This document shows positions 1-64,000 of a stretch of DNA of 64,000 bases, one piece after another. The stretch is from contig JAQWSQ010000065.1 in assembly GCA_029243145.1 (NCBI GenBank), positions 1-64,000 of the forward strand, in the 5' to 3' direction. The stretch comes from Planctomycetaceae bacterium (GTDB taxonomy: Bacteria > Planctomycetota > Planctomycetia > Planctomycetales > Planctomycetaceae). The number at the start of each line of letters is the position of its first letter. The first letter of the stretch is position 1. The notes beneath the pieces are model-generated. The model saw only the letters and a list, made by a program, of their open reading frames with translations. It did no database searches and had not been told where the DNA came from. The position numbers and the translations under genes were made by a program.

Positions 1-447
1 TGACACCTTTGTCTTGCGGGGCTTCGACTGCCGGATTACTCGCGAACAGTCGCCCGCTCGACTTCACGGCGAACGAGCACTTACCATGTTCAGTACCTTT
101 CAACTAAAAAGATCAACCAGGCTTAACCTGGCGCACCAGAGGCGCGGCGGAAAACATACACACACTCGCATCTGCGTAATACCGTTTGCTCGACAAACGG
201 GGGCCACATAACACCGGACATCGTCGATTTCACGGAACACTCATCTGCGCTAATACACGCTCATCAGTAATATTGAACCTGAATAGCGAGAATCAGCGGT
301 GATTAGTGTTCTTGAAATGGGCCGCTTTATGTGGAGCGTTCGGCGAGGTGACTTCACATGCTCACGCATGTGAGAGCATGACATTCGCCACGAAAATAAT
401 GAGATCAGTCTGCAAATTTGCCAGCCATTGACGAGAAGGCATTTGTT
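1..447. other. Left-edge non-coding stretch
   Basis: I see no convincing gene here. A short open frame on the plus strand (65 codons) has no recognisable protein features. Near the right side, positions 357-380 can fold as a small palindrome (ctcac/gtgag nested in catgctc/gagcatg), but it has no T-run and no clear role. The window may begin just after the end of a plus-strand gene, since the first three bases are TGA, but that cannot be tested without upstream sequence. Confidence 0.5.
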
Positions 448-1443
448 CTAGCGGTCTACAACACGAGCAGTGCCTTCAATGTGTGCCCATCCCAACGGTG
501 GAGGTGGAGGAATCTCTCGAACCGCAGCAGCTTGCTGAATCTCTCCCAGCAACTGTTGTTCTTGCCGATTGACGGCCTGTTTTAAAGACCGAGCGGGGCC
601 GTGATTCGATTGTAGAGCAAATAATCGTTCCAGAGTTTTAGTCGTCTCAAGACTGTCTTGAGACTGATATTGGGCGTATGCCAGATAATACAGATCATCG
701 GCACCGGGTTTCTCCATGATTTCTACGGCAATTTGCAAGGATTCGATGGCGTCATCCCAGCGTTGTTGCTGTCCGTAAGACAAACCCAGCAACCAACGCG
801 CTTCGGCAATTTGTCCGGGAGTCGCTCCGCGACAATAACAGACTGATCGTAACAGGACGCTGGCACGAATCGATTCGTTGTGCCGCATCTGTATTCTGGC
901 AATTTTCAATAACGCGGGAGGATGATTTTCTTGCAAAGAAAGCACACGGTGATAGTATTCCAGTGCGCGGGTTTCTTGTTGCCGGCGATCTTCGATTTCT
1001 CCTCGAATCATCAATGCCGAGATCAGTTGAGGATCCAATTGAAGGGCCGCCTCAAGACTGGCATCAGCACTTGCATAGTTTTCTTTTTGATAATAAAGCT
1101 GTCCCAACTCTAGCCAGGCACGCGAATCATCGGGAGTGAGAATGACGACTTCCCGCAGGCTACCAATCGCCTCATCCACACGACCGGCTTCACGATGCAA
1201 ACGGGCCAATTCAATTCGAGCCGCCACATCGGCCGTATCGATTTGTGCGACACGTGATAAAGAATCGGTCGCTTCGGTCAAATCACCGGCTTCTTCCGAA
1301 CGGCGAGCACGTTCGCTCAATTCCTGCGTCACTTCATCTTTTTTGGTGTCTCCGAATCCATACCACGAACAACCGCCCAGCGCGGTCACCGCGCAGGCAG
1401 AAATCATCAGGATTTGTCGAGGTCGGATTGGAATGGAATACAC
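448..1443 (-). CDS. TPR-repeat lipoprotein
   Basis: A 331-residue predicted lipoprotein. The N-terminus has basic residues, a hydrophobic stretch and a lipobox (ALGGC, Cys at about residue 25), so the mature protein should be anchored to a membrane. The rest is a series of helix-turn-helix tetratricopeptide repeats, seen as recurring patterns such as AWLELGQLYYQKENYASAD and ALEYYHRVLSLQENHPPAL, from about residue 45 to 285. TPR proteins scaffold protein complexes; no catalytic residues are visible and the partner is unknown. The C-terminus ends in a proline run and a short tail. The downstream gene edge is close to the non-coding left end, and the next gene upstream is transcribed in the same direction but separated by about 165 bp. 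Confidence 0.8.
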   Translation of the reverse strand: MYSIPIRPRQILMISACAVTALGGCSWYGFGDTKKDEVTQELSERARRSEEAGDLTEATDSLSRVAQIDTADVAARIELARLHREAGRVDEAIGSLREVVILTPDDSRAWLELGQLYYQKENYASADASLEAALQLDPQLISALMIRGEIEDRRQQETRALEYYHRVLSLQENHPPALLKIARIQMRHNESIRASVLLRSVCYCRGATPGQIAEARWLLGLSYGQQQRWDDAIESLQIAVEIMEKPGADDLYYLAYAQYQSQDSLETTKTLERLFALQSNHGPARSLKQAVNRQEQQLLGEIQQAAAVREIPPPPPLGWAHIEGTARVVDR

Positions 1444-1608
1444 GTTTTGAGACCGGAATCGGTGAAGGTGATCATAATTGATCGAGGAGGAATATTCCTT
1501 CGATGGTTACGGAATGCTAATACATGCCGTCAACATCATCCAGAGCGTTTTTGGCACTATCGATATCGACACATATCACATGACAACAACACTTTACATC
1601 AACGGACT

Positions 1609-2625
1609 CTACATCACTCGCAGCCGTGGAAGAATCTCATCCAGACGATTTTCGACAGCACTCCAATCGTTCAGCGGGTGAGCGGTCAGAACCAGACGAT
1701 CAATCCACGTCATCCCGGCCAACAATCTTTGGCTGCGATCAAGTACCGAAAACAATTTTCGTTCGGATGTCGAGACTGATCGAATTTCGTCATACCAACC
1801 AATCGCTTTTTGGTAACTTTCGGAATCATCGATAAAATAACTTCCCAGTAGTCGGGAAAGATCGATCATCGGGTTCTCAATTCGACAGGCGCCAAAATCA
1901 ATCAAACCGGTCACCTGGTTAGCCGTCCATAAGACGTGCTCGCTCCACAAATCTCGCAAACAGGGTTGGAGTGAAAATTGATGGTCGGCCATTTCGCGGA
2001 GTTCACTGTGAACCTTTTCGGCATGGGAAAGATAGAGGCTCAGAATCTCACACAATCGATCTTTGATCTTCTCAGGAATCAGTTTTTGCTGGATGGATCG
2101 ATGCAGTGTTTCAGGATTCGTCCCACTCCATCGTTCGAGAATCTGTATTCGTTCGACGAGCGCGGGAGAAGGCGCCGAAGGCGAAACAGAAAACCATAGG
2201 GCTGATTCTTGGGAGGCAACGAACTGAGTGGAAGCAATATGTAATCGCGCCAGAAGATGCATCACGGCTTTGAGTTTCTCATCAGAAGGATGTTTCAGGA
2301 AATCGGCCTTCCCCGGCATCCAGGGTTCCATTTGCCAGAAACGTTTTTCATGTTGAACGAGAGAGCGACCATCAATGGTCGGCACGGGAACACTGACTTG
2401 AGTAAACCCCCGCTCGAAAAGAAATCGCTGAAATTGATGTAAGCCGAGAAGTCGCGCCGCAGGAAGACTCTCTTTCGGCCACCCGCGTAACGCAAAGTGT
2501 TGACCGCCAACTTCGATTCTTTCCACAATCGCACCACTAAATCCGGCATGCGAATCCATGATTTTGGCCTGCGCAAACATCGCGGGCCAATGATCGAAAA
2601 TACGGGATCTCAAATTCCGCGTCAT
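1609..2625 (-). CDS. APH-fold phosphotransferase family protein
   Basis: A 338-residue protein resembling the aminoglycoside/choline/homoserine kinase superfamily. The catalytic-loop equivalent (CLRDLWSEHVLW, near residue 222) and the metal-binding segment (GLIDFGACR, near residue 240) follow the family order. The N-lobe has FALRGWPKESL, which could supply the ATP-binding lysine. The usual HGDxxxxN loop is altered to RDLWSEHVL: the Asp is kept, but the position normally holding Asn is not obvious. The substrate cannot be inferred: neighbours are a TPR lipoprotein and a divergent methyltransferase pair. Homoserine-kinase-like or small-molecule kinase activity is plausible; antibiotic resistance is not implied. 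Confidence 0.75.
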   Translation of the reverse strand: MTRNLRSRIFDHWPAMFAQAKIMDSHAGFSGAIVERIEVGGQHFALRGWPKESLPAARLLGLHQFQRFLFERGFTQVSVPVPTIDGRSLVQHEKRFWQMEPWMPGKADFLKHPSDEKLKAVMHLLARLHIASTQFVASQESALWFSVSPSAPSPALVERIQILERWSGTNPETLHRSIQQKLIPEKIKDRLCEILSLYLSHAEKVHSELREMADHQFSLQPCLRDLWSEHVLWTANQVTGLIDFGACRIENPMIDLSRLLGSYFIDDSESYQKAIGWYDEIRSVSTSERKLFSVLDRSQRLLAGMTWIDRLVLTAHPLNDWSAVENRLDEILPRLRVM

Positions 2626-2883
2626 GTTGTGATCGGCTATTTGACAGAACTGTGGGACAATATTGATGCTACGCGTCTGGTCGCCATCATATCCGCCCAG
2701 ACAGAGAGTTGCCGAGGTTTTCTGAAACGACGATTAATTCCATTCAGATTCCTGCGAGAGTGCCTGAGTTTTTCCAGATCTCGACAGGAGTGATTTGCGA
2801 CTGCCGACCTTTCTCGATTAGACTGGAAGATCAACATTTTGAACGAATCCATCCAATCTCACTCCCACCACGATTGACCCGCC

Positions 2884-4050
2884 ATGAGTGATCAAATTTT
2901 TGCATCATTAGATCAGACTGCTCAAAGCTCTGGTGCAGCCGCTGTTATCGATTGTCTGCTCGAATCCGAGCGGGCCGAAAAACGGTATCACAAACTCTTC
3001 GATGCGTTGCTGATGAAAAAGAAATTTGAGTGGGGTTTACCGGTCACACGCCCGACGACATTTGAAGAAGTTCCCGAGGAGAAGCGACAGGAATTCGAAG
3101 AGTATTATGTGGAATGTGCGCGTAATGTTGGTCAGATGCTGATTGAAGATGGCCAAATTGCCCAGGCGTGGGTTTACTTCAAGACGATTCAGGAGAGCGA
3201 TCCCATTAAAGAAGCTCTCGAACAATTGGGGAGCGAGGTCAGTGAACTTCCCGATTACGACGAGCTTTTGAATATTGCTTTGTATGAAAATGCGCATCCC
3301 GTGCTGGGTGTGAAATGGTTGATCGAATCACACGGCACCTGCAATACCATCACCACGCTCGACCAGATGATGGGACAATTCGATCAGCAGACGCGACACG
3401 AAGCGGCGGCTCTGATGACCAATCATTTGTATGGCGAACTCTGCACGTCACTCGAATACAACATCAAGCAATCTCATCCCGATATCGCGGACGGACAATC
3501 GATTCACGACTTGCTCAACGAACGCGATTGGTTGTTTGAGAACGGTAACTATCACATCGATGTTTCTCACTTGAATGCCGTGGTCCGCTTTGCTCGTTTT
3601 CTGGATGGAGACGATGCCGAGCTGGAGAAAGCCATCGAACTGGCCGAATACGGTTCCAAGCTCGACAAACAATTGCAATACGGCGGCGAGCCACCCTTCA
3701 AAGACTTTTACATATCACACGTTCATTACCTCAAAGTGTTGGCGGGACGTGAGATCGACGAGGCGTTTGCGTACTTCCAACAGGAAATCGAGAACGACCC
3801 CGATCTTCCCGACAAACAACTGATCGCCTATGTGATGGTCGATCTGATGATGCGAATCGACAAACTGGATTCCGCCGTCGAACTGGCCAAAGAATATCTG
3901 GCCGAAGTGGAAGACCCGAACGGTTTTTCGTTCGCCGATCTCTGCCGACGCGCCGGTCGTCCTGATATTCTGCAAGAAGTGGCCAAAGAGCAAAACGATC
4001 CACTGCGGTATGTTTATGGTCTGATTTCTTCGAAGACGGCTCCCGCATGA
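2884..4050 (+). CDS. Conserved helical-repeat hypothetical protein
   Basis: A 388-residue, acidic, mostly alpha-helical cytoplasmic protein with no signal peptide or membrane segment. Several stretches look like degenerate TPR units (VGQMLIEDGQIAQAWVYFKT; FAYFQQEIENDPDLPDKQLI; DSAVELAKEYLAEVEDPNG). I do not recognise a named family. Its stop overlaps the start of the following methyltransferase by four bases (ATGA), so the two are almost certainly cotranscribed and translationally coupled. That suggests the repeat protein assists, or shares a substrate with, the methyltransferase. No Shine-Dalgarno sequence is obvious upstream of the ATG. Confidence 0.75.
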   Translation: MSDQIFASLDQTAQSSGAAAVIDCLLESERAEKRYHKLFDALLMKKKFEWGLPVTRPTTFEEVPEEKRQEFEEYYVECARNVGQMLIEDGQIAQAWVYFKTIQESDPIKEALEQLGSEVSELPDYDELLNIALYENAHPVLGVKWLIESHGTCNTITTLDQMMGQFDQQTRHEAAALMTNHLYGELCTSLEYNIKQSHPDIADGQSIHDLLNERDWLFENGNYHIDVSHLNAVVRFARFLDGDDAELEKAIELAEYGSKLDKQLQYGGEPPFKDFYISHVHYLKVLAGREIDEAFAYFQQEIENDPDLPDKQLIAYVMVDLMMRIDKLDSAVELAKEYLAEVEDPNGFSFADLCRRAGRPDILQEVAKEQNDPLRYVYGLISSKTAPA

Positions 4051-4856
4051 ATTGGCGAGAAAAAAACCGTCAAGCCTGGAACAAAATTGCCGGCGGCGAT
4101 AATCAATTTGCGCGGGTCGCCACTGATAAAGAGTGTTCTCACCCGCAGAAAATTCTTGATGGTCGAGGCTGGTTGCCTCCAGACATGACCGGAAAGAAAG
4201 TTTTGTGCCTCGCGTCGGGAGGCGGTTGGCAATCGATTTTGTATGCCATGACGGGAGCCGATGTGACCGTCGTCGATATTTCTGACACCATGCTCGAGCT
4301 GGATCGTCGAGAAGCCAAACGACGCGGACTTTCGATTCGCACCGTTCGTGCCAGTATGGACGACATGCCCGAATTGGTGGATCAGTTCTTCGACATCGTC
4401 CATCAACCGGTCAGCACCTGTTATGTGCCGAAGTTGTTGCCCGTGTACCAAGAGATCGCCCGAGTCACCAAAGATGGCGGACTCTATATCAGTCAACACA
4501 AACAACCCGCCAGCTTGCAGGTAACACGCCGCAATGCCGACGATCACTTTATCATCGGCGTGGAGTATTATCGGGAAGGCCCGTTACCCAAAGTCTCCGA
4601 TACCAGTTATCGCGAGGGAGGGACGACCGAATATTTGCACCGCTGGGAAGAGTTGGTGGGCGATTTGTGCGTCGCCGGTTTTTTGATCGAAGATCTGCGT
4701 GAACCTCTACGGGCCGACCGCACCGCACCTGTTTCGAGTTACAAATATCGAGGCCGCTTCTTGCCTCCCTACTTGAGAATGAAAGCACGCCGTCGCCCGA
4801 GAACCGACTCGCAACATGCGGCTAATGAACCAAAGCCATCACTCTGGACACCGTGA
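4047..4856 (+). CDS. Class I SAM-dependent methyltransferase
   Basis: A 269-residue Rossmann-fold methyltransferase. Motif I is VLCLASGGGWQS (about residues 52-63), followed by the acidic end of strand 2 in VTVVDISDTML, which binds the SAM ribose, and a DMPEL segment further on. It resembles the UbiE/Methyltransf_11 type, but the target is unknown. The family's usual D after motif IV appears as FFDIVHQPVSTC. The C-terminus is basic (KARRRPR), possibly contacting nucleic acid or a membrane, though that is speculation. The start codon overlaps the stop of the upstream helical-repeat gene (ATGA), indicating coupled expression. Confidence 0.85.
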   Translation: MNWREKNRQAWNKIAGGDNQFARVATDKECSHPQKILDGRGWLPPDMTGKKVLCLASGGGWQSILYAMTGADVTVVDISDTMLELDRREAKRRGLSIRTVRASMDDMPELVDQFFDIVHQPVSTCYVPKLLPVYQEIARVTKDGGLYISQHKQPASLQVTRRNADDHFIIGVEYYREGPLPKVSDTSYREGGTTEYLHRWEELVGDLCVAGFLIEDLREPLRADRTAPVSSYKYRGRFLPPYLRMKARRRPRTDSQHAANEPKPSLWTP

Positions 4857-4974
4857 ATGACTGTCTAATCCAGTGTCACCAGAGGTAATTTACATTTGTG
4901 TTGGTCGGAGAACATTGTTTCGATTATGGGAACGATGAATACGAAATGAGAAATGTCTCCGGTTGATTTTCATG

Positions 4975-5646
4975 TTAGAAAGGTAATGATGCGCCTTTAC
5001 CGCGATTACAGTCGAAACACAAAGTTTGCAAATTGGTGGCGACTGTGTCACCCCCTTTGCTCCACGGCTGGATGTGGTCAACTTCAAGCTCGAGTCCCGA
5101 AGTTGAAGCAGGCGAACGACCACAGCCATTGCAACGGAAGTTATCCCGCTTCAAAACAAAGAAACGTAATGAAAGGGGAGGATTACGGCTGGCCCTTTTC
5201 TGAATCCGCTTTCTATTCTCTCTGGTAGAGGAAGTTAAATTAATACTTTCATGTTCGAAGGCTGTGACAAATTTTTTAAGAGCGTTTCGCCATCCACCAA
5301 ATCGGCTATTGTAAGTGGAGCCAGCGTATTTTGAAGGAGGACAAGACATGTCGCGGTAGACGGGTTGTTTACCCTTTGCAATCCAGACAAGTTTCAGATT
5401 GTCAAATAGTTCGTCGATACTAACGTCTTTTTCCTCATTGAGTATCAACCCAGCTTTTTTCAGTGCGTTGTTCCAAGAGCCGAAACGAGCCGCAATAGTC
5501 GATGACGAATAATTTCCGACTTCACGGTAGCTCCGAAATGTGAGCTTCTTGCCCGTAGATTGAAGTTGTCTGGATGCGGCGGCAAGGTCATCGAGCAACT
5601 CTTGATCCATGATGTCACGGTTAAATTTTCGAAGCTCGAATTTCAT
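4975..5646 (-). CDS. HNH endonuclease with two homing-endonuclease-associated repeats
   Basis: A 223-residue predicted nuclease. The N-terminal two thirds holds two copies of a roughly 50-residue unit ending in SSTIAARFGSWNNALKKAG and GSTYNSRFGGWRNALKK; these match the pattern of the HNH-associated DNA-binding repeat found in homing and restriction-like nucleases. The C-terminus is an HNH domain: CNGC zinc pair, LEVDHIQPWSKGG with the catalytic His, TNLQTLCFDCNRGKG with the second Cys pair. No partner methyltransferase of restriction type, intron or intein is evident next to it. It stands alone, transcribed opposite to the gene on its left, as a selfish or transferred gene would. Target site unknown. 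Confidence 0.88.
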   Translation of the reverse strand: MKFELRKFNRDIMDQELLDDLAAASRQLQSTGKKLTFRSYREVGNYSSSTIAARFGSWNNALKKAGLILNEEKDVSIDELFDNLKLVWIAKGKQPVYRDMSCPPSKYAGSTYNSRFGGWRNALKKFVTAFEHESINLTSSTRENRKRIQKRASRNPPLSLRFFVLKRDNFRCNGCGRSPASTSGLELEVDHIQPWSKGGDTVATNLQTLCFDCNRGKGASLPF

Positions 5647-5783
5647 ATCTGGTTTTGCATAATATTGTGAAAAACTATTCTAATGATGTCCTGAATTGTA
5701 CAGTGAAGCTTGGTGACTCACCAGAAAATCTCATACCACACGTTGCAGGACACCGTGATCAACGACGACCTAACGTTTGAGAT

Positions 5784-7265
5784 TCAATCCAACTTGTACA
5801 ACCAACGTGCAAGTCGTCCGGTTGGTAAGTCGGGTTGTAACACAGCTTGGGGTGTTCCCAACTGTTCCAGTACGCTTTCCGCGGCAAGATAGCCGCTGCG
5901 AACAGCCCCCTCCATCGTGGCGGGCCAACCAGTCTCTGTCCAATCTCCGGCCAGATGCAAATTATCGACGGGAGTTGACTGCGAAGGGCGACATTCCCTC
6001 ACTCCCGGTTGCGGCGAAAAGACGGCTTTATGCTCCGTCACGACGCGAGAGTTCAACAACTTGGCTTCATTCGCGAGTGGGAACGCCGACTGTAAGTCAT
6101 TCATCACCTGTTGGACGATTTCTTCTTGTGACATGGCTTTCAGGTTTTGGCTGGCACTAATCACCACCTGATAATAGAAGCGGGGGTTGTCTCGGTATCT
6201 GTCGTCCAATTTTGATCGATTGAACATCCATTGGCTAAGATGATCGACGAACACCGCATGAGGCAACGAGGTGATTTCTCGATCCAGCCAAAGATGAACA
6301 CTACTAATCGGAGCCGCCGGGATCTCAACAAGTGACTGGTATTTCAATTGCAGTTCAGACGGTAAGAGATCGAGAGTTCGATGCCAGGGGACGGCGAGAA
6401 TGAAATGATCGGAGGCGAGACTTGAGCCGTCTCTCAACTGAACCGATTTGACCAATCCCGACTCATTCATCACCAATCGGGTGACTCCCGATTCTATTTG
6501 AATGGTGCCTCCTCTTTGGGAAAGCCATTGAGTCAACGGCTCGCCGTAGAACTCCTCCAGTGGTGCGATGGGAACATGCACTTGCCATCCACTAGTGTTG
6601 CGCAGAAACCCATCGACAAAAACCTGTGCTCCTTGTTGGAAGGAGATATTCTCTAACGATTCACTCAATGCGCTGACCAGCACTACGTGCCAGAATGTGC
6701 GGATGACATGTTCGGATTGTTGACACGATTCCAGAAACTCACGAAACGTCAGTTGGTCCTGCCGTGCCTCGCGTGTGGATTGCAAATCTTCATCAGTGAC
6801 TTGGAACTCGTCCTGAAATTTCTGAGACACCCGATGTTGGCGAGTGGGAGAACTCAGGGTGACCAATCGACTGAGCGCGCTGGCGATCTGTCGTTTGTCA
6901 TCAAAAGAAAGGTATTTGAGTGCGGCTAGAGGTCTCGCGAGGTGTAGAGGACTTGGCAACCAAGTGGAAGGACGAAAACGACTGATTGCTCCCGTTGCAT
7001 CGACGAAATGAAGTTCGCGTTGACGTTCGAGGAGATGATCGACGCCGAGTGTTTGGCAGAAGTGCAGATAATTCGTGCAGCAACCCATCGCCACATGTTG
7101 GCAGTTATCAATGGCCTCGCCCGTCTCTCGATCTTCAAAAGAACTGGCTCGTCCTCCGAGGCGGTTTCGGGATTCCAGTATCGTGACCCGATGTCCGCGA
7201 TCAGCCAGCGCACATCCAGCCGACAATCCAGCCAGACCTCCTCCGATCACGACGACTGACGACAT
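5784..7265 (-). CDS. hpnE: Hydroxysqualene dehydroxylase (HpnE-type FAD oxidoreductase)
   Basis: A 493-residue FAD-dependent amine-oxidase-fold enzyme. The FAD-binding motif GGGLAGLSAGCALADRG opens the protein, and the second half of the flavin site (HLAGDWTETGWPATMEGAVRSG) closes it. The segment after the dinucleotide fold (DNCQHVAMGCCTNYLHFC) is typical of HpnE, which reduces hydroxysqualene to squalene in the HpnC-HpnD-HpnE route for hopanoids and other triterpenoids. HpnC and HpnD are not in this window. A TTG start five codons upstream is possible, but GGAGG lies four bases before the ATG used here, which favours it. A related carotenoid-desaturase-like role is the main alternative. Confidence 0.8.
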   Translation of the reverse strand: MSSVVVIGGGLAGLSAGCALADRGHRVTILESRNRLGGRASSFEDRETGEAIDNCQHVAMGCCTNYLHFCQTLGVDHLLERQRELHFVDATGAISRFRPSTWLPSPLHLARPLAALKYLSFDDKRQIASALSRLVTLSSPTRQHRVSQKFQDEFQVTDEDLQSTREARQDQLTFREFLESCQQSEHVIRTFWHVVLVSALSESLENISFQQGAQVFVDGFLRNTSGWQVHVPIAPLEEFYGEPLTQWLSQRGGTIQIESGVTRLVMNESGLVKSVQLRDGSSLASDHFILAVPWHRTLDLLPSELQLKYQSLVEIPAAPISSVHLWLDREITSLPHAVFVDHLSQWMFNRSKLDDRYRDNPRFYYQVVISASQNLKAMSQEEIVQQVMNDLQSAFPLANEAKLLNSRVVTEHKAVFSPQPGVRECRPSQSTPVDNLHLAGDWTETGWPATMEGAVRSGYLAAESVLEQLGTPQAVLQPDLPTGRLARWLYKLD

Positions 7266-7296
7266 GCAGCCTCCACACAAGATGACTCAACAAAAA

Positions 7297-8583
7297 TCAT
7301 GAGAGATTGGCTTCGGGTTCAGGCGACTTCTCTTCGGCGAGAACTCTTCGCACGACAGCTTTAATTGTCAGCCCCTGAACAAGAATGGAAAACAAAACGA
7401 TGATGTATGTGGCGGCGATGATGGTATCTCGTTCGGCCAGAGGTTCTCCCTCGACCATGCGGGGAATCGAGAGTGCCAACGCGACTGAAATTCCGCCTCG
7501 CAATCCTCCCCATGTCAAAATCTTGACAAGACCGACAGTACTTTCTCGTGACCGCATCACAGCCGCAACCGGACCGGCAACCGCCACCGCTCGGCAGAAC
7601 AAGGTGACGGGAATCAAAATCAGGCCGAGCCAGATATAGGAAAGCTGGAACTCCAAAACTAAAATTTCCAAGCCGATCAACACGAACAACATGGCATTCA
7701 GAATTTCGTCAATCAGTTCCCAGAATAGATCGAGATGCTCGACAGTCGTGGGAGACATGGCATATTTGCGTCCCTGATTTCCAATCAAAAGCCCGGCGAT
7801 CACCATCGCAATCGGACCAGAGAGATGCAACCGCATCGCCAACGCATACCCGCCCGCTGCCAGCGCGAGTGATAGCAACACTTCGACTTGATAGTTCTCG
7901 ACTGAGCGAAGCATGAAGAACACAGCGGCTCCCAGAACCAGACCGAAGACGGCCCCTCCAACCGCTTCAACCAAGAACAATTCTCCGAGATGGGCTAAAT
8001 CAAATCCGTGTCCACCGACTGCCGCTTCCAATAACCCCAGGAAGACGACGACACCCACACCATCGTTGAATAAGGACTCTCCCGCAATCTTGGTCCCTAG
8101 ATCGTGTGGTGCTCCCATCTGCCTCAATAATCCCAGCACGGCAATCGGATCGGTCGGTGAGATCAACGCGCCGAATAAGAGACAATAGATAAATTGAACT
8201 GGCAAACCCAACAGAGCGCAAACCCCAAATGTCATTGCTCCCACGAGCACGGTCGAAACAACAACGCCGACACTAATTAACAAACCAATCAGCACCCAAT
8301 GCCGGGTCAATTCATTGAGATTGATGTGTAATGAACCGGCGAACAACAGGAAGCCGAGCAAGCATTGCAGCACCGTTTCATCAAAATCGATCTGGGCCAC
8401 TGAAGCCGTGATCGTGTTTCGGAATTCGGGAAAAAACGATCCCGCAACGATAATCACCAACGAAGTCAGCAGCGCAAACAGCATCAAACCGATCGTGGTC
8501 GGCAAACGAAAGAAATGATAATTCAGAAAACTGAACAGGGCAGCGAGACTGACCAGCGCTGCGGAGAGTTCAAAAGCGTCCAT
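7297..8583 (-). CDS. CPA1-family cation:proton antiporter
   Basis: A 428-residue inner-membrane protein with about 12 hydrophobic segments. It carries the CPA1 signatures SPTDPIAVLGLL and GESLFNDGVGVVVFLG, whose Asp residues form the ion-binding core, plus TWGGLRGGISVALALSIPR, typical of NhaP/NHE-type exchangers. It should exchange Na+ or K+ for H+ in pH and salt homeostasis. There is no long cytosolic regulatory C-terminus such as TrkA/CNMP domains, so it is a short form. It lies close downstream of HemQ and just upstream of hpnE on the same strand; no functional link to either is apparent. Confidence 0.88.
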   Translation of the reverse strand: MDAFELSAALVSLAALFSFLNYHFFRLPTTIGLMLFALLTSLVIIVAGSFFPEFRNTITASVAQIDFDETVLQCLLGFLLFAGSLHINLNELTRHWVLIGLLISVGVVVSTVLVGAMTFGVCALLGLPVQFIYCLLFGALISPTDPIAVLGLLRQMGAPHDLGTKIAGESLFNDGVGVVVFLGLLEAAVGGHGFDLAHLGELFLVEAVGGAVFGLVLGAAVFFMLRSVENYQVEVLLSLALAAGGYALAMRLHLSGPIAMVIAGLLIGNQGRKYAMSPTTVEHLDLFWELIDEILNAMLFVLIGLEILVLEFQLSYIWLGLILIPVTLFCRAVAVAGPVAAVMRSRESTVGLVKILTWGGLRGGISVALALSIPRMVEGEPLAERDTIIAATYIIVLFSILVQGLTIKAVVRRVLAEEKSPEPEANLS

Positions 8584-8634
8584 GATCTACTCCGAGAGTT
8601 TTCTGAACAGATTTCCGCGATTCTCATATCGCAT

Positions 8635-9477
8635 TCACAGCAGGAGATGGGAAACGGCATCTTCCGGAGAAGCGATATAAGAAATGTAAAAGGGACCGAA
8701 CTCGGCGTACTTGGCCGATGCTTGATCGAATCGCATTTCGTAGACGATTTCCTTGATGTACTCGGGAGCACGCGCCCACAAAGTCACGCCCCATTCCCAA
8801 TCATCGAAGCCAGTCGATGCGGTGATCAATTGCGACACACGACCGGCAAATTTGATACCCGATGTTGCATGTTCTGACATCATGGACGAGCGACTGCTGA
8901 ATGGTTCGGTGTACCAGTTCGCGTGCGGGTCGCGAATCTTGTTCATGGGATAGAACGACGTGACCGGAAACGCGGGGAAATCGGGATACAACCGCTGACT
9001 GTTCATCGCCGGCAGACGCTGCTCGTAGGCGCTGACCTTGGCTTGATAGGCGGGATCATCAGGACCAGTGCCTTCGCGTTTGAGTCGTTCGGAATATTGT
9101 TCGATGGTCGGAACATATTCCGAGATTTCGGTGATCGAGACGAATGACCAATCGAGAGTTAATGCCTGTCCGAGATTGCAGGCACGAATTTTTTGTTGCA
9201 AGGCATCCAATTTCATCGGATTGGGATCCATTGCCATCACCCCAAGATCCCCTTTGTGTCCCGAAACAATGGAAGTTTGCACTCGTTCGGGAGCACCTTC
9301 CGAGTCAGGACTGAGAATCTGTATGAGTTGCTCACGTCCTTCCTGACGTTCCGCATCAGACAATGAAGTTAAACCGATGGGATCAACTGTGTAGAACAGA
9401 TGCAGGCAATGCCAGCCTTCTTTGAGGTCGATACGGGGAGGTTCTTGAGCAGCGGCGGCATGCGGTGGACGATTCAC
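8635..9477 (-). CDS. hemQ: HemQ-type coproheme decarboxylase (chlorite dismutase family)
   Basis: A 280-residue chlorite-dismutase-family protein. The segment SFYPMNKIRD (about residues 172-181) matches the region carrying the catalytic Tyr of coproheme decarboxylases, and MSEHATSGIKFAGR holds the proximal heme-ligand His (about residue 203). The Arg needed for chlorite breakdown is not evident at its usual place, so decarboxylation of coproheme to heme b is more likely than chlorite dismutation. The start is GTG: GAGGA sits five bases upstream. HemC occurs about 19 kb away on the other strand, so heme genes are dispersed. Compared with the roughly 250-residue Firmicute enzyme it has a short N-terminal extension. 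Confidence 0.83.
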   Translation of the reverse strand: MNRPPHAAAAQEPPRIDLKEGWHCLHLFYTVDPIGLTSLSDAERQEGREQLIQILSPDSEGAPERVQTSIVSGHKGDLGVMAMDPNPMKLDALQQKIRACNLGQALTLDWSFVSITEISEYVPTIEQYSERLKREGTGPDDPAYQAKVSAYEQRLPAMNSQRLYPDFPAFPVTSFYPMNKIRDPHANWYTEPFSSRSSMMSEHATSGIKFAGRVSQLITASTGFDDWEWGVTLWARAPEYIKEIVYEMRFDQASAKYAEFGPFYISYIASPEDAVSHLLL

Positions 9478-9537
9478 GATATCCTCGAATCTAAATGAAT
9501 TGAAGCTGAGTGATGATGATTGATCCGATACAGACTA

Positions 9538-9903
9538 TCAATCCTCGTTTTTCGGCGGTAGCGGGTAGCCCGACCAAATCATCTGTTTTGCAATGCGGTT
9601 TGTTGTCCCCGCTTCGAGAACACCGATGACTTCCCGTACCGTGTGATTGCGAAGTAGATCTTGTTTGAGTTTATCATAGGTTCCAGGGGCGATGGCTTGT
9701 TGATTGCGACCGGGTCCATCTTCGAGAACCTTTCCTTTTTGGTCGAGCACAATGTAGTGAATCACTCGATCATGTTTTTTGACACCATCGCGTGTGGTCG
9801 CGGTCTCTTTGCCTTTGGCCCGAGTTCCATTGACCGAATACATATCGCGACGTTCATAGATGACCGCGATGATGTTCCAATCTTTACGTCCGAAAAGTCC
9901 CAT
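9538..9903 (-). CDS. Conserved hypothetical protein
   Basis: A 121-residue soluble protein of unknown function. It is basic, with no signal peptide and no Cys. The sequence starts IIAVIYERRDMYSVNGTRAK and continues with VIHYIVLDQKGKVLEDGPGR, suggesting beta strands, then a helical C-terminal half (YDKLKQDLLRNHTVREVIGVL). It sits between HemQ and the ABC ATPase on the same strand with short gaps (about 60 and 45 bp), so it could share a transcript with either. I do not recognise the family. Confidence 0.6.
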   Translation of the reverse strand: MGLFGRKDWNIIAVIYERRDMYSVNGTRAKGKETATTRDGVKKHDRVIHYIVLDQKGKVLEDGPGRNQQAIAPGTYDKLKQDLLRNHTVREVIGVLEAGTTNRIAKQMIWSGYPLPPKNED

Positions 9904-9948
9904 GATGATATTATCCGTTAAACATGAATTCGAGGTGTCGTTCGATGA

Positions 9949-10875
9949 TTACTGCACCAAACCTTGAGTCAATTGCATAAACGCGGTTTCCAAATTCACT
10001 TCTTCCTCGCGGAACAGTGTCATCTGATAGCCGGCTTCAATCAAGATCGTTGGCAAGAAACTGTAATCCTCGACTTCTTTCTTCAATGTGGTTTCGATGA
10101 TGCCTCGATTCACGTTGACCTCTTCGATGCTCTCATGACTTTCCATGAGTTTCGCAGCAGCATCTGTGTTTTCTGTGACTTCGATTTGCAACATGATTCG
10201 CCGTCGGGCACGCCGCATCACTTCATCGACCGAGGCATCCACAATCATGTGACCCTTCTCGATGATGCCAACTCTCGTGCAGACATCCGCCAGTTCGGGC
10301 AGAATGTGACTCGAAACAATCACGGTTTTCTTGAGTTCGCCGAGCCGTTTGATCAGATTTCGGATTTCGATACGAACACGCGGGTCGAGACCACTGGCAG
10401 GTTCGTCAAGAAGTAACACTTGAGGTTCGTGCAACAGCACCCGAGCTAAACCAATGCGTTGGGTTTGTCCGCGAGAGAGTTGATTGACCATCGCATCTCG
10501 TTTGTAACCCATGTCGACCAGTTCGAGTTTTTCTTCGACGACTTTACGTCGCGCGGGGCCATCAATGCGATACGTAGCCGCGAAGAACTCCAGGTATTCG
10601 GTCACCGTCATATCATCGTAGACACCGAAAAAGTCTGGCATAAAACCAACCAAGCGGCGAATTTCGCGTGCGTCGGTATAGATCGATTTTCCACAGATAT
10701 ACGCTTCACCATAGTCGGGATTCAAGAGTGTGGCGATCATCCGCATCGTGGTGGTTTTCCCCGATCCATTCGGACCGATGAAACCAAAGACATCACCTTC
10801 CTCTAATTTAATGGTGATCTGGTTCGCTGCGATCAGGTCGCCGTAGCGTTTTGTCAAATTGCGGGTTTCGATCAT
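9949..10875 (-). CDS. ABC transporter ATP-binding protein
   Basis: A 308-residue ABC-2-type ATPase. Walker A is GPNGSGKT (residues 34-41), the signature motif is LSRGQTQ (133-139), Walker B is VLLLDEPASGLDP (153-165) and the switch His lies in VIVSSHILPELADV. The C-terminal 80 residues resemble the extra domain of CcmA/GldA/YhaQ-type exporter ATPases. No ABC-2 permease is encoded beside it. Its start codon overlaps by four bases the stop of the preceding gene, which encodes a large exported/membrane protein; that arrangement recalls the Gld-type export systems, where a GldG-like protein accompanies the ATPase. A permease elsewhere is expected. Confidence 0.92.
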   Translation of the reverse strand: MIETRNLTKRYGDLIAANQITIKLEEGDVFGFIGPNGSGKTTTMRMIATLLNPDYGEAYICGKSIYTDAREIRRLVGFMPDFFGVYDDMTVTEYLEFFAATYRIDGPARRKVVEEKLELVDMGYKRDAMVNQLSRGQTQRIGLARVLLHEPQVLLLDEPASGLDPRVRIEIRNLIKRLGELKKTVIVSSHILPELADVCTRVGIIEKGHMIVDASVDEVMRRARRRIMLQIEVTENTDAAAKLMESHESIEEVNVNRGIIETTLKKEVEDYSFLPTILIEAGYQMTLFREEEVNLETAFMQLTQGLVQ

Positions 10876-13196
10876 CGTTTATAGTTCTTTAGACGTTCGT
10901 TCAAATCGGGAAGTACCCGGCGTGTATCATTTTGAAGTTCCACCGGCAGCAGACAACGGACGATTGTGGTTTGTCGATCCTGCCTGACAGACTCACCGTT
11001 CCAGAGCCAGCGAACAGGTGAAACCTGTGACTCATCATCTTGTTCATCGGCTTTCAACACACCGTATAAGACGGCGTGACGGGAATCGAGCTTTTCCGAC
11101 CAATCGACACGATGAAGCGCGCTGTTTTCAAGATTCGTATATCGCGACCCGCCTGCGGCACTATGAAAGGAAAGGATTCTCATAATTGCCTTGGGATCGG
11201 TTGAGAACAGATCGTAATCTTCCTGCTCAACCACGATGCGAGTTTCTTCTGTCGGCTTGTCGGACTTCACACGAATTTGTCTTGTCCCCGTGAGATAACC
11301 TTTCAAATCACGACTGACAGACAAGTCACTGCGAGTGAGTTCAATCGGTTGGTTGGCGGGAATCGAGACTCCCGCTTCATTTCTGCGTGTTGGTCGTGGA
11401 AAGTACACACGATTACGATAAATGAGCATCCATTCGACCAATTCACCCGGCAAACGATGTTCGACCGTCCCCGAGACACTCCCCAGCGTGGAACCTTTGA
11501 GATCACTTCGGATGAGAGGAATGCCGCGCACAAATTGATCCACAGTCAGAGAAACAGTCGACCACTGAGCCACCGGCAAATCGGCGATTTTTGTTTTGGA
11601 ACGATCAAGATGATATTTCGTTGCAGACAATGATTCAAAGCCCGATTGACGATAGATGCCACCAAATCCATCTTCGGGAACAGAATCCCAGGAAAGGATC
11701 GCCGCATCTGCCTCGACATTGTCATCCTCTGACCACTGATCCAATAGCATCTCTGCTTCGATGGCAACACGCTGAGATGCCGGGCTGTAACCGGTCATCA
11801 ATGATTTCACTTTGGCAATTTGCTGCGTGCCGTCCACATCGATAAGGTTCACCTGATTGATGGTCGTTTCCAGCGAATTCGTACTACGTCCTGCCCAGAC
11901 AGAGACCACCGCCATGCCCAACATCAGCAATGGAAAGGTCACCCAGGTCAATTCGGGACGCTTGAAGACACGATAGACAAGCAGGTAATCAAGCGGGCCG
12001 ATCAGCAGTAGGTAAACGGCGATGGCCGAAATCACCACCCAGATACTGCTTCGCCTGACTTCGGGGAAGTCTTGCTGAGCCAGGCTGAGTTGCGTCGCCA
12101 GTTCACTAATGCCGCTATCGGTCAACTGGTTGGAATCGGAGGTGCTTTCGCGATCATTGCTTTGATTTTGTGAAAGGGTCAGCTTTTCAATCAGTCGTGA
12201 AATCGCTTTCCAATTCGACATCGGTGCGCGATCCAGATCGACTCCCGAAACGGTCACTTTTCCAAACCCGTAAGGCATCGCGACAACGAGAGTGCCATCG
12301 AGCGAATCCAGTAAGCTCTCACCCAAAAAACTTGAAAGCTCTGTACCCTCCACGCGTCCTGTAAATTCAATTCGGGAACTGCGACCAATAAAGCTTTCGA
12401 ACTGACTGAGATCGCGAAGTTTCAAGGGGTCGCCGAGTTCGAGAGGTAGCCAGTCTGCCAATGATGATTCTTGATAAGCCTCTGCCTGTGCACCGATAGA
12501 GAGGAGCAGATGGCCTCCTTCTCGTATCCACTGCCTGAGCGCTTCTGATTGTCGTTTCGGAAGTTTTTGATCGATGGACAGAAACAAGACATCGAGACTT
12601 TCCCAATTCACGGGGTCCACCGGCAACGCATCTCCATCATCGAACAGGATGACCTTTGCGTACTGATTTTCGGGAAGCTCGATTTCTAAAAAATCCGCGG
12701 CTAACTTCTCGCCGAATTCAACGTTCCCGGAAAGAATTCCGATTACGCGATCATTGAGCCTGAAGGCTGTATCAAGATTCTCAGCAGTCATCGTGCGATG
12801 AACGGACGTGGCCACGACGTCATCACCTTCGACGAGCGAGACCTCGATCTCACTCTCCACCCGTCCTGATTTGACCCGCAGTTCGAAGGTGCCCGGTTCT
12901 CCCACAGGGAGACCCACTTGACGCAAGGTCATCAGGTTTCCCTCGGCGTCTTTGGCGGTCACATCGAAAGTTGGCGTGTCCGTTTTCAGGTCGGTGGTTT
13001 TTACCCAAAGGGGTGTCCAGCGTCCCGGTTGAAAATGGCCTTGCCATCCGAAGGAAACAATTTCCAACTCTGCCGCGACACCCACATTCGACAATCCCAA
13101 CAGCAGAAGCAGGCACAGCAAATTCCTGAATGCTGGACGCAAACGACAGCGAATTGAGAAATCGGGGCGCGAAAACATGTACAAAGAGTCAGTCAT
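10872..13196 (-). CDS. Large exported/membrane protein coupled to ABC ATPase (GldG-like role suspected)
   Basis: A 774-residue protein with an N-terminal signal (hydrophobic LLCLLLLLGLSNVGVAA after basic residues). An exported beta-rich region follows. The segment VILFDDGDALPVDPVNW to EGGHLLLSIGAQAE resembles the glutamine-amidotransferase-like fold of GldG/IFT52-type proteins. Two transmembrane segments lie near residues 385-405 and 425-442 (WVVISAIAVYLLLIGPL; FPLLMLGMAVVSVWAG), followed by another large domain. It ends in a four-base overlap with the ABC ATPase gene, so the two act together in export or envelope assembly. I do not recognise a named family. It is not itself a normal ABC permease, which would have about six membrane spans. 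Confidence 0.7.
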   Translation of the reverse strand: MTDSLYMFSRPDFSIRCRLRPAFRNLLCLLLLLGLSNVGVAAELEIVSFGWQGHFQPGRWTPLWVKTTDLKTDTPTFDVTAKDAEGNLMTLRQVGLPVGEPGTFELRVKSGRVESEIEVSLVEGDDVVATSVHRTMTAENLDTAFRLNDRVIGILSGNVEFGEKLAADFLEIELPENQYAKVILFDDGDALPVDPVNWESLDVLFLSIDQKLPKRQSEALRQWIREGGHLLLSIGAQAEAYQESSLADWLPLELGDPLKLRDLSQFESFIGRSSRIEFTGRVEGTELSSFLGESLLDSLDGTLVVAMPYGFGKVTVSGVDLDRAPMSNWKAISRLIEKLTLSQNQSNDRESTSDSNQLTDSGISELATQLSLAQQDFPEVRRSSIWVVISAIAVYLLLIGPLDYLLVYRVFKRPELTWVTFPLLMLGMAVVSVWAGRSTNSLETTINQVNLIDVDGTQQIAKVKSLMTGYSPASQRVAIEAEMLLDQWSEDDNVEADAAILSWDSVPEDGFGGIYRQSGFESLSATKYHLDRSKTKIADLPVAQWSTVSLTVDQFVRGIPLIRSDLKGSTLGSVSGTVEHRLPGELVEWMLIYRNRVYFPRPTRRNEAGVSIPANQPIELTRSDLSVSRDLKGYLTGTRQIRVKSDKPTEETRIVVEQEDYDLFSTDPKAIMRILSFHSAAGGSRYTNLENSALHRVDWSEKLDSRHAVLYGVLKADEQDDESQVSPVRWLWNGESVRQDRQTTIVRCLLPVELQNDTRRVLPDLNERLKNYKR

Positions 13197-13322
13197 AAGA
13201 ATGGAATGGAGGAACTGTCAATTATGACCGGCGAAGACTCGCGACACAACGCGACAGCACACGATTGATACGATCTCAGAGACTGTTTTTGCGGGATTTC
13301 TTCGAGATTTACCGAAACCTCA

Positions 13323-14063
13323 TCACTCAGACAGCAAACGACTGAGCAGATTGATTGTCTCCTCAAAGGTAATCTGGGGAATCGTGTGAGGACCGTCAAA
13401 CGGGAGAAACTGCACATCGCAACCGGACTCGCTCAAGAGATCTCGCAAATCCTCAGCCACTCGAAAGGGCAGAATCGGATCTTGCCGCCCGTGAGATTGC
13501 AGTACAAACAGGGATTCCCGGGTGCTGGCCGCCCGTTTCCACTGTTCCTGACATAACAACGTTCCCGAATAAATGACTAACGCCGCAGGAGCTTCTGACC
13601 CCAGCAAGGCAAGGTCGGCCGTCACCATCGAGCCTTGAGAGAATCCTCCCAAGACAATCCGGCTCATTGGTAAACCGGTCTCTTTTTGAATCTCGGCGAC
13701 GGTCTCGGCGAGTTGTTCGCGTGCGGAAACCAAGCCCTCCGGTGTATCGTCTCGTTGATCTCTTTCGAGCTTCCCTTCGGCAGCCAGGGCCAACATTTCC
13801 AGATCGAGCATCCACCATGCGCGTCCTCCCGGAATTCCCATTTCCAATAACGAAAGAGGAGCTTGAGGAAAATAGAACCGCAAGCCGTCGGCTTGATCCA
13901 ACTGAGAGATCATTTCCGGTCCCAAGCCGACCAAATCGTCACCCGGTGCTCCAAAACCGTGACACATCACGACCACCAAATCGGGCGAACCCGTTTGGGA
14001 TTCTGGCTTGATCACATTACAGGTGAGAGGACCAATGGTCCGGGCTTCGTGATGAATGTTCAT
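13323..14063 (-). CDS. Phospholipase/carboxylesterase-family alpha/beta hydrolase
   Basis: A 246-residue serine hydrolase. The nucleophile elbow is GFSQGS (near residue 142), the catalytic Asp is probably in SHGRQDPILPF and the His in DGPHTIPQ, giving the complete Ser-Asp-His order of the phospholipase/carboxylesterase (YpfH/EstB-like) family. The HGFGAPGDDL loop supplies the oxyanion-hole region. There is no signal peptide, so it acts in the cytoplasm. Substrate unknown; small acyl esters are typical. The gap of 126 bp to the downstream membrane-protein gene makes cotranscription possible but unproven. Confidence 0.85.
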   Translation of the reverse strand: MNIHHEARTIGPLTCNVIKPESQTGSPDLVVVMCHGFGAPGDDLVGLGPEMISQLDQADGLRFYFPQAPLSLLEMGIPGGRAWWMLDLEMLALAAEGKLERDQRDDTPEGLVSAREQLAETVAEIQKETGLPMSRIVLGGFSQGSMVTADLALLGSEAPAALVIYSGTLLCQEQWKRAASTRESLFVLQSHGRQDPILPFRVAEDLRDLLSESGCDVQFLPFDGPHTIPQITFEETINLLSRLLSE

Positions 14064-14202
14064 GGAGTTTTCGTTCGCAAATGTCAGGTTTCAAAACGGG
14101 ACTGCTGAGCAGGTTGTTTCCTCAGCCTACCGCATAGACATGTCTTTGAATAGTTTCGGTGCTGGTGGAGTCTACGTGCGCGGCAACATATCATCGCGCA
14201 GA

Positions 14203-14241
14203 AAAAAACGCCCGAGAGAGTTGAACCTCTACGAGCGTTTT
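14203..14241 (-). terminator. Probable intrinsic terminator of the sigma factor gene
   Basis: Read on the minus strand, aaaacgc pairs with gcgtttt around a loop that itself contains a short GAG/CTC stem, and the downstream side ends in seven Ts. It begins about 30 bp beyond the sigma-factor stop. The GC core is short, so the strength is uncertain. Confidence 0.6.
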
Positions 14242-14270
14242 CGGTCTAGTGTTCTTATTCGTCGATCAAA

Positions 14271-15935
14271 TCACAAGCCGGGAATTTCGAGTTTCTCTTC
14301 TTGTGTGATCTGTCGCAACTTTTTCAAAGCGCGGGCCTCGAGTTGTCGAATCCGTTCTTTCGTCACTCCCAAGCCTTTGCCAACTTGTTCGAGAGTTTGC
14401 GGCTCGACACCGTCTGCCAAGCCAAAGCGATTGACGATAATGGTCTTTTCGCGATCATCGAGTTGTTCGAGAATCGACATGATCAATTGATGCTGGCGTT
14501 TATTGACCAACTCCTGTTTGATCTGCGGTTCCCCTTCATCATGCCGCCAATCAAAGACTTCTTCGATGCCGGTTCGATAACGATCACGCTGCTTGAACTC
14601 TTTCGGAATACTGCGGGCGTAGTTCTTCATGATGGCCCATGAGGCATACGTCGAAAACTTATTGCCCAGCGTGTAGTTGAATTTTTCAATCGCTCGAATC
14701 AGAGACATGTTGCCGTCGCTGACCATCTCGAAGAAATTCATGCCGGTTTGCATATGCTTTTTCGCAATGGAAACCACGAGACGCAAGTTTGAACGAATGA
14801 GGAAATTCTTCACTTCAACCGCTTGCTCGACCAACGATTCGATCTTATCCATCTCGGCAGATTTGGGATGGTTGGGATCGATTTTTTCTCGGGCTTCCGC
14901 CGCCAGATACTTCAGATAGTTCATTTTACGGAAGTAATAAACTTCTTCTTCTCTTGTGAGCAAAGGAATCGAATAGAGACTTGCCAGGTACGGAGGTAAT
15001 CCGGGAGGAGCCTTCGTTTTCGAAGTCTTCGGTTCGATTTCAGGAGGAGCAGTGAGAATCATTTCGCGAGCAGATTCCAACTCGAACTCATCGCTCATCA
15101 TAAAGTCGATGGGTTGTTCGAGAATCTGACGTGCGCGCATCTCTGAAATGATGCGATAAACACTTGCCTTGGTTCGGCAGAAGTCTTCGGCCAAACGGTC
15201 TACGGGAACGCCACGACGAGACCGACGAAGGATCTCTTGCTTGCGTTCTTCACTCAACGGTGAGGACGCATGCGGGAAGATGGCATTAGCTCCATGTTCC
15301 TGATCATAGTTTTTTAGTGTGTATCGGATCGTCTCTGCGGAACGCCCAAGCTTTCTCGAGAGTCGTTTACTGATTTCAGAAGGACAGCCGCCATAGCGTG
15401 CCATGCGACGGGCTCGCCGAATGATGTCGAGGCGTTCTTGCTCATCCAGTTGACTGAAACGAGCGCCCCGTTTCACCATGTCTCTATTCTGATTGACGAA
15501 CTCATCAACGTCTGATTTCAAAAATCCGATGCGTTTGCGATTTCCGAAGAGCAGCTTGCGACTGATCAATCCACGATTTCTCCAACGATCCACTGTTTTC
15601 GTAGAGACGTTATATTGGTCACTCACTTCTTTGACGGTCAGCACCGGCTCGTTAAAACTATCGACGCTGAGATCGGCACTATCGGAGAGATCTTCGACGA
15701 AGCAGCGCAGATCATGAGCGGCATCTTCACCACTCACCACCAAATCGGGATAACGATCCGGGCGATACTTGGTGATTATCTCGCACAGATCGGGATACGG
15801 ATAATTCGTTTCGGGATCAAGATCAGCGAGAAGCTCTTTCGCTCGGGAGATCTGTTCCAGACGGACATCCCGAGGCGCATATTGCACCTGTTGATCGGCC
15901 AATTGTCGAATCGCCGGGTTATTGTATCGAGACAT
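14271..15935 (-). CDS. Sigma-70 family factor with N-terminal HTH modules
   Basis: A 554-residue sigma factor. Residues 313-345 match region 1.2 (YLASLYSIPLLTREEEVYYF), 376-445 region 2 with the -10-binding helix (NKFSTYASWAIMKNYARSI), and 488-545 region 4 with the -35-binding HTH (TLEQVGKGLGVTKERIRQLE). Only about 42 residues join regions 2 and 4, so region 3 is absent. The first 300 residues are unusual: a MerR/excisionase-like HTH at 98-150 (EVSDQYNVSTKTVDRWRNRG) and two further HTH-like segments near 163-212 and 226-272. The start is backed by AAGGAG eight bases upstream. Whether this is an essential primary or an alternative factor cannot be told; RpoD-like regions 2 and 4 favour group 1-3. 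Confidence 0.9.
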   Translation of the reverse strand: MSRYNNPAIRQLADQQVQYAPRDVRLEQISRAKELLADLDPETNYPYPDLCEIITKYRPDRYPDLVVSGEDAAHDLRCFVEDLSDSADLSVDSFNEPVLTVKEVSDQYNVSTKTVDRWRNRGLISRKLLFGNRKRIGFLKSDVDEFVNQNRDMVKRGARFSQLDEQERLDIIRRARRMARYGGCPSEISKRLSRKLGRSAETIRYTLKNYDQEHGANAIFPHASSPLSEERKQEILRRSRRGVPVDRLAEDFCRTKASVYRIISEMRARQILEQPIDFMMSDEFELESAREMILTAPPEIEPKTSKTKAPPGLPPYLASLYSIPLLTREEEVYYFRKMNYLKYLAAEAREKIDPNHPKSAEMDKIESLVEQAVEVKNFLIRSNLRLVVSIAKKHMQTGMNFFEMVSDGNMSLIRAIEKFNYTLGNKFSTYASWAIMKNYARSIPKEFKQRDRYRTGIEEVFDWRHDEGEPQIKQELVNKRQHQLIMSILEQLDDREKTIIVNRFGLADGVEPQTLEQVGKGLGVTKERIRQLEARALKKLRQITQEEKLEIPGL

Positions 15936-16094
15936 CTCAGTTGCTCCTTCTATGTTTCAAGGACCAGATCAGGAAGACCGTGCCCGCCGAAACAATAGGC
16001 AAGTGTTGTGCCTGTGGCTCATAGAAACTGACAATTTCGCCATAACTTCTTTTGTTACAGTGCTTTATCGTTCCATAAATGAATCTCAGAACCA

Positions 16095-16130
16095 AACTGG
16101 CCAGTTGAAACAAAAATCTGTTTTGTTTCA
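16095..16130. repeat. Two abutting palindromes upstream of the sigma gene
   Basis: Positions 16095-16106 read aactggccagtt, a perfect 12-bp palindrome. Sharing its last T, tgaaacaaaa (16106-16115) pairs perfectly with ttttgtttca (16121-16130) across a five-base loop. The arrangement lies about 160-195 bp upstream of the sigma start codon, suitable for operator sites or a hairpin in a long 5-prime leader. The function is inferred only from position and symmetry. Confidence 0.6.
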
Positions 16131-16228
16131 AAATGCCACACTTACCTGTGTTCCACTCTAATATACGCAGCTATTAGACGCATCGATGACAGAAAAAGTT
16201 CGCATGCAAACAGATTTGTGAAATAATT

Positions 16229-16252
16229 TTGAAAGCCAAGTGTCGCTTTCAA
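16229..16252. repeat. 8-bp perfect inverted repeat
   Basis: ttgaaagc (16229-16236) and gctttcaa (16245-16252) are exact inverted copies separated by eight bases. Such spacing fits a dimeric regulator's operator. No T-run follows on either strand, so termination is unlikely. Confidence 0.45.
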
Positions 16253-16400
16253 GATTGAGAGATCAATAAAACACTCTAAACAATTTTATTATAAGCACTT
16301 AGAGAATTTCTGGAATTCTTCAGTGTTTCTCTCAACCACCTTGACTGGCCGGTAAAAAATCAGGTTCATCCGAAATTCGCGTATTCACTTCGAGGCATGG

Positions 16401-16476
16401 GTAGCTGGATTCGCAAGAATTCAGACGAAATGGAGGGGCAGCGTCAGTCCTTCTGAACTCTTGCGAATTCAGCTAC
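16401..16476. repeat. Imperfect 25-bp inverted repeat, REP/MITE-like
   Basis: The left arm 16401-16425 and right arm 16452-16476 are inverted copies with about two mismatches (core gaattcttgcgaat-type sequence), separated by a 26-base spacer. It would form a strong stem-loop in single-stranded form. No open frame or transposase is inside. It looks like a palindromic intergenic repeat (REP or miniature element remnant); I saw no second copy in this window. Confidence 0.6.
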
Positions 16477-16537
16477 AAGTGAAGTTAACAACAAGACCGA
16501 GAGCAATCGGATGAACCAAAAAACTCTGTACACAATA

Positions 16538-16574
16538 AAACCCGGCAAGATCCCAAACGGACCGTACCGGGTTT
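16538..16574 (-). terminator. Intrinsic terminator of the small lipoprotein gene
   Basis: aaacccgg (16538-16545) pairs exactly with ccgggttt (16567-16574). On the minus strand the stem is followed by TTTTATTG, and it sits 30 bp past the stop of the lipoprotein gene. The loop is fairly long (21 bases), which lowers confidence slightly. Confidence 0.7.
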
Positions 16575-16603
16575 AGAAAAACAATGATTTCTCGCGTATT
16601 GAG

Positions 16604-16924
16604 TCAGAAGTCTTCTGCAGGTGGAGCCGGCAAAGGGAGTGACGGACCGGTTCGGGCAGAACTGCTGCTACTGGGGCTTGTTCCACGGCGAGCAGGTGGA
16701 GGCGTCAATGGTGCCGAGGGACCACCCGGCAACAATCGAGGCCGTGCAGCCGTGCGAGCGGGGGCTGGTGGCATTTTCGAATTGTGTTGTTGCGCGTACT
16801 CATTATTCGAAGGTTGCGTGGATGGCTTTGACGCCGAAGATTGTTGGTTGGATTTACAACCCGTGAATGCAAAGCAAGTCAACGCAATTAGCGCGCAGGC
16901 GCTGAGGAGGGTGGGACGAAACAT
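16604..16924 (-). CDS. Small proline-rich lipoprotein
   Basis: A 106-residue predicted lipoprotein: basic N-terminus, hydrophobic core and a lipobox (AFTGC, Cys about residue 23). The mature part is low-complexity, rich in Ser, Pro, Ala, Thr and Arg, with no recognisable domain. Such proteins are common in planctomycete envelopes and can be anchors or spacers. A similarly long open frame exists on the opposite strand but lacks any protein-like feature, while this one has a signal sequence and a terminator right behind it. Function unknown. Confidence 0.7.
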   Translation of the reverse strand: MFRPTLLSACALIALTCFAFTGCKSNQQSSASKPSTQPSNNEYAQQHNSKMPPAPARTAARPRLLPGGPSAPLTPPPARRGTSPSSSSSARTGPSLPLPAPPAEDF

Positions 16925-17218
16925 GGGACGATCCTCGTGGTATTAAAATTTTCCAATGGAAGGGGAGGCTTCCAATACGAATGATATCGTCATCCGAATG
17001 ATTGGAATTAAGAACAGAGAGACCAGTTTCGTCGACATGACCAAACACGATACCGGTTATTGTTGCCGGTCCGGTTGTGACGATCAGGAAAACTGAGAAG
17101 ACTCAACGTCTGGTAAGAATTGTGACACAGATCTCTCGTCCACTTTGCGAGTTGTATCAGTGACTGGCTCAACGAAAACCCTCGAAGCAGAGAATCTGCT
17201 GATCGGTCTCAAGCAGTG

Positions 17219-17731
17219 TTAGTTGTCTTTTCTCAAATCGGCCGGCTTTGCATTCCGATCCTCGGCATCGAGAAATTTTTGCAAGATCGCTCGCGCGGCA
17301 AGCATGTCTCGCTTGGCCTTTTTCTTCTTGTCAGAGAGTGTACTCAATTGCAACGAGTAGTCAGCAGACAACGAACTGAATCGCTCATCCCAGAACATCA
17401 TCGGTAATTGAGATTGCTCAGCGGCCCAATTTCCAAACTCGCGAGCGGCAATTGCCGATGCGCTTTCGTCCCCACTCATATGCACAGGATAACCAACCAC
17501 CAGCCCGACGATGCGGTAATCTTCGATCAGCCGCAATAAAGCTCGGCGATCGACTTGCTCACTTTGTCGTTGATAGTTTTCGACAGGTGAAGCGATCGTT
17601 TGGGCTCGATCACAAACCGCGAACCCGAGTCGTTTCGTCCCGAAATCGATTCCCAACAAAGCCCCTTCGGTGGGGAACCCGGACGAAGAAAAATCATCCG
17701 ACGAAGAATTTGGCTCAGAGGTATTTCCCAT
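17219..17731 (-). CDS. ruvX: RuvX/YqgF-family Holliday-junction resolvase-like nuclease
   Basis: A 170-residue RNase H-fold protein of the YqgF family, involved in pre-16S rRNA 5-prime-end processing and proposed to resolve Holliday junctions. Motifs in order: GIDFGTKRLGFAVCD with the first catalytic Asp (about residue 29), VVGYPVHMSGDES, FWDERFSS with the acidic pair, and KRDMLAARAILQKFLD with the final Asp. An ATG 16 codons upstream is possible, but GGAGGG lies seven bases before the one used. It overlaps the end of the manC-like gene by about 17 bp, so it is read from the same transcript. It has a Ser/Asp-rich extension of some 20 residues before the domain. Confidence 0.9.
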   Translation of the reverse strand: MGNTSEPNSSSDDFSSSGFPTEGALLGIDFGTKRLGFAVCDRAQTIASPVENYQRQSEQVDRRALLRLIEDYRIVGLVVGYPVHMSGDESASAIAAREFGNWAAEQSQLPMMFWDERFSSLSADYSLQLSTLSDKKKKAKRDMLAARAILQKFLDAEDRNAKPADLRKDN

Positions 17732-18821
17732 AATCGCCCTCCGCCAGTTTTTCGATGAGTTGGCGAATTGAGTTTTCATCGTCCTTACGGGCGACTAAGG
17801 TCGCATCCGGGGTATGCACGATGATCAAATCTTCGACTCCGATTGCGGCAATCAAATGATCGTCCTGTGAACTGATGATGCAACCGCTCGTATCAATCCC
17901 ACAGTATTCACCTTGTACCGTATTACCATTTTCAGCCGGCTCAAATCGCCTCGGTAAAGATTGCCAGGAGCCCAAATCATCCCAGTCAAAAGGCGCCTCG
18001 ATCACCGAAACATTCCGTCCGGCTTCTTGAGTGGCCGCACGTTCAAGGACTCCCACATCAATAGAGATCGAATGCATCAAAGGGAATTCGATCTGTAACT
18101 GATTATGCCATTGCGGAGTTCCAAACGCGGGTCGAATCTTCTGCAAACGGTCGTGCATTTCAGGTTCGAACTCTTTCAGCGCGGCGAGAATTCGATCTGC
18201 CCGCCAGACAAAAATGCCACAATTCCAGTAAAAAGAGCCCGTCGCGATATACTCTTCCGCAACCGCGTGGACCGGTTTCTCTCGAAACGATTCCACTCGA
18301 TAAACACCCTTGGGAGCATTTTCTAATGAATCTCCCCGCTCAATGTAACCGAAACCGGTCGACGGATATGTGGGAGGAACGCCGAACAAAACAAGCTGCT
18401 CGGGATTTTGCTCGATGGTGGCCAAGGCATCATTGACGGCTTGCTCGAACTTCTCCGCAGGTCCAATGACATGGTCGGCCGGCATCACGAGCATCACGGC
18501 ATCGGGATCTTTTTCCAAAAGTGCAACAGCCGCCAAGCCGATGCAAGGAGCCGTGTTTCGACCCTGAGGTTCAATCAGAAATTGACCATCTGGGACTTCC
18601 GGCAATTCTTCTGCCGTGGCGGCGGATTGTTTTTTGTTGGTCACCACCCATGTTTGTTCTTCGGCAATCCACGGTCGCACCCGATTCACCGTCTCGCGGA
18701 TCATACTATTTTTGCCCGCGAGCGGCAGCAGTTGTTTCGGTCGGGATTTACGGCTGCGGGGCCAAAAGCGGGTTCCCGATCCTCCTGACATCACTACGGC
18801 ATGTAACATCGGCTCGTTCAT
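17715..18821 (-). CDS. manC: Mannose-1-phosphate guanylyltransferase
   Basis: A 368-residue nucleotidyltransferase making GDP-mannose from mannose-1-phosphate and GTP. The nucleotide-binding motif GGSGTRFWPRSRKSRPKQLL is at the N-terminus, followed by VMPADHVIG, FREKPVHAVAEEY and FDWDDLGSW, all typical of the ManC/AlgA type. It lacks the cupin phosphomannose isomerase domain found in bifunctional versions, so it is the short, single-function form. GDP-mannose feeds exopolysaccharide, glycoprotein or glycolipid synthesis. The gene is followed directly, with overlap, by ruvX. Confidence 0.93.
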   Translation of the reverse strand: MNEPMLHAVVMSGGSGTRFWPRSRKSRPKQLLPLAGKNSMIRETVNRVRPWIAEEQTWVVTNKKQSAATAEELPEVPDGQFLIEPQGRNTAPCIGLAAVALLEKDPDAVMLVMPADHVIGPAEKFEQAVNDALATIEQNPEQLVLFGVPPTYPSTGFGYIERGDSLENAPKGVYRVESFREKPVHAVAEEYIATGSFYWNCGIFVWRADRILAALKEFEPEMHDRLQKIRPAFGTPQWHNQLQIEFPLMHSISIDVGVLERAATQEAGRNVSVIEAPFDWDDLGSWQSLPRRFEPAENGNTVQGEYCGIDTSGCIISSQDDHLIAAIGVEDLIIVHTPDATLVARKDDENSIRQLIEKLAEGDYGKYL

Positions 18822-18922
18822 CCTTGATTGCAGTCAACGGAAGGTCTGACTCACAGTATGTCGAGCCAACACCCTGTCGGCAACCGCGAGTTGCTCAGGA
18901 AGAGGTTGCCGATAGATCCGTT

Positions 18923-18958
18923 GTCGGGTTACGGCTCGCTTCGCTCGGCTAACCCGAC
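18923..18958. repeat. REP-like palindromic intergenic repeat (gtcgggttacggctcg type)
   Basis: gtcgggtta (18923-18931) pairs exactly with taacccgac (18950-18958), and the interior ggctcgcttcgctcgg is partly self-complementary. Very similar gtcgggtta...taacccgac palindromes are, from memory, scattered in many bacterial genomes as intergenic repeats. It lies in the 227-bp gap between the unknown 148-residue gene and manC. Overlapping short open frames here are a by-product of the palindrome. Confidence 0.65.
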
Positions 18959-19048
18959 CTACGCGCCTGTAGAGACAATTTGCCGGGTCTTCCGTTTCAC
19001 GGAGCGCCCGCCGCCACCCTTTCGCAAAGCCATATGAGTCCATCGTCT

Positions 19049-19495
19049 CTACACAGATTCATCCTGCCAGAGATTTTCTAACTCCGCGGTATGCACATTA
19101 ATGACTCGACCGTGGTCGTAGCGTTCGGGTGCCGAGGCAAGAATTCTCAACCAAAGAGGATTTCCTTGATAGAGCCCCTCTACCGCGACATGAGCACCCA
19201 GCTCATCTTCTGCGTTGACGGGAGAAGTCTGCCAACGAAAGTCGGTGACTTCTTCAAACAGATTGAACACGCCGTTCAAATCGAGGCAGAATTTGGAATC
19301 GTCTCGACGTCCGTCATCTGCACCGCCGACAATTTCTGTTTTGGAAACAAAGAGAGTCACCTCATGTTGGCCCGTCATCGGATCCTGAAAGTGATGACAA
19401 CCAATCGGAGCGAGAGGGTCAATGGGAAGGATCTCATCGAGAATGCGCTTGGTGAGATCGGTAATCCAACCAAGTGAAGAGAGTTGTTGTTTCAC
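19049..19495 (-). CDS. Conserved hypothetical protein
   Basis: A 148-residue acidic soluble protein. It starts with GTG. Strands such as HEVTLFVSKTEIVGG and VFNLFEEVTDFRWQTSPV suggest an alpha/beta fold; GCHHFQDPMTGQHEV may be a loop with metal-binding His residues, but this is only appearance. No signal peptide or membrane segment. I do not recognise the family. It is transcribed toward a palindrome-bearing gap in front of manC, and no operon partner is evident. Confidence 0.6.
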   Translation of the reverse strand: MKQQLSSLGWITDLTKRILDEILPIDPLAPIGCHHFQDPMTGQHEVTLFVSKTEIVGGADDGRRDDSKFCLDLNGVFNLFEEVTDFRWQTSPVNAEDELGAHVAVEGLYQGNPLWLRILASAPERYDHGRVINVHTAELENLWQDESV

Positions 19496-19876
19496 GGGAT
19501 GACCTTATAGACAGTTGTCAAAAGATGTCGTTCAAGTTGATCAGACTATTTTGCGTTGCGCGCTGAGGAACAGGGAGGGTAAACTGTCAGGAAAATCCCA
19601 ATCGGGCAGAAGTTCTTGAAGAGTAACGGTTATACAGATTGTGAGCAGATGTCGTTATCCGGCCTGATTGTCACTTTCGACAACACCTGTGATTTCCGTC
19701 ACAATCGTTACCCGGTCGATCCCCGAAATCCGTTGTTCAAGACAAAATCGAGTCGAAATTCTGGTCCTCAGACGACAGGAAATCACTGTTTTCTGCAAGG
19801 CCAACGGTTAGAATAAGCCATTCACACCGTCTTCTCTCAAACGCGACCACTCCAAATTTTCTGAAGAGCAACCATC
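19496..19876. other. Divergent intergenic region
   Basis: This 381-bp stretch separates two divergently transcribed genes and should hold the promoters of both. A 66-codon open frame inside has no protein-like features. I could not identify a confident promoter, operator or RNA element. Confidence 0.4.
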
Positions 19877-20983
19877 ATGCACCCGTACCATAAAATGCTT
19901 GTAGCAACATTACTTACGCTCGCCAGCACGTTTGCGCAGAACTCATCGGACGCTGCGGAACCGCAACAGGAATTACTGAAAGAGACCATTTCGCACGGCA
20001 TCTCGTTCCTGAAAACGTCTCAGGCAGACGATGGAAGTTGGACATCACCGGCGGCTCCTGGAGTGAGTGGTTTGGCTTTGAATGCCTTGCTCGATGCCGG
20101 ACTGACGGTCGATGATCCCACGGTCAAGAAGGCTCTTGAGCATCTGGAGTCTTTCGTCCAAAAAGACGGGGGAATTTACTTCAAGGATTCCATGCACAGA
20201 AATTACGAAACCTGTATTTCGATGATGGTGTTCACGAAAGTCAACAAACAGGGCAGGTTTCAGACAATTATCAACAACGCTGAAAAATTTCTGCGTGGTC
20301 TGCAATGGGATGAAGGAGAAGGATTGGAATCGAGCGACATCGCGTTCGGCGGTGCCGGATATGGAAGTCATAAACGGCCCGACCTCTCGAACACACAGTT
20401 TTTGATCGAAGCTCTCAAAGCCGCCGGCGCGACCGACGACGATCCGGCCATTCAAAAAGCCCTCAAATTTGTCTCTCGCACACAAAATCTCGAAACCGAA
20501 AACAATACCACTCCGTTTGCCTCGAAGATCAATGATGGCGGGTTCTATTACACGCCCGCAGCGGGAGGAGAATCAAAAGCCGGCCTCACCGATAACGGCG
20601 GGCTTCGCTCATACGCTAGCATGACCTACGCAGGACTCAAAAGTATGGTTTATGCGGGCTTGGATAAAGACGACCCGCGCGTGAAGGCGGCTTGGGAATG
20701 GATCACCAAATATTACAATCTCGACGACAATCCCGGCATGGGGCAACAAGGTCTCTTCTACTACTACCAGACATTTGCCAAAACTCTGGAAGCGATGGAC
20801 GTAGAAATCATCGAAGACACACTTGGTCGCAAGCATGATTGGAAAGTGGAACTGACCACCAAGCTGGCTGAGTCTCAGAAATCGAACGGTAGTTGGATTA
20901 ACAATGCCGACCGTTGGTACGAAGGCGATCCCAATCTCGTCACTGCCTATGCTTTGATGGCACTCGCCCGTTGCGAAAAGTAG
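19877..20983 (+). CDS. Exported prenyltransferase/squalene-cyclase-like repeat protein
   Basis: A 368-residue protein with a signal peptide (KMLVATLLTLASTFAQNSSDA). The mature protein consists of alpha/alpha-barrel repeats of the terpene-cyclase/prenyltransferase type, shown by QADDGSWTSPAAPGVSGLAL, KDGGIYFKDSMHRNYETC and KSNGSWINNADRWYEGDPN. It lacks the DxDD motif of squalene-hopene cyclases, so it is more likely a binding or scaffold protein than a cyclase. Exported proteins of this fold are frequent in planctomycetes, with no known role. No operon partner; the next gene follows after 105 bp. Confidence 0.8.
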   Translation: MHPYHKMLVATLLTLASTFAQNSSDAAEPQQELLKETISHGISFLKTSQADDGSWTSPAAPGVSGLALNALLDAGLTVDDPTVKKALEHLESFVQKDGGIYFKDSMHRNYETCISMMVFTKVNKQGRFQTIINNAEKFLRGLQWDEGEGLESSDIAFGGAGYGSHKRPDLSNTQFLIEALKAAGATDDDPAIQKALKFVSRTQNLETENNTTPFASKINDGGFYYTPAAGGESKAGLTDNGGLRSYASMTYAGLKSMVYAGLDKDDPRVKAAWEWITKYYNLDDNPGMGQQGLFYYYQTFAKTLEAMDVEIIEDTLGRKHDWKVELTTKLAESQKSNGSWINNADRWYEGDPNLVTAYALMALARCEK

Positions 20984-21088
20984 TCTCGATTCCTTTTCAA
21001 ACCATCAAGAAAACACGATTGATTCCTGTTATCATGTCGGCCTGATCGCGGTTGCCTTGAGGTGCTCTATCAACACGGGAGTCGTTAT

Positions 21089-22993
21089 ATGCCAGACTGG
21101 TCGTACCGGACCCTGTTTCGGCCTGCGCTGTTTCAACTCTCTCCTGAAACAGCCAGATCGATGGCCTTTGGTGTCATGGGACACTTGGGAAGATCGTGGT
21201 GGGGTCGGCATGTCATCGAATTCATGGGGCATTTTAAGCTCGAACCTCAGCTTGAGAGTCAACATTCCGGTTTGACGTTTGTTTCACCGGTCGGCTTAGG
21301 GTGTCGTCTCGATCCGCAATTGTCGGCTCATGAAGCTCTCGCCAAATTCGGAATTGGTTTCATCGAACTCGGCCCAGTAACCGCAGATCCCGTTCAGCCG
21401 ACCAAAATCGTCTTACATCGTGCCGATGAAGAGGTTGAATTCTCGCCGTGCATGGAACTGGTTTGCTTGGACTCAGCGCACAATTTATTGAAACGCCCAT
21501 TCGATGTTCCCGTGTTTGTACGAATCAGGGCCGATGATCCGACTGCTGACAAAGTGATCCATGAGCTTGCCGGGCAAGTCGAGGGATTCATTCTTGTGGG
21601 AGGGACCAATCAAGACTTGATCGACCTCGTCCAGCAACACAATCGCCAAGTCTTCTTACATCTCACACCAGAGACTTTCGAGTCATTCGTGGCATTGAAT
21701 GACACGAGTTCCATTGCTGGCTATGTTGTCGAGGGGGTTTGCGAATCAAACTGTGAATCACGACGCCTTGGCAAAAGCTCTTATCCTCAAACGCTCTCTC
21801 TGGTTGAAACAGTACGAAAAAAAGTTGGTGAAACGCCCACGATCATCGCGACGGGAGGCATCCACGAACCAGGTGATGGCTGGCAATTATTGCAATCGGG
21901 GGCCGATCTTGTTCTCGTCGATTCAGGGATGGTTTTTTCCGGTCCCGGCTTGCCGAAACGAATCAACGAAGCGGTTCTGTCTTATCGGGTCACGCCTGAG
22001 AAATGTTCTCGGACCGCTCGTGTTCGGCCCGCACAGATGTCCTGGTTCTGGACTCTGCTACTCGGCATCGGACTGTTCTGCGGAGGTGTCCTGGCCTTTT
22101 TGATTGCAATCACACGGGTTGTCCTGCCGTACGATGAGGCTCATAGCGGACTCACGAGAACCGATTTATTGGCCATCAACGACAAGCTTCTCGACTTCAT
22201 GCAGCACGATCGAGTCACTTTGGCGGCAACAATGCTGGGGCTGGGAGTCATCTATCTGACATTATCGTGGCAGGGAAGTCGAGGCGGTCACCACTGGGCT
22301 TATAAGGCCATTATTTCATCTGCTTTTGTCGGTTTTTTCTCTTTCTTTCTGTTTCTCGGGTTCGGCTATTTTGATCCGTTTCACGCTTTCGTCACGGCCA
22401 TCATGTTTCAGTTCCTCGCATTGGCCATGCACAGCGATTTGCCGACAATCAAACACCGACCGTTGCCCGAGTTGACCAACGATGCCGATTGGCAGCGTTC
22501 ACAGTGGGGACAACTTTTGATGGTTGTTCACGGTGCAACGCTGATTGTGGCAGGCTGCGTGATTTGTGGTTTCGGAGTGACGACCGTCTTTATCGAAGAC
22601 GATCTAAACTTCATGGAAACCAGCTACGACGAAATTTGCGTCGCCAATCCGATGTTATTGCCCTTGGTGGCACATGATCGCGCCACCTTCGGCGGGATGA
22701 CATTGTCGACCGGGCTCGCCGTATTGATGTCGGCATTGTGGGGATTCCGACGAGGACACCGCTGGCTCTGGAAAGCGTTGATGACGGGCGGCACCATCTG
22801 CTACGTGATGACATTATGGATTCACTGGAAGGTTGGCTATGTCAGTCAGCGACACATGATTCCCGTCTACCTGGGAATCGCCATGCTCTGGACGAGCGGC
22901 TGCCTCTCTTACAAACACCTTTGCACCGTCAACTATAAATCAGAGGAACAATCCGATAACGGACTGGAGACAACCACTGCCGACCCGGTATGA
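21089..22993 (+). CDS. Dihydroorotate-dehydrogenase-like domain fused to a duplicated membrane domain
   Basis: A 634-residue fusion. Residues 1-315 resemble class 2 dihydroorotate dehydrogenase: an N-terminal YRTLFRPALFQLSPETARSM segment, then GLGCRLDPQLSAHEALAKFG, a FIELGPVT strand, and a C-terminal flavin-phosphate-like IIATGGIHEPGDGWQLLQSG. The NxSSPN stretch with the catalytic Ser, and the lysine after the VT strand, are not recognisable, so it may not be a working PyrD. Residues 317-605 hold about eight membrane spans forming two similar halves: HDRVTLAATMLGLG and HDRATFGGMTLSTG occur about 156 residues apart, each followed by a G-H-W-x-K-A-like element. GGGAG lies seven bases before the ATG; a GTG nine codons upstream is less supported. 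Confidence 0.78.
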   Translation: MPDWSYRTLFRPALFQLSPETARSMAFGVMGHLGRSWWGRHVIEFMGHFKLEPQLESQHSGLTFVSPVGLGCRLDPQLSAHEALAKFGIGFIELGPVTADPVQPTKIVLHRADEEVEFSPCMELVCLDSAHNLLKRPFDVPVFVRIRADDPTADKVIHELAGQVEGFILVGGTNQDLIDLVQQHNRQVFLHLTPETFESFVALNDTSSIAGYVVEGVCESNCESRRLGKSSYPQTLSLVETVRKKVGETPTIIATGGIHEPGDGWQLLQSGADLVLVDSGMVFSGPGLPKRINEAVLSYRVTPEKCSRTARVRPAQMSWFWTLLLGIGLFCGGVLAFLIAITRVVLPYDEAHSGLTRTDLLAINDKLLDFMQHDRVTLAATMLGLGVIYLTLSWQGSRGGHHWAYKAIISSAFVGFFSFFLFLGFGYFDPFHAFVTAIMFQFLALAMHSDLPTIKHRPLPELTNDADWQRSQWGQLLMVVHGATLIVAGCVICGFGVTTVFIEDDLNFMETSYDEICVANPMLLPLVAHDRATFGGMTLSTGLAVLMSALWGFRRGHRWLWKALMTGGTICYVMTLWIHWKVGYVSQRHMIPVYLGIAMLWTSGCLSYKHLCTVNYKSEEQSDNGLETTTADPV

Positions 22994-23034
22994 TCAGAAG
23001 TATTGATGGATGCTCTCACATATAAGGTTTCTTC

Positions 23035-24366
23035 ATGTCACAATTCACCCGCCGCCACTTCCTCGCGTCTTCAGCCGCGCTGACTGCACCTCTGCTCTTT
23101 CCGTCGGCTTCGCGCGCGGCGGCATTAGACCGATTGACGGTTGGTATCGTGGGAGCCGGTTCGCGAGCCTTCAATCTGATTGATGACTTTTTGAAAGAAA
23201 AAGACGCACAACTCGTCGCCGTCTGTGATGTCGACGAGTTCCATTATCGCGACCGTGAATGGGGGAAAGGCCCAGCCTACGGTCGCAAGCCGGCCAAAGA
23301 ACGGATCGAAAAAGCGTACGCTGCCCAGATAAAAGCGGGAACATTCAAAGGTGTGACTGTCACTGATGATTTTCGCGAGATCACTCAACGCGACGATATT
23401 GATATCGTCATCGTGGCGACTCCCGATCATTGGCATGCACTGTGTGCGTATGACGCACTCATTCACGGCAAAGATGTCTATTGTGAAAAACCGGTGACGC
23501 ATCTGTTTGCCGAGGGTCAGGCCATCTATCGAGAAGTTGCCAAACAGAAAGCCGTCTTTCAAACTGGCTCACAACAACGTTCCTACACCGATTTTCAACA
23601 TTGTGCTGATCTAATCCGCTCCGGCGTGCTCGGAAAACTCGAACGGATCGAAGTGGGTCTGCCTCCCAGTTACAACGAACCGCAAGGCGATGCGACCGTG
23701 CAGATGGCTCCCGAGCATCTCGATTACAACATGTGGTGTGGTCCGAGTGAGAAACTTCCCTATATGCGGGCCCGCCATCATCGCTGGTGGCGCGGACACA
23801 CCGCCTTCGGTGGCGGAGTGTTGATGGATTGGATCGGCCATCACAACGACATCGCCCACTGGTCGATGGACCTCGATCACTCCGGGCCAATCATGGTGGA
23901 AGCCGTCGATTGGGAGATGTCGGCAACACCCATCTACGACACACCGCACCAATACACGATTAAATGCGATTACGAAAATGGCGTGACCTCAACAATCTCA
24001 AGTCGAAATACTCAAGGAACAAAATGGATTGGGGAGAACGGCTGGCTCTATGTTCGTCGCGGAAAATTGGAAGCCTCAAACCCGGAATGGGCAGACTGGA
24101 AGTCGTCAGGACGGACTAAAAATGGTCGTTATCCAACTCACGCTCGAAATTTTCTCGACTGCGTGGCCAGCCGGAAAGAATGTATCGCTCCCGCAGAAGC
24201 CGCCCATCGCTCGATCACACCCGGACATCTCGGCTACGTTTCTCACGCCTTGGGTCGTCCATTAAATTGGAATGCCAAGAGCGAAACAGTCGTCGATGAT
24301 GGGGAAGCGAACAAGTTGCTCAACACGGTGAATTATCGTGAGCCGTGGAAAGAGATCCCGGCGTAA
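23035..24366 (+). CDS. Tat-exported Gfo/Idh/MocA family oxidoreductase
   Basis: A 443-residue NAD(P)-dependent oxidoreductase-like protein. A twin-arginine signal (TRRHFLASSAALTAPLL) directs export of the folded protein. The Rossmann nucleotide loop is GIVGAGSRA (about residues 38-46) and the catalytic EKP triad is in YCEKPVTH (near residue 149). HHRWWRGHTAFGGGVLMDW is typical of planctomycete members, with the GG..DW region shaping the substrate pocket. These enzymes act on sugars or glycosides in the periplasm, often with pre-bound cofactor. It is followed in the same direction by an aldo/keto reductase and a TauD-like dioxygenase, though the gaps allow separate promoters. Confidence 0.9.
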   Translation: MSQFTRRHFLASSAALTAPLLFPSASRAAALDRLTVGIVGAGSRAFNLIDDFLKEKDAQLVAVCDVDEFHYRDREWGKGPAYGRKPAKERIEKAYAAQIKAGTFKGVTVTDDFREITQRDDIDIVIVATPDHWHALCAYDALIHGKDVYCEKPVTHLFAEGQAIYREVAKQKAVFQTGSQQRSYTDFQHCADLIRSGVLGKLERIEVGLPPSYNEPQGDATVQMAPEHLDYNMWCGPSEKLPYMRARHHRWWRGHTAFGGGVLMDWIGHHNDIAHWSMDLDHSGPIMVEAVDWEMSATPIYDTPHQYTIKCDYENGVTSTISSRNTQGTKWIGENGWLYVRRGKLEASNPEWADWKSSGRTKNGRYPTHARNFLDCVASRKECIAPAEAAHRSITPGHLGYVSHALGRPLNWNAKSETVVDDGEANKLLNTVNYREPWKEIPA

Positions 24367-24387
24367 ATATTTGACGCGAAGTGAAAA

Positions 24388-24405
24388 GCTGGAACCAGTC
24401 CCAGC
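24388..24405. repeat. Short inverted repeat in intergenic space
   Basis: gctgg (24388-24392) and ccagc (24401-24405) form a short stem around an eight-base loop, in the 81-bp gap before the aldo/keto reductase gene. The surrounding text (gctggaaccagtcccagcctac) looks like a dispersed intergenic repeat of the kind seen in planctomycetes, but I see no other copy in this window. Confidence 0.3.
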
Positions 24406-24447
24406 CTACAAAACAAATTTCTAGTTTCTAATTGCTATGAACTCACT

Positions 24448-25425
24448 ATGACAACATTCAAACTCAACACCGGTGACGAACTTCCCTCAGTCGGGCTCGG
24501 CATGTGGAAAGTCGATCCCGACATCATCCCAAACCTAGTTCAGGAAGCCGTCAAAGCCGGCTATCGACATTTCGATAATGCCTGTGATTACGGCAACGAA
24601 CTCCAGGTCGGCGAAGGATTGCAGGCGGCTTACGATGCGGGATTGTGCCAGCGGGAAGACCTGTGGCTGACATCCAAATTGTGGAACACGTTTCATAAGC
24701 CGGAAGACGTTCGGGAGGGCTGCGTCAAATCACTGTTGGATTTGCAGACCGATTATCTCGATTTGTATCTGATTCATTTTCCCATCGCGCTCGAATATGT
24801 GCCGATTGAAACTCGCTATCCACCCGGTTGGTTCTTAGATCCCGATGCGACAGATCCGAAAATGCACCCGATCAATGTGCCGATCCGTGAAACATGGGAA
24901 GCAATGCAGGAACTGGTCAAAGATGGTCTCGTCAAAAATATCGGCGTCTGTAATTTCAATGTATCGCTCATTCGCGATTTGTTGTCCTATGCCGAGATCC
25001 CGCCAGCAGTATTGCAGGTCGAACTGCATCCACATTTAACGCAAGAAAAACTATTGCGATTCTGTCAGGAACAAGGCATTGCCGTCACCGGGTTCTCGCC
25101 GTTTGGTGCGAGTTCGTATGTTCCCATCGGCATGGCAACAGAGGCTGAATCGTTGCTCGGTGACGCGACAATTGCCGAGATTGCAAAGAATCACGACCGT
25201 TCGCCAGCACAAATTCTCTTGCGCTGGGGAATCCAACGCGGCACAGCCGTGATTCCGAAGACATCAAAAGTTGAGCGGTTGGCTGAAAACCTGAGTCTAT
25301 TCGACTTTGAGTTGTCGACTGATGACATGAATACGATCAACGACTTGAATCGCCATCGGCGGTACAATGATCCCGGCGACTTCTGCGAAGCCGCCTTCAA
25401 TACGTTTTTTCCAATTTACGAATAA
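24448..25425 (+). CDS. Aldo/keto reductase (xylose-reductase-like)
   Basis: A 325-residue cytoplasmic TIM-barrel reductase using NADPH or NADH. The catalytic tetrad is visible: Asp and Tyr in FDNACDYGNE, Lys in LTSKLW, and His in LYLIHFPI. The cofactor site IPKTSKVERLAENL is near the C-terminus, and the ending RYNDPGDFCEAAFNTFFPIYE-like tail resembles the D-xylose reductase (AKR2) branch rather than the shorter bacterial diketogulonate reductases. It probably reduces a sugar or small aldehyde; the exact substrate is unknown. Neighbours on the same strand are an exported sugar-type oxidoreductase and a dioxygenase. Confidence 0.92.
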   Translation: MTTFKLNTGDELPSVGLGMWKVDPDIIPNLVQEAVKAGYRHFDNACDYGNELQVGEGLQAAYDAGLCQREDLWLTSKLWNTFHKPEDVREGCVKSLLDLQTDYLDLYLIHFPIALEYVPIETRYPPGWFLDPDATDPKMHPINVPIRETWEAMQELVKDGLVKNIGVCNFNVSLIRDLLSYAEIPPAVLQVELHPHLTQEKLLRFCQEQGIAVTGFSPFGASSYVPIGMATEAESLLGDATIAEIAKNHDRSPAQILLRWGIQRGTAVIPKTSKVERLAENLSLFDFELSTDDMNTINDLNRHRRYNDPGDFCEAAFNTFFPIYE

Positions 25426-25466
25426 TCCAACCCCAATCTCCCACCTGTGACTTTAAGGACATACTC

Positions 25467-26450
25467 ATGTCGATGGACGTAAACATCATTTCTGTTCCCG
25501 GACAACAGCAATATAGCGATGGACCATTCCCCATTGTACTCGCCTGCCAAACGAGCGATGCGACACTCGAACAGGTCACCGCATGGGTACAGGAGAACCA
25601 AACCGAACTGGCACAGCAGCTCACACAAGCCGGCACGATACTATTCCGCGATTTCCCGTTAGACGTCGATCAGGATTTCGATGCGTTCATCAAAGCGTTT
25701 AATTTTGATAATTTCCGATATGAGGATTCCTTGTCCAATGCCGTCCGTGTGAATCGGACCGAACGTGTTTTCACGGCCAACGAAGCGCCGCCGGAAGTCA
25801 CCATCTATCTGCATCACGAGATGGCACAAACACCGATTTACCCGAGCAAATTGTTTTTTTTCTGTGAGCAAGCCGCCGAATCGGGTGGAGCGACGCCGTT
25901 GTGTCGATCCGATATTCTGTTCCAGAAGATGGAAGAAGAAATCCCCGAGTTCGCGACAGCGTGCGAAGAAAAAGGACTCCTCTACACCAACATCATGCCC
26001 GCCGAGAACGACCCGAATTCGGGCATGGGACGAAGTTGGCAAAGTACGTTTCGTGCGGAGACGAAAGAAGAGGCCGAGTCGCGGCTATTGGAACTCGGTT
26101 ACTCGTGGGAATGGTTGGACGATGGGTGCTTGAAAGCAACAACTCCCGTGTTGCCTGCCGTGCGTGTTCTGCCCGATGGCCGCAAGACATTTTACAATCA
26201 ATTGATTGCCGCCTTTAAGGGGTGGAAGGATAGTCGCAACGATCCGTCGAAAGCGATCACTCTCGGTGACGGCACTCCACTCGATAAAGCCGCCGTCCTG
26301 AAAGCCGCCGACTTGGCGGAAGAGATCACGTTCGATGTGCCGTGGCAATCGGGCGATGTCGCGCTTGTTGATAACTACCTGGTGATGCACGGTCGCCGCA
26401 CATTTTTGGGAACACGCAAAGTGTTGGCGTCACTCGTCGCGGCAGAGTGA
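25467..26450 (+). CDS. TauD/TfdA-family Fe(II)/2-oxoglutarate dioxygenase
   Basis: A 327-residue non-heme iron oxygenase. The facial triad is seen as HHEMAQT (His and Glu near residues 115-118; Glu in place of the more common Asp, as in SyrP-like members) and the distal His in LVMHGRRTF (near residue 308), which also carries the 2-oxoglutarate-binding Arg. The core segment LFFFCEQAAESGGATPL is characteristic of the clavaminate-synthase-like branch of the family. It probably hydroxylates an amino acid or similar small molecule. The gap to the aldo/keto reductase is only 41 bp, so cotranscription is likely. Confidence 0.9.
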   Translation: MSMDVNIISVPGQQQYSDGPFPIVLACQTSDATLEQVTAWVQENQTELAQQLTQAGTILFRDFPLDVDQDFDAFIKAFNFDNFRYEDSLSNAVRVNRTERVFTANEAPPEVTIYLHHEMAQTPIYPSKLFFFCEQAAESGGATPLCRSDILFQKMEEEIPEFATACEEKGLLYTNIMPAENDPNSGMGRSWQSTFRAETKEEAESRLLELGYSWEWLDDGCLKATTPVLPAVRVLPDGRKTFYNQLIAAFKGWKDSRNDPSKAITLGDGTPLDKAAVLKAADLAEEITFDVPWQSGDVALVDNYLVMHGRRTFLGTRKVLASLVAAE

Positions 26451-26482
26451 GGAAAGTAAATCAAACCTATGAGTCAAAATAG

Positions 26483-27232
26483 ATGCCAACCCACTTCGTG
26501 AAACAATTCACCGACGCCGCACTCGATTTGGTGTATCCACCCTCCTGCGGACTGTGTCACGGCAGTCTCGATCATCATGATTCATCAGACCATCGGCTCC
26601 TTTGCGACGAATGTTTTCAAAAACTCGATCTCACAGAGGATCGAGGTTGCCCAAGTTGCGGAGCCAAACTGGGACCATTTGCACCACAGACCCCAAAATG
26701 TGTTCATTGTCGAAATGATCGTTTTGCATTTCGGGAGGTCGTCAGTCTGGGGAATTACCAGGTAGAGTTGAAGACGGTCTGCTTACAATGCAAAGAGGTC
26801 CACGCCCATCATCTCATGCAGCAATTCTGCGATTTTTTATTTCGTCGTCATCAGGATCTGTTCGAAAGCTGGAAGATCGACTGCGTCATCTGCGTCCCCC
26901 AACATTGGCGAAAACGATTCTGGGGATCGTACAATACTTCTGCCGAATTGGCTGAACGGATGGGTCAAAATCTCAACAAACCATTTTTGCGACAATTACT
27001 TTCAAAAAAACAACATACGAGCGATCAGGCACGACTGCTGCCTAGTCACCGGCGGGAAAACGTGAAAAACGCATTCGGAATCACCTCCGGTCGGCTGATT
27101 CAGGGGCGGCGTATCTTATTGATCGATGACGTATTGACGACCGGTTCTACTGCCGATGCGTGCGGACGTGTCTTGAAAAAAGCGGGGGCGGACGAGATAT
27201 TCGTCGCTGTTTTGGCTCGCGGGCTTGGCTAG
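26483..27232 (+). CDS. comF: ComF-family phosphoribosyltransferase-like protein
   Basis: A 249-residue ComF-type protein. The N-terminus has a four-plus-four Cys zinc region (CGLCHGSL, CDECF, CPSCG, CVHC), and the C-terminus has the PRPP-binding loop RILLIDDVLTTGSTADACG. ComF helps single-stranded DNA uptake during transformation; close homologues (GntX/YhgH) exist in non-competent bacteria, so competence cannot be assumed. The gap to the upstream dioxygenase is 32 bp and the DUF502 gene follows 66 bp later. Confidence 0.9.
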   Translation: MPTHFVKQFTDAALDLVYPPSCGLCHGSLDHHDSSDHRLLCDECFQKLDLTEDRGCPSCGAKLGPFAPQTPKCVHCRNDRFAFREVVSLGNYQVELKTVCLQCKEVHAHHLMQQFCDFLFRRHQDLFESWKIDCVICVPQHWRKRFWGSYNTSAELAERMGQNLNKPFLRQLLSKKQHTSDQARLLPSHRRENVKNAFGITSGRLIQGRRILLIDDVLTTGSTADACGRVLKKAGADEIFVAVLARGLG

Positions 27233-27298
27233 ACGTGAGTCGGACATATACTGGAAGAACCCGCTCTATTTGAGTTTCTACAACGACCGACTGTATCT

Positions 27299-28387
27299 AT
27301 GCCGAAAAAATCATCTCCGAAAAATTCATCAAAGCCCGATAGTTCCTCATCACCGAAGCGATCACACCCCTCACGCATTCTGCTACGGGGATTGGCGATT
27401 GCGCTTCCACCCATTCTGACAGTGGTCATTTTGATTTGGATTTTCGGCGCGATCAATCAATACATCATCCAACCGACAAGCACGGCGGTCCGCTACGGAT
27501 TCGCACAATTTATCGAGGATTCGGTCAAAGTCGAAACATTGACTCCTTGGGAGCGACTTCCTCCCCTCGAATACTGTCAAACCAATTACCGCATTACACC
27601 CGAATTTAAAAAGCGTCTCGAAACACAATTGCGGGCGACTGCCGAACAGCAAGGTAGTTCGCGTCTTTCCGTCAATGTCAAAACCGAATGGGTCTTGGCA
27701 GAATTGGAACAGGTTTATGTACCACTGGGATCACGCGCGGTTCCTTACATTGATTATAAGGAAGTCGCATCAAGTGTTCCGGCTGCCGACATGCCGGCAA
27801 CATCCATTGGTATCTATATGGATTTGGTGACCACACGATATTTTCAAAGCGTTTTTCATCTCTCCGCAGTGGCCGTCATTATTGCCGTCTTCCTACTGTA
27901 TTTCATCGGTCGAATAGTCACCGTGCAACTGGGGCAGTGGATGGTGATCGGTGTTGAAAACCGTGTGTTGGGGAAAGTTCCCGTGATCAGCAATGTTTAT
28001 TCCTCGGTCAAACAGGTCACCGATTTCTTCTTCACCGAACGAACGGTCTCTTACAATCAAGTTGTGGCCGTCCAATACCCCCGAGAAGGAATCTGGTCAC
28101 TCGGTTTTGTCACGGGTGAAGGGATGCGAGAAGTCTCTGAAGAACTGAATGAACCTCTGCTCGCTTTACTCATGCCGACTTCTCCGATGCCAATGACCGG
28201 GTTTACGATCATGGTTCCTAAAAGCGAGTGTATCGAACTCGATCTCACGATCGATCAAGCCTTTCAATATTGCCTGTCGTGCGGCGTACTGGTCCCACCT
28301 CAACAGAAAATTTCCAGCGGCACTCTCACCGCAGCCGTGCAGGAAAAACTTGAGAATGTCGAAGAGACTACGGAGGAAACACCATGA
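27299..28387 (+). CDS. DUF502-family membrane protein
   Basis: A 362-residue inner-membrane protein. The N-terminus is Lys/Ser-rich and cytoplasmic, then a hydrophobic segment (LAIALPPILTVVILIWIFG) at about residues 30-50. After a roughly 130-residue loop comes a second span (AVIIAVFLLYFIGRIV) and the DUF502 region with VPVISNVYSSVKQVTDFF and the TGFTIMVPKSECIELDL stretch. DUF502 proteins are widespread and poorly characterised. The large loop between the spans is longer than in standard members. Its stop overlaps the hemC start by four bases, so the two are cotranslated. Confidence 0.85.
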   Translation: MPKKSSPKNSSKPDSSSSPKRSHPSRILLRGLAIALPPILTVVILIWIFGAINQYIIQPTSTAVRYGFAQFIEDSVKVETLTPWERLPPLEYCQTNYRITPEFKKRLETQLRATAEQQGSSRLSVNVKTEWVLAELEQVYVPLGSRAVPYIDYKEVASSVPAADMPATSIGIYMDLVTTRYFQSVFHLSAVAVIIAVFLLYFIGRIVTVQLGQWMVIGVENRVLGKVPVISNVYSSVKQVTDFFFTERTVSYNQVVAVQYPREGIWSLGFVTGEGMREVSEELNEPLLALLMPTSPMPMTGFTIMVPKSECIELDLTIDQAFQYCLSCGVLVPPQQKISSGTLTAAVQEKLENVEETTEETP

Positions 28388-29316
28388 ACGTCGTGCCTCT
28401 CCGAATCGCCACTCGCGCCAGTCGATTGGCATTGTGGCAAGCCAATCATGTGGCCGCATTGCTGCGCGAAGCTCTCCCCGAAATGGAAGTCGAATTGGTG
28501 GAAATTTCGACACAGGGGGATCGTGATCGGACCGAACCACTACGTCAATTTGGCGGGCTGGGTGTCTTCACCAGTGAAGTACAAGCAGCCTTGCTCGATG
28601 GCCGAGCCGATATTGCCGTTCATAGTCTGAAAGATCTACCAACTGCCGCACATGAGAAGCTCTCTTTAGCAGCGGTCCCGCAACGCGAATCGGTTTACGA
28701 TGCTCTCGTTTTCGGGGAAAACTGCGAATTTCAGACGCTGGAAGACCTTCCTGAAGGTGCAAAAGTTGGCACCGGTTCTCCTCGTCGCCAAGCACAACTG
28801 TTACACGTTCGTCCCGATTTAGAACTGGCAGAAATTCGGGGCAACGTCGAAACACGCCTGCGTAAAGTCGATGAGGGGGAATACGACGCTATCGTTTTAG
28901 CAGAAGCCGGTTTGAAACGCCTGGAACTGGAAAACCGTATTTCCCTGCGATTATCGCCTCCTCAGATGTTTCCTGCTGTTTCTCAAGGAGCGTTGGGGCT
29001 CGAGTGCCGTGCTGATGACGAACGCTCTCTCACTGCACTCGGATTTCTGAACGATCCGACCAGCCACTTGTGCGTATTGGCCGAGCGAGCTTTGCTTTCC
29101 ACCTTGCGAGCCGGGTGTCACGCTCCCTTAGGCGCTTTCAGCGCCGTGAAGAGAGACGAATTGAGCTTGAGCGGTGTCGTTCTCAGCTTGGATGGTAGCC
29201 AACGTATTGATGCCGAAATCACCGGTGAGCTATCGATGGGAAGTACTTTGGGTGAACGGTTGGCAGAATTGCTGAAGGAGCAAGGCGCTGCCGCGTTACT
29301 TTCTCACGAATCCTAA
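28384..29316 (+). CDS. hemC: Porphobilinogen deaminase (hydroxymethylbilane synthase)
   Basis: A 310-residue HemC, which joins four porphobilinogen molecules into hydroxymethylbilane in tetrapyrrole synthesis. The domain-1 start (LRIATRASRLALWQA), the GDRDRTEPLRQFGGLGVF loop, HSLKDLPT, the GSPRRQAQL turn and the dipyrromethane-attachment Cys in RAGCHAPLGAF (about residue 245) are all present. Length is normal. It overlaps the DUF502 gene by four bases (ATGA) and is followed by a terminator shared in position with the convergent secretin gene. Confidence 0.96.
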   Translation: MNVVPLRIATRASRLALWQANHVAALLREALPEMEVELVEISTQGDRDRTEPLRQFGGLGVFTSEVQAALLDGRADIAVHSLKDLPTAAHEKLSLAAVPQRESVYDALVFGENCEFQTLEDLPEGAKVGTGSPRRQAQLLHVRPDLELAEIRGNVETRLRKVDEGEYDAIVLAEAGLKRLELENRISLRLSPPQMFPAVSQGALGLECRADDERSLTALGFLNDPTSHLCVLAERALLSTLRAGCHAPLGAFSAVKRDELSLSGVVLSLDGSQRIDAEITGELSMGSTLGERLAELLKEQGAAALLSHES

Positions 29317-29361
29317 GTTCTCACTTGTTGATAAACATCTAATAACTCTGCGCGCAAAAAA

Positions 29362-29395
29362 GGGCCGCCACGATTCCCGCAATTCGTGACGGCCC
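29362..29395 (-). terminator. Intrinsic terminator between hemC and the secretin gene
   Basis: gggccgccacga (29362-29373) pairs with tcgtgacggccc (29384-29395) with one mismatch around a ten-base loop. On the minus strand the stem is followed by six Ts (29356-29361), fitting termination of the secretin gene, whose stop is about 30 bp away. On the plus strand no T-run follows, so hemC stops here only weakly if at all. Confidence 0.85.
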
Positions 29396-29425
29396 GGACC
29401 CAGAGACTCCGAAAGGAGGAGAATC

Positions 29426-32400
29426 TTAAGATTGAGGAATACCGAGGAGCATTTCCTCTTCTTCCTGGATAATGATGCGTGGTGTCACCATCAACATCCG
29501 ACTTCTTGCAGTACGACCCACACCAGTGTTCTTGAACAAACGACTTAGATAAGGCATCTTGTTCAAGATTGGCACACCGGCCATGTTTCGTCCTTCGGAG
29601 AGAGTTTTCACACCCCCCAGTAAGACTGTGCCACCATCCGGTACGCTGACAGTGGTTTGTACTGTCACGATTGCAGTCACTGGTTGTTGGATGGTCAAAT
29701 TAGCTGAGTCATCATCATCATCCCCACCACCACCATTATTATTACCACCATTATTATTATTTTGACCACCAAGGTTACCAACCGCTCCACCGGGAATCGA
29801 GAACGTCTCAACAGAGGTAATGGCGGTGAAGTTTGGAGAAACAGAAAGGCGGACATAGCGGCGATCAGCAGAAATCACTGCGGCAACCCCCATGAAGACT
29901 CCTTCAGGAATCTGTGAGATGATCGGCTCAAAACCAACCGAACCAACACTGACCACTGGGCGGAACCCGGTCACAAAGGGACGTACGGAGAAGTCACCCA
30001 CAAAGGCTGACTGCCCATTGAACAGAGTCACTTTCGGAGCGAACATGATGTTCGATCTTGAATCGCCCTGTGCCGCATTGATAAAGAAGAAGGCTTCAAT
30101 ATCACTCAAAATTGCGAATCCCATTGATGCACCGGCAGAGAGGTCGGTATTCACAAACTCAGGAATGCCCAGATCGAACGATCCCTGGCGAAATCCAATA
30201 TCTAGATCATCAGTGAAGTTCTGGTTTGCATCTTGCAATCCGACGATCGACGTCTTCTTCCAGTTATCGAGGTTTGGCAAAAGGTTCGGTTGAGGATCAA
30301 ACCCGCCGCCAGTAGCGCCATCGTCATCGTCATCAACGGGGAGACCGGGAGATCCGAAGGGTGGGGCACCGGCAGTATCATTGCTGATAGAATCCTGAAC
30401 ATTGAAGTCGAAGTCGACACCAATTCGTTCGAAGAACTCGTCAGCGACTGTGATAAACCGCACTTCAATCGTCACCTGCAAGTCTTGCAGACGACGCAAC
30501 TGTCCCAGCAAGTCGGCCACTTCATCGTGAACCTGTTGTGTCTGACGAATGACCAAAGAGAGTGTCGTTTCGTTTGACATCAAGGAACCGCTACCGTTTA
30601 GTTCGGCCCAAGTATCTGGCTCAACTGTGGTTGTGATTAAATCACTTAGTTCATTGAAGTTCACTGTTGTGCTTCGTTGACTGGTCCCACCTGTGGTGGG
30701 CGTTCCACCGAAGGGGGTTGCCCCTTGGCCAAACGTTCCATTGTCGGGAACTTGCATCAACCCTGGGACTATTCCCAGATTGAGGCCGTTTCCTGCTCCG
30801 GGGTCCATCACAGTCCCGCCAAGTCCACCACTCGTAAGGTCTGGAATATAAGGCCCCATCATACCCACGTTAGGCTGGAAGTTACTCAAAGGAACCACCA
30901 AGTCGGCAACAGGATAGGATCGTGTGATCAATTTTCCTTGCTGACGAAGTTGGTTGGTAATTTTCAGCACTTCGTCCTCGATGACGTAACCGAGTTCGAG
31001 TGGTTTGAGCATCAGGTTCAAGGCTGATTTCAGCATGATCCCATCGACATCAATCGAAACCGACGTGCTCGCTTCTATACCCACTTCAGACAAAGCGGGA
31101 CCATCGACATAAACCGTGATGCCCACCAGATTGGCGATGTGCTTCATGACGTCTGTCAGTGGTGCGTTGTCGAAGTGCAGAGAGATTTGTCGAGACAATG
31201 ATTGCTCGATTTTCTTCTCCACGTCCGTGCGAACCTTGTTATCAGGACCACCAAATTGTTCTCGTCGAGCACTCAATTCCTGCCAATCTTTTGCGTCCAT
31301 ATAGGCGATGGGATCAGTGTGAACCGGATTCAGAGCAGAGAGTTCAACATCATTGAGAACGTCGATGAAGTTCTGCTCTTTATCGTCTTTAAGTTGATTA
31401 TTGAAAGCGATTCGACGTGCGAATTTCGACTTCCATTCCATCACTACGGTCACCGGGTTCTCGGGATCGAGTTCCACGGCTTGTTTCGCGATGACTTCCG
31501 CTTCGGAGTAACGTCGTTGGTCCATCAAAGTGTTAAACTCATCGACCAAACTGGCGAGTTCCTGTTCCACGCGAATCTGCGTTTGGATATTCGATTCGAC
31601 AATCGATAGGGTCTCGGCATTCCGACGTTTCAAATCCAACAAAGGAGCCTGTTGCTCTTTGTAAGCGTTGACCGACGTTTGCGTACGGCGAATACTGTTA
31701 ATCAAGTTCTTGGAGGCTTCGTCTCCCACCGTGGAGTTTTCCACGCTGGCAAGTGCCTGGTCAAGAACAGTCAGAGCTTGTTCAGGATTTTTCTCTCGCA
31801 GACGTTCTGCTTTGAAAATCGAATTCATCACGTCGGAACGCAGGCGATCATAAGCGATGGCTCGTTGTTGATCGACGAGATCCAGTTGCTCAGGAGCGGC
31901 TGAGTCGTAGCTGTTTCCAGCCGTCAACTGCAAACCTTGTTGTCCGGTCGGTGCCAACTCTCTCAGGAAGTCCTGAAGTTGTTGACGGCGACGTGGATCG
32001 AGTTGTTCCTGTTGACGATAAGCCGTCAGGAACGCATCACGTGCAGCAGCCATGTTGCCGTTCGTCATCTGTGACAAGCCCGCTTCAAACATCTGGTCGG
32101 CTGTCATCGATGCTGGATAAACGGGTGAGACGTTAGCAGCCGTCATTGCGGAAGGCGATGAGGGTTGCGAGGTCGTTCCCGCAGTTGGCCGATAAGCCGC
32201 CGGATTCACTGGCCCACCAAACGGATTGCTCGTCACTTCGGCAAGATCGCGAAGCACCAATTCCGGGCGGTCATCGACCGGTCCGTATGTGGCATTCAGT
32301 TGATCAGCCATCAGAGCTTTTTGCTTGGCAGTATCAAATTGTCCCGTACGCAGAGCCATTCGAGCTTCGCGAACGAGCTGAGAGGCCTGATTAGCGGATG

Positions 32401-33706
32401 TCATATTAGAAGAGGCAGCAGGAGGTGCAAAAGCAGCAGTTTGTGCAATGTTCGGCTTGTTGGGCGTAGCCGTCGATTGCATACTCTCAATCTCAGACAT
32501 CACCTGTTGTGGTGTGTCTTCGAAGAGCTTGAAAGCAACATTCATCTGACTCGCCGCGGAGGCTTTCGCCCAGGCTTCGTCGATGCGTCCTGATTTCAAA
32601 GCGATTCGAGCTTGAGAGACCAGTTCGCGAGCGCGACCGGCTTCTCCATTGGTTGATGCAAACGGTTGTGCAACCGGTTGGGCAGCACCCGCAATATTTG
32701 CGGTGGGTGCTGAGGAATCACCTGCCATGGCGATCTGCAAGTCTTGCAGAACCGTTTCGGGGCGATCTTCCAGCAGTGTGTATGCCACATTCAGTTGTTG
32801 TGCAGCAGACGCTTTCTGATAAGCATCATCATACTTACCAGCCAACAATGATTGGCGAGCTTGTTTGACGAGACCTTGTGCAATTTGCTTCTCAGAAGAA
32901 CCTGACGGAGTCGATGCCGGTTGAGTGGCAGCCAGACGAGTCAAATCTTCCAAAAGAAGTTCTGGGTTATCGTCGAACAAACCGTAGGTGATGTTGAAGC
33001 CTTGAGCTTTCAACGCTTTTTCACGTGCGGAAGTCAGACGACCAGCACTCATGTCGGCACGTGCTTCACGCAACAGTCCGAGTGCCTGATCTTTCACAGT
33101 ACCGGAATTTACGGGAGCCGTGTTGGCGCCGGTTTGTTGAATTCTGGTGTTTTCGCTGGGGAACGATTGTCCCTGAGCGGTCACCACTGTGTTTTGTTGA
33201 GGAGTGTTCTGTTGAGGAGCGAAAGTCAGTCCGCCGGTGCGTCGTTCGATTTCACTCAAAACGAGTTGAGGGTTGTCCTCAAACACGGCGTACTTGGCAT
33301 TCAACTGCTGAGCTTCCATGGCCTTTTGACGGGCAATGTCGAAGCGATTGGCTTGCAATTCCTTGCGTGCCGTCTTCAGAAGTTGAATCGCACTTCTTTT
33401 GTTGGGGGTGTCGAAGGGAACCGGTCCGTTCGTGCCGCCAAATTGGCTACCACCCTGATCGGGTGATTGTCCACGAACAATCGGTCGCTCGGTTGCAGGT
33501 CGAACTGAATTCGATGAGTAACCGGTAACAGGAGCATGTCCTATGACCGAACGGTTTGTCGAGAGAGACGGAGAGGTCCCCGCATTCTCAACACCAGCGA
33601 CCGCTTGAGAGGGTGAGTCACCGATATTGGTGATCCACAACCCCGCAGCAATCAGCGTGGTACAGGCGATCATTCCATATGCTTTGCCCAACGTACTGTC
33701 CTCCAA
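29426..33706 (-). CDS. Giant secretin with five N-terminal repeats
   Basis: A 1426-residue GspD/PulD-superfamily outer-membrane channel protein, about twice the usual length. Near the N-terminus one hydrophobic segment (MIACTTLIAAGLWITNIG) may be a signal or anchor. Residues about 107-157, 208-258, 277-328, 360-410 and 440-490 are five copies of a roughly 50-residue helical unit (for example ARQSLLAGKYDDAYQKAS), linked by Gln/Pro/Ser/Thr-rich spacers. A helical region follows, then an N-domain (SLHFDNAPLTDVMKHIANLV), then the secretin core ending in GRNMAGVPILNKMPYLSRL at about 1380. Two acidic/Asn/Gly runs interrupt loops. No type II or IV pilus genes adjoin it, so the partner apparatus is unknown. 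Confidence 0.9.
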   Translation of the reverse strand: MEDSTLGKAYGMIACTTLIAAGLWITNIGDSPSQAVAGVENAGTSPSLSTNRSVIGHAPVTGYSSNSVRPATERPIVRGQSPDQGGSQFGGTNGPVPFDTPNKRSAIQLLKTARKELQANRFDIARQKAMEAQQLNAKYAVFEDNPQLVLSEIERRTGGLTFAPQQNTPQQNTVVTAQGQSFPSENTRIQQTGANTAPVNSGTVKDQALGLLREARADMSAGRLTSAREKALKAQGFNITYGLFDDNPELLLEDLTRLAATQPASTPSGSSEKQIAQGLVKQARQSLLAGKYDDAYQKASAAQQLNVAYTLLEDRPETVLQDLQIAMAGDSSAPTANIAGAAQPVAQPFASTNGEAGRARELVSQARIALKSGRIDEAWAKASAASQMNVAFKLFEDTPQQVMSEIESMQSTATPNKPNIAQTAAFAPPAASSNMTSANQASQLVREARMALRTGQFDTAKQKALMADQLNATYGPVDDRPELVLRDLAEVTSNPFGGPVNPAAYRPTAGTTSQPSSPSAMTAANVSPVYPASMTADQMFEAGLSQMTNGNMAAARDAFLTAYRQQEQLDPRRRQQLQDFLRELAPTGQQGLQLTAGNSYDSAAPEQLDLVDQQRAIAYDRLRSDVMNSIFKAERLREKNPEQALTVLDQALASVENSTVGDEASKNLINSIRRTQTSVNAYKEQQAPLLDLKRRNAETLSIVESNIQTQIRVEQELASLVDEFNTLMDQRRYSEAEVIAKQAVELDPENPVTVVMEWKSKFARRIAFNNQLKDDKEQNFIDVLNDVELSALNPVHTDPIAYMDAKDWQELSARREQFGGPDNKVRTDVEKKIEQSLSRQISLHFDNAPLTDVMKHIANLVGITVYVDGPALSEVGIEASTSVSIDVDGIMLKSALNLMLKPLELGYVIEDEVLKITNQLRQQGKLITRSYPVADLVVPLSNFQPNVGMMGPYIPDLTSGGLGGTVMDPGAGNGLNLGIVPGLMQVPDNGTFGQGATPFGGTPTTGGTSQRSTTVNFNELSDLITTTVEPDTWAELNGSGSLMSNETTLSLVIRQTQQVHDEVADLLGQLRRLQDLQVTIEVRFITVADEFFERIGVDFDFNVQDSISNDTAGAPPFGSPGLPVDDDDDGATGGGFDPQPNLLPNLDNWKKTSIVGLQDANQNFTDDLDIGFRQGSFDLGIPEFVNTDLSAGASMGFAILSDIEAFFFINAAQGDSRSNIMFAPKVTLFNGQSAFVGDFSVRPFVTGFRPVVSVGSVGFEPIISQIPEGVFMGVAAVISADRRYVRLSVSPNFTAITSVETFSIPGGAVGNLGGQNNNNGGNNNGGGGDDDDDSANLTIQQPVTAIVTVQTTVSVPDGGTVLLGGVKTLSEGRNMAGVPILNKMPYLSRLFKNTGVGRTARSRMLMVTPRIIIQEEEEMLLGIPQS
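29708..29769 (-). repeat. Trinucleotide repeat tract inside the secretin core
   Basis: On the plus strand the DNA is a run of atc/cca/att triplets; read as the minus-strand protein it gives an Asn-rich, then Gly, then Asp tract. It lies in a loop of the C-terminal secretin domain. Triplet runs like this can change length by replication slippage without breaking the frame, so the loop length may vary between strains. A shorter Asp run occurs near 30320. Confidence 0.7.
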
Positions 33707-34072
33707 TTCAGACCAGAGAGTGTCTTAGTTAAAAAAACTCTGAGACATTCGACAGACGACCTTAAGTTGGTCTACCGAGAGAGAACTCGCGGGGTTCCAG
33801 TTAAGCGACGTCGTGCGACTGTCGGTTGTAATTCAAATTTTGAAAATGGTGTTTTCGGCAGGCTTGCCGACAGGTGTGATGTTCGTTGTTCGAGTCACTT
33901 CAAAGTTGCGTCCAACGAACTGTAGTTTGTGTGATCGGAATCGATCGTGTGATATGTGTTGTGAGAGGTAAATATTGAATCCCCGAATATGGGTCAAGGG
34001 GAGGATTCGGAATTTTTGGGGAGTTTTTTGGGGATTGTAGTTTTTGTATTTGGACGGCAAGAACTGCCGATT
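33707..34072. promoter_or_regulatory. Upstream region of the secretin gene
   Basis: A 366-bp gap between the SurA-like gene and the secretin gene, both minus-strand. No credible gene; short overlapping open frames have no protein features. The secretin promoter is expected here but no confident -35/-10 pair was identified. I see no strong terminator behind the SurA-like gene either. Confidence 0.4.
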
Positions 34073-35548
34073 TTACTCGAAAGGATTGTCTTCGGTGAGT
34101 GATTGGAAGACATCCCCTTCTTCCTCTTGAGCCCAAATCGGCTCATCATCAAAGAAAGGAGATTCACGCACGACTGATTGAGCAGGAGCTGATTGAGGTT
34201 TGGCTTCTTGCCCATAGGAGACTTGAGAGAATGGTGATTGATCGAGCGGTGATTGATCTAATGGTGTTTGCCCAGGTGCTGATCGCAATTGAGGAGCCTG
34301 CCCCACTGGCGATGCTTGACGAGGAGTTTGCCGTTGTGGTGTTTGTGTGATTGCCGGTGCGGAATCTTGTGGTTCGTCAAAGATCGTTTGAATCACAGAT
34401 TGCTCGCGGAGTTCTGTCATCACACGATCCGTGGCCGTCTCCTGAAATTGTTTTCTCAAATCATCTTTGATGGATTCTTGAACTTCATCAAAGGGAATAT
34501 GATGATCTCGTTCCCGTTCCAGCACACGTACGATTTGAACTCCCGTCTCGCTGACGAAGACATCGCTGATCTGCCCGACGGGCATCGTGAACAGCGATTC
34601 TTCCAATGCCTGGTCGGCAAGACTGCCACGTTGCATCCAATCCCAGTAGCCACCCTTCGCGGCGCCCGGACCATCGGAATAGGTTTTTGCGATCTCAGAG
34701 AAATCGACGCCGCGACGCAGATCACCGGCCGCTTTGGTCAGTTTTTGGATGGCTCCCTGCTTACCACCGTTTTCGCCATAGGAAATCATGATTTGTTGCC
34801 AGCGGAGTTTCGCCGGGCGGAAGAAGTCATCCTGCTTCCGTTTGTTGTATTCGGCGAGTAGATCTTGACGAGTGGGTTGGGGAGGTGATCCTGCTTTCGT
34901 TTTCAAAAACTCCGCCGCCATCACGCGATTTCCAAAGGCTCGTTCGAGAGATGCGAGAGACGAACTTTTCTTTTGCAGTTCCACTTCCAGCTCATAATCA
35001 GTATTCACTTGGAATTGATTTTTGAGTTTTTCAATTTCGTCATTGAACAAGGTCGAAATTGCGTTCTCTAGCGTTTCCTGTTGCGGTTTTTTCAAAGTTG
35101 ATTTGAAACCCTGAATCAACAAGCGATTATCAATTTGAATGGGCAAGTCGCGTTCGACCAAACCCCGACGTAGCTCATTGAACTGTGCTGGCGGAACCTG
35201 ACTTTTCAGCTCTTTCAATTTGTCGGTGTAGGGTTCCAGAATTTCTGAGGCCAGAATTGATTCGCCGTTAACATAAGCAACGATCTTGGAATCATTAAAT
35301 TTTTCTCGGCCAGTATTCACGCTGGTGCTGACAAACTGATGATCGCCGGTCGAACCTTCGTCATCATCGGCTAAACCTGTGAGCGGTAACGAAGAGGGCG
35401 CATCGTTGTTAAAGCTGTATCTCGGTGGTGGCGGACCAACAACCGGAATCGCATCTTTCGGTTTTCGCAATTGACACCCGGCCAACATCAATCCCAAAAG
35501 GATGTGCAGCATGAATGTTTGATTGGTCCTGTTAAGTTTGAACACCAT
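34073..35548 (-). CDS. SurA/PpiC-like peptidyl-prolyl isomerase lipoprotein
   Basis: A 491-residue predicted lipoprotein (lipobox MLAGC, Cys about residue 25). The central helical part resembles the SurA N-domain. A parvulin (PpiC) domain spans about residues 240-345, seen in KLRWQQIMISYGENGG, ARTY-like SEIAKTYSDGPGAAKGGYWDW and GVQIVRVLERERDHHIPF. It should help fold exported or outer-membrane proteins. The C-terminal 90 residues are low-complexity with Gln/Pro/Ser repeats (QTPLDQSPLDQSPFSQ). The gene follows mfd by 93 bp on the same strand and precedes the secretin gene; a chaperone role for that secretin is a reasonable guess. Confidence 0.88.
   Translation of the reverse strand: MVFKLNRTNQTFMLHILLGLMLAGCQLRKPKDAIPVVGPPPPRYSFNNDAPSSLPLTGLADDDEGSTGDHQFVSTSVNTGREKFNDSKIVAYVNGESILASEILEPYTDKLKELKSQVPPAQFNELRRGLVERDLPIQIDNRLLIQGFKSTLKKPQQETLENAISTLFNDEIEKLKNQFQVNTDYELEVELQKKSSSLASLERAFGNRVMAAEFLKTKAGSPPQPTRQDLLAEYNKRKQDDFFRPAKLRWQQIMISYGENGGKQGAIQKLTKAAGDLRRGVDFSEIAKTYSDGPGAAKGGYWDWMQRGSLADQALEESLFTMPVGQISDVFVSETGVQIVRVLERERDHHIPFDEVQESIKDDLRKQFQETATDRVMTELREQSVIQTIFDEPQDSAPAITQTPQRQTPRQASPVGQAPQLRSAPGQTPLDQSPLDQSPFSQVSYGQEAKPQSAPAQSVVRESPFFDDEPIWAQEEEGDVFQSLTEDNPFE
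34232..34276. repeat. Tandem 15-bp repeats in the SurA-like gene tail
   Basis: Three imperfect 15-bp units beginning ggtgattgatc / ggtgattgatc / ggtgtttgccc lie side by side and encode the repeated Gln-Ser-Pro-Leu-Asp-type pentapeptides. As multiples of three bases they can expand or shrink without a frameshift. Confidence 0.6.
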
Positions 35549-35641
35549 CCGTGGTGACTTTCAGGTAGGCCCGTTTGTAACGGTCAATAATGAGGCATGT
35601 TGATCGGACTGCGACTGAGTCCATGGGAATGGAGCCGAATC

Positions 35642-38600
35642 TTAGGATAATCCCGCAGATGTCTGCAACACCGATTTCAACCGGTTCAACAGTTCTTCGT
35701 GATTTTCTGGCGCGCATCGTAAGAGCAGATAAGCTTCCCGATCATCGGCAATTCGAAAATCCTTGCCGGTAAGATGGGAAAGTTGGGAAATCTTCTTCTT
35801 GTCGCGATAAGTTAAAACTGCAAACCGATCATCTTCCAAGTGGATGTTTTCGATCTCCCATTGTCTCGCATCCAGTTGCAGGGCCTTGAGTTGCATCAAA
35901 GTTTCGACTTCTGGGGGAAGCGGTCCGAACCGGTCTCGCAACTCTCCCTGAATCTCTTCCAGTTCGCCGTAATCGTTCACTAACGACAATTTCCGGTACA
36001 TCTCGATCTTTTGTCGTCCCGTAGTGACATAGTCTTCGGGCAAATAACCCGTGAAGGGAAGGTCAATCGCCACATGTAAGAGATGCCGAAGCGGCTGATT
36101 TTTCATCTTTCGCACGGCGTTTTCCAGCAATTGGCAGTACAACTCGTAACCGACCGCCGAAATGTGACCGCTTTGTTCGGTGCCGAGAATATTCCCCGCA
36201 CCGCGAATCTCCAAATCGCGCATCGAAATTTTGAAGCCCGCTCCCAATTCGCTATATTCTTCGATGGCTTTGAGTCTTTTGGTAGCAATCGGCGAGGGTG
36301 CTTTATTTTCATCAAGCATCAGATAGCAATACGCTTTGTGACGAGAACGACCCACGCGCCCGCGGAGTTGATGGAGGTCCGAGAGACCATAATTTTGTGC
36401 TTGATTGATAAACATCGTATTCGCGTTGGGAATATCCAACCCACTTTCGATGATTGTGGTGGCGACCAAGACATCAGCTCGGCCCGACAGAAAATCGTAC
36501 ATACCAATTTCAAGTTCAGCTTCGCTCATTTGACCATGAACGACGGCAAACTTGGCTTCGGGAACAAGACTGGCAAGCCTGTCTTTGATGGCCACGATGT
36601 TATAGACACGGTTATGGACAAAGTAAGCCTGACCGCCACGATTCAATTCTCGCACCAACGCATTACGAATCAGTTGATCGTCCCATCGACAGATATTTGT
36701 CTGGACGGCAATCCGCTCTTGCGGTGGAGTCACGAGATTCGAAATGTCGCGAATTCCTAACAGCGACAAATGCAAAGTTCGCGGGATCGGCGTGGCAGAA
36801 AGTGTCAACACATCCACTTCCAAACGCAATTGCTTCAATTTCTCCTTGGCTTCCACACCAAATCGCTGCTCCTCATCGATCACCAACATTCCGAGATCCT
36901 GGAACTTCACATCTTGAGAAATTAAACGGTGTGTGCCGACAACAAGATCGACCGCCCCCGATTCCATCCGTTCCAGAATTTTCCGCTGTTCTTTTTTGGT
37001 CCGAAACCGCGATAGCACTTCAATCTCAATCGGGTATTCGGCCATGCGTTCGCAGAAAGTGCGATAATGTTGCTCGGCAAGAACCGTTGTGGGAACGAGT
37101 ATCGCCGCCTGCCGTCCCGCATCAATCGCTTTGAACGCCGCTCGAATGGCAACTTCTGTCTTTCCGAATCCCACATCTCCACAGATCAAGCGATCCATCG
37201 GTCTCGCTTGTTCCATGTCATGCTTGGTTTCTTCAATGGCGTGAATTTGATCCTCGGTTTCGTTGTAAGGAAACGACGCTTCAAATTCTTTCTGCCAATG
37301 AGAATCAGGAGCGCACGCAATTCCCGGACGAGATTCGCGTGTGGCCTGCAACCGAATCATGTCGCTCGCCATGTCGGCAACGGCTTGCGAGGCTTTCTCT
37401 TTTTTCTTCTTCCAGGCCAAACTGCCGAGCTTTGAAAGTCGCGGCAACGACTTCTTCGCTCCGACGTATTTTTGAACCAGATGAATCAGTGACACCGGCA
37501 CATAAATGAGGATTTTATCAGCAAATTCAATCGCTAAATGCTCTTCTGGCTGATCGTCTTTCTCGATCATTTTCATGCCGCGAAAACGTCCAATGCCGTG
37601 AGACAAATGGACAACATGATCGCCTTCCTGGAGATCCAGAAAGTTGTCGATGGCGCGGGATTGAGCACTTTTTCGACGCCGCCGGGGAGTCCGTTGAACA
37701 TCCGACCGACCAAACAATTCGTGATCGCCAATCACCATCAGCTTGCGGTCAACAAGGCGAAACCCTTTTTGCACGCGTCCCAAACAAAGATGCACTCGCC
37801 CGGCAAGCCCTTCGACTTCACCCAGCAACTCTCCCAGACGTTCTTGTTCTCCCGGATTGTGGCAGGCGATTAACACAGATTCTTCCTGCGCCAATAGTCC
37901 CGCAAGTTCATTCAAAACCTGATGTTTAGGACCGGTGAGTCGCTCGACCGATTCCACATGCAAATTCAGCTCGGCAAGATCTTTTCGCGGTTCGCCACCC
38001 AGTGCAGAGAGGCTCACATGCGATCTTGATAGACACAATTTGAGTACGGTTTCGGTCGTGTAAAGTCCGCGTGGATTGTCGAGACGATTGAGATAATCGC
38101 GACCTTCCTGCTGCAAATCCATTGGTTCCGAAAGAGCAATCAGGTAGTCGGCGGGCAGGTTCTCCAGCAGCGTTTCGCCCTCATCAGAACCGGCGACTTC
38201 TCCAGTAAACTCGACCGGATTCACAACCGACAACTTGATATTCTTGAGGGTTTCGAGAGTTCGTTGAGACTCGGCATCAAATGACCTCAACGAATCGATT
38301 TCATCACCAAACAATTCCAAACGGATTGGGTCGAGTGCATCGGGAGGAAAGATATCGACGATGCCACCATGAATCCGAAACTCACCCGGAGATTCCACGA
38401 GATTCACTCGCTCAAATTTACGCTCAATCAACCAGTCGACCAATCCATCGAGATCGATCTCCTCTCCCACCGTCAATGATCTCTCAGAGGTTTTCAAAGC
38501 CTCTTTGGTGGGAACGGGTTGTAATAAAGCTGAAATCGAAGCCAACACGAGCGATGGCGGATTCTCAGAATGAATGTTCGATAACGCACGCAGTCGAGCC

Positions 38601-38926
38601 CCGAAAATCGGGTCGGCGATACTGTGCTCTCTCGGCAATGTTTGCCAAGCGGGGAAGACTTGCGGCGTCTCGTCTCGCCAGTCCGAGAAATCATATTCCA
38701 GTTCTTCGAGCTCCGGTTGGCGGGGAGCAATCACCAATAATGGTCGCCCTAATTCCTTCTGAATCGTGTCCAGAATCAGTGCGCGCGAAGACCCCCAGGC
38801 TCCTGCAATCGAAACCGGCTGTTCCTTGCGGAGCGCGGCTGCGAGATCAGAAAAGCCCGGCGATTGCTGCATCAGCGGGATGAGGTCGGCCAGTTGGCGG
38901 ACCTCGACAATCGATGAAGGCGACAT
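35642..38926 (-). CDS. mfd: Transcription-repair coupling factor Mfd
   Basis: A 1094-residue Mfd, the DNA translocase that removes stalled RNA polymerase and recruits UvrA. The N-terminal UvrB-like part is followed by the RNA-polymerase-interaction domain (GDHVVHLSHGIGRFRGM). The helicase core has Walker A GDVGFGKTEVA near residue 583, the DEEQRFGVEAKEKLK motif near 683, the TATPIPRTLHLSL segment and the QLRGRVGRS motif VI, then the C-terminal TRCF domain. Length is normal for the family. It precedes the SurA-like gene by 93 bp, so the two may be cotranscribed. Confidence 0.97.
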   Translation of the reverse strand: MSPSSIVEVRQLADLIPLMQQSPGFSDLAAALRKEQPVSIAGAWGSSRALILDTIQKELGRPLLVIAPRQPELEELEYDFSDWRDETPQVFPAWQTLPREHSIADPIFGARLRALSNIHSENPPSLVLASISALLQPVPTKEALKTSERSLTVGEEIDLDGLVDWLIERKFERVNLVESPGEFRIHGGIVDIFPPDALDPIRLELFGDEIDSLRSFDAESQRTLETLKNIKLSVVNPVEFTGEVAGSDEGETLLENLPADYLIALSEPMDLQQEGRDYLNRLDNPRGLYTTETVLKLCLSRSHVSLSALGGEPRKDLAELNLHVESVERLTGPKHQVLNELAGLLAQEESVLIACHNPGEQERLGELLGEVEGLAGRVHLCLGRVQKGFRLVDRKLMVIGDHELFGRSDVQRTPRRRRKSAQSRAIDNFLDLQEGDHVVHLSHGIGRFRGMKMIEKDDQPEEHLAIEFADKILIYVPVSLIHLVQKYVGAKKSLPRLSKLGSLAWKKKKEKASQAVADMASDMIRLQATRESRPGIACAPDSHWQKEFEASFPYNETEDQIHAIEETKHDMEQARPMDRLICGDVGFGKTEVAIRAAFKAIDAGRQAAILVPTTVLAEQHYRTFCERMAEYPIEIEVLSRFRTKKEQRKILERMESGAVDLVVGTHRLISQDVKFQDLGMLVIDEEQRFGVEAKEKLKQLRLEVDVLTLSATPIPRTLHLSLLGIRDISNLVTPPQERIAVQTNICRWDDQLIRNALVRELNRGGQAYFVHNRVYNIVAIKDRLASLVPEAKFAVVHGQMSEAELEIGMYDFLSGRADVLVATTIIESGLDIPNANTMFINQAQNYGLSDLHQLRGRVGRSRHKAYCYLMLDENKAPSPIATKRLKAIEEYSELGAGFKISMRDLEIRGAGNILGTEQSGHISAVGYELYCQLLENAVRKMKNQPLRHLLHVAIDLPFTGYLPEDYVTTGRQKIEMYRKLSLVNDYGELEEIQGELRDRFGPLPPEVETLMQLKALQLDARQWEIENIHLEDDRFAVLTYRDKKKISQLSHLTGKDFRIADDREAYLLLRCAPENHEELLNRLKSVLQTSAGLS

Positions 38927-38984
38927 AGAACAAGCATTCTATCGCCCCTTCCACAAATGACGAGCGGCAATTGTGGAAATTCCA

Positions 38985-39506
38985 CTATTCGGCGGGCTGC
39001 TCGGTCGACTTTGTGCGAAAGTAATTCAGGGTCACACGTCGTACGATGGCAATCTGAATGGCAAACACAAATGTCATCAGAAGTAAGCCTAAAATACTTG
39101 CTACTAAATCCGTGGCAGAAGGTGCAAAACCGGGCCGGGAAACCACCAAATAATCTAATGCCAGCTTCGCGAAATGCAGAAAAAATCCCAAGGAACTCAA
39201 CATTCCGGGGACAAAGATCAACCAGACTCCGACCACTGCCGCCAAACTTGGTTGAGATCCCACACGGGTAATTTGACGATACCCAAAACCCTCGCCCCAA
39301 ATACGCGCTAACGGGTCGATCATCGCTCCTGCGGAAATTGGCCCCCCACAATTGAGACACAAGTGTGCATGGGGCTGAATCGGCTCGAAACAACGCGGAC
39401 AGACCGAGATATCATTTTGATCGCCAACAGCCTCGGGCATGTTCTCCGCAACATCTTCCCAGTCTTCAGGAAGTTGCTCGTTCAACGATGTTTCAGGTTC
39501 GGCCAT
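38985..39506 (-). CDS. Zinc-ribbon membrane protein of unknown function
   Basis: A 173-residue protein with an acidic N-terminus, a CxxC-x12-CxxC zinc ribbon (CPRCFEPIQPHAHLCLNC) and two or three hydrophobic segments (AAVVGVWLIFVPGMLSS; SILGLLLMTFVFAIQIAIV). The ribbon should be cytoplasmic. No family assigned. An alternative GTG start lies four codons upstream; this ATG has weak AGTGAGA-like sequence ahead of it. It is transcribed in the same direction as mfd, 58 bp upstream of it, so the two may share a promoter. Confidence 0.7.
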   Translation of the reverse strand: MAEPETSLNEQLPEDWEDVAENMPEAVGDQNDISVCPRCFEPIQPHAHLCLNCGGPISAGAMIDPLARIWGEGFGYRQITRVGSQPSLAAVVGVWLIFVPGMLSSLGFFLHFAKLALDYLVVSRPGFAPSATDLVASILGLLLMTFVFAIQIAIVRRVTLNYFRTKSTEQPAE

Positions 39507-39588
39507 GAAATTTCTCACTGGCGTTTGGGGAATAGACAGATTCTACTAAAACTAATGCACTCTCTCAAAAATTTTTCGGAGCCAATTG

Positions 39589-40515
39589 ATGATATCGTTG
39601 AATGATTCTCGTCGTGACTTTCTGAAATCTTCGGCACTTGCAGCCGCAGCCCTCACAATCCCTCGATCTCTGCTGGCTCTCGAAGATTGCACCGCCACCT
39701 CACACTCGGGCATGAAACTGTCGCTTGCCGCCTATTCATTTAATCGATATCTCCCCAACAGTTGGCGGGGTCAACCAAAACCCGACACCTCGATGACATT
39801 GATGGACTTTGTCGATTACTGTGGGGCACAGAATCTCGCCGGCACCGAATTGACCGGTTACTACTTTCCCGAAACTGTGACTCCTGAGTATCTGGCCTCT
39901 CTCAAATCTCATACGCAAAAACAGGGATTGGAGATCTCGGGAACCGCCATCGGAAACGATTTTTGTGTGCCGGCAGGAGAAAAACTCGAATTTGAATTGA
40001 ATCGAGCCAAGCAGTGGATTGATTACGCCGCAGCGATTGGTGCGCCCGTCATTCGTGTCTTTGCCGGAAAAGTTCCAAAAGGAGATACTGAAGAAGCTGC
40101 CATCGAACGCTGTGCGGATACCATGAATCGAGCCTTGGCTTACGCGGGGAAGAAACGCGTGAAACTGGCCCTCGAAAATCATGGTGGGATCACGTCAACT
40201 CCCGAGCAAATGTTCTCGATCATCGACCAAGTGAAGCCGTCCCCGTGGTTCGGCATCAATTTTGACAGCGGGAATTTTCAGACGGATGATCCTTACCGCG
40301 ACTTGGAAAAGATCGCACCATTGGCCATCAACGCTCAAATCAAAGTGACCATCAAACCGAACCGAAAAGCAGAACCCGCCGATTTTTCTCGCATCGTATC
40401 GATCCTCAAGAAAGCCAAGTACCAAGGTTTTGTGGTGCTCGAATATGAAGAAAAAGCGGAGCCTCGCGAAGAAATCCCCGGCTATCTCGCACAGTTGCGA
40501 GAGTTAATTTCCTGA
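39589..40515 (+). CDS. Tat-exported sugar phosphate isomerase/epimerase-like TIM barrel
   Basis: A 308-residue protein of the xylose-isomerase-like (AP_endonuc_2) fold. A twin-arginine signal (SRRDFLKSSALAAAALTI) exports it. The barrel has metal-site elements typical of the family: the VKLALENHGGITSTPEQ stretch with the Glu and His, NFDSGNFQTDDPYRD with the Asp, and the final LEYEEKAEPREE. The likely role is isomerisation or epimerisation of a sugar in the periplasm. A TTG just upstream is less likely than the ATG used here. A hairpin directly follows the stop. Confidence 0.88.
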   Translation: MISLNDSRRDFLKSSALAAAALTIPRSLLALEDCTATSHSGMKLSLAAYSFNRYLPNSWRGQPKPDTSMTLMDFVDYCGAQNLAGTELTGYYFPETVTPEYLASLKSHTQKQGLEISGTAIGNDFCVPAGEKLEFELNRAKQWIDYAAAIGAPVIRVFAGKVPKGDTEEAAIERCADTMNRALAYAGKKRVKLALENHGGITSTPEQMFSIIDQVKPSPWFGINFDSGNFQTDDPYRDLEKIAPLAINAQIKVTIKPNRKAEPADFSRIVSILKKAKYQGFVVLEYEEKAEPREEIPGYLAQLRELIS

Positions 40516-40534
40516 ATAACAAACAACGAAAAAA

Positions 40535-40565
40535 GCGAGGCACCACATTGATTGTGATGCCTCGC
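40535..40565. terminator. Bidirectional-type terminator hairpin
   Basis: gcgaggca (40535-40542) pairs with tgcctcgc (40558-40565), and cac/gtg extends the stem past one unpaired base pair around a seven-base loop. On the minus strand the stem is followed by six Ts, so the convergent hypothetical gene is terminated strongly; on the plus strand only weak T content follows, so the epimerase gene ends here less efficiently. Confidence 0.8.
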
Positions 40566-40604
40566 TTCAATTCGAATAAGACGGACAAGTGAATTGTTCC
40601 GGGA

Positions 40605-41291
40605 TCACCTGTCGTCGAGTGCGAGTGTATAACAAAGATTCTCGAACTGTTCCTGAAATTCCTCGGTCGAGGAATGCACGTGCTCAGCTTCGGTGATGAA
40701 TTTCATATCGTCATCTCGGTCGAGCCCATGATTCATCAAAATGCCTTCCATACGTTCGAGGTCGCGACCGTACATCACCAACAGTTTGTGTTCGTCGAGC
40801 TGAACTTCCATTGGCTTACGAGGATTGAGCAAAGCAATTCCCGCACATCCATCGTTGGTTAGCATCTCTTCGTAGTCGTACAGGGTGCTCATCAGAATGG
40901 GCAACTCGATGTGTTCGCGGTGACGATCACGATGCTCATCGCCCATGGAAGAATGACTGGTCTCCAACACCAAATCGACTTCATCACCCAGAGGCCGTAC
41001 CAGATCGAGAAACAAATCGAACAGATCGGGCTTTGATGCGGAGGCAATCAACACAGGGATCCGAACACCGGATGTCTTATCGTCATATTGATCCCAGCGA
41101 TAACCCGCTTTAGGAACGACATCGAGTTCGTAGGAAGGACGCACCGCATCTGTCAGCAGGAAATCGCCATATCGATCAATTCCCAGATGAGCGTCAATCT
41201 CTTCTTGGGAGAGCGTGGCGAACCCACCTGCCTGCTTTTGAGGCTGCTCTGTGTGATTTGTGCTTTTGAGAATTTTCTTGAGGAAACTCAT
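40605..41291 (-). CDS. Conserved hypothetical protein
   Basis: A 228-residue soluble, acidic protein. It begins MSFLKKILKST, then has DRYGDFLLTDAVRPSYEL and VRIPVLIASASKPDLFDLFLDLVRPLG; no signal peptide, Cys-rich site or membrane segment. A GTG start 14 codons upstream is possible. The region DEVDLVLETSHSSMGDEHRDR has clustered His and Asp residues, but I cannot say it binds metal. I do not recognise the family; planctomycete-restricted is likely. It is convergent with the epimerase gene and ends at the shared hairpin. Confidence 0.6.
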   Translation of the reverse strand: MSFLKKILKSTNHTEQPQKQAGGFATLSQEEIDAHLGIDRYGDFLLTDAVRPSYELDVVPKAGYRWDQYDDKTSGVRIPVLIASASKPDLFDLFLDLVRPLGDEVDLVLETSHSSMGDEHRDRHREHIELPILMSTLYDYEEMLTNDGCAGIALLNPRKPMEVQLDEHKLLVMYGRDLERMEGILMNHGLDRDDDMKFITEAEHVHSSTEEFQEQFENLCYTLALDDR

Positions 41292-41756
41292 TGCCGGGTA
41301 GTCCTGACACTTTCGGTTATCTCCCTTCGTCACCGATTGTGAATGTATGTAAGGTTGCTGCTTGCAACCGGTATCGTGTCTGATTCTTCACTTCGTTGAA
41401 CGTCGCTCATCGACATCACTTTAACCTAGCACATGTATCCCCATGCGTTCGATTCCCCTGCCCGCCACATGGAATTTCTCCGAGAAAGAGGGTTTGTATG
41501 GTCTGACAGGGTGAATCAGATAAGCTGGTAGGATTTGGGTGAGTTCTCCGATTTCGCGGGGTCGAACGGTCTTCTACGATGTTTAACGATTGCCTCTTTT
41601 CAGCATCATTTCATCCGTGCGCCGAGCAAATTACGAATCGGCGATTTTCATAAACTCATGTCGGCTGGGAATCCAAAAGTGGGACTGTAGCGATTGTAGG
41701 GATTCGCTAAGATTGGAAAGGTAGCGACCGGCGTTCACTCAGCAGGAAAGCACGAA
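41292..41756. other. Divergent intergenic region
   Basis: This stretch of about 465 bp lies between divergently transcribed genes. No gene, tandem repeat or clear RNA structure was seen. Both promoters should lie here. A good ribosome-binding site (aggaa) precedes the transglutaminase start. Confidence 0.4.
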
Positions 41757-43259
41757 ATGACGATTAGATGTTCTTCGCGAAGTCTCACTCAACGCATGGG
41801 TGTGTTCATACTTCTGTTTCTCACCATCAATTCGGCTTCGCCTCTTTCCACAAGCGCACAAGAGTCTGTCAAAACTGAGTGGCAGGTGATGATGCTCGAT
41901 CAACAACGCATTGGGTATGCCAGTCTCGAAACTCGTCAAGAGGGACAAATTCTTAAACTCAAACAATCGTCCCGCATGGAGTTCCAACGCTTCGGACAGA
42001 AGATTGAACTTGAAACAGAACTGCAAACCGAAGAGCTGATTGACGGCACTTTGCGATCCTTCCGATTTGAAATACGGAACCCTCCCAACAAACCCACCAT
42101 CTCTTCAGGAACGATTCGCGGGAATCAACTTGATCTTAAACTGACCGTCAACGGACGAGTAAGTGAGAAAGAAATCTCCCTGCCCCCCAATTTGAAATCT
42201 CCTCTCTGGCAGGAACGCATGTTTCGAAACGCGACCTTAAAGGAAGGACTGACGAATTCATTCAATACCTGGTTGCCCAAACTTTCCAAAGTCAGCAATC
42301 TGAAATTTCGTGTCGATCAAGAACGTCAAACAGAAATGTTCAACGGGAAACGTGCTCTCGTCCATAAAGTCAACGTCGTCAACTCGGCCATCCCGACCCT
42401 GAAAATGCGAGGATATCTGGATGACGGCGGACGTTGGGTCAAATCAGAATCCGAATTCTTCGGGAAAATTCTTTATACTTATCAGGTTCCTGAGACAGAG
42501 GCTTTAAAAGAACTGGCAGGAGACGAACTCGATCTGGCACTGAAAACTATCATCCGCGTGGGAGGAATCCGTGATCCACACCGACTGAGAGAAGTGACTT
42601 ATCGAATCACGCTCGAATCCGATGACCCCGCAGAATATTTCGTCTCCGGTCCCACACAATCCATCGAACAAGTGAACGACCGTACGATTCTACTGACTGT
42701 CAAGAAGATCGAAGCACCCCCTCGCACTGCGATCTCGCGAAAACCAGACGATAAATATTTGCAACCGACTGAGTTTCTGCAATCGAATGACTTTCGCGTC
42801 GTGCAACTGGCACGACGTGCGTCGGCAGGGCTTAGCGATCCCAATCGGATTGCCGTCAACATGGAAAAAACGGTCCACGAAACCATCCACAATAAAAACT
42901 TCTCGACCGCTTTGGCGTCTGCTGCTGAAGTGGCAGAAAAACGTGAGGGTGATTGCACCGAACACGCCATGCTGCTGGCGGCGATGTTGCGTGCCGAAAA
43001 ACTTCCCTCCCGTATCGCGGTCGGTTTCGTTCACTCCGATCACTTTAACGGCTTCGCCGGTCATATGTGGACCGAAGTATGGCTGAGAGATCGCTGGTAT
43101 CCGCTCGATGCCACTCTGGCAAAAGGGGGAATCGGTCCCGGCCATTTGAAAATCGGTGACAGTGCTCTCGATGAAAATTCACCCGCTCCCATCACTTCGT
43201 TTCTCCCCATGCTGCGACTGCTGGGGCAAATGACCATCGAAGTTGAAAAGCAACGGTAG
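41757..43259 (+). CDS. Exported transglutaminase-like domain protein
   Basis: A 500-residue protein with an N-terminal hydrophobic signal (GVFILLFLTINSASPLSTSA). The C-terminal domain is a transglutaminase-like fold: catalytic Cys in DCTEHAMLLAAMLRA (about residue 400), His in GHMWTEVW (about 436) and Asp in YPLDATLAKGG (about 451). The N-terminal 300 residues form a beta-rich domain. Such proteins act as proteases or crosslinkers in the periplasm; no substrate is evident. It stands alone, convergent with the beta-helix gene and separated from it by about 22 bp. Confidence 0.88.
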   Translation: MTIRCSSRSLTQRMGVFILLFLTINSASPLSTSAQESVKTEWQVMMLDQQRIGYASLETRQEGQILKLKQSSRMEFQRFGQKIELETELQTEELIDGTLRSFRFEIRNPPNKPTISSGTIRGNQLDLKLTVNGRVSEKEISLPPNLKSPLWQERMFRNATLKEGLTNSFNTWLPKLSKVSNLKFRVDQERQTEMFNGKRALVHKVNVVNSAIPTLKMRGYLDDGGRWVKSESEFFGKILYTYQVPETEALKELAGDELDLALKTIIRVGGIRDPHRLREVTYRITLESDDPAEYFVSGPTQSIEQVNDRTILLTVKKIEAPPRTAISRKPDDKYLQPTEFLQSNDFRVVQLARRASAGLSDPNRIAVNMEKTVHETIHNKNFSTALASAAEVAEKREGDCTEHAMLLAAMLRAEKLPSRIAVGFVHSDHFNGFAGHMWTEVWLRDRWYPLDATLAKGGIGPGHLKIGDSALDENSPAPITSFLPMLRLLGQMTIEVEKQR

Positions 43260-43281
43260 CATGTGTCGAGTTCAAAAGGGA

Positions 43282-44487
43282 TCACTCTTTCGGAGTGTGA
43301 ATCATTTCTCCCACGACGGGGTTGGCAAGATCAGCGTGTTGGCTGGAGACGTTTGTGAAGACATTCCCGTCGAGCAGAATGTTTGTCGAAGGTTCACCGC
43401 GCAATTCGACAGCCGGTGATTGCAATCCCGAAAAACCATTGCCCGAGATCCCCACATGGTTCGTCCCTTCGAGGACCAAGCCTGCTGCCAGCAAATCATC
43501 AGTCCCTCGACGAACTTGACCATCACCAATATCGCTGTTGCTGAAGTGATTGGCGGCAACAGTAATACTGCCGCTGAGTGGGCCAACACGGACGGCGTCT
43601 GCCGTCATCAGCGTGAACGTATTCGCAGAAATCGCACACCCGTGTGCATCGCGGAGATCCACTCCTGCTCCATTGTGGGCAATCACGTTAGCACTCACCG
43701 TGATACCGTAACAATCTCGGTCCAGAATGATGGCCGTCCCCTGACACTCTTCGATCATATTTGCCGCCACCACACTTCCATAGGTGTTCTCAATGACCAC
43801 GCCATGTTGCAAATGGTCATCCAGATTATTACCGGACATCGTCAGATTGAATCCATCGATGCAATGTAGCGCATCGTTGTTCTCTTCGAATTGGTTCGCC
43901 GAAACGATGATATCGTGACAGCCGAGGATGTTGAGTCCGACCTGTTTATTGTAGGTGATCAGACAATCGGAAACTCGAGGATCTTCGTAACAATGGTCGA
44001 GTGTGATACCATCTCCGCCATTCTCGCTGATGGTCACCGCATCGATGTGAATTTCATTGATACGGCGAGCCAAGATACCGCTTCCACTCTGCTCATTCCC
44101 CGTGATGCGAAAGTTGGTCAATCGAACACGCCACAAGTTGTGTTTATCGGTCTTGGCATTTTTGACTTCGGGATGCGATAACAAAATCGCCGGCTCACCG
44201 TTGGTGTTGGTGTTCACAATGTGAGTCGAAGTCCCCGCGCCTTCGATGGTGATATCTTCTCCACGAATTATAAGTGGTTCGCTGATTTCAAATTGACCGG
44301 CCGGTAATCGGACGATGCCACCCTCTTTCGGAACCGCATCGATGGCTGCTTGCAGCGATTCGTATTGAGAGGCCACGATTTCTGGACGCGCACCGGGGAG
44401 AGTGGTCGATGCTGGTTGAGTGGCATTCAATCCCAGCACGGCCAGCATTCCTGTGGTCAGAAACATTCCGGCAAAATACGTTTTCAT
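43282..44487 (-). CDS. Exported right-handed parallel beta-helix protein
   Basis: A 401-residue protein with a signal peptide (FAGMFLTTGMLAVLGLNAT). The mature part is a parallel beta-helix with repeating short strands (ISENGGDGITLDHCYED, NILGCHDIIVSANQFEENN, GVDLRDAHGCAISANTF), as in pectate-lyase-like and NosD-type folds. No pectate lyase catalytic Asp/Arg pattern is certain, so carbohydrate binding or cleavage is only suggested. It starts at an ATG 42 bp past the DUF1501 stop, which suggests cotranscription with that gene; a TTG start overlapping the DUF1501 stop is less likely. Confidence 0.85.
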   Translation of the reverse strand: MKTYFAGMFLTTGMLAVLGLNATQPASTTLPGARPEIVASQYESLQAAIDAVPKEGGIVRLPAGQFEISEPLIIRGEDITIEGAGTSTHIVNTNTNGEPAILLSHPEVKNAKTDKHNLWRVRLTNFRITGNEQSGSGILARRINEIHIDAVTISENGGDGITLDHCYEDPRVSDCLITYNKQVGLNILGCHDIIVSANQFEENNDALHCIDGFNLTMSGNNLDDHLQHGVVIENTYGSVVAANMIEECQGTAIILDRDCYGITVSANVIAHNGAGVDLRDAHGCAISANTFTLMTADAVRVGPLSGSITVAANHFSNSDIGDGQVRRGTDDLLAAGLVLEGTNHVGISGNGFSGLQSPAVELRGEPSTNILLDGNVFTNVSSQHADLANPVVGEMIHTPKE

Positions 44488-44528
44488 GGTGTACTTTCGA
44501 GAGTAATCAATTGTTGTATAAGAGAAGT

Positions 44529-45905
44529 TCAAGAGAATAAATCATCAACCGGCGTTCCATTGCTAACTCGGAAGGAAAACCCGTCTGCGCCGTAGCGTTG
44601 TTCAAGCGGGATATCGAGTGCCTGAAAGATGGTCGCTCCAACATCGGCATGAGAAACCGGACGACCCGCCGCGACTTCTCCTCCAATTTTATCGGAGGCA
44701 CCATAAACAAATCCACGTTTCACTCCACCACCGGCAAACAGGCCGGTGTAAGCGTTGGGCCAATGACCGCGTCCCCGCCCTTCTCCTTCGAATTTCGGGC
44801 TGCGTCCAAATTCTCCCACCACTGGCACAAACGTGGTCTCCAATAAGCCACGGTCTTCCAGATCGGTGATGAGCGCAGAAAGTCCCTGGTCGAGACGCGG
44901 AGCCGACCAACGCATCCCGTACGGCCCGTTCCCATACATGTTGTCCTTCCCGCTGTAATAACTATCGTGCATGTCCCAAACCTGGGTGACGGTCGGCTCG
45001 GTTTCACCCGGCGCAAGTCCTGGCCAGGCCGTGAGCGAAACAAGACGAACACCGGCTTCAATCAAGCGACGAGCCATCAACAAATACTGTCCCAGGGGAT
45101 TTCTTCCGTAACGATCCCGCACCGCATCGGGCTCTTGCGTCAGGTCAAAAGCTTCTCGAGCACGAGAACCGGTGACCAGATCACGGGCTCGTTCGTGCAA
45201 ATCGGTCCATTTGGTGGGTCGCTTCTCGTCCTCCAAAGACTGCAACAGATCGAACCGTTGCTGCAATCTCCGACCGTCCACTCCCTCCGGGGGATGGAAA
45301 TGTTTCACTTGGAACGAAGATGCTGCCGGGTTATCGAGTTCGTGACCGATCCGCAAAGGCGCGTGCTCGAAGCCGATCTTGTGCAACCCGTTGTTGTACC
45401 GGGGGACTTTATTGGTCCCCGTTTTCATATTGTGCAACCAGACATGCGATGGCATGTTCACCGACGACGGCTGGAAACGGGAAATCAGCGACCCAATCAA
45501 CGGCGAATCATCGGCCGTCGTACCGTTCGGTTGACCGGTGAGCATTGTGTGCGCCGCAGTCACATGCACGGTATCAGTATGACTCATTGAGCGCACCAGA
45601 CTGAATCGATCCGCGATGGTCGCCAGTCTCGGCATCATTTCGGTGAATTGGACACCGGGCAACACAGTGGCAATTTGATCGTAGGGGCCGCGTGTTTCCT
45701 GCGGAGCGAATGGTTTCGGGTCGAGTGTATCGATGTGGCTCAACCCACCACTTAAGACGATGAATATACACGACTTTTCGGTCGCCCCCAATTTTTCGGC
45801 GGCCAACAGATTGGGAAGCGTGAGACCGAGACCACCCAGCGAGCCGGCTTGAATCAGCGAGCGCCGGGTGAGGAGAGTCTGATTGTGCAGGAAACTGGAC
45901 ATCAA
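44529..45905 (-). CDS. Tat-exported DUF1501 sulfatase-fold protein
   Basis: A 458-residue DUF1501 protein, a family especially abundant in planctomycetes. A twin-arginine signal (TRRSLIQAGSLGGLGLTL) leads it out. Conserved segments include FIVLSGGLSHIDTLDPKP, MSHTDTVHVTAAHTMLTGQ and VGEFGRSPKFEGEGRGRGHW, which carry the alkaline-phosphatase-superfamily metal-binding residues. The biochemical role is not known. In many planctomycetes DUF1501 genes sit next to DUF1553/DUF1549 genes; none is here. A beta-helix gene follows in the same direction. Confidence 0.92.
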   Translation of the reverse strand: MMSSFLHNQTLLTRRSLIQAGSLGGLGLTLPNLLAAEKLGATEKSCIFIVLSGGLSHIDTLDPKPFAPQETRGPYDQIATVLPGVQFTEMMPRLATIADRFSLVRSMSHTDTVHVTAAHTMLTGQPNGTTADDSPLIGSLISRFQPSSVNMPSHVWLHNMKTGTNKVPRYNNGLHKIGFEHAPLRIGHELDNPAASSFQVKHFHPPEGVDGRRLQQRFDLLQSLEDEKRPTKWTDLHERARDLVTGSRAREAFDLTQEPDAVRDRYGRNPLGQYLLMARRLIEAGVRLVSLTAWPGLAPGETEPTVTQVWDMHDSYYSGKDNMYGNGPYGMRWSAPRLDQGLSALITDLEDRGLLETTFVPVVGEFGRSPKFEGEGRGRGHWPNAYTGLFAGGGVKRGFVYGASDKIGGEVAAGRPVSHADVGATIFQALDIPLEQRYGADGFSFRVSNGTPVDDLFS

Positions 45906-46035
45906 TTTGGCCCGATTTCTGTTCGGATGCTGAGTCTCGCCGAGCGCGAGTCGAAGTCATCGAGGAATCATCACATCAATAAAGACTAACGTGTTAATTG
46001 CCGAGTTTCACGCAGAGAATTTGATTTCACAGAGA

Positions 46036-46800
46036 TCAGAACGTCAATTTCTCAGCATTCCCTGTCGCGATGGCCGCACGAATCGTCTCACCCAAATCCG
46101 ACTCCTTCAGTTTCAACTGAGAAGATTCAAAGTAAAAGAAGGGAAAGTGCGAACCAAACAACACACGCTGATAAGGGACACCTTCAATAAATTTCCCCAC
46201 GCCGCCGATCCCTTCCAGCATCGCAAAGTCGTAATAAACATCGCCGGCTTCCGTCAATTGTGTCGCCAACGGACCGCGTAAGGACCGTTGGGAGTTCAAC
46301 AAAACAATTTTGACACCGGGAAACTTCGGCAACAACTCCAAGAGTGGTTTCACATCGACATCGGGAACCTGAACCAACGGGTGCTGCGTCCGAACATCCT
46401 CCATCCGCAAACTGATCTGCACGATCAATTCTCGTTGATGACATTCCGCAACTAATTCCGCGAACAATTCTGAATCGAGCGCGTAGCCATGATAATTGGG
46501 ATGCAGTCGCAGACCGGGCATCTTGTAATTCTCTTGGCAGCGACGGACATCCTCTTTCCAATCTGGCAACGTCGGATTCACACAACCAAACGGAATCAAA
46601 AACCCGTCATTATTCTGTTGGCATTCTGCCGCCAATCGACGATTGACGCCGTCCGCATCTTCGTGCAGGATCGCTTCAAAACTGCCGACCCAGGCGCAAG
46701 TCACTCCGGCAGCTTTCAACTTTTTGACAATTTGATCGGTCGTGTCGTGAGGGAGTCGGCGGAACGGCCAGTGGAAGAGAGAGACATTCACATCGATCAT
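46036..46800 (-). CDS. Amidohydrolase-2 family protein, second of a pair
   Basis: A 254-residue TIM-barrel metal-dependent hydrolase. It begins MIDVNVSLFHWPFRRL, so the usual HxH is altered: one His (FHW) remains and the first His is replaced. The region VKIVLLNSQRSLRG corresponds to the strand normally carrying a metal ligand, and RVLFGSHFPFFY carries the final catalytic position, where Ser-His replaces the usual Asp. With several metal ligands missing, it may be catalytically altered or inactive and might pair with the other amidohydrolase gene. Its start overlaps the stop of that gene by four bases. Confidence 0.8.
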   Translation of the reverse strand: MIDVNVSLFHWPFRRLPHDTTDQIVKKLKAAGVTCAWVGSFEAILHEDADGVNRRLAAECQQNNDGFLIPFGCVNPTLPDWKEDVRRCQENYKMPGLRLHPNYHGYALDSELFAELVAECHQRELIVQISLRMEDVRTQHPLVQVPDVDVKPLLELLPKFPGVKIVLLNSQRSLRGPLATQLTEAGDVYYDFAMLEGIGGVGKFIEGVPYQRVLFGSHFPFFYFESSQLKLKESDLGETIRAAIATGNAEKLTF

Positions 46801-47585
46801 GGTTTGATTCCCTTCTCTCTCAAAATCGGTAGCAACATCTTTTTCAGGTTGCCTCCCAGAATCTGTTGTTTGGACTCCTTTGGAATTTGTGCGCCTGTAA
46901 TTTTGGCGAGTTGCGAAGAAACACTGCGGCCTCCGATATCACTGCCGTAAATGATCCGGTCAGCTCCCAACTCGCGAACCGCCATCTCGGTGATGCCGGC
47001 GGTAGGATCAAACCCTCCTGTTCCGATGGAGACATTGGGACAATCACGAATCGCTCGGATACCCCGTTCCCAATCGCCACCTGTATGACCGCAGATGAGT
47101 GGTATCTCAGGGTGACGTTTGGCGAGACGGGCGAGTTCGTCGGGAGTCGATTCGCCGTCCAGATTACCACCCACCTTGTACCAGGTATGTTGGAAAATCA
47201 CCCCTTTCAACTCAGCCACACGTTTGATAATCGTGTCCACAGCTTGATCATTACAACGGGCGGCGACCCATAATTTGATGCCCACCAGTGAACCGTTCAC
47301 GATGCAGCGATCAATTTCGTCGAGAGATTCTTGCAGATAATTGGGGTTCAAATAGGCGAATCCCAAAGCCCGATCCATCCAGTGAGAAATCGCCTGAATC
47401 ACTTCATCATTCTGTTGTCGAAAATCGTCCGGTTTGGGATCGTAAGAGCGACTGAAACTCATGCCGAGAAACACAATCAACCTATCGACGCCCATACGGT
47501 CGGCGTATTCCAGCAATTGTGCCATTCGTTCTTCAGGCGTGCGGCCATCAACGCCGTTCAAGTGACAATGCAAATCCCAGATCAT
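46797..47585 (-). CDS. Amidohydrolase-2 family protein, first of a pair
   Basis: A 262-residue TIM-barrel hydrolase. HCHLNG near residue 6 gives the HxH metal motif, GVIFQHTWYK a further His, PLICGHTGGDW the conserved His, and IIYGSDIGGR the final Asp. It therefore has the complete metal-binding set. Amidohydrolase-2 members act as decarboxylases or C-C/C-O bond hydrolases; the substrate is unknown. The stop codon overlaps the start of the second gene by four bases (ATGA), so the proteins are produced together, perhaps as a heteromer. Confidence 0.88.
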   Translation of the reverse strand: MIWDLHCHLNGVDGRTPEERMAQLLEYADRMGVDRLIVFLGMSFSRSYDPKPDDFRQQNDEVIQAISHWMDRALGFAYLNPNYLQESLDEIDRCIVNGSLVGIKLWVAARCNDQAVDTIIKRVAELKGVIFQHTWYKVGGNLDGESTPDELARLAKRHPEIPLICGHTGGDWERGIRAIRDCPNVSIGTGGFDPTAGITEMAVRELGADRIIYGSDIGGRSVSSQLAKITGAQIPKESKQQILGGNLKKMLLPILREKGIKP

Positions 47586-47669
47586 GCAGTCACATTTCCT
47601 GTCATGAGTGCGAGGCTGTTACGATCATTGCAGTTTACTCGGCGTCCTCTCGACATGCGAGAACCGATC

Positions 47670-48467
47670 TCACCCGACCACAAGTTCTTTGGAAGATGAC
47701 AGGAAGAGATCGGGATCGACAGATTTTGCATTGGCTTCAATCGCGCCAATCAAAGAAAGATGACACAGGCGATTGATTCGGCGCGGAATCCCCAAAGTTT
47801 GTTCGTGCATATGATGCATGGTCGAAACGGGGAAAAGCGATTTCTTCGAACCCGCCTTCTGAATTGCATGATTCACGTACTCGCCGGTGTGATACGCATC
47901 GAGCGAATCGAGAGTGATTTTCAAATCGATCTGTGAAAGGATGCCTTCAGGGATTTGTTTCAACTGCAGCGGACTGGTACTGACGATCACCGTCACCCAA
48001 CCTTTGGTACAGGCGGGAAGATGCAGTAGACGTTCCACGAGCAACCGACATTGAGGCTCGGACTGGGACAGATGATCGAACAACAGAACCACTTGTTGAT
48101 GAGCGCTGGTCGCACCGTGAAGATGGTCGGAAAGTAAACGCCATTGCTCACCACGCGACTTCGAGGAATGATTGCCGAGTCCGAGTTCTCCCAACGTCTT
48201 CCACAACAACTCGCCCTCTTCCATCCCAAACGTATCGATCAAGGCAACTTGCCGTTGTGAGCGTCTGGCTTGTCGAGCAATGATTTCAAAAAGTAACGAC
48301 TTTCCGGCGCCTTCTTCACCACACAGCAAACCACACTTTTGTCGTTGCTCGATGACGTAATAAAGCCTCGAAAGCGTCTCCTCGTGCATGGGACTTTCGT
48401 AGTACCAGCGATCAGAAAGGACGTTTTGGAAGGGATTAAATTGTAGGCCCCAGTACTCTTCAATCAT
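47670..48467 (-). CDS. ExeA/GspA-like AAA ATPase
   Basis: A 265-residue AAA ATPase. It begins MIEEYWGLQFNPFQ, typical of ExeA-like proteins. Walker A is GEEGAGKS (residues 50-57), Walker B is VVLLFDHL (near 125), and PRRINRLCHLSL is the sensor/arginine region. ExeA proper also has a peptidoglycan-binding domain and works with ExeB to place the secretin in the outer membrane; here only the ATPase domain is present. The giant secretin gene is 14 kb away, so a link is speculative. A TniB-like (transposition) role is a weaker alternative because no transposase lies nearby. Confidence 0.83.
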   Translation of the reverse strand: MIEEYWGLQFNPFQNVLSDRWYYESPMHEETLSRLYYVIEQRQKCGLLCGEEGAGKSLLFEIIARQARRSQRQVALIDTFGMEEGELLWKTLGELGLGNHSSKSRGEQWRLLSDHLHGATSAHQQVVLLFDHLSQSEPQCRLLVERLLHLPACTKGWVTVIVSTSPLQLKQIPEGILSQIDLKITLDSLDAYHTGEYVNHAIQKAGSKKSLFPVSTMHHMHEQTLGIPRRINRLCHLSLIGAIEANAKSVDPDLFLSSSKELVVG

Positions 48468-48662
48468 GTTTCACTTCACTTGATAAGGAAGGGTCAGCCA
48501 TCTGACTCTTAAAATTCAGACGGTTTCGTGACGATTGGATCCGTTATTGATAAAATCGGTAAGATGAGGGGCCAAACTGGAAGAATAGTCCGAATAACCG
48601 GAAAATTCCGCGATCTGAACTAGCTTAGCTCATAACAGAGTCTCAAACCCGCAGGAAATCTG

Positions 48663-49361
48663 ATGCCCGACCGTTTTTTTTATCCGGACGCTTTGCATGT
48701 CGGCGACGTTTTACTGACCGATACAGAAGCCCATCATCTTTTGCACGTCCTGCGAGCGGAAGTCGGCACATCGGTCGAATTATTTGATGGTCGAGGAACC
48801 GTGGCCTCGGGAAAGGTGATCGAACTTCACCGAAAGGAAGCCACCATTGAACTTCTTGAGGTTCATAATGTTCCCGAGCACAAGGGCTTAACATTATTGA
48901 CGGCTGTTCCTAAAGGGGATCGTTTTCGCTGGTTGATCGAAAAAGCGACCGAACTGGGAGTCTCACGACTCGTACCGATTTCGACGGAGCGTAGCGTCGT
49001 GAATCCTAGAGAGACGAAGCTGAAAAAAATGGAGCAGACGGTGATTTCGGCCTGCAAACAATCTGGTCGAAACTGGATGATGCAAATCTCAGAAGTGATC
49101 AATTTGAAAGACGCGCTCAAGGCAATCCCCGAATCGACGACCATTCTTGCCGGCCATCCTGACGGCATCACATTGAACGAAGTCGAGCTTACCACAACAG
49201 AAGAGATTGCCATGCTCATTGGGCCGGAAGGTGGCTTTACGACGGAAGAAGCTGATTGGCTACAGCAAGCAAACGTGCGGCTTGTCTCTTTGGGGCCAAA
49301 CATTCTGAGAACCGAGACGGCGGGTGTCGCCTTGGCAAGCTGGACTCTCTTTCGTCATTGA
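48663..49361 (+). CDS. rsmE: 16S rRNA m3U1498 methyltransferase RsmE
   Basis: A 232-residue SPOUT-fold methyltransferase that modifies U1498 in 16S rRNA. The PUA-like N-terminus has HHLLHVLRAEVGTSVELFDG, and the SPOUT knot shows LIGPEGGFTTEEADWL and LGPNILRTETAGVALAS. Length is normal. The last seven bases overlap the end of the convergently transcribed WYL-regulator gene. A 195-bp divergent gap lies upstream, shared with the ExeA-like gene. Confidence 0.95.
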   Translation: MPDRFFYPDALHVGDVLLTDTEAHHLLHVLRAEVGTSVELFDGRGTVASGKVIELHRKEATIELLEVHNVPEHKGLTLLTAVPKGDRFRWLIEKATELGVSRLVPISTERSVVNPRETKLKKMEQTVISACKQSGRNWMMQISEVINLKDALKAIPESTTILAGHPDGITLNEVELTTTEEIAMLIGPEGGFTTEEADWLQQANVRLVSLGPNILRTETAGVALASWTLFRH

Positions 49362-50338
49362 TCGTCGTAGACACCAAGCATTTCCTGCACATGCGAAATG
49401 ACTTCGTCTCTTAGCTCAATCGGTTCGAGAACTTCGGCTTGCGCTCCGTAACCCAACACCCACCAGACAATTTCTTTCAAGCTATCAACCACAACCTCAA
49501 ACAGTAATGATCCATCCTCTTGCCAATCGAGCTTTTGTGTTTTATGCCAACTCACTTCGGCCACATTTTGAGCGACCTGTTTCTGGAACCGAATTTTAAC
49601 AGTCCACGATTTACCGTCCGCATCTCGAATGAGGTGCCAGGCATTTCCGAGATAGCGATCAAGATTAAAATTGCGTGGAATGTCGTAACTTTGATCGAGT
49701 AGTTCGGAATGTCGAATCCGTGACACCTTGAAGGTTCGCACTTCGCGGTGGACTGACGAACGCGCGATGACGTACCAGCTTCTTCTCAAAAAAACGAGGC
49801 GATAAGGACTGATCACCAATCCAATTTCTTCCCAATCGGTCAAACTGTAATAACGAATGCGCAATTGTTTGTGGTCGCGCAACGAACGCAAACAGTTTTC
49901 GTAGTGTTCCCGGCCAGGTTCTTGGGGAGTATGGGAGTCGAGTCGAAACTGAACTTGTTCGGTCAGTTCGCCCACAGATTCTCGCATCGATTGCGGTAAG
50001 GAACTCAAAATTTTCAAATAGGCTGATTGGGCCGCTTCGGGAAACGGATAATGTGAAGAGTTTTCGGGAATATCGCCGCAGAGAATCAGCAGAAACAAGA
50101 CTTCATTTAGCGCAAAGTCGAGCGGTTGAACATAAATGGAACCGGGCAGCGAGTAACCCTGCCTCTCTTCAGAAAACTGAATTTGGACTCCACAATCCTG
50201 CAACAAGTTGATGTCGCGAAAGATGGTACGTCGGCTAACTCCCAGTATTTCCGAGAGTTCTCGCGTGTTAAACTGCCGCCCGGATTGCAGCAAGTTCACC
50301 AGCCGCAATAAACGCTCAAGGCGTTGCGTAGATGACAT
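49355..50338 (-). CDS. WYL-domain transcriptional regulator (DeoR-type HTH)
   Basis: A 327-residue regulator. The N-terminus is a DeoR/HTH_11-type winged helix (FNTRELSEILGVSRRTIFRDI), and the central domain is a WYL-like SH3 fold (RLVFLRRSWYVIARSS, the WYV counterpart), followed by a C-terminal WCX-like domain. WYL proteins sense ligands, often nucleic acids or nucleotides, and control DNA-damage, phage-defence or metabolic genes. The open frame extends 50 codons upstream, but the extension is low quality and the Met before SSTQRLERLL fits the family start. No defence genes lie beside it. Confidence 0.87.
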   Translation of the reverse strand: MSSTQRLERLLRLVNLLQSGRQFNTRELSEILGVSRRTIFRDINLLQDCGVQIQFSEERQGYSLPGSIYVQPLDFALNEVLFLLILCGDIPENSSHYPFPEAAQSAYLKILSSLPQSMRESVGELTEQVQFRLDSHTPQEPGREHYENCLRSLRDHKQLRIRYYSLTDWEEIGLVISPYRLVFLRRSWYVIARSSVHREVRTFKVSRIRHSELLDQSYDIPRNFNLDRYLGNAWHLIRDADGKSWTVKIRFQKQVAQNVAEVSWHKTQKLDWQEDGSLLFEVVVDSLKEIVWWVLGYGAQAEVLEPIELRDEVISHVQEMLGVYDDQ

Positions 50339-50546
50339 ATTTGCCTTTGAGAGACAATCTCCTGTTTGCCGGAGGAGACGACTCAAACTGAATTCTCGAG
50401 ATGTAGCCGCGAGGGAAGATTCAAAACAACTAGGGAGACAGTGGCTACTATCATAGGTCTTGAGGGTTCTCCCGCAAGTGTTTCTCACTTCAGGAATCAG
50501 CCAAATAGAAAATCTCTCGCAGAGATCGCCCTGATCTTTGAATTTT

Positions 50547-53186
50547 TTACTTTCCCAGATTCAAGGGATGCCATTCCTCTTCCCGTGAGGGCTGCTTCGC
50601 AGGATAGGGAGATAGCTGAGGCGCGAATGGTGTTTTCTCCTTGTACTCACGAGCCTGAACCGGCGGCGGCAATGTTGTGGTCGCTTTGGCTGCCGTCCCC
50701 GGCCATTGAGGCAACGAAAATTTCGACCCCGTCTTTTGTGCGGAAGCCGATTGTGGCGTCGATGGCTCAATGATGTTGTTTTGATTAACAATGACCGGTG
50801 TGTCTTTCCCCGGTACTCCATTTAACGGATGCCGAACGGAAATTCCTGGCTGCACCGTCTCATGGCTGGCGGCTGTGACATTCTGGCGATCAAGTGATTC
50901 AAACATCAGCAGCGAATTGACAGTTTCGATCCCCGACCTGGGTTTGCGGGAATACACAGGAACAGACTGCGGAATCATTGTGTTCTGAGGTGGTGTGATT
51001 CTAACCGATTGCGAGTCGTAAGCTTTCCGACTCTCCTCAACAGGGGGACTGGGAATGGGTTCTTGAGGTGCGGGAGGAAGCGAGTCCTGTGCTTCAGGAA
51101 GAGGAACCATTTCCGATTGTCCTGAAGCAGAACGGAACTCCAATTCGTGAGGATTCACGGATCCCATCGAGAAAGCGCGCGGCTGCTCTTCAATTAAGCG
51201 GTCTTCAAACGCATGACCCCGTTCTCGTGCTCGACGCAGTGCGTCTTCATAGGCCGCCGGATCCCATTGGTTTTCTGCCAGGTGGATGTTGTTGTAAGCC
51301 AACAATGTTCCCTTACGAGAATGATATTGAGCGAGTGACTGATTGTACTGGACCAGTGATTGGAAATAGGCATTCTCGGCATCGGCCAAAGTTGCGATGG
51401 CACGGATTTGACGGTCGACATCATCTGTCGCCGCGCCACGCCCACCAAGTTCCAACTGAATTCGCAACTTTTCTTCGTATAATCTCGCCGCTTCTTTTCG
51501 ATTGAGCAATGACTTCATATTCGCATGATTCAGGGCGATATCCTGAAGTGATATGGCAATCTCTTGACTGATATCCATCTCCTGAACGGAGAGAACTTCA
51601 CGAGCCTTGGAGATACGAAGCTCGATATTACGAACCTGAGCCAACGCGGAACGAAATCCGATCGGAACGGACATCTCGATCCCCGCACCCCAACCAGAGG
51701 TATCACCACCACCCAGTGTACCGTAGAGATTATCCAGTCCATTGGGCGAAACTCCATCCGCACGACCACTACCAATCAAGTCATCTCCCAAGCCGTTCAT
51801 TCGAGCGCTGGTGACGAAGTCGAGTCGTGGTCGCGTTAAACTTTTCGCAGCCGTCAATTGAAGTTCCAGACTTTTGACATTCCACTTCTGACGACGCAAC
51901 TCGACGCGATGAGTTAAGGCATCCGCAAGAGCGGAATACCAGTCTGGAACATATTCTCCCGTCAACGGTTCATCTTGAGGTCGAACGATGCGTCCATCAT
52001 TCACCGCAAGTCCCAACAATCGGCGAAAGCGAGTTTCTGTTGAGTAGATGAGAGAACGAGCACGATCCACAGCCGTTTGTGCCTGATAATAGGCGTCTTT
52101 GGCTTGATAGAGGTCGGGGATCGTGTTTTGCCCCTGCATCACGTTATTGCTGATACGTTGTATGTTTCCATCGGCATCCGTCTTCATCGAATCCGAAGCA
52201 TCGCCCATGTCGGGAAAAATAACGTCCCCTTCTTCAACTTTTGCATTGGCGATCTGCCAGGTTTGTCGCGCACTCTCGCGAGCTTGTGTCGCCGTATCAA
52301 ACTGAACGTAAGCGAGATAGAGATCCCAATACAGAACTTCGACATCCAGCACAAGATTCCGAATGTTGGCTTCGAGATCGGCAAGAGTAATATCATTGTT
52401 GATACGAGCAATCACGACCCCTTGATTCACACCGGTAATTCCTCCGAAACTTTGGGTGATCGGACCGGCAATGCTCGTGTATTCCGCTCCTGAACCCGCG
52501 AGTAACGGTTGTCGATATTCGGCCGAAAGTGAACCGGTATAGGTTGAAGGGAATAATTGGCCGGCAGAGTTGGATCCTAGATAATCGACATTATGACCGA
52601 ATTCAACTTGCCCACCGTATCCGAAGGCTTTGGTCAAAGATGTATTAAAATTAGCTGTTTCTAAAGATGTGGCCGATCCTGGTGCCGCCGCAATATTATT
52701 GTAAGTCGAGTTACGCCCCCACAGCATCCGTGTGTCCCAGCGGGCATCAAATGCAGAGAGTGCGGCTTCCGAACCACGACCACCAAAAAGCACACCACTT
52801 TCCTGAATGGCAGGATCGTAAATCGAGGCCGTTCGATCGGGGTTGGTAAAAATCGCGCTTCCTGGATTTAAAAACGTCGCATCGGTTCGAATCACGCGAT
52901 TATTTTCCAGCGCAATGGTCACAGCCTCCGTAAGAGGCATCTCCCAGATCTCATCACGAGAACGATCGCGAATTGTTCGCGGCTTGGCTGTGGTAAGAAC
53001 CTCTTGAGGAGATTCCTGGGTGGCATCGGGATAATCGATGCTGGTTGCGACATCTTTATAGTATTGATTTCCACCCTCGCCGAGATACGACAGACCGGTT
53101 CTCCTTTCCCAACAACCCGTGAGAAGAGTTGAAAGTAGAAGGATTACCAGTCCAATTTTCGGAAGCCGTAATTGATTCGACATCAT
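50547..53186 (-). CDS. TolC-family outer-membrane efflux lipoprotein
   Basis: A protein of about 879 residues. The signal ends with a lipobox (LLTGC), so it is an acylated outer-membrane protein. Two long coiled-coil helical halves typical of outer-membrane efflux proteins are visible, for example ADLEANIRNLVLDVEVLYWD, FDTATQARESARQTWQIANA and AEVLSVQEMDISQEIAISLQ. The C-terminal 200 residues are Pro/Ser/Gln-rich and unlike standard TolC (about 450-490 residues). No adjacent inner-membrane pump or adaptor genes are in the window. The ATG used has AGGA six bases upstream; a TTG seven codons earlier is less likely. Confidence 0.87.
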   Translation of the reverse strand: MMSNQLRLPKIGLVILLLSTLLTGCWERRTGLSYLGEGGNQYYKDVATSIDYPDATQESPQEVLTTAKPRTIRDRSRDEIWEMPLTEAVTIALENNRVIRTDATFLNPGSAIFTNPDRTASIYDPAIQESGVLFGGRGSEAALSAFDARWDTRMLWGRNSTYNNIAAAPGSATSLETANFNTSLTKAFGYGGQVEFGHNVDYLGSNSAGQLFPSTYTGSLSAEYRQPLLAGSGAEYTSIAGPITQSFGGITGVNQGVVIARINNDITLADLEANIRNLVLDVEVLYWDLYLAYVQFDTATQARESARQTWQIANAKVEEGDVIFPDMGDASDSMKTDADGNIQRISNNVMQGQNTIPDLYQAKDAYYQAQTAVDRARSLIYSTETRFRRLLGLAVNDGRIVRPQDEPLTGEYVPDWYSALADALTHRVELRRQKWNVKSLELQLTAAKSLTRPRLDFVTSARMNGLGDDLIGSGRADGVSPNGLDNLYGTLGGGDTSGWGAGIEMSVPIGFRSALAQVRNIELRISKAREVLSVQEMDISQEIAISLQDIALNHANMKSLLNRKEAARLYEEKLRIQLELGGRGAATDDVDRQIRAIATLADAENAYFQSLVQYNQSLAQYHSRKGTLLAYNNIHLAENQWDPAAYEDALRRARERGHAFEDRLIEEQPRAFSMGSVNPHELEFRSASGQSEMVPLPEAQDSLPPAPQEPIPSPPVEESRKAYDSQSVRITPPQNTMIPQSVPVYSRKPRSGIETVNSLLMFESLDRQNVTAASHETVQPGISVRHPLNGVPGKDTPVIVNQNNIIEPSTPQSASAQKTGSKFSLPQWPGTAAKATTTLPPPVQAREYKEKTPFAPQLSPYPAKQPSREEEWHPLNLGK

Positions 53187-53331
53187 CCGTGATCCTGTCG
53201 CATACAATACAAGTCATTTAATAATAAGGGTTTAAGAAATATTCTCTCGCTCTCGTCCAGCGCTCCTGACGGCAGGAAGAAACCTTCCATCCGCGCAAAC
53301 CGGACTAACCCTTACAGACTGTATCGGCGAT

Positions 53332-53619
53332 TCAATCGTTAGCTGATGAATCTTTTACGCCGGAACCAAACTCTCGGTACGGTTTTCCGAGCATTTTTTT
53401 GATCACAATCATCTCACCTGCGTCATTACCCTCAATCGCGTGGCCAATGAATTGCAGCACATAACCGAGAATAAATGAGCCTAAAGCCCACTCCGGCTTC
53501 TCCTGAATCAAGAAGATGACAGGCAAAACGAAAGTGACCGGCAACCCGACAACATGAAAGAGTTGGTTGCCGCGATTTTGATGTCGTTCGATGTAGTTTT
53601 TTAGAAATCGGCCGAGCAT
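53332..53619 (-). CDS. Mpo1-like (DUF962) small membrane protein
   Basis: A 95-residue protein with two hydrophobic segments (LPVTFVLPVIFLIQ; WALGSFILGYVLQFIGHA). The His residues in RGNQLFHVVGLP and FIGHAIEGN match the DUF962 family, whose yeast member Mpo1 is an Fe(II)-dependent fatty-acid alpha-dioxygenase. Both His motifs are present, so metal binding is plausible. A bacterial role is not established. The stop is about 120 bp from the TolC-like start; no operon is evident. Confidence 0.8.
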   Translation of the reverse strand: MLGRFLKNYIERHQNRGNQLFHVVGLPVTFVLPVIFLIQEKPEWALGSFILGYVLQFIGHAIEGNDAGEMIVIKKMLGKPYREFGSGVKDSSAND

Positions 53620-53705
53620 GAATGTCTACCTGCAGAAAATGTGTGTTAGCAAATCATGCTAAAAAGAATTCTTCTCAAAGCCAATGACTGTCCCCCTTCA
53701 CATCT

Positions 53706-55430
53706 CTATTCTTCCAAGGGAATACCAAACGCACGGGCCACCGCCAAACCAACCAGTTTGACGAATCCTTCCTCGAAGCGGATGCGGTACCGAATCCCGT
53801 TTTCCCGAGGAGTCATGTCGGCAATAATCTTGTCATCACCGGCTTCAAATGTTTCAGCGACTTTTTTGCCAAAACCTTGTCGTTCTCTTTCCGGGTTCTC
53901 AAAAATGCTCATCCATTGAGACATGTTCAACGTAAATCGGAAGGGAGCAGCATCGGGCAATGTTTTTTGTGATGCGGGGTCAAGAATTTGGTCGATGGCC
54001 GCATGCACTGTCGGAATCGCTTCTTCACCACCCATCACAAACCATAAAGTGCGTTCACCAGACCCAAAGTACATCGACCAGTTCTCGCCAAAGACTCGTA
54101 TGCTTCCGGCATCCTGGTCGGTCGGCGTCACGCGATGAAAATTGACGCCCCGATACGAATCTGCATTCAACTGAATCTCTTGATTATCAGAGTCTTGATC
54201 ATCCATGTACTGTAAGAGATCGGAAATCGAGACCGAAGCGGTTGTGCCGTTGATCACGCGGATCGAAACCATGACGACAGATTCACCCGTTGCCGTTTGT
54301 TGCATGCGTCCAAAGGCATCAAGTGTTCCCGCTTCTGCCGTCTCTGCCAGACATTCAAAAAGGCCCCCGAGTCGAAGTTGTGGTGCTTCTCCCTCGGGAA
54401 CGGGATTTTCTTCCAAGATGCTGTATTCAAGCGATTGTTGGAGCCCCAACGCGATTTCTTTCAGATTCAGCGCATCTGCTTTTTGTAACTCCCAAGACAT
54501 ATACGCAGAAATGATCGAAGGATCGTCTTGCAAGACGCGGAAATAACTGGTGACTCCTCCCGAGTCTCCCAGATACTTTGCGAATTGACTGCCGGGCTTC
54601 GCATTCAGGTCGATTTCGATCACCGCTTTTTTCAATTCTTTAGAAACATCGAGGCCGATGGTTAATGAATCCCCCTGAGTGGCGAGTTGCTCAACAAAAT
54701 GAAGATTGTTGGCCAAAGACGCCTTCCGCATTCTCCAAGGCCCTTCCGGTTCCTCATCGCGGCGTTGCATTTGAATTTCCATTTGAGAACGGAAAAACTG
54801 CAACAGAATCTTTCGCATCCCGATCGGGACGTTTTTTATGTTGACTTGAGCCCCCACATCGTAGCGCGTGGAAAGTGTCTTGGTCAGAGCAACAGGATCG
54901 GGCAATTCCGCATCGAGGAGAGTTTCATCGTTTGTGATCAAAATCTCTTCTCCGATTTTCTCGAAGTACAAATCTTGACCGGGCCCCTTCATCGAATAAC
55001 GAACTTCCGACAGAGGAACCTTGGCGACTTGCATTCCAGTCGCTCCAAATGTCGTTAAGACGTCCTCGAAATTTTCGCACGGCAGAAAGCCAACAAAACC
55101 GAGCGTCGGAAAAATGTTGAATCCGCTCCCCGGTTTCAGAAACGCCATTACCCCCAAAGGACGATCCTGATCGATTCCTTTCAGATCATTAAGGTTTGAC
55201 AGACTGGCCGAAATGATGTCCGTCAGTTCGGGACGTTCGATGGTCTCGAAAATGTAATCAAATTCTTCAAATCCGCGATTGATGCCGGAAAACACGACGA
55301 GACCAATGGGAACTGGCTTGGGCACTTCGCCTTCTTCAATCTCATCCGATTGTGCAAACAAGGAAATCGGCGCAAGCACAACACAGGCAAACGCAATGAT
55401 CCAAAGACGCTGTTGGTGGAAAGTAGTCAC
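53706..55430 (-). CDS. Exported hypothetical protein
   Basis: A 574-residue protein with a cleaved signal (LWIIAFACVVLAPISLFAQ). The mature part is acidic, with repeated alpha/beta segments (PIGLVVFSGINRGFEEFDY; DRPLGVMAFLKPGSGFNI; AQVNIKNVPIGMRKILL) and no catalytic motif I recognise. The pattern recalls planctomycete-specific exported proteins of unknown function. No metal or cofactor site evident. It is transcribed away from the bfr region, with a hairpin-bearing gap upstream. Confidence 0.7.
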   Translation of the reverse strand: MTTFHQQRLWIIAFACVVLAPISLFAQSDEIEEGEVPKPVPIGLVVFSGINRGFEEFDYIFETIERPELTDIISASLSNLNDLKGIDQDRPLGVMAFLKPGSGFNIFPTLGFVGFLPCENFEDVLTTFGATGMQVAKVPLSEVRYSMKGPGQDLYFEKIGEEILITNDETLLDAELPDPVALTKTLSTRYDVGAQVNIKNVPIGMRKILLQFFRSQMEIQMQRRDEEPEGPWRMRKASLANNLHFVEQLATQGDSLTIGLDVSKELKKAVIEIDLNAKPGSQFAKYLGDSGGVTSYFRVLQDDPSIISAYMSWELQKADALNLKEIALGLQQSLEYSILEENPVPEGEAPQLRLGGLFECLAETAEAGTLDAFGRMQQTATGESVVMVSIRVINGTTASVSISDLLQYMDDQDSDNQEIQLNADSYRGVNFHRVTPTDQDAGSIRVFGENWSMYFGSGERTLWFVMGGEEAIPTVHAAIDQILDPASQKTLPDAAPFRFTLNMSQWMSIFENPERERQGFGKKVAETFEAGDDKIIADMTPRENGIRYRIRFEEGFVKLVGLAVARAFGIPLEE

Positions 55431-55783
55431 TAAATTCCTCTTTTCGACGAGAACGGCAATCTGAATAAACCCTTCAAAACAGGAAGAGTTGTGCGGAAAG
55501 ATCAGGAAAAAGAGTTCTTTACAAAAACTCTCTCCTGATACCCGTCACCTTTTGCATCAGTTTCACTTCTATTCCAAGATTGTCCAAAAGATATCAGGTG
55601 ACAAACAATGCCAAAACCATCGAACCGGAGATTCGGTCTCATATTCTCATTGAGAAACCGTTTCAATTCGGAAAAACGGACATCTTTTCCTACTAAGCGG
55701 CTGGAATGCGAAGACCCCAAGTGGGAAAATGGGAGTTCAGAAATCAACCTCACTACTGAATATATCGCGACAGGAGACAGACT
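55431..55783. promoter_or_regulatory. Divergent intergenic region upstream of bfr
   Basis: A 353-bp gap between two divergent genes. It carries a strong imperfect hairpin at 55501-55539 and no credible gene. The bfr start has a good ribosome-binding site (aggag eight bases upstream). I did not find an obvious Fur-box-like sequence, but the search was by eye only. Confidence 0.5.
55501..55539. repeat. Two-part stem-loop upstream of bfr
   Basis: atcagga (55501-55507) pairs with tcctgat (55533-55539), and agagtt (55511-55516) pairs with aactct (55526-55531), with a small bulge and a nine-base loop. The combined 13-bp stem lies about 70 bp upstream of the divergent exported-protein gene and about 245 bp upstream of bfr. 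No T-run follows on either strand, so it is more likely a leader structure or operator than a terminator. Confidence 0.55.
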
Positions 55784-56278
55784 ATGAAAGGTCATCAGGA
55801 AGTCATCGATGCTCTCAACGAAGGGCTCACGATCGAACTGACCGCCATCAATCAATATTTCATCCAGGCCAAAATGGTGCAAGACTGGGGCTTACAACGT
55901 CTTGGTCGCAAGCATTATGAAGAATCCATGGGCGAAATGAAGCACGCCGAGCTGCTGATCGACCGCATTCTCTTTCTCGAAGGTGTTCCCGAGATCGCCC
56001 GTTATGGCGCGATTCATCCGGGCACTCACGTCAAAGAACAGTTCGAGTATGACCTGAAACTCGAAACCAGCGGGGTCAATGCTTACAACAAAGCGTCTCA
56101 AATCTGCCTCGAACATGGTGATAATGGAAGTAAAGATTTGGTGGACAAGATTTTGGTCGAGTCAGAAGAGCACGTCAATTGGCTCGAATCACAACTCGAT
56201 TTGATCGAGACAGTGGGCATCGAAAACTACCTGACCACTCAGGTCGGAGCGGAAGCCGATGAAACCGGCGGACACTAG
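55784..56278 (+). CDS. bfr: Bacterioferritin
   Basis: A 164-residue bacterioferritin: 24 subunits forming an iron-storage shell with intersubunit heme. By alignment to E. coli Bfr, ferroxidase ligands Glu18, Glu51, His54, Glu94 and His130 and the heme-ligand Met52 are all present. Position 127, normally a ligand Glu, is Ser, with Glu at 126 and 128 (segment ILVESEEHVNWLE). It may use a neighbouring Glu or have an altered ferroxidase site. A good Shine-Dalgarno sequence precedes it. A ParDE toxin-antitoxin pair and then a Bfd-like ferredoxin gene on the other strand follow within 1 kb. Confidence 0.93.
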   Translation: MKGHQEVIDALNEGLTIELTAINQYFIQAKMVQDWGLQRLGRKHYEESMGEMKHAELLIDRILFLEGVPEIARYGAIHPGTHVKEQFEYDLKLETSGVNAYNKASQICLEHGDNGSKDLVDKILVESEEHVNWLESQLDLIETVGIENYLTTQVGAEADETGGH

Positions 56279-56324
56279 ACTCTCTTCCGCGTCCATCGCG
56301 ACTGTTTTGGCTCGATGACAAATA

Positions 56325-56352
56325 TTGACAGAAGAGCGTGTCCTGACATAAT
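56325..56352 (+). promoter_or_regulatory. Consensus sigma-70-type promoter of parDE with TGACA boxes
   Basis: TTGACA (56325-56330), 16-base spacer, CATAAT (56347-56352), then AGGAGG (56360-56365) and the ParD ATG eight bases later. TGACA occurs at 56316, 56326 and 56344; the first two are spaced ten bases (about one helical turn), and the third lies at the -10 element. These would suit binding of the ParD ribbon-helix-helix protein for autoregulation, which is inferred from the family. Confidence 0.8.
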
Positions 56353-56373
56353 GAAACTCAGGAGGCAATCGCG

Positions 56374-56622
56374 ATGCCCGAATCACTCAACCTGACACTC
56401 ACAGACGAACTGCGCTCATTCATCGATGAGAACTGTGGCGATGGGACTCTTTATTCCACGCCGAGCGAGTTTGTGCGTGATTTGCTGAGGCAACGTAAGC
56501 TTCAAATCGAAGCAGAGAAAGTTCGTCAAGCGGTCATTGATGGTTATCAGGATGCGATTGCCGGGCGAACCCATGAATTTCAGGGTGACTTAAAAAGCCT
56601 TATTCAACAGGTTGACCCTTGA
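56374..56622 (+). CDS. parD: ParD-family antitoxin (ribbon-helix-helix)
   Basis: An 82-residue antitoxin. The N-terminal strand and helices (LNLTLTDELRSFIDENC, YSTPSEFVRDLLRQR) form the ribbon-helix-helix DNA-binding domain of the ParD/CopG type, and the acidic C-terminal tail would wrap the toxin. It should repress its own promoter and neutralise the following toxin. Its stop overlaps the toxin's TTG start by four bases (TTGA), typical coupling for such pairs. The strong consensus promoter ahead is unlike the other promoters of this window, consistent with a horizontally acquired module. Confidence 0.9.
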   Translation: MPESLNLTLTDELRSFIDENCGDGTLYSTPSEFVRDLLRQRKLQIEAEKVRQAVIDGYQDAIAGRTHEFQGDLKSLIQQVDP

Positions 56623-57002
56623 GCAATCATTCTGACTCGAAGGTTCTTTTAACTCAGCGTGCTTTGCATGACCTTGCCGAGATTGAAGATTACTCAATCG
56701 AGAAATGGAACCAGCGTGTCGCAGATGAATACCTTGATGCCATTGAAGAGGCTTTAAATCAAATTAAGGCTCATCCAGAACTCTTGCAAGTCGATCCAGA
56801 ATTTCACCAATCACTCCATATCTATCGAGTGAGAAAGCATTTGCTCGTATGTGATTTTCTGAAGAATTCTACAGTGGTGCTAACCGTAATCAGTGCTGTG
56901 ATGGACATTCCAGAGAGATTGATGGAACTTCAGCCAACATTTCACCGAGAGGTCGAAATTCTTCAAGAACAATTGCAGCGAGTCTCGAATCAATCAGAAT
57001 AA
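56619..57002 (+). CDS. parE: ParE/RelE-superfamily toxin
   Basis: A 127-residue toxin, somewhat longer than the usual 95-105. The ParE signatures are LTQRALHDLAEIEDYSIEKW at the N-terminus and LHIYRVRKHLLVCDFLKNST in the C-terminal strands, with ISAVMDIPERLMEL. ParE blocks DNA gyrase, while RelE-type toxins cleave mRNA; the sequence alone does not settle which, and the ParE-like arrangement favours gyrase. The extra 20 C-terminal residues (REVEILQEQLQRVSNQSE) form a possible coiled coil. Start codon is TTG, overlapping ParD. Confidence 0.88.
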   Translation: MSNHSDSKVLLTQRALHDLAEIEDYSIEKWNQRVADEYLDAIEEALNQIKAHPELLQVDPEFHQSLHIYRVRKHLLVCDFLKNSTVVLTVISAVMDIPERLMELQPTFHREVEILQEQLQRVSNQSE

Positions 57003-57023
57003 AGTAACACTTTTTATCAGGCT

Positions 57024-57254
57024 TCAATCGAGAATTGGTAGTGAGCTAGAGCCGTAAGCTTCAGTCGTCTGCTTGTTCATGACGGCTTGAATTCGGCGGT
57101 GACACGCGGTGCAGCCTGTTCCTGCTCCCGAACAGCTCATGACCGCCTGCAGCTCTTGGCAGCCATGCAATTGGACCGTCTGCTGGATGTCCGATTCTCT
57201 CAGACCGTAGCAGTAACAGACCATTTTATCGTTTGCGGTTTCGACAGTCGCCAT
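57024..57254 (-). CDS. Bacterioferritin-associated ferredoxin-like [2Fe-2S] protein
   Basis: A 76-residue Bfd-like protein. Four Cys in the family pattern are present: CYCYGL then, after the helical linker, GTGCTACHRRI; these bind a [2Fe-2S] cluster. In other bacteria Bfd docks on Bfr and donates electrons to release stored iron. Here it is on the opposite strand, convergent with the toxin gene, and about 750 bp from bfr. The open frame extends 31 codons further upstream, but the extension looks unrelated, and Met at this start fits the family length. Confidence 0.82.
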   Translation of the reverse strand: MATVETANDKMVCYCYGLRESDIQQTVQLHGCQELQAVMSCSGAGTGCTACHRRIQAVMNKQTTEAYGSSSLPILD

Positions 57255-57525
57255 GATTGGGAAGACTTTATGCTCGAAAACAGGTAGGTGTGATTCAGGA
57301 GGGCAATACTGAGACTGAGTCTCAATATCTGCCTTTATTCTAATCACAGGATATTCTCATGCAAGAGGTAATTTTGACGAATCCTTAAAATTCTTCCAAT
57401 CGATTTCTCGAGAATTTCACGGCTGATTGTCTGCTTTTTTACTGTGTTTCAAAGCGCATGGGGGTAGTTTGAGACATCTCACCACTGCCCGATTTCCTAC
57501 CTGATGAACCGCGTGGAATGGTTTT

Positions 57526-59562
57526 ATGAAACAAATTTGCTCCGCGATTTTGCTCTTTTCTCTCTGCTTGTCCGCTCCGAATCTCTCACTTTGGGCCGAT
57601 GGCCCGGCGGATAATACGTCTGAAAACGTCCGACGTATTCCGAAACTCGGCATTGAAGTTTCGGAAGCCGACCACGAACAACTCACTTCAGAGATTGTGA
57701 AGTTGGGAGAGTTGGTTCAGGAACTGAAACAGGATCAGCGTGAGATCGTCCAAACATATCTGCCCGATGTGGAAGCTTTCCTGATTTCTGTTTTCAACAA
57801 CTTCACTTATCAGGAATTCTTTCACCAACGCGAAGTGGATGCAGCCAAGCAGCATTTAGCACTCGGGCGGGAAAGAGCCAATCAACTCAAGCAGGGCAAG
57901 ACTCCCTGGCGAACTCAAACAGGGGCCGTCATTCGCGGTTATCGATCAAAAATCGATGGCAGCGTCCAACCCTATGCCGTGTATGTCCCGGAGAATTATC
58001 AAGACAGTGGATCGGATTCTTACCGTTGCGACTTCTGGTATCACGGTCGCGGAGAAACGTTGAGTGAAACAAACTTCATCGCTCAACGAATGCGAAATCA
58101 AGGGGCCGTCTCCAGCACCACTCATTTCATGGTGCATCCCTACGGTCGTTATTCCAATGCCAACAAATTTGCCGGCGAAATTGACACACTGGAAATCCTC
58201 AACCATCTCAACAGTGAATACCGTATCGATGAAGACCGCATTGCCGTGCGAGGTTTTTCGATGGGAGGAGCGGCGTGTTGGCAGTTTGCCGTTCATTATT
58301 CAGACCGCTGGTTTGCCGCCACACCGGGTGCCGGCTTCTCAGAGACTCCCGAATTTTTGAAGTCGTTTCAAAAAGAAACTCTGACACCCACCTGGTATGA
58401 AGAGAAACTGTGGCGCATGTATGACTGCACCGATCATGCAATCAACTTGTATCACTGCCCCACTATTGCCTATAGCGGTGAAATTGATCGGCAAAAACAG
58501 GCCGCCGACATCATGGAAGAATATTTACGCCGGGAGGGAATCAACATGGTCCACATCATCGGTCCCGACACGGCTCACAAGATTCATCCCGATGCATTGG
58601 TCGAGATCGAAAAACGTCTCACTGCATTAGAACGCACGGGACGCGAACGCACTCCAAAAGAGATTCACTTCACCACGTTCACGCTCAAATATAATCGCAT
58701 GCATTGGGTGACGGTTGATGGATTGAAGGAACATTGGGAGCGGGCACGAATCGATGCACAAATCACCAATCAAAGACTCACTGCCGACACCCTCAACATC
58801 ACCGATTTGACATTTGATTTCCCCTCGGGAGATGCTCCTTTTGATCTATTGAAACCGGTCGTTGTCTCGCTCGATGGGCAACAATTCGAGGCGGGCCGTA
58901 CGAAGTCAGACCGATCCTGGCAAGCCTCCTTTCATCGCGATGACCGCAATGTCTGGAAAGCGGGACGACGATCAGAACCAGATCTCCGTAAAGTTCACGA
59001 CCTGCAAGGTCCCATTGACGATGCGTTCATGGACTCGTTTGTTTTTGTCAAACCAACAGGCCAAGCTGCCAACAGTTTGGTGGAAAAATGGACTCAGCAA
59101 GAACTCGGTCATGCCATTGAACACTGGCGTCGTCACTTCCGAGGTCAACCACGTCTCCTCTCCGATACAGAAATCGGGGAAGTTGAGCTCTCTCAACATA
59201 ATTTAATTCTGTTCGGCGATCCCTCCAGTAATCAGGTGCTGAAAAAGATCGTTGACAAGTTGCCCATCAAGTGGGGGGATCAGCAAATTCAAGCCGACAA
59301 ACGAACCTGGGATACCAGTCAGCACGCGTTGATCGCGGTCTACCCGAATCCTCTGAACCCGAAACGCTATGTCGTTCTCAATAGCGGGTTTACCTTCCGT
59401 GAGTACGACTATCTGAACAACGCTCGCCAAGTCCCCAAACTACCAGATTGGGCCATTGTCGATCTCAGAACACCACCCCACAGTCGGGGGCCGGGAAAGA
59501 TCGTCGATGCCGACTTTTTTGGGGAAAAATGGGAGTTGCGACCGGCTCGTTCCACACCTTGA
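57526..59562 (+). CDS. Exported prolyl-oligopeptidase-like esterase
   Basis: A 678-residue protein with a signal peptide (LLFSLCLSAPNLSLWADG). A coiled-coil-like helical stretch (residues 45-80) precedes an alpha/beta-hydrolase domain: nucleophile in RGFSMGGAACW (Ser about 245), probable Asp in YSGEIDRQKQAAD, and His in GPDTAHKIHPDAL. The C-terminal 250 residues are beta-rich with a second alpha/beta part near the end. These planctomycete esterases are thought to act on carbohydrate esters or peptides outside the cell; the substrate is unknown. It is followed 167 bp later by the exported peroxiredoxin. Confidence 0.85.
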   Translation: MKQICSAILLFSLCLSAPNLSLWADGPADNTSENVRRIPKLGIEVSEADHEQLTSEIVKLGELVQELKQDQREIVQTYLPDVEAFLISVFNNFTYQEFFHQREVDAAKQHLALGRERANQLKQGKTPWRTQTGAVIRGYRSKIDGSVQPYAVYVPENYQDSGSDSYRCDFWYHGRGETLSETNFIAQRMRNQGAVSSTTHFMVHPYGRYSNANKFAGEIDTLEILNHLNSEYRIDEDRIAVRGFSMGGAACWQFAVHYSDRWFAATPGAGFSETPEFLKSFQKETLTPTWYEEKLWRMYDCTDHAINLYHCPTIAYSGEIDRQKQAADIMEEYLRREGINMVHIIGPDTAHKIHPDALVEIEKRLTALERTGRERTPKEIHFTTFTLKYNRMHWVTVDGLKEHWERARIDAQITNQRLTADTLNITDLTFDFPSGDAPFDLLKPVVVSLDGQQFEAGRTKSDRSWQASFHRDDRNVWKAGRRSEPDLRKVHDLQGPIDDAFMDSFVFVKPTGQAANSLVEKWTQQELGHAIEHWRRHFRGQPRLLSDTEIGEVELSQHNLILFGDPSSNQVLKKIVDKLPIKWGDQQIQADKRTWDTSQHALIAVYPNPLNPKRYVVLNSGFTFREYDYLNNARQVPKLPDWAIVDLRTPPHSRGPGKIVDADFFGEKWELRPARSTP

Positions 59563-59729
59563 ATTTGAGTGGGTGGCGGCGAAGAAGTGGAAGCAGGTTA
59601 TAGACTTCCTGAAACGGGTTTGTTAATTTTGATGTGTTCCTCATGACGGGGGAAGTCCCATGTCACTGATGACGTACGACTCCCTGATGAATCATCATTA
59701 CACAGTAAACGGAATGAGGAGAGAGAAGA

Positions 59730-60266
59730 ATGTTGCTCAAAAGAATGACAACCCTTTTATTGGTTGCCGTTGTTGCAGGTGTTTCCACACTGAATGCTGG
59801 CGAATTGAAAGTCGGTGATCCGGCTCCCAATTTTGAACTGACCGGATCGGATGGCAAAACTTATCGCTTGTCAGATTTCCAAGGCAAACAAGCCGTCGTG
59901 ATTGCCTGGTTCCCTAAAGCCTTCACCGGAGGTTGCACCAAAGAATGCAAATCGTTCCGAGATCAAGGTGAAGCGATTCGCAAATATAATGTCGCTTACT
60001 TTACGGCATCCGTTGATCCGGTTGAAAAGAACAAGAAGTTTGCCGAGTCTCTCGAACTGGATTATCCCATCTTGAGTGATCCCGGAAAATCCACAGCGAC
60101 TGCTTACGGTGTTGTGAACGAGACAAGGATGTTCCCTTATCGCTGGACGTTCTACATCGGTGAGAACGGGAAGATTTTGCATATTGATCGCGAAGTGAAT
60201 GCCGGCAACCACGGCAAAGATCTGGTCAATCAACTGAATAAGCTGGGTGTCGAGAAGAAGGGATAA
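59730..60266 (+). CDS. Exported AhpC/TSA-family peroxiredoxin
   Basis: A 178-residue thioredoxin-fold peroxiredoxin with a signal peptide (LLLVAVVAGVSTLNAG), so it acts in the periplasm. The peroxidatic Cys is in FTGGCTKECKSFRDQ, with a second Cys three residues later; PrxQ/BCP proteins usually have four residues between them, so this is a CxxxC variant. The FQGKQAVVIAWFPKA and VDPVEKNKKFAE segments are standard. It would reduce peroxides, with the reductant unknown. A CxxC-containing exported protein is encoded 210 bp downstream. Confidence 0.9.
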   Translation: MLLKRMTTLLLVAVVAGVSTLNAGELKVGDPAPNFELTGSDGKTYRLSDFQGKQAVVIAWFPKAFTGGCTKECKSFRDQGEAIRKYNVAYFTASVDPVEKNKKFAESLELDYPILSDPGKSTATAYGVVNETRMFPYRWTFYIGENGKILHIDREVNAGNHGKDLVNQLNKLGVEKKG

Positions 60267-60476
60267 TCTCTCATCCCTGGGATTTCTGCCGAATCTCTCA
60301 ACCGGCTTCCCGAACAAAATTTGATTCAGGTAGGAGAATTGTGAGCGAATTCACAGTTATTCCTATTTCAATGTCTATGATGTCGAAAGACATTTCTCTG
60401 GCTGCGACGTGTGTGGCAGACCAGAATTGCTGATTTCATCGAATTTCCAATGTTGAAATTTCCCTTAAGGAGTAAC

Positions 60477-61028
60477 GTGAAGATGAAGAATTTGATCCTC
60501 GCTGCCTTGGTCATGAGTATGACCAGTTTTGCTGGTGCTGCTGAACTTGAATCGGGTCTGCAACCCGGAGATGCTCCTCCGCCATTCAACGTCCGCGACA
60601 TCACCGGACCAAAAGCCGGAAAAACATTGTGCTACCGCTGTATGTATGGCCCTCGTCCCGTCGTGACCATTTTCACGCGTGAAATCGACGAAAACGTCGC
60701 TAACCTGATCAAAGAAGTTGATAACCAGGTCGGCGCCAATGGCGACAAGAAAATGGCGGCTTTTGTTGTGCTGCTGACTGACGACGCAGATGCTGCCGAA
60801 GGAACTCTGAAAACTTTGGCCAAAAACAAAAGTATCAAGAACGTTCCTTTGACCGTTTATGATGGTTCCGCTGGACCAAGCAGCTACAAAATTGCCAAAG
60901 ACGCCGATGTCACGGTGATGATGTGGAATGAATCGGACGTGAAAGTGAATCACGCATTCGCCAAAGGCCAACTGACGAAAAAGAGCGTCAGTGCGGTTGC
61001 TGGTGACTCCGCCAAAATCCTCGAGTAA
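60477..61028 (+). CDS. Exported CxxC thioredoxin-like protein
   Basis: A protein of about 183 residues with a signal peptide (LILAALVMSMTSFAGAAE). LCYRCMYGPRPVVTIFTRE places a CxxC motif just before a beta strand, and the rest (AFVVLLTDDADAAEG, VPLTVYDGSAGPSSYKI) fits a thioredoxin fold. It has no typical WCGPC, so it is a divergent member. aaggag lies four bases before a GTG and ten before the ATG two codons later, so either could start translation. It might be the reductant partner of the preceding peroxiredoxin. A strong terminator follows. Confidence 0.78.
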   Translation: MKMKNLILAALVMSMTSFAGAAELESGLQPGDAPPPFNVRDITGPKAGKTLCYRCMYGPRPVVTIFTREIDENVANLIKEVDNQVGANGDKKMAAFVVLLTDDADAAEGTLKTLAKNKSIKNVPLTVYDGSAGPSSYKIAKDADVTVMMWNESDVKVNHAFAKGQLTKKSVSAVAGDSAKILE

Positions 61029-61054
61029 TTCGAGAGATTGACGGAATTGATCAC

Positions 61055-61089
61055 AAACCCGCTTTTCGATCCCGGAAAGCGGGTTTTTT
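61055..61089 (+). terminator. Intrinsic terminator
   Basis: aaacccgcttt (61055-61065) pairs perfectly with aaagcgggttt (61076-61086), with a ten-base loop and a run of Ts (61084-61089). It sits about 27 bp past the stop of the CxxC protein. This is the best intrinsic terminator in the window. Confidence 0.93.
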
Positions 61090-61244
61090 CGTGCGCATCT
61101 CCCGGGAATTCCCTTCTCTGGCCCGATTGCCGATGCACCAATTCCCCAGTTCATGCTAGAATTAAACTCATTAACAGGGCGTTGTTCATGAGAATTTCTG
61201 CCCGTGTGCGTGGGCCGCACACAATTCGAGTGCTGAGGGATTTT

Positions 61245-64000
61245 ATGTCGCGGACCAACTCTTTCCAGCGAAACAGAACGGCTCTATTCGCGTTCTGCTT
61301 GATTCTCATTCTCGCTCCACAATGGAGAAACGCACAAAGAGGAAATGCACAAGATACCCCCTCTGGAGTGATACTCGACTCACAACTCTCTGATCGTCGG
61401 CTACAACGTGTGTATGATTCTGCCAGCGCACTGCTCCAGCGTCGAGATTTTGTGAATGCCCTCCCCTTACTGCAATCGATACTCGATCATCCTCGAGACG
61501 CACTCTATTTCACCAATCCCGAGAATCGCGATCAGGCCATCAGCCTCAAAGGTAAAGTGCTCGATACTCTCCATCAACTCGCACCTTCAGAACGCAAACA
61601 ATATGATCTGCTCTATAACGCAGCAGCACAAGAGGTTCTGCAAAAAGCCGAGCAGACTGCAGATTCGATGCTGTTGGAGGAAGTCGTTCGCCGCTACTAC
61701 TTCACATCGACTGGTGCGCAGGGCGCCAGAAATCTCGCCGAACTGTATTTTGATCGAGGGAACTCTCTGGCTGCCGCTTTAATGTTTCAAAGACTGCTCG
61801 ATGAAAATCGCATCTCTCGGAATGACCGTCCGGGGATTCTTTTGCAAACTGCCATTGCCTTACGAATGGCCGGACTGAATCACGAATGCCTGAAATCACT
61901 GAGCCAACTGAAAAGAGAATCCACAAATCAGACGTTTGAGCTTGGTGGTCGCCAAATTTCGTTCGATCAAAACAACTCCACGAACCTCGCCTGGCTCGAT
62001 GAAATCGCCTCTCTCTCCACCACCGATCAACGACATTCAGGACTTGCCAACTGGGCCATGTTTGGCGGAGATGCCACGCGCAACGCCACCTCCGATGCTC
62101 CTCCTCCCCTTCGAGAACAGGAATGGGAATTCCGCACGATCCCTCTCTCTGAATCCGACGATCCACGACAACTCGAACTGGTGGAAAGCGAACTGCGGGG
62201 ATTATCTAAACGCTTTGAATCGACGAACTATCTGCAGATACCGGCAATGCATCCGTTAATCGTCGGCGATACGGTCGTCTTTCGTTCTCTGGGAAACCTC
62301 AAAGCGATCCACAAACTCACCGGAGAATTTCTCTGGGAAACATTCGCTTACGATTCCGAGTTCATGAGTCTGGTCGCACAAATGCGAACAGCCGATCTCC
62401 GACGAGAAGATGAAATCACCGAACTCCAACGCTACATCATGCAACGCACTTGGAGAGACATGACCTCCGGGACACTCTCAAGCAACGGGGAACTGATCTT
62501 CGCAATTGAAGAACAGGGACTGCTCAAACCGGCACGGCCAGTCAACAGTCACCGAGAGCAAAACTATAATAAATTGATGGCTTATGAACTTGCCAGCGGA
62601 AAAGCCGTTTGGGAGTTAGGTGGACCGACCGAAAATCGAGCCGGCGTCCAATTTCTGGGGCCTCCGTTGGTTCAAGGAAATCTGCTGTACTGTCTGATTT
62701 CGCGGAATGAAGAAATCTTGCTCATCGCTTTAAAAAATCGCGAGTTGGCAAACGGTCGCAAAATTGTCGAATGGTTGTGGGAACAACCACTACCAACACC
62801 CATTTCCTCAGAACTCTCTCAACAGATGCCTTTGTGGAAATTGACCGGCTTGACCCCGAGTTATGCCAACGGTGTTTTGATTTGTCCCATTGCGCATGAA
62901 ACGGTCATCGGCTACGACCTCGCTCGGGGAATTTTCAGTTGGCAGTTTCGGTATACCGATGAGCTGTCTCACTCTAAAAAAACGATGGACAAACTGTACC
63001 ATTTTCAAAGCGATTATGGCATCAGCCCTGCCGATGAGGATCGCTGGCTCGATACCGCACCGATCATTGCTGAGGGACGAGTCATTTTAACGCCGAGCGA
63101 TTCTACTGAAATCTTCTGCCTGAGTCTCTCGCAAGGAACCCCCTATTGGTCGGCTCCGCGTGAGGATGATTTGTATGTGGCTTGCGTTCATAATCGGCAA
63201 GTGATTCTTGCCGGCCGACAACAGATACGCGCTCGCGACTTGGTCACCGGACGAGAAATCTGGTCGGTCGAAATTTCACAGCCAAGTGGACGTGGATATT
63301 CCTCGGAAGGTTTTTATTACGTGCCACTTTCGACCGCAGCCATCGCCGTCATCAATCTTGAAGATGGCACTCTTCAAAGCACGATTCCCTCACAATTTGA
63401 TCGCATTCCCGGCAACCTTGTTGCGGCCGACGGCGTTGTGGTTTCGCAAACGAACGATCGAATTTTTCGCTACTTCACACAGACTGAGATTGAAGAACAA
63501 CAAAACGGCAATGATCGCGAAGCCCAGATCTTGAATGGGGAACTCGCGCTTCTCGAAGGGGATTCTTCCACCGCCATTCAAAAACTACTCACCGCATATG
63601 AAGATCAAACAGACCTGCGCCTTCACGAGATCTTGGTGACCTCTCTCCTGCAGGGTCTGCGGGAAAACTTCGAGGAGTACCAAGTCCATGTCGATTTACT
63701 GAAGACGATGACTCAAGGAACCGAGAAAACTTCGCAACTGGAAGAAATTCTCGCAACGGGATTGGCTCAATCGGGAAAAAGACTCGAAGCATTCCATCAC
63801 TTTATCACACTGATTGAGAAAGATCATTTTCTACTCAATCAACGGCGTACCCGAATTCGCAGCGATGTGTGGACTCGCGCACAACTCGAATCTCTTTACC
63901 AGAATGCCGAAGCCGACACAAAAAAACAGATGCAAAGCACTCTCGCCGCTTTCATCGAGCGGCTTCTGATGCAGAATGACTCAAAACAAATTGCCTCTGC
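61245..64000 (+). CDS. Exported PQQ-like beta-propeller protein, cut by the window edge
   Basis: At least 918 residues, continuing beyond the right edge, with no internal stop. The start has gaggg six bases upstream and a signal peptide (RTALFAFCLILILAPQWRNA). Residues 35-260 are helical TPR-like, then a PQQ-dehydrogenase-like beta-propeller is evident: LANWAMFGGDATRN, LKAIHKLTGEFLWETFAY, SGKAVWELGGPTENRAG, RDLVTGREIWSVEIS. A second helical region follows (STAIQKLLTAYEDQTDLRLHEI). Without catalytic dehydrogenase residues it is more likely a binding or assembly protein such as the BamB-like propellers. Its full length and C-terminal domain are outside the window. Confidence 0.85.
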   Translation, partial: MSRTNSFQRNRTALFAFCLILILAPQWRNAQRGNAQDTPSGVILDSQLSDRRLQRVYDSASALLQRRDFVNALPLLQSILDHPRDALYFTNPENRDQAISLKGKVLDTLHQLAPSERKQYDLLYNAAAQEVLQKAEQTADSMLLEEVVRRYYFTSTGAQGARNLAELYFDRGNSLAAALMFQRLLDENRISRNDRPGILLQTAIALRMAGLNHECLKSLSQLKRESTNQTFELGGRQISFDQNNSTNLAWLDEIASLSTTDQRHSGLANWAMFGGDATRNATSDAPPPLREQEWEFRTIPLSESDDPRQLELVESELRGLSKRFESTNYLQIPAMHPLIVGDTVVFRSLGNLKAIHKLTGEFLWETFAYDSEFMSLVAQMRTADLRREDEITELQRYIMQRTWRDMTSGTLSSNGELIFAIEEQGLLKPARPVNSHREQNYNKLMAYELASGKAVWELGGPTENRAGVQFLGPPLVQGNLLYCLISRNEEILLIALKNRELANGRKIVEWLWEQPLPTPISSELSQQMPLWKLTGLTPSYANGVLICPIAHETVIGYDLARGIFSWQFRYTDELSHSKKTMDKLYHFQSDYGISPADEDRWLDTAPIIAEGRVILTPSDSTEIFCLSLSQGTPYWSAPREDDLYVACVHNRQVILAGRQQIRARDLVTGREIWSVEISQPSGRGYSSEGFYYVPLSTAAIAVINLEDGTLQSTIPSQFDRIPGNLVAADGVVVSQTNDRIFRYFTQTEIEEQQNGNDREAQILNGELALLEGDSSTAIQKLLTAYEDQTDLRLHEILVTSLLQGLRENFEEYQVHVDLLKTMTQGTEKTSQLEEILATGLAQSGKRLEAFHHFITLIEKDHFLLNQRRTRIRSDVWTRAQLESLYQNAEADTKKQMQSTLAAFIERLLMQNDSKQIAS

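Follow-up and report, generated by a model that had tools for sequence, protein, structure and literature searches.

A predicted eight-span membrane protein family joined to a re-specialised, apparently inactive dihydroorotate dehydrogenase barrel

The closest described system is class 2 dihydroorotate dehydrogenase (DHODH), or PyrD (TIGR01036 / PF01180), in which the alpha1-alpha2 microdomain forms the membrane/quinone element. The fusion protein analysed here resembles class 2 PyrD in its N-terminal alpha1-alpha2 microdomain, in the order of its barrel and in its C-terminal phosphate-site region, but it is without the catalytic and FMN/orotate residues, its conservation is inverted, eight spans have been added, and its scores fall far below the cut-offs. 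Other related proteins are of three kinds. WP_233811857.1 of Cytobacillus spongiae is a full-length homologue with both halves present, differing in phylum. Eight-span units that stand alone in Planctomycetota (L011, L012 and L111 among them) have the same doubled unit and D..HDR..GY..H in each half, but they carry no barrel, form a nearly separate clade and have a desaturase-family neighbour at 7 of 17 loci. Single-unit four-span proteins of ∼150-175 aa (G058/L122, G441/L123 and G051/L124) share the span layout and an RRGxxWA loop, but as distant relatives they have one unit only and neither HDR nor GY..H. Our literature search for a DHODH pseudoenzyme, or for a DHODH fused to a membrane domain, found nothing relevant.

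The gene lies in the window, by which we mean the whole 64,000-nucleotide stretch that was analysed, and encodes 634 residues. Its start codon is backed by the homologues, every one of which opens with [MV]PD[WY], and by GGGAG upstream; the minus strand across 21089-22993 contains many stops. The features of the gene are as follows:

21089..22993, + strand: whole gene, fusion of barrel and eight spans, 634 aa (open reading frame; full-length homologue alignments)
21089..21238, + strand: residues 1-50, alpha1-alpha2 N-terminal microdomain (start of NCBIfam class 2 model; conservation)
21239..21778, + strand: residues 51-230, apparent former DHODH catalytic core, with new conserved P96, R145 and E215/G216
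21779..21988, + strand: residues 231-300, phosphate-site C-terminal end of the barrel, with GG256-257, SGxVFxGPGLxKRxN and D278 in place of Tyr318 (PF01180)
22043..22444, + strand: residues 319-452, predicted membrane repeat 1, span centres 332, 385, 416 and 442
22205..22213, + strand: HDR motif 1, H373 D374 R375, on the same predicted face as D349 and H432 (≥95% conserved, 42 membrane halves)
22502..22918, + strand: residues 472-610, predicted membrane repeat 2, span centres 486, 541, 573 and 599
22673..22681, + strand: HDR motif 2, H529 D530 R531, on the same predicted face as D505, H579 and H589 (≥95% conserved, 42 membrane halves)

Homologues that are 89%, 71% and 48% identical occur in other genomes, which rules out an assembly artefact.

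Judged by sequence, residues 1-300 descend from class 2 DHODH. NCBIfam models for quinone-dependent DHODH match roughly 100 residues at each end of the barrel half, the best score being 97.7 bits where the cut-off is 267; TIGR01036 scores 62.3 bits, below the cut-off of 200 for class 2 membership, and the PF01180 match is limited to residues 233-295. The alpha1-alpha2 microdomain is present, the NCBIfam class 2 alignment beginning at residue 4-8. A Foldseek search with a full-length AlphaFold model gave 50 listed matches, all of them DHODH, with poor superpositions and a mean pLDDT of 43.8, and counts as weak agreement only; both AlphaFold models were built from three close sequences only (mean pLDDT ∼43). 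The N-halves of the fusions split from four canonical enzymes with support of 99/97, on long branches and by a rough bootstrap.

We aligned the barrel halves of 33 fused homologues, taken from 33 genomes or records with the window protein counted in, with the PyrD of E. coli and with three class 2 PyrD from planctomycetes. Active-site positions are given in E. coli PyrD numbering, and the roles of the residues at these positions we take to be established for the E. coli enzyme. Lys66, Thr86 and Lys217 are retained in none of the 33 fusions, Asn111, Asn172, Ser175 and Asn177 in one each, and Asn246 in two; these counts are non-independent, several fusions being close relatives, and the mid-region of the fusions aligns poorly, so that single-position counts are approximate. 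Motif searches are independent of the alignment: NxS[SC]PN, NRMGFN and [IV]GKN are absent from all 33 fusions and present in 4/4 canonical PyrD controls. Other residues are conserved at the former active-site positions: Thr86 has become Pro in 31/33 fusions (P96 in the window protein), Asn139 has become Arg in 29/33 (R145), Thr245 has become Asp or Glu in 26/33 (E215), and Tyr318 has become Asp in 26/33 (D278). The phosphate-site pair Gly296-Gly297 is kept in 30/33 (G256-G257 in the window protein) and S/T319 in most.

A sequence-only reading of this DNA had seen the class 2 layout at both ends, had not recognised NxSSPN, and had proposed a degenerate flavin barrel of uncertain intactness. The two stretches matched by NCBIfam models, with PF01180 at 233-295, bear out the layout, and the motif search likewise finds no NxSSPN; the barrel is indeed degenerate, but the uncertainty has gone, with K66, T86 and K217 missing in 33/33 and new residues conserved. 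Because those three residues are lost from every fusion and a new residue set is conserved, we conclude that the barrel is most probably re-specialised and no longer a DHODH. Since the phosphate-site glycines remain, it may possibly still bind FMN or another phospho-ligand. The redox-linked role that the earlier reading suggested is a conjecture.

Conservation along the barrel appears inverted relative to canonical PyrD, with the hairpin best kept and the core drifting. Among 16 diverse fusions, mean pairwise identity is 52% in the alpha1-alpha2 hairpin and 14% in the core (the region of E. coli residues 91-250), versus 37% and 44%, respectively, in canonical PyrD (four sequences only). Selection was estimated as dN/dS by the Nei-Gojobori method for eight pairs, with saturated cases left out; some remaining dS values exceed 1.5 and are rough. 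The ratio is lowest in the hairpin (0.03-0.22) and the membrane half (0.04-0.19), reaches 0.08-0.27 in the barrel tail, and is 0.13-0.45 in the former catalytic core, ∼2-7 times that of the membrane half. These values, 0.03-0.45 overall, indicate that the gene is maintained and that the former active-site region, though relaxed, does not evolve neutrally; a neutral relic is rejected on the same values.

Residues 319-612 are predicted to form eight membrane spans in two four-span repeats. Hydropathy over the 42-row family alignment shows exactly eight maxima, four per half, and hhalign pairs repeat 1 with repeat 2 at Prob 99.7, E 7.5e-26 and a score of 150.8, while 20 column-shuffled controls score 17 or less with E no better than 0.05, and a reversed half scores 18. 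A chance likeness of the halves, for which the shuffled controls give E≥0.05, is thus rejected. The earlier proposals of about eight spans, of two similar four-span halves and of HDR at residues 373 and 529 (found at 373-375 and 529-531) all agree with these results. Each unit conserves a D - HDR - G - G[YF]..H pattern (14 halves). At a level of ≥95% in the 42-row alignment, the charged or histidine residues are D349, H373, D374, R375, D429, H432, D505, H529, D530, R531, H579 and H589; all 12 lie in or beside loops 1, 3, 5 and 7, none lies on the opposite face, and no charged residue is conserved at 95% in mid-span. The histidines are paired, H373 with H432 and H529 with H589 (plus H579), each at ≥95% and all on one face, within loops or at the ends of spans. 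Because the barrel is taken as cytoplasmic, the face that bears the His and Asp residues is predicted to be outside; the K+R counts per equal loop length (10.0 vs 6.1, a modest positive-inside bias) agree weakly.

Profile searches found no Pfam, NCBIfam or PDB-sequence family over the membrane half, so the placement in a known family that would have spoken against the earlier reading did not come about. The best Pfam match is PF23778, at 21 bits against a cut-off of 32; NCBIfam gave no match to the membrane half of the window protein and a sub-threshold similarity to MerC in 2/20 members (E 0.01); the PDB profile search gave chance matches to RNA polymerase only. The membrane half therewith appears to be a family without an entry in Pfam or NCBIfam. 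Stand-alone homologues, which that reading had proposed to search for, do exist: the doubled unit occurs without the barrel, and there are in addition the three distant single-unit proteins. These match the membrane unit by hhalign with Prob 96 and E 1.6e-9 (three sequences; shuffled controls ∼0.1 or worse), and they are possibly an earlier version of the repeat.

Genome searches covered the window's own phylum, and plasmid and viral records were searched too. The 33 fused proteins comprise 31 from Planctomycetota, one from Cytobacillus and one from Mycobacterium, so that the same fused architecture is present in three bacterial phyla. The plasmid search gave relatives in Cytobacillus and Mycobacterium only, the viral contigs searched gave none, and a scan of genome contigs gave two close relatives only. 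At E 1e-4 or better the membrane unit is carried by 46 of 298 genomes of the class, nearly always as two consecutive copies. Among the rows with one copy, those that we inspected are an ORF at a contig end (G701), a truncated one (G447) and the distant G058 protein. Planctomycetota also have the membrane half on its own, without the barrel. A tree of 50 membrane halves, rooted by midpoint only and with Cytobacillus and Mycobacterium as long branches, resolves into one clade of fused and one of stand-alone proteins and requires two state changes: the fused planctomycete L028 is the sister lineage of the remaining stand-alone proteins, and the stand-alone L080 is nested in the fused clade. All fused N-halves, those of Cytobacillus and Mycobacterium branderi included, share the [MV]PD[WY] start. 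From the tree pattern and this shared start, the simplest history would be that the fusion arose once, long ago, and that the barrel was later lost at least twice. In M. branderi the barrel half is shortened to ∼195 aa, with most of the barrel lost and no Pfam match.

On either side of the window gene lie same-strand genes whose conservation stops at the genus. Judged by eye, the upstream one encodes a secreted protein with prenyltransferase-like repeats, the downstream one an oxidoreductase of the Gfo/Idh type. Across the fused loci no neighbour recurs and nothing is conserved beyond genus. A gene of the FA_desaturase family, weakly CrtR-like, directly adjoins the unit at 7 of 17 stand-alone loci, the seven coming from three genera (by group code) and two families, versus 0 of 24 fused loci, the window locus included. 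At these seven loci (L108, L109, L110, L111, L112, L114 and L118) the desaturase-family gene, weakly beta-carotene-hydroxylase-like, lies upstream or downstream of the unit, and the ORFs often overlap or nearly touch.

Elsewhere in the genome there is a 319-aa class 1B PyrD with NISCPN present (386 bits against a cut-off of 269); this answers the question, raised from the sequence, of a second intact pyrD. Another PF01180 protein at 211-266 bits was found in 26/26 fusion genomes searched. The fusion protein is, in all likelihood, not the organism's PyrD. That it is a true DHODH with unusual catalytic residues seems to us highly improbable: the RefSeq name of the Cytobacillus protein is dihydroorotate dehydrogenase, but the catalytic motifs are all absent and a separate PyrD is present in 26/26 genomes. 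Identity as the real PyrD was rejected on these grounds, the missing active-site motifs and the PyrD found elsewhere in the genome. The Cytobacillus spongiae protein (L030:6110-7882, NZ_CP089998.1, WP_233811857.1) itself lacks the catalytic motifs, and its label 'dihydroorotate dehydrogenase' is a probable misannotation. At least one public record thus names a fusion with an apparently dead barrel as a pyrimidine enzyme, and such annotations could mislead metabolic models. The genome also holds a more distant second PF01180 protein (L003:874-2082, G000:C8), with NFSCPN and scores far under the PyrD and PreA cut-offs.

Beyond the anatomy of the protein, everything that we say about it we infer. 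The reading to which we lean, with a likelihood somewhat short of even, is a membrane core with a His/Asp site on its outer face, joined on the cytoplasmic side to a re-specialised barrel of class 2 DHODH origin that is catalytically dead; it draws on the descent of the barrel, the loss of its active site, its new residues, the duplication, the eight spans, the placement of conserved residues on one face, purifying selection, the separate PyrD and the stand-alone halves. The barrel would sit on the membrane via the retained alpha1-alpha2 microdomain, would hold a phosphate-bearing ligand at the retained glycine loops, and would regulate or feed the membrane unit, which in turn would bind metal or haem through its paired His/Asp sets and would act on lipids of the membrane or on quinone. 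We favour this chemistry, as a guess, because desaturase genes adjoin the stand-alone units and the membrane/quinone hairpin is kept; the desaturase link may not extend to the fusion, because no fused locus has such a neighbour. In its full form the proposal is possible but doubtful: an undescribed family of membrane metallo- or haemoproteins in which a doubled four-span unit bears a pseudo-symmetric pair of His/Asp sites for lipid or quinone chemistry and is controlled from the cytoplasm by an enzymatically dead DHODH barrel.

Three other explanations must be weighed against it. The barrel could bind FMN or another flavin and pass electrons via a haem or metal in the membrane, as a redox enzyme with a new substrate: the phosphate-site GG and S/T319 are kept in most fusions, the quinone/membrane hairpin is the best-kept part, the invariant histidines are paired, and desaturase-type partners require electron donors. 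We regard this as unlikely, since the FMN-contact residues K66, T86, K217, N139 and Y318 are replaced almost throughout, the M. branderi form exists without most of the barrel and without a Pfam match, and the His and Asp residues lie on the face away from the barrel. A metal-ion or small-solute transporter or channel, with the barrel as cytosolic gate or sensor, also seems improbable to us; two-fold span repeats are common among carriers, and this one stands beside conserved Asp and His at one mouth and the weak MerC similarity, but the MerC matches fall well short of significance, charged residues conserved at 95% are absent from mid-span and from the other face, and transport-related neighbours do not recur. 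Quite unlikely, finally, is a ligand-free barrel left over from the fusion as a mere scaffold for membrane insertion or folding, with only the membrane half of importance: specific new residues are conserved across genera, dN/dS in the core is still 0.13-0.45, and one would not expect R145, P96 and D278 to persist in a pure relic, against which stand at least two losses of the barrel (the stand-alone clade and L080), its strong erosion in M. branderi, and a core dN/dS well above that of the membrane half.

If the barrel is the re-specialised cytoplasmic partner of a membrane core, the protein would show clearly how nature has made a membrane accessory domain out of an enzyme: the normally variable class 2 DHODH hairpin is now best kept while the core drifts. 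The fusion recurs, under selection, across three phyla, and the family of the membrane half offers near-symmetric invariant residues that are directly testable.

Several broken or partial forms were also observed. In two fused genes, L010 (G028:C56) and L079 (G689:C209), the reading frame is interrupted, either between the two halves or within one of them, by assembly error or a real frameshift. A stand-alone unit (L027/L056, G161:C1:4356789-4357700) in a one-contig genome has an in-frame TAG between the repeats, giving frames of 216 and 157 aa. On a Mycobacterium intracellulare plasmid, NZ_CP012886.2:409074-409256 matches the M. branderi fusion over residues 1-61 alone (69%), and this piece is likely a hairpin remnant.
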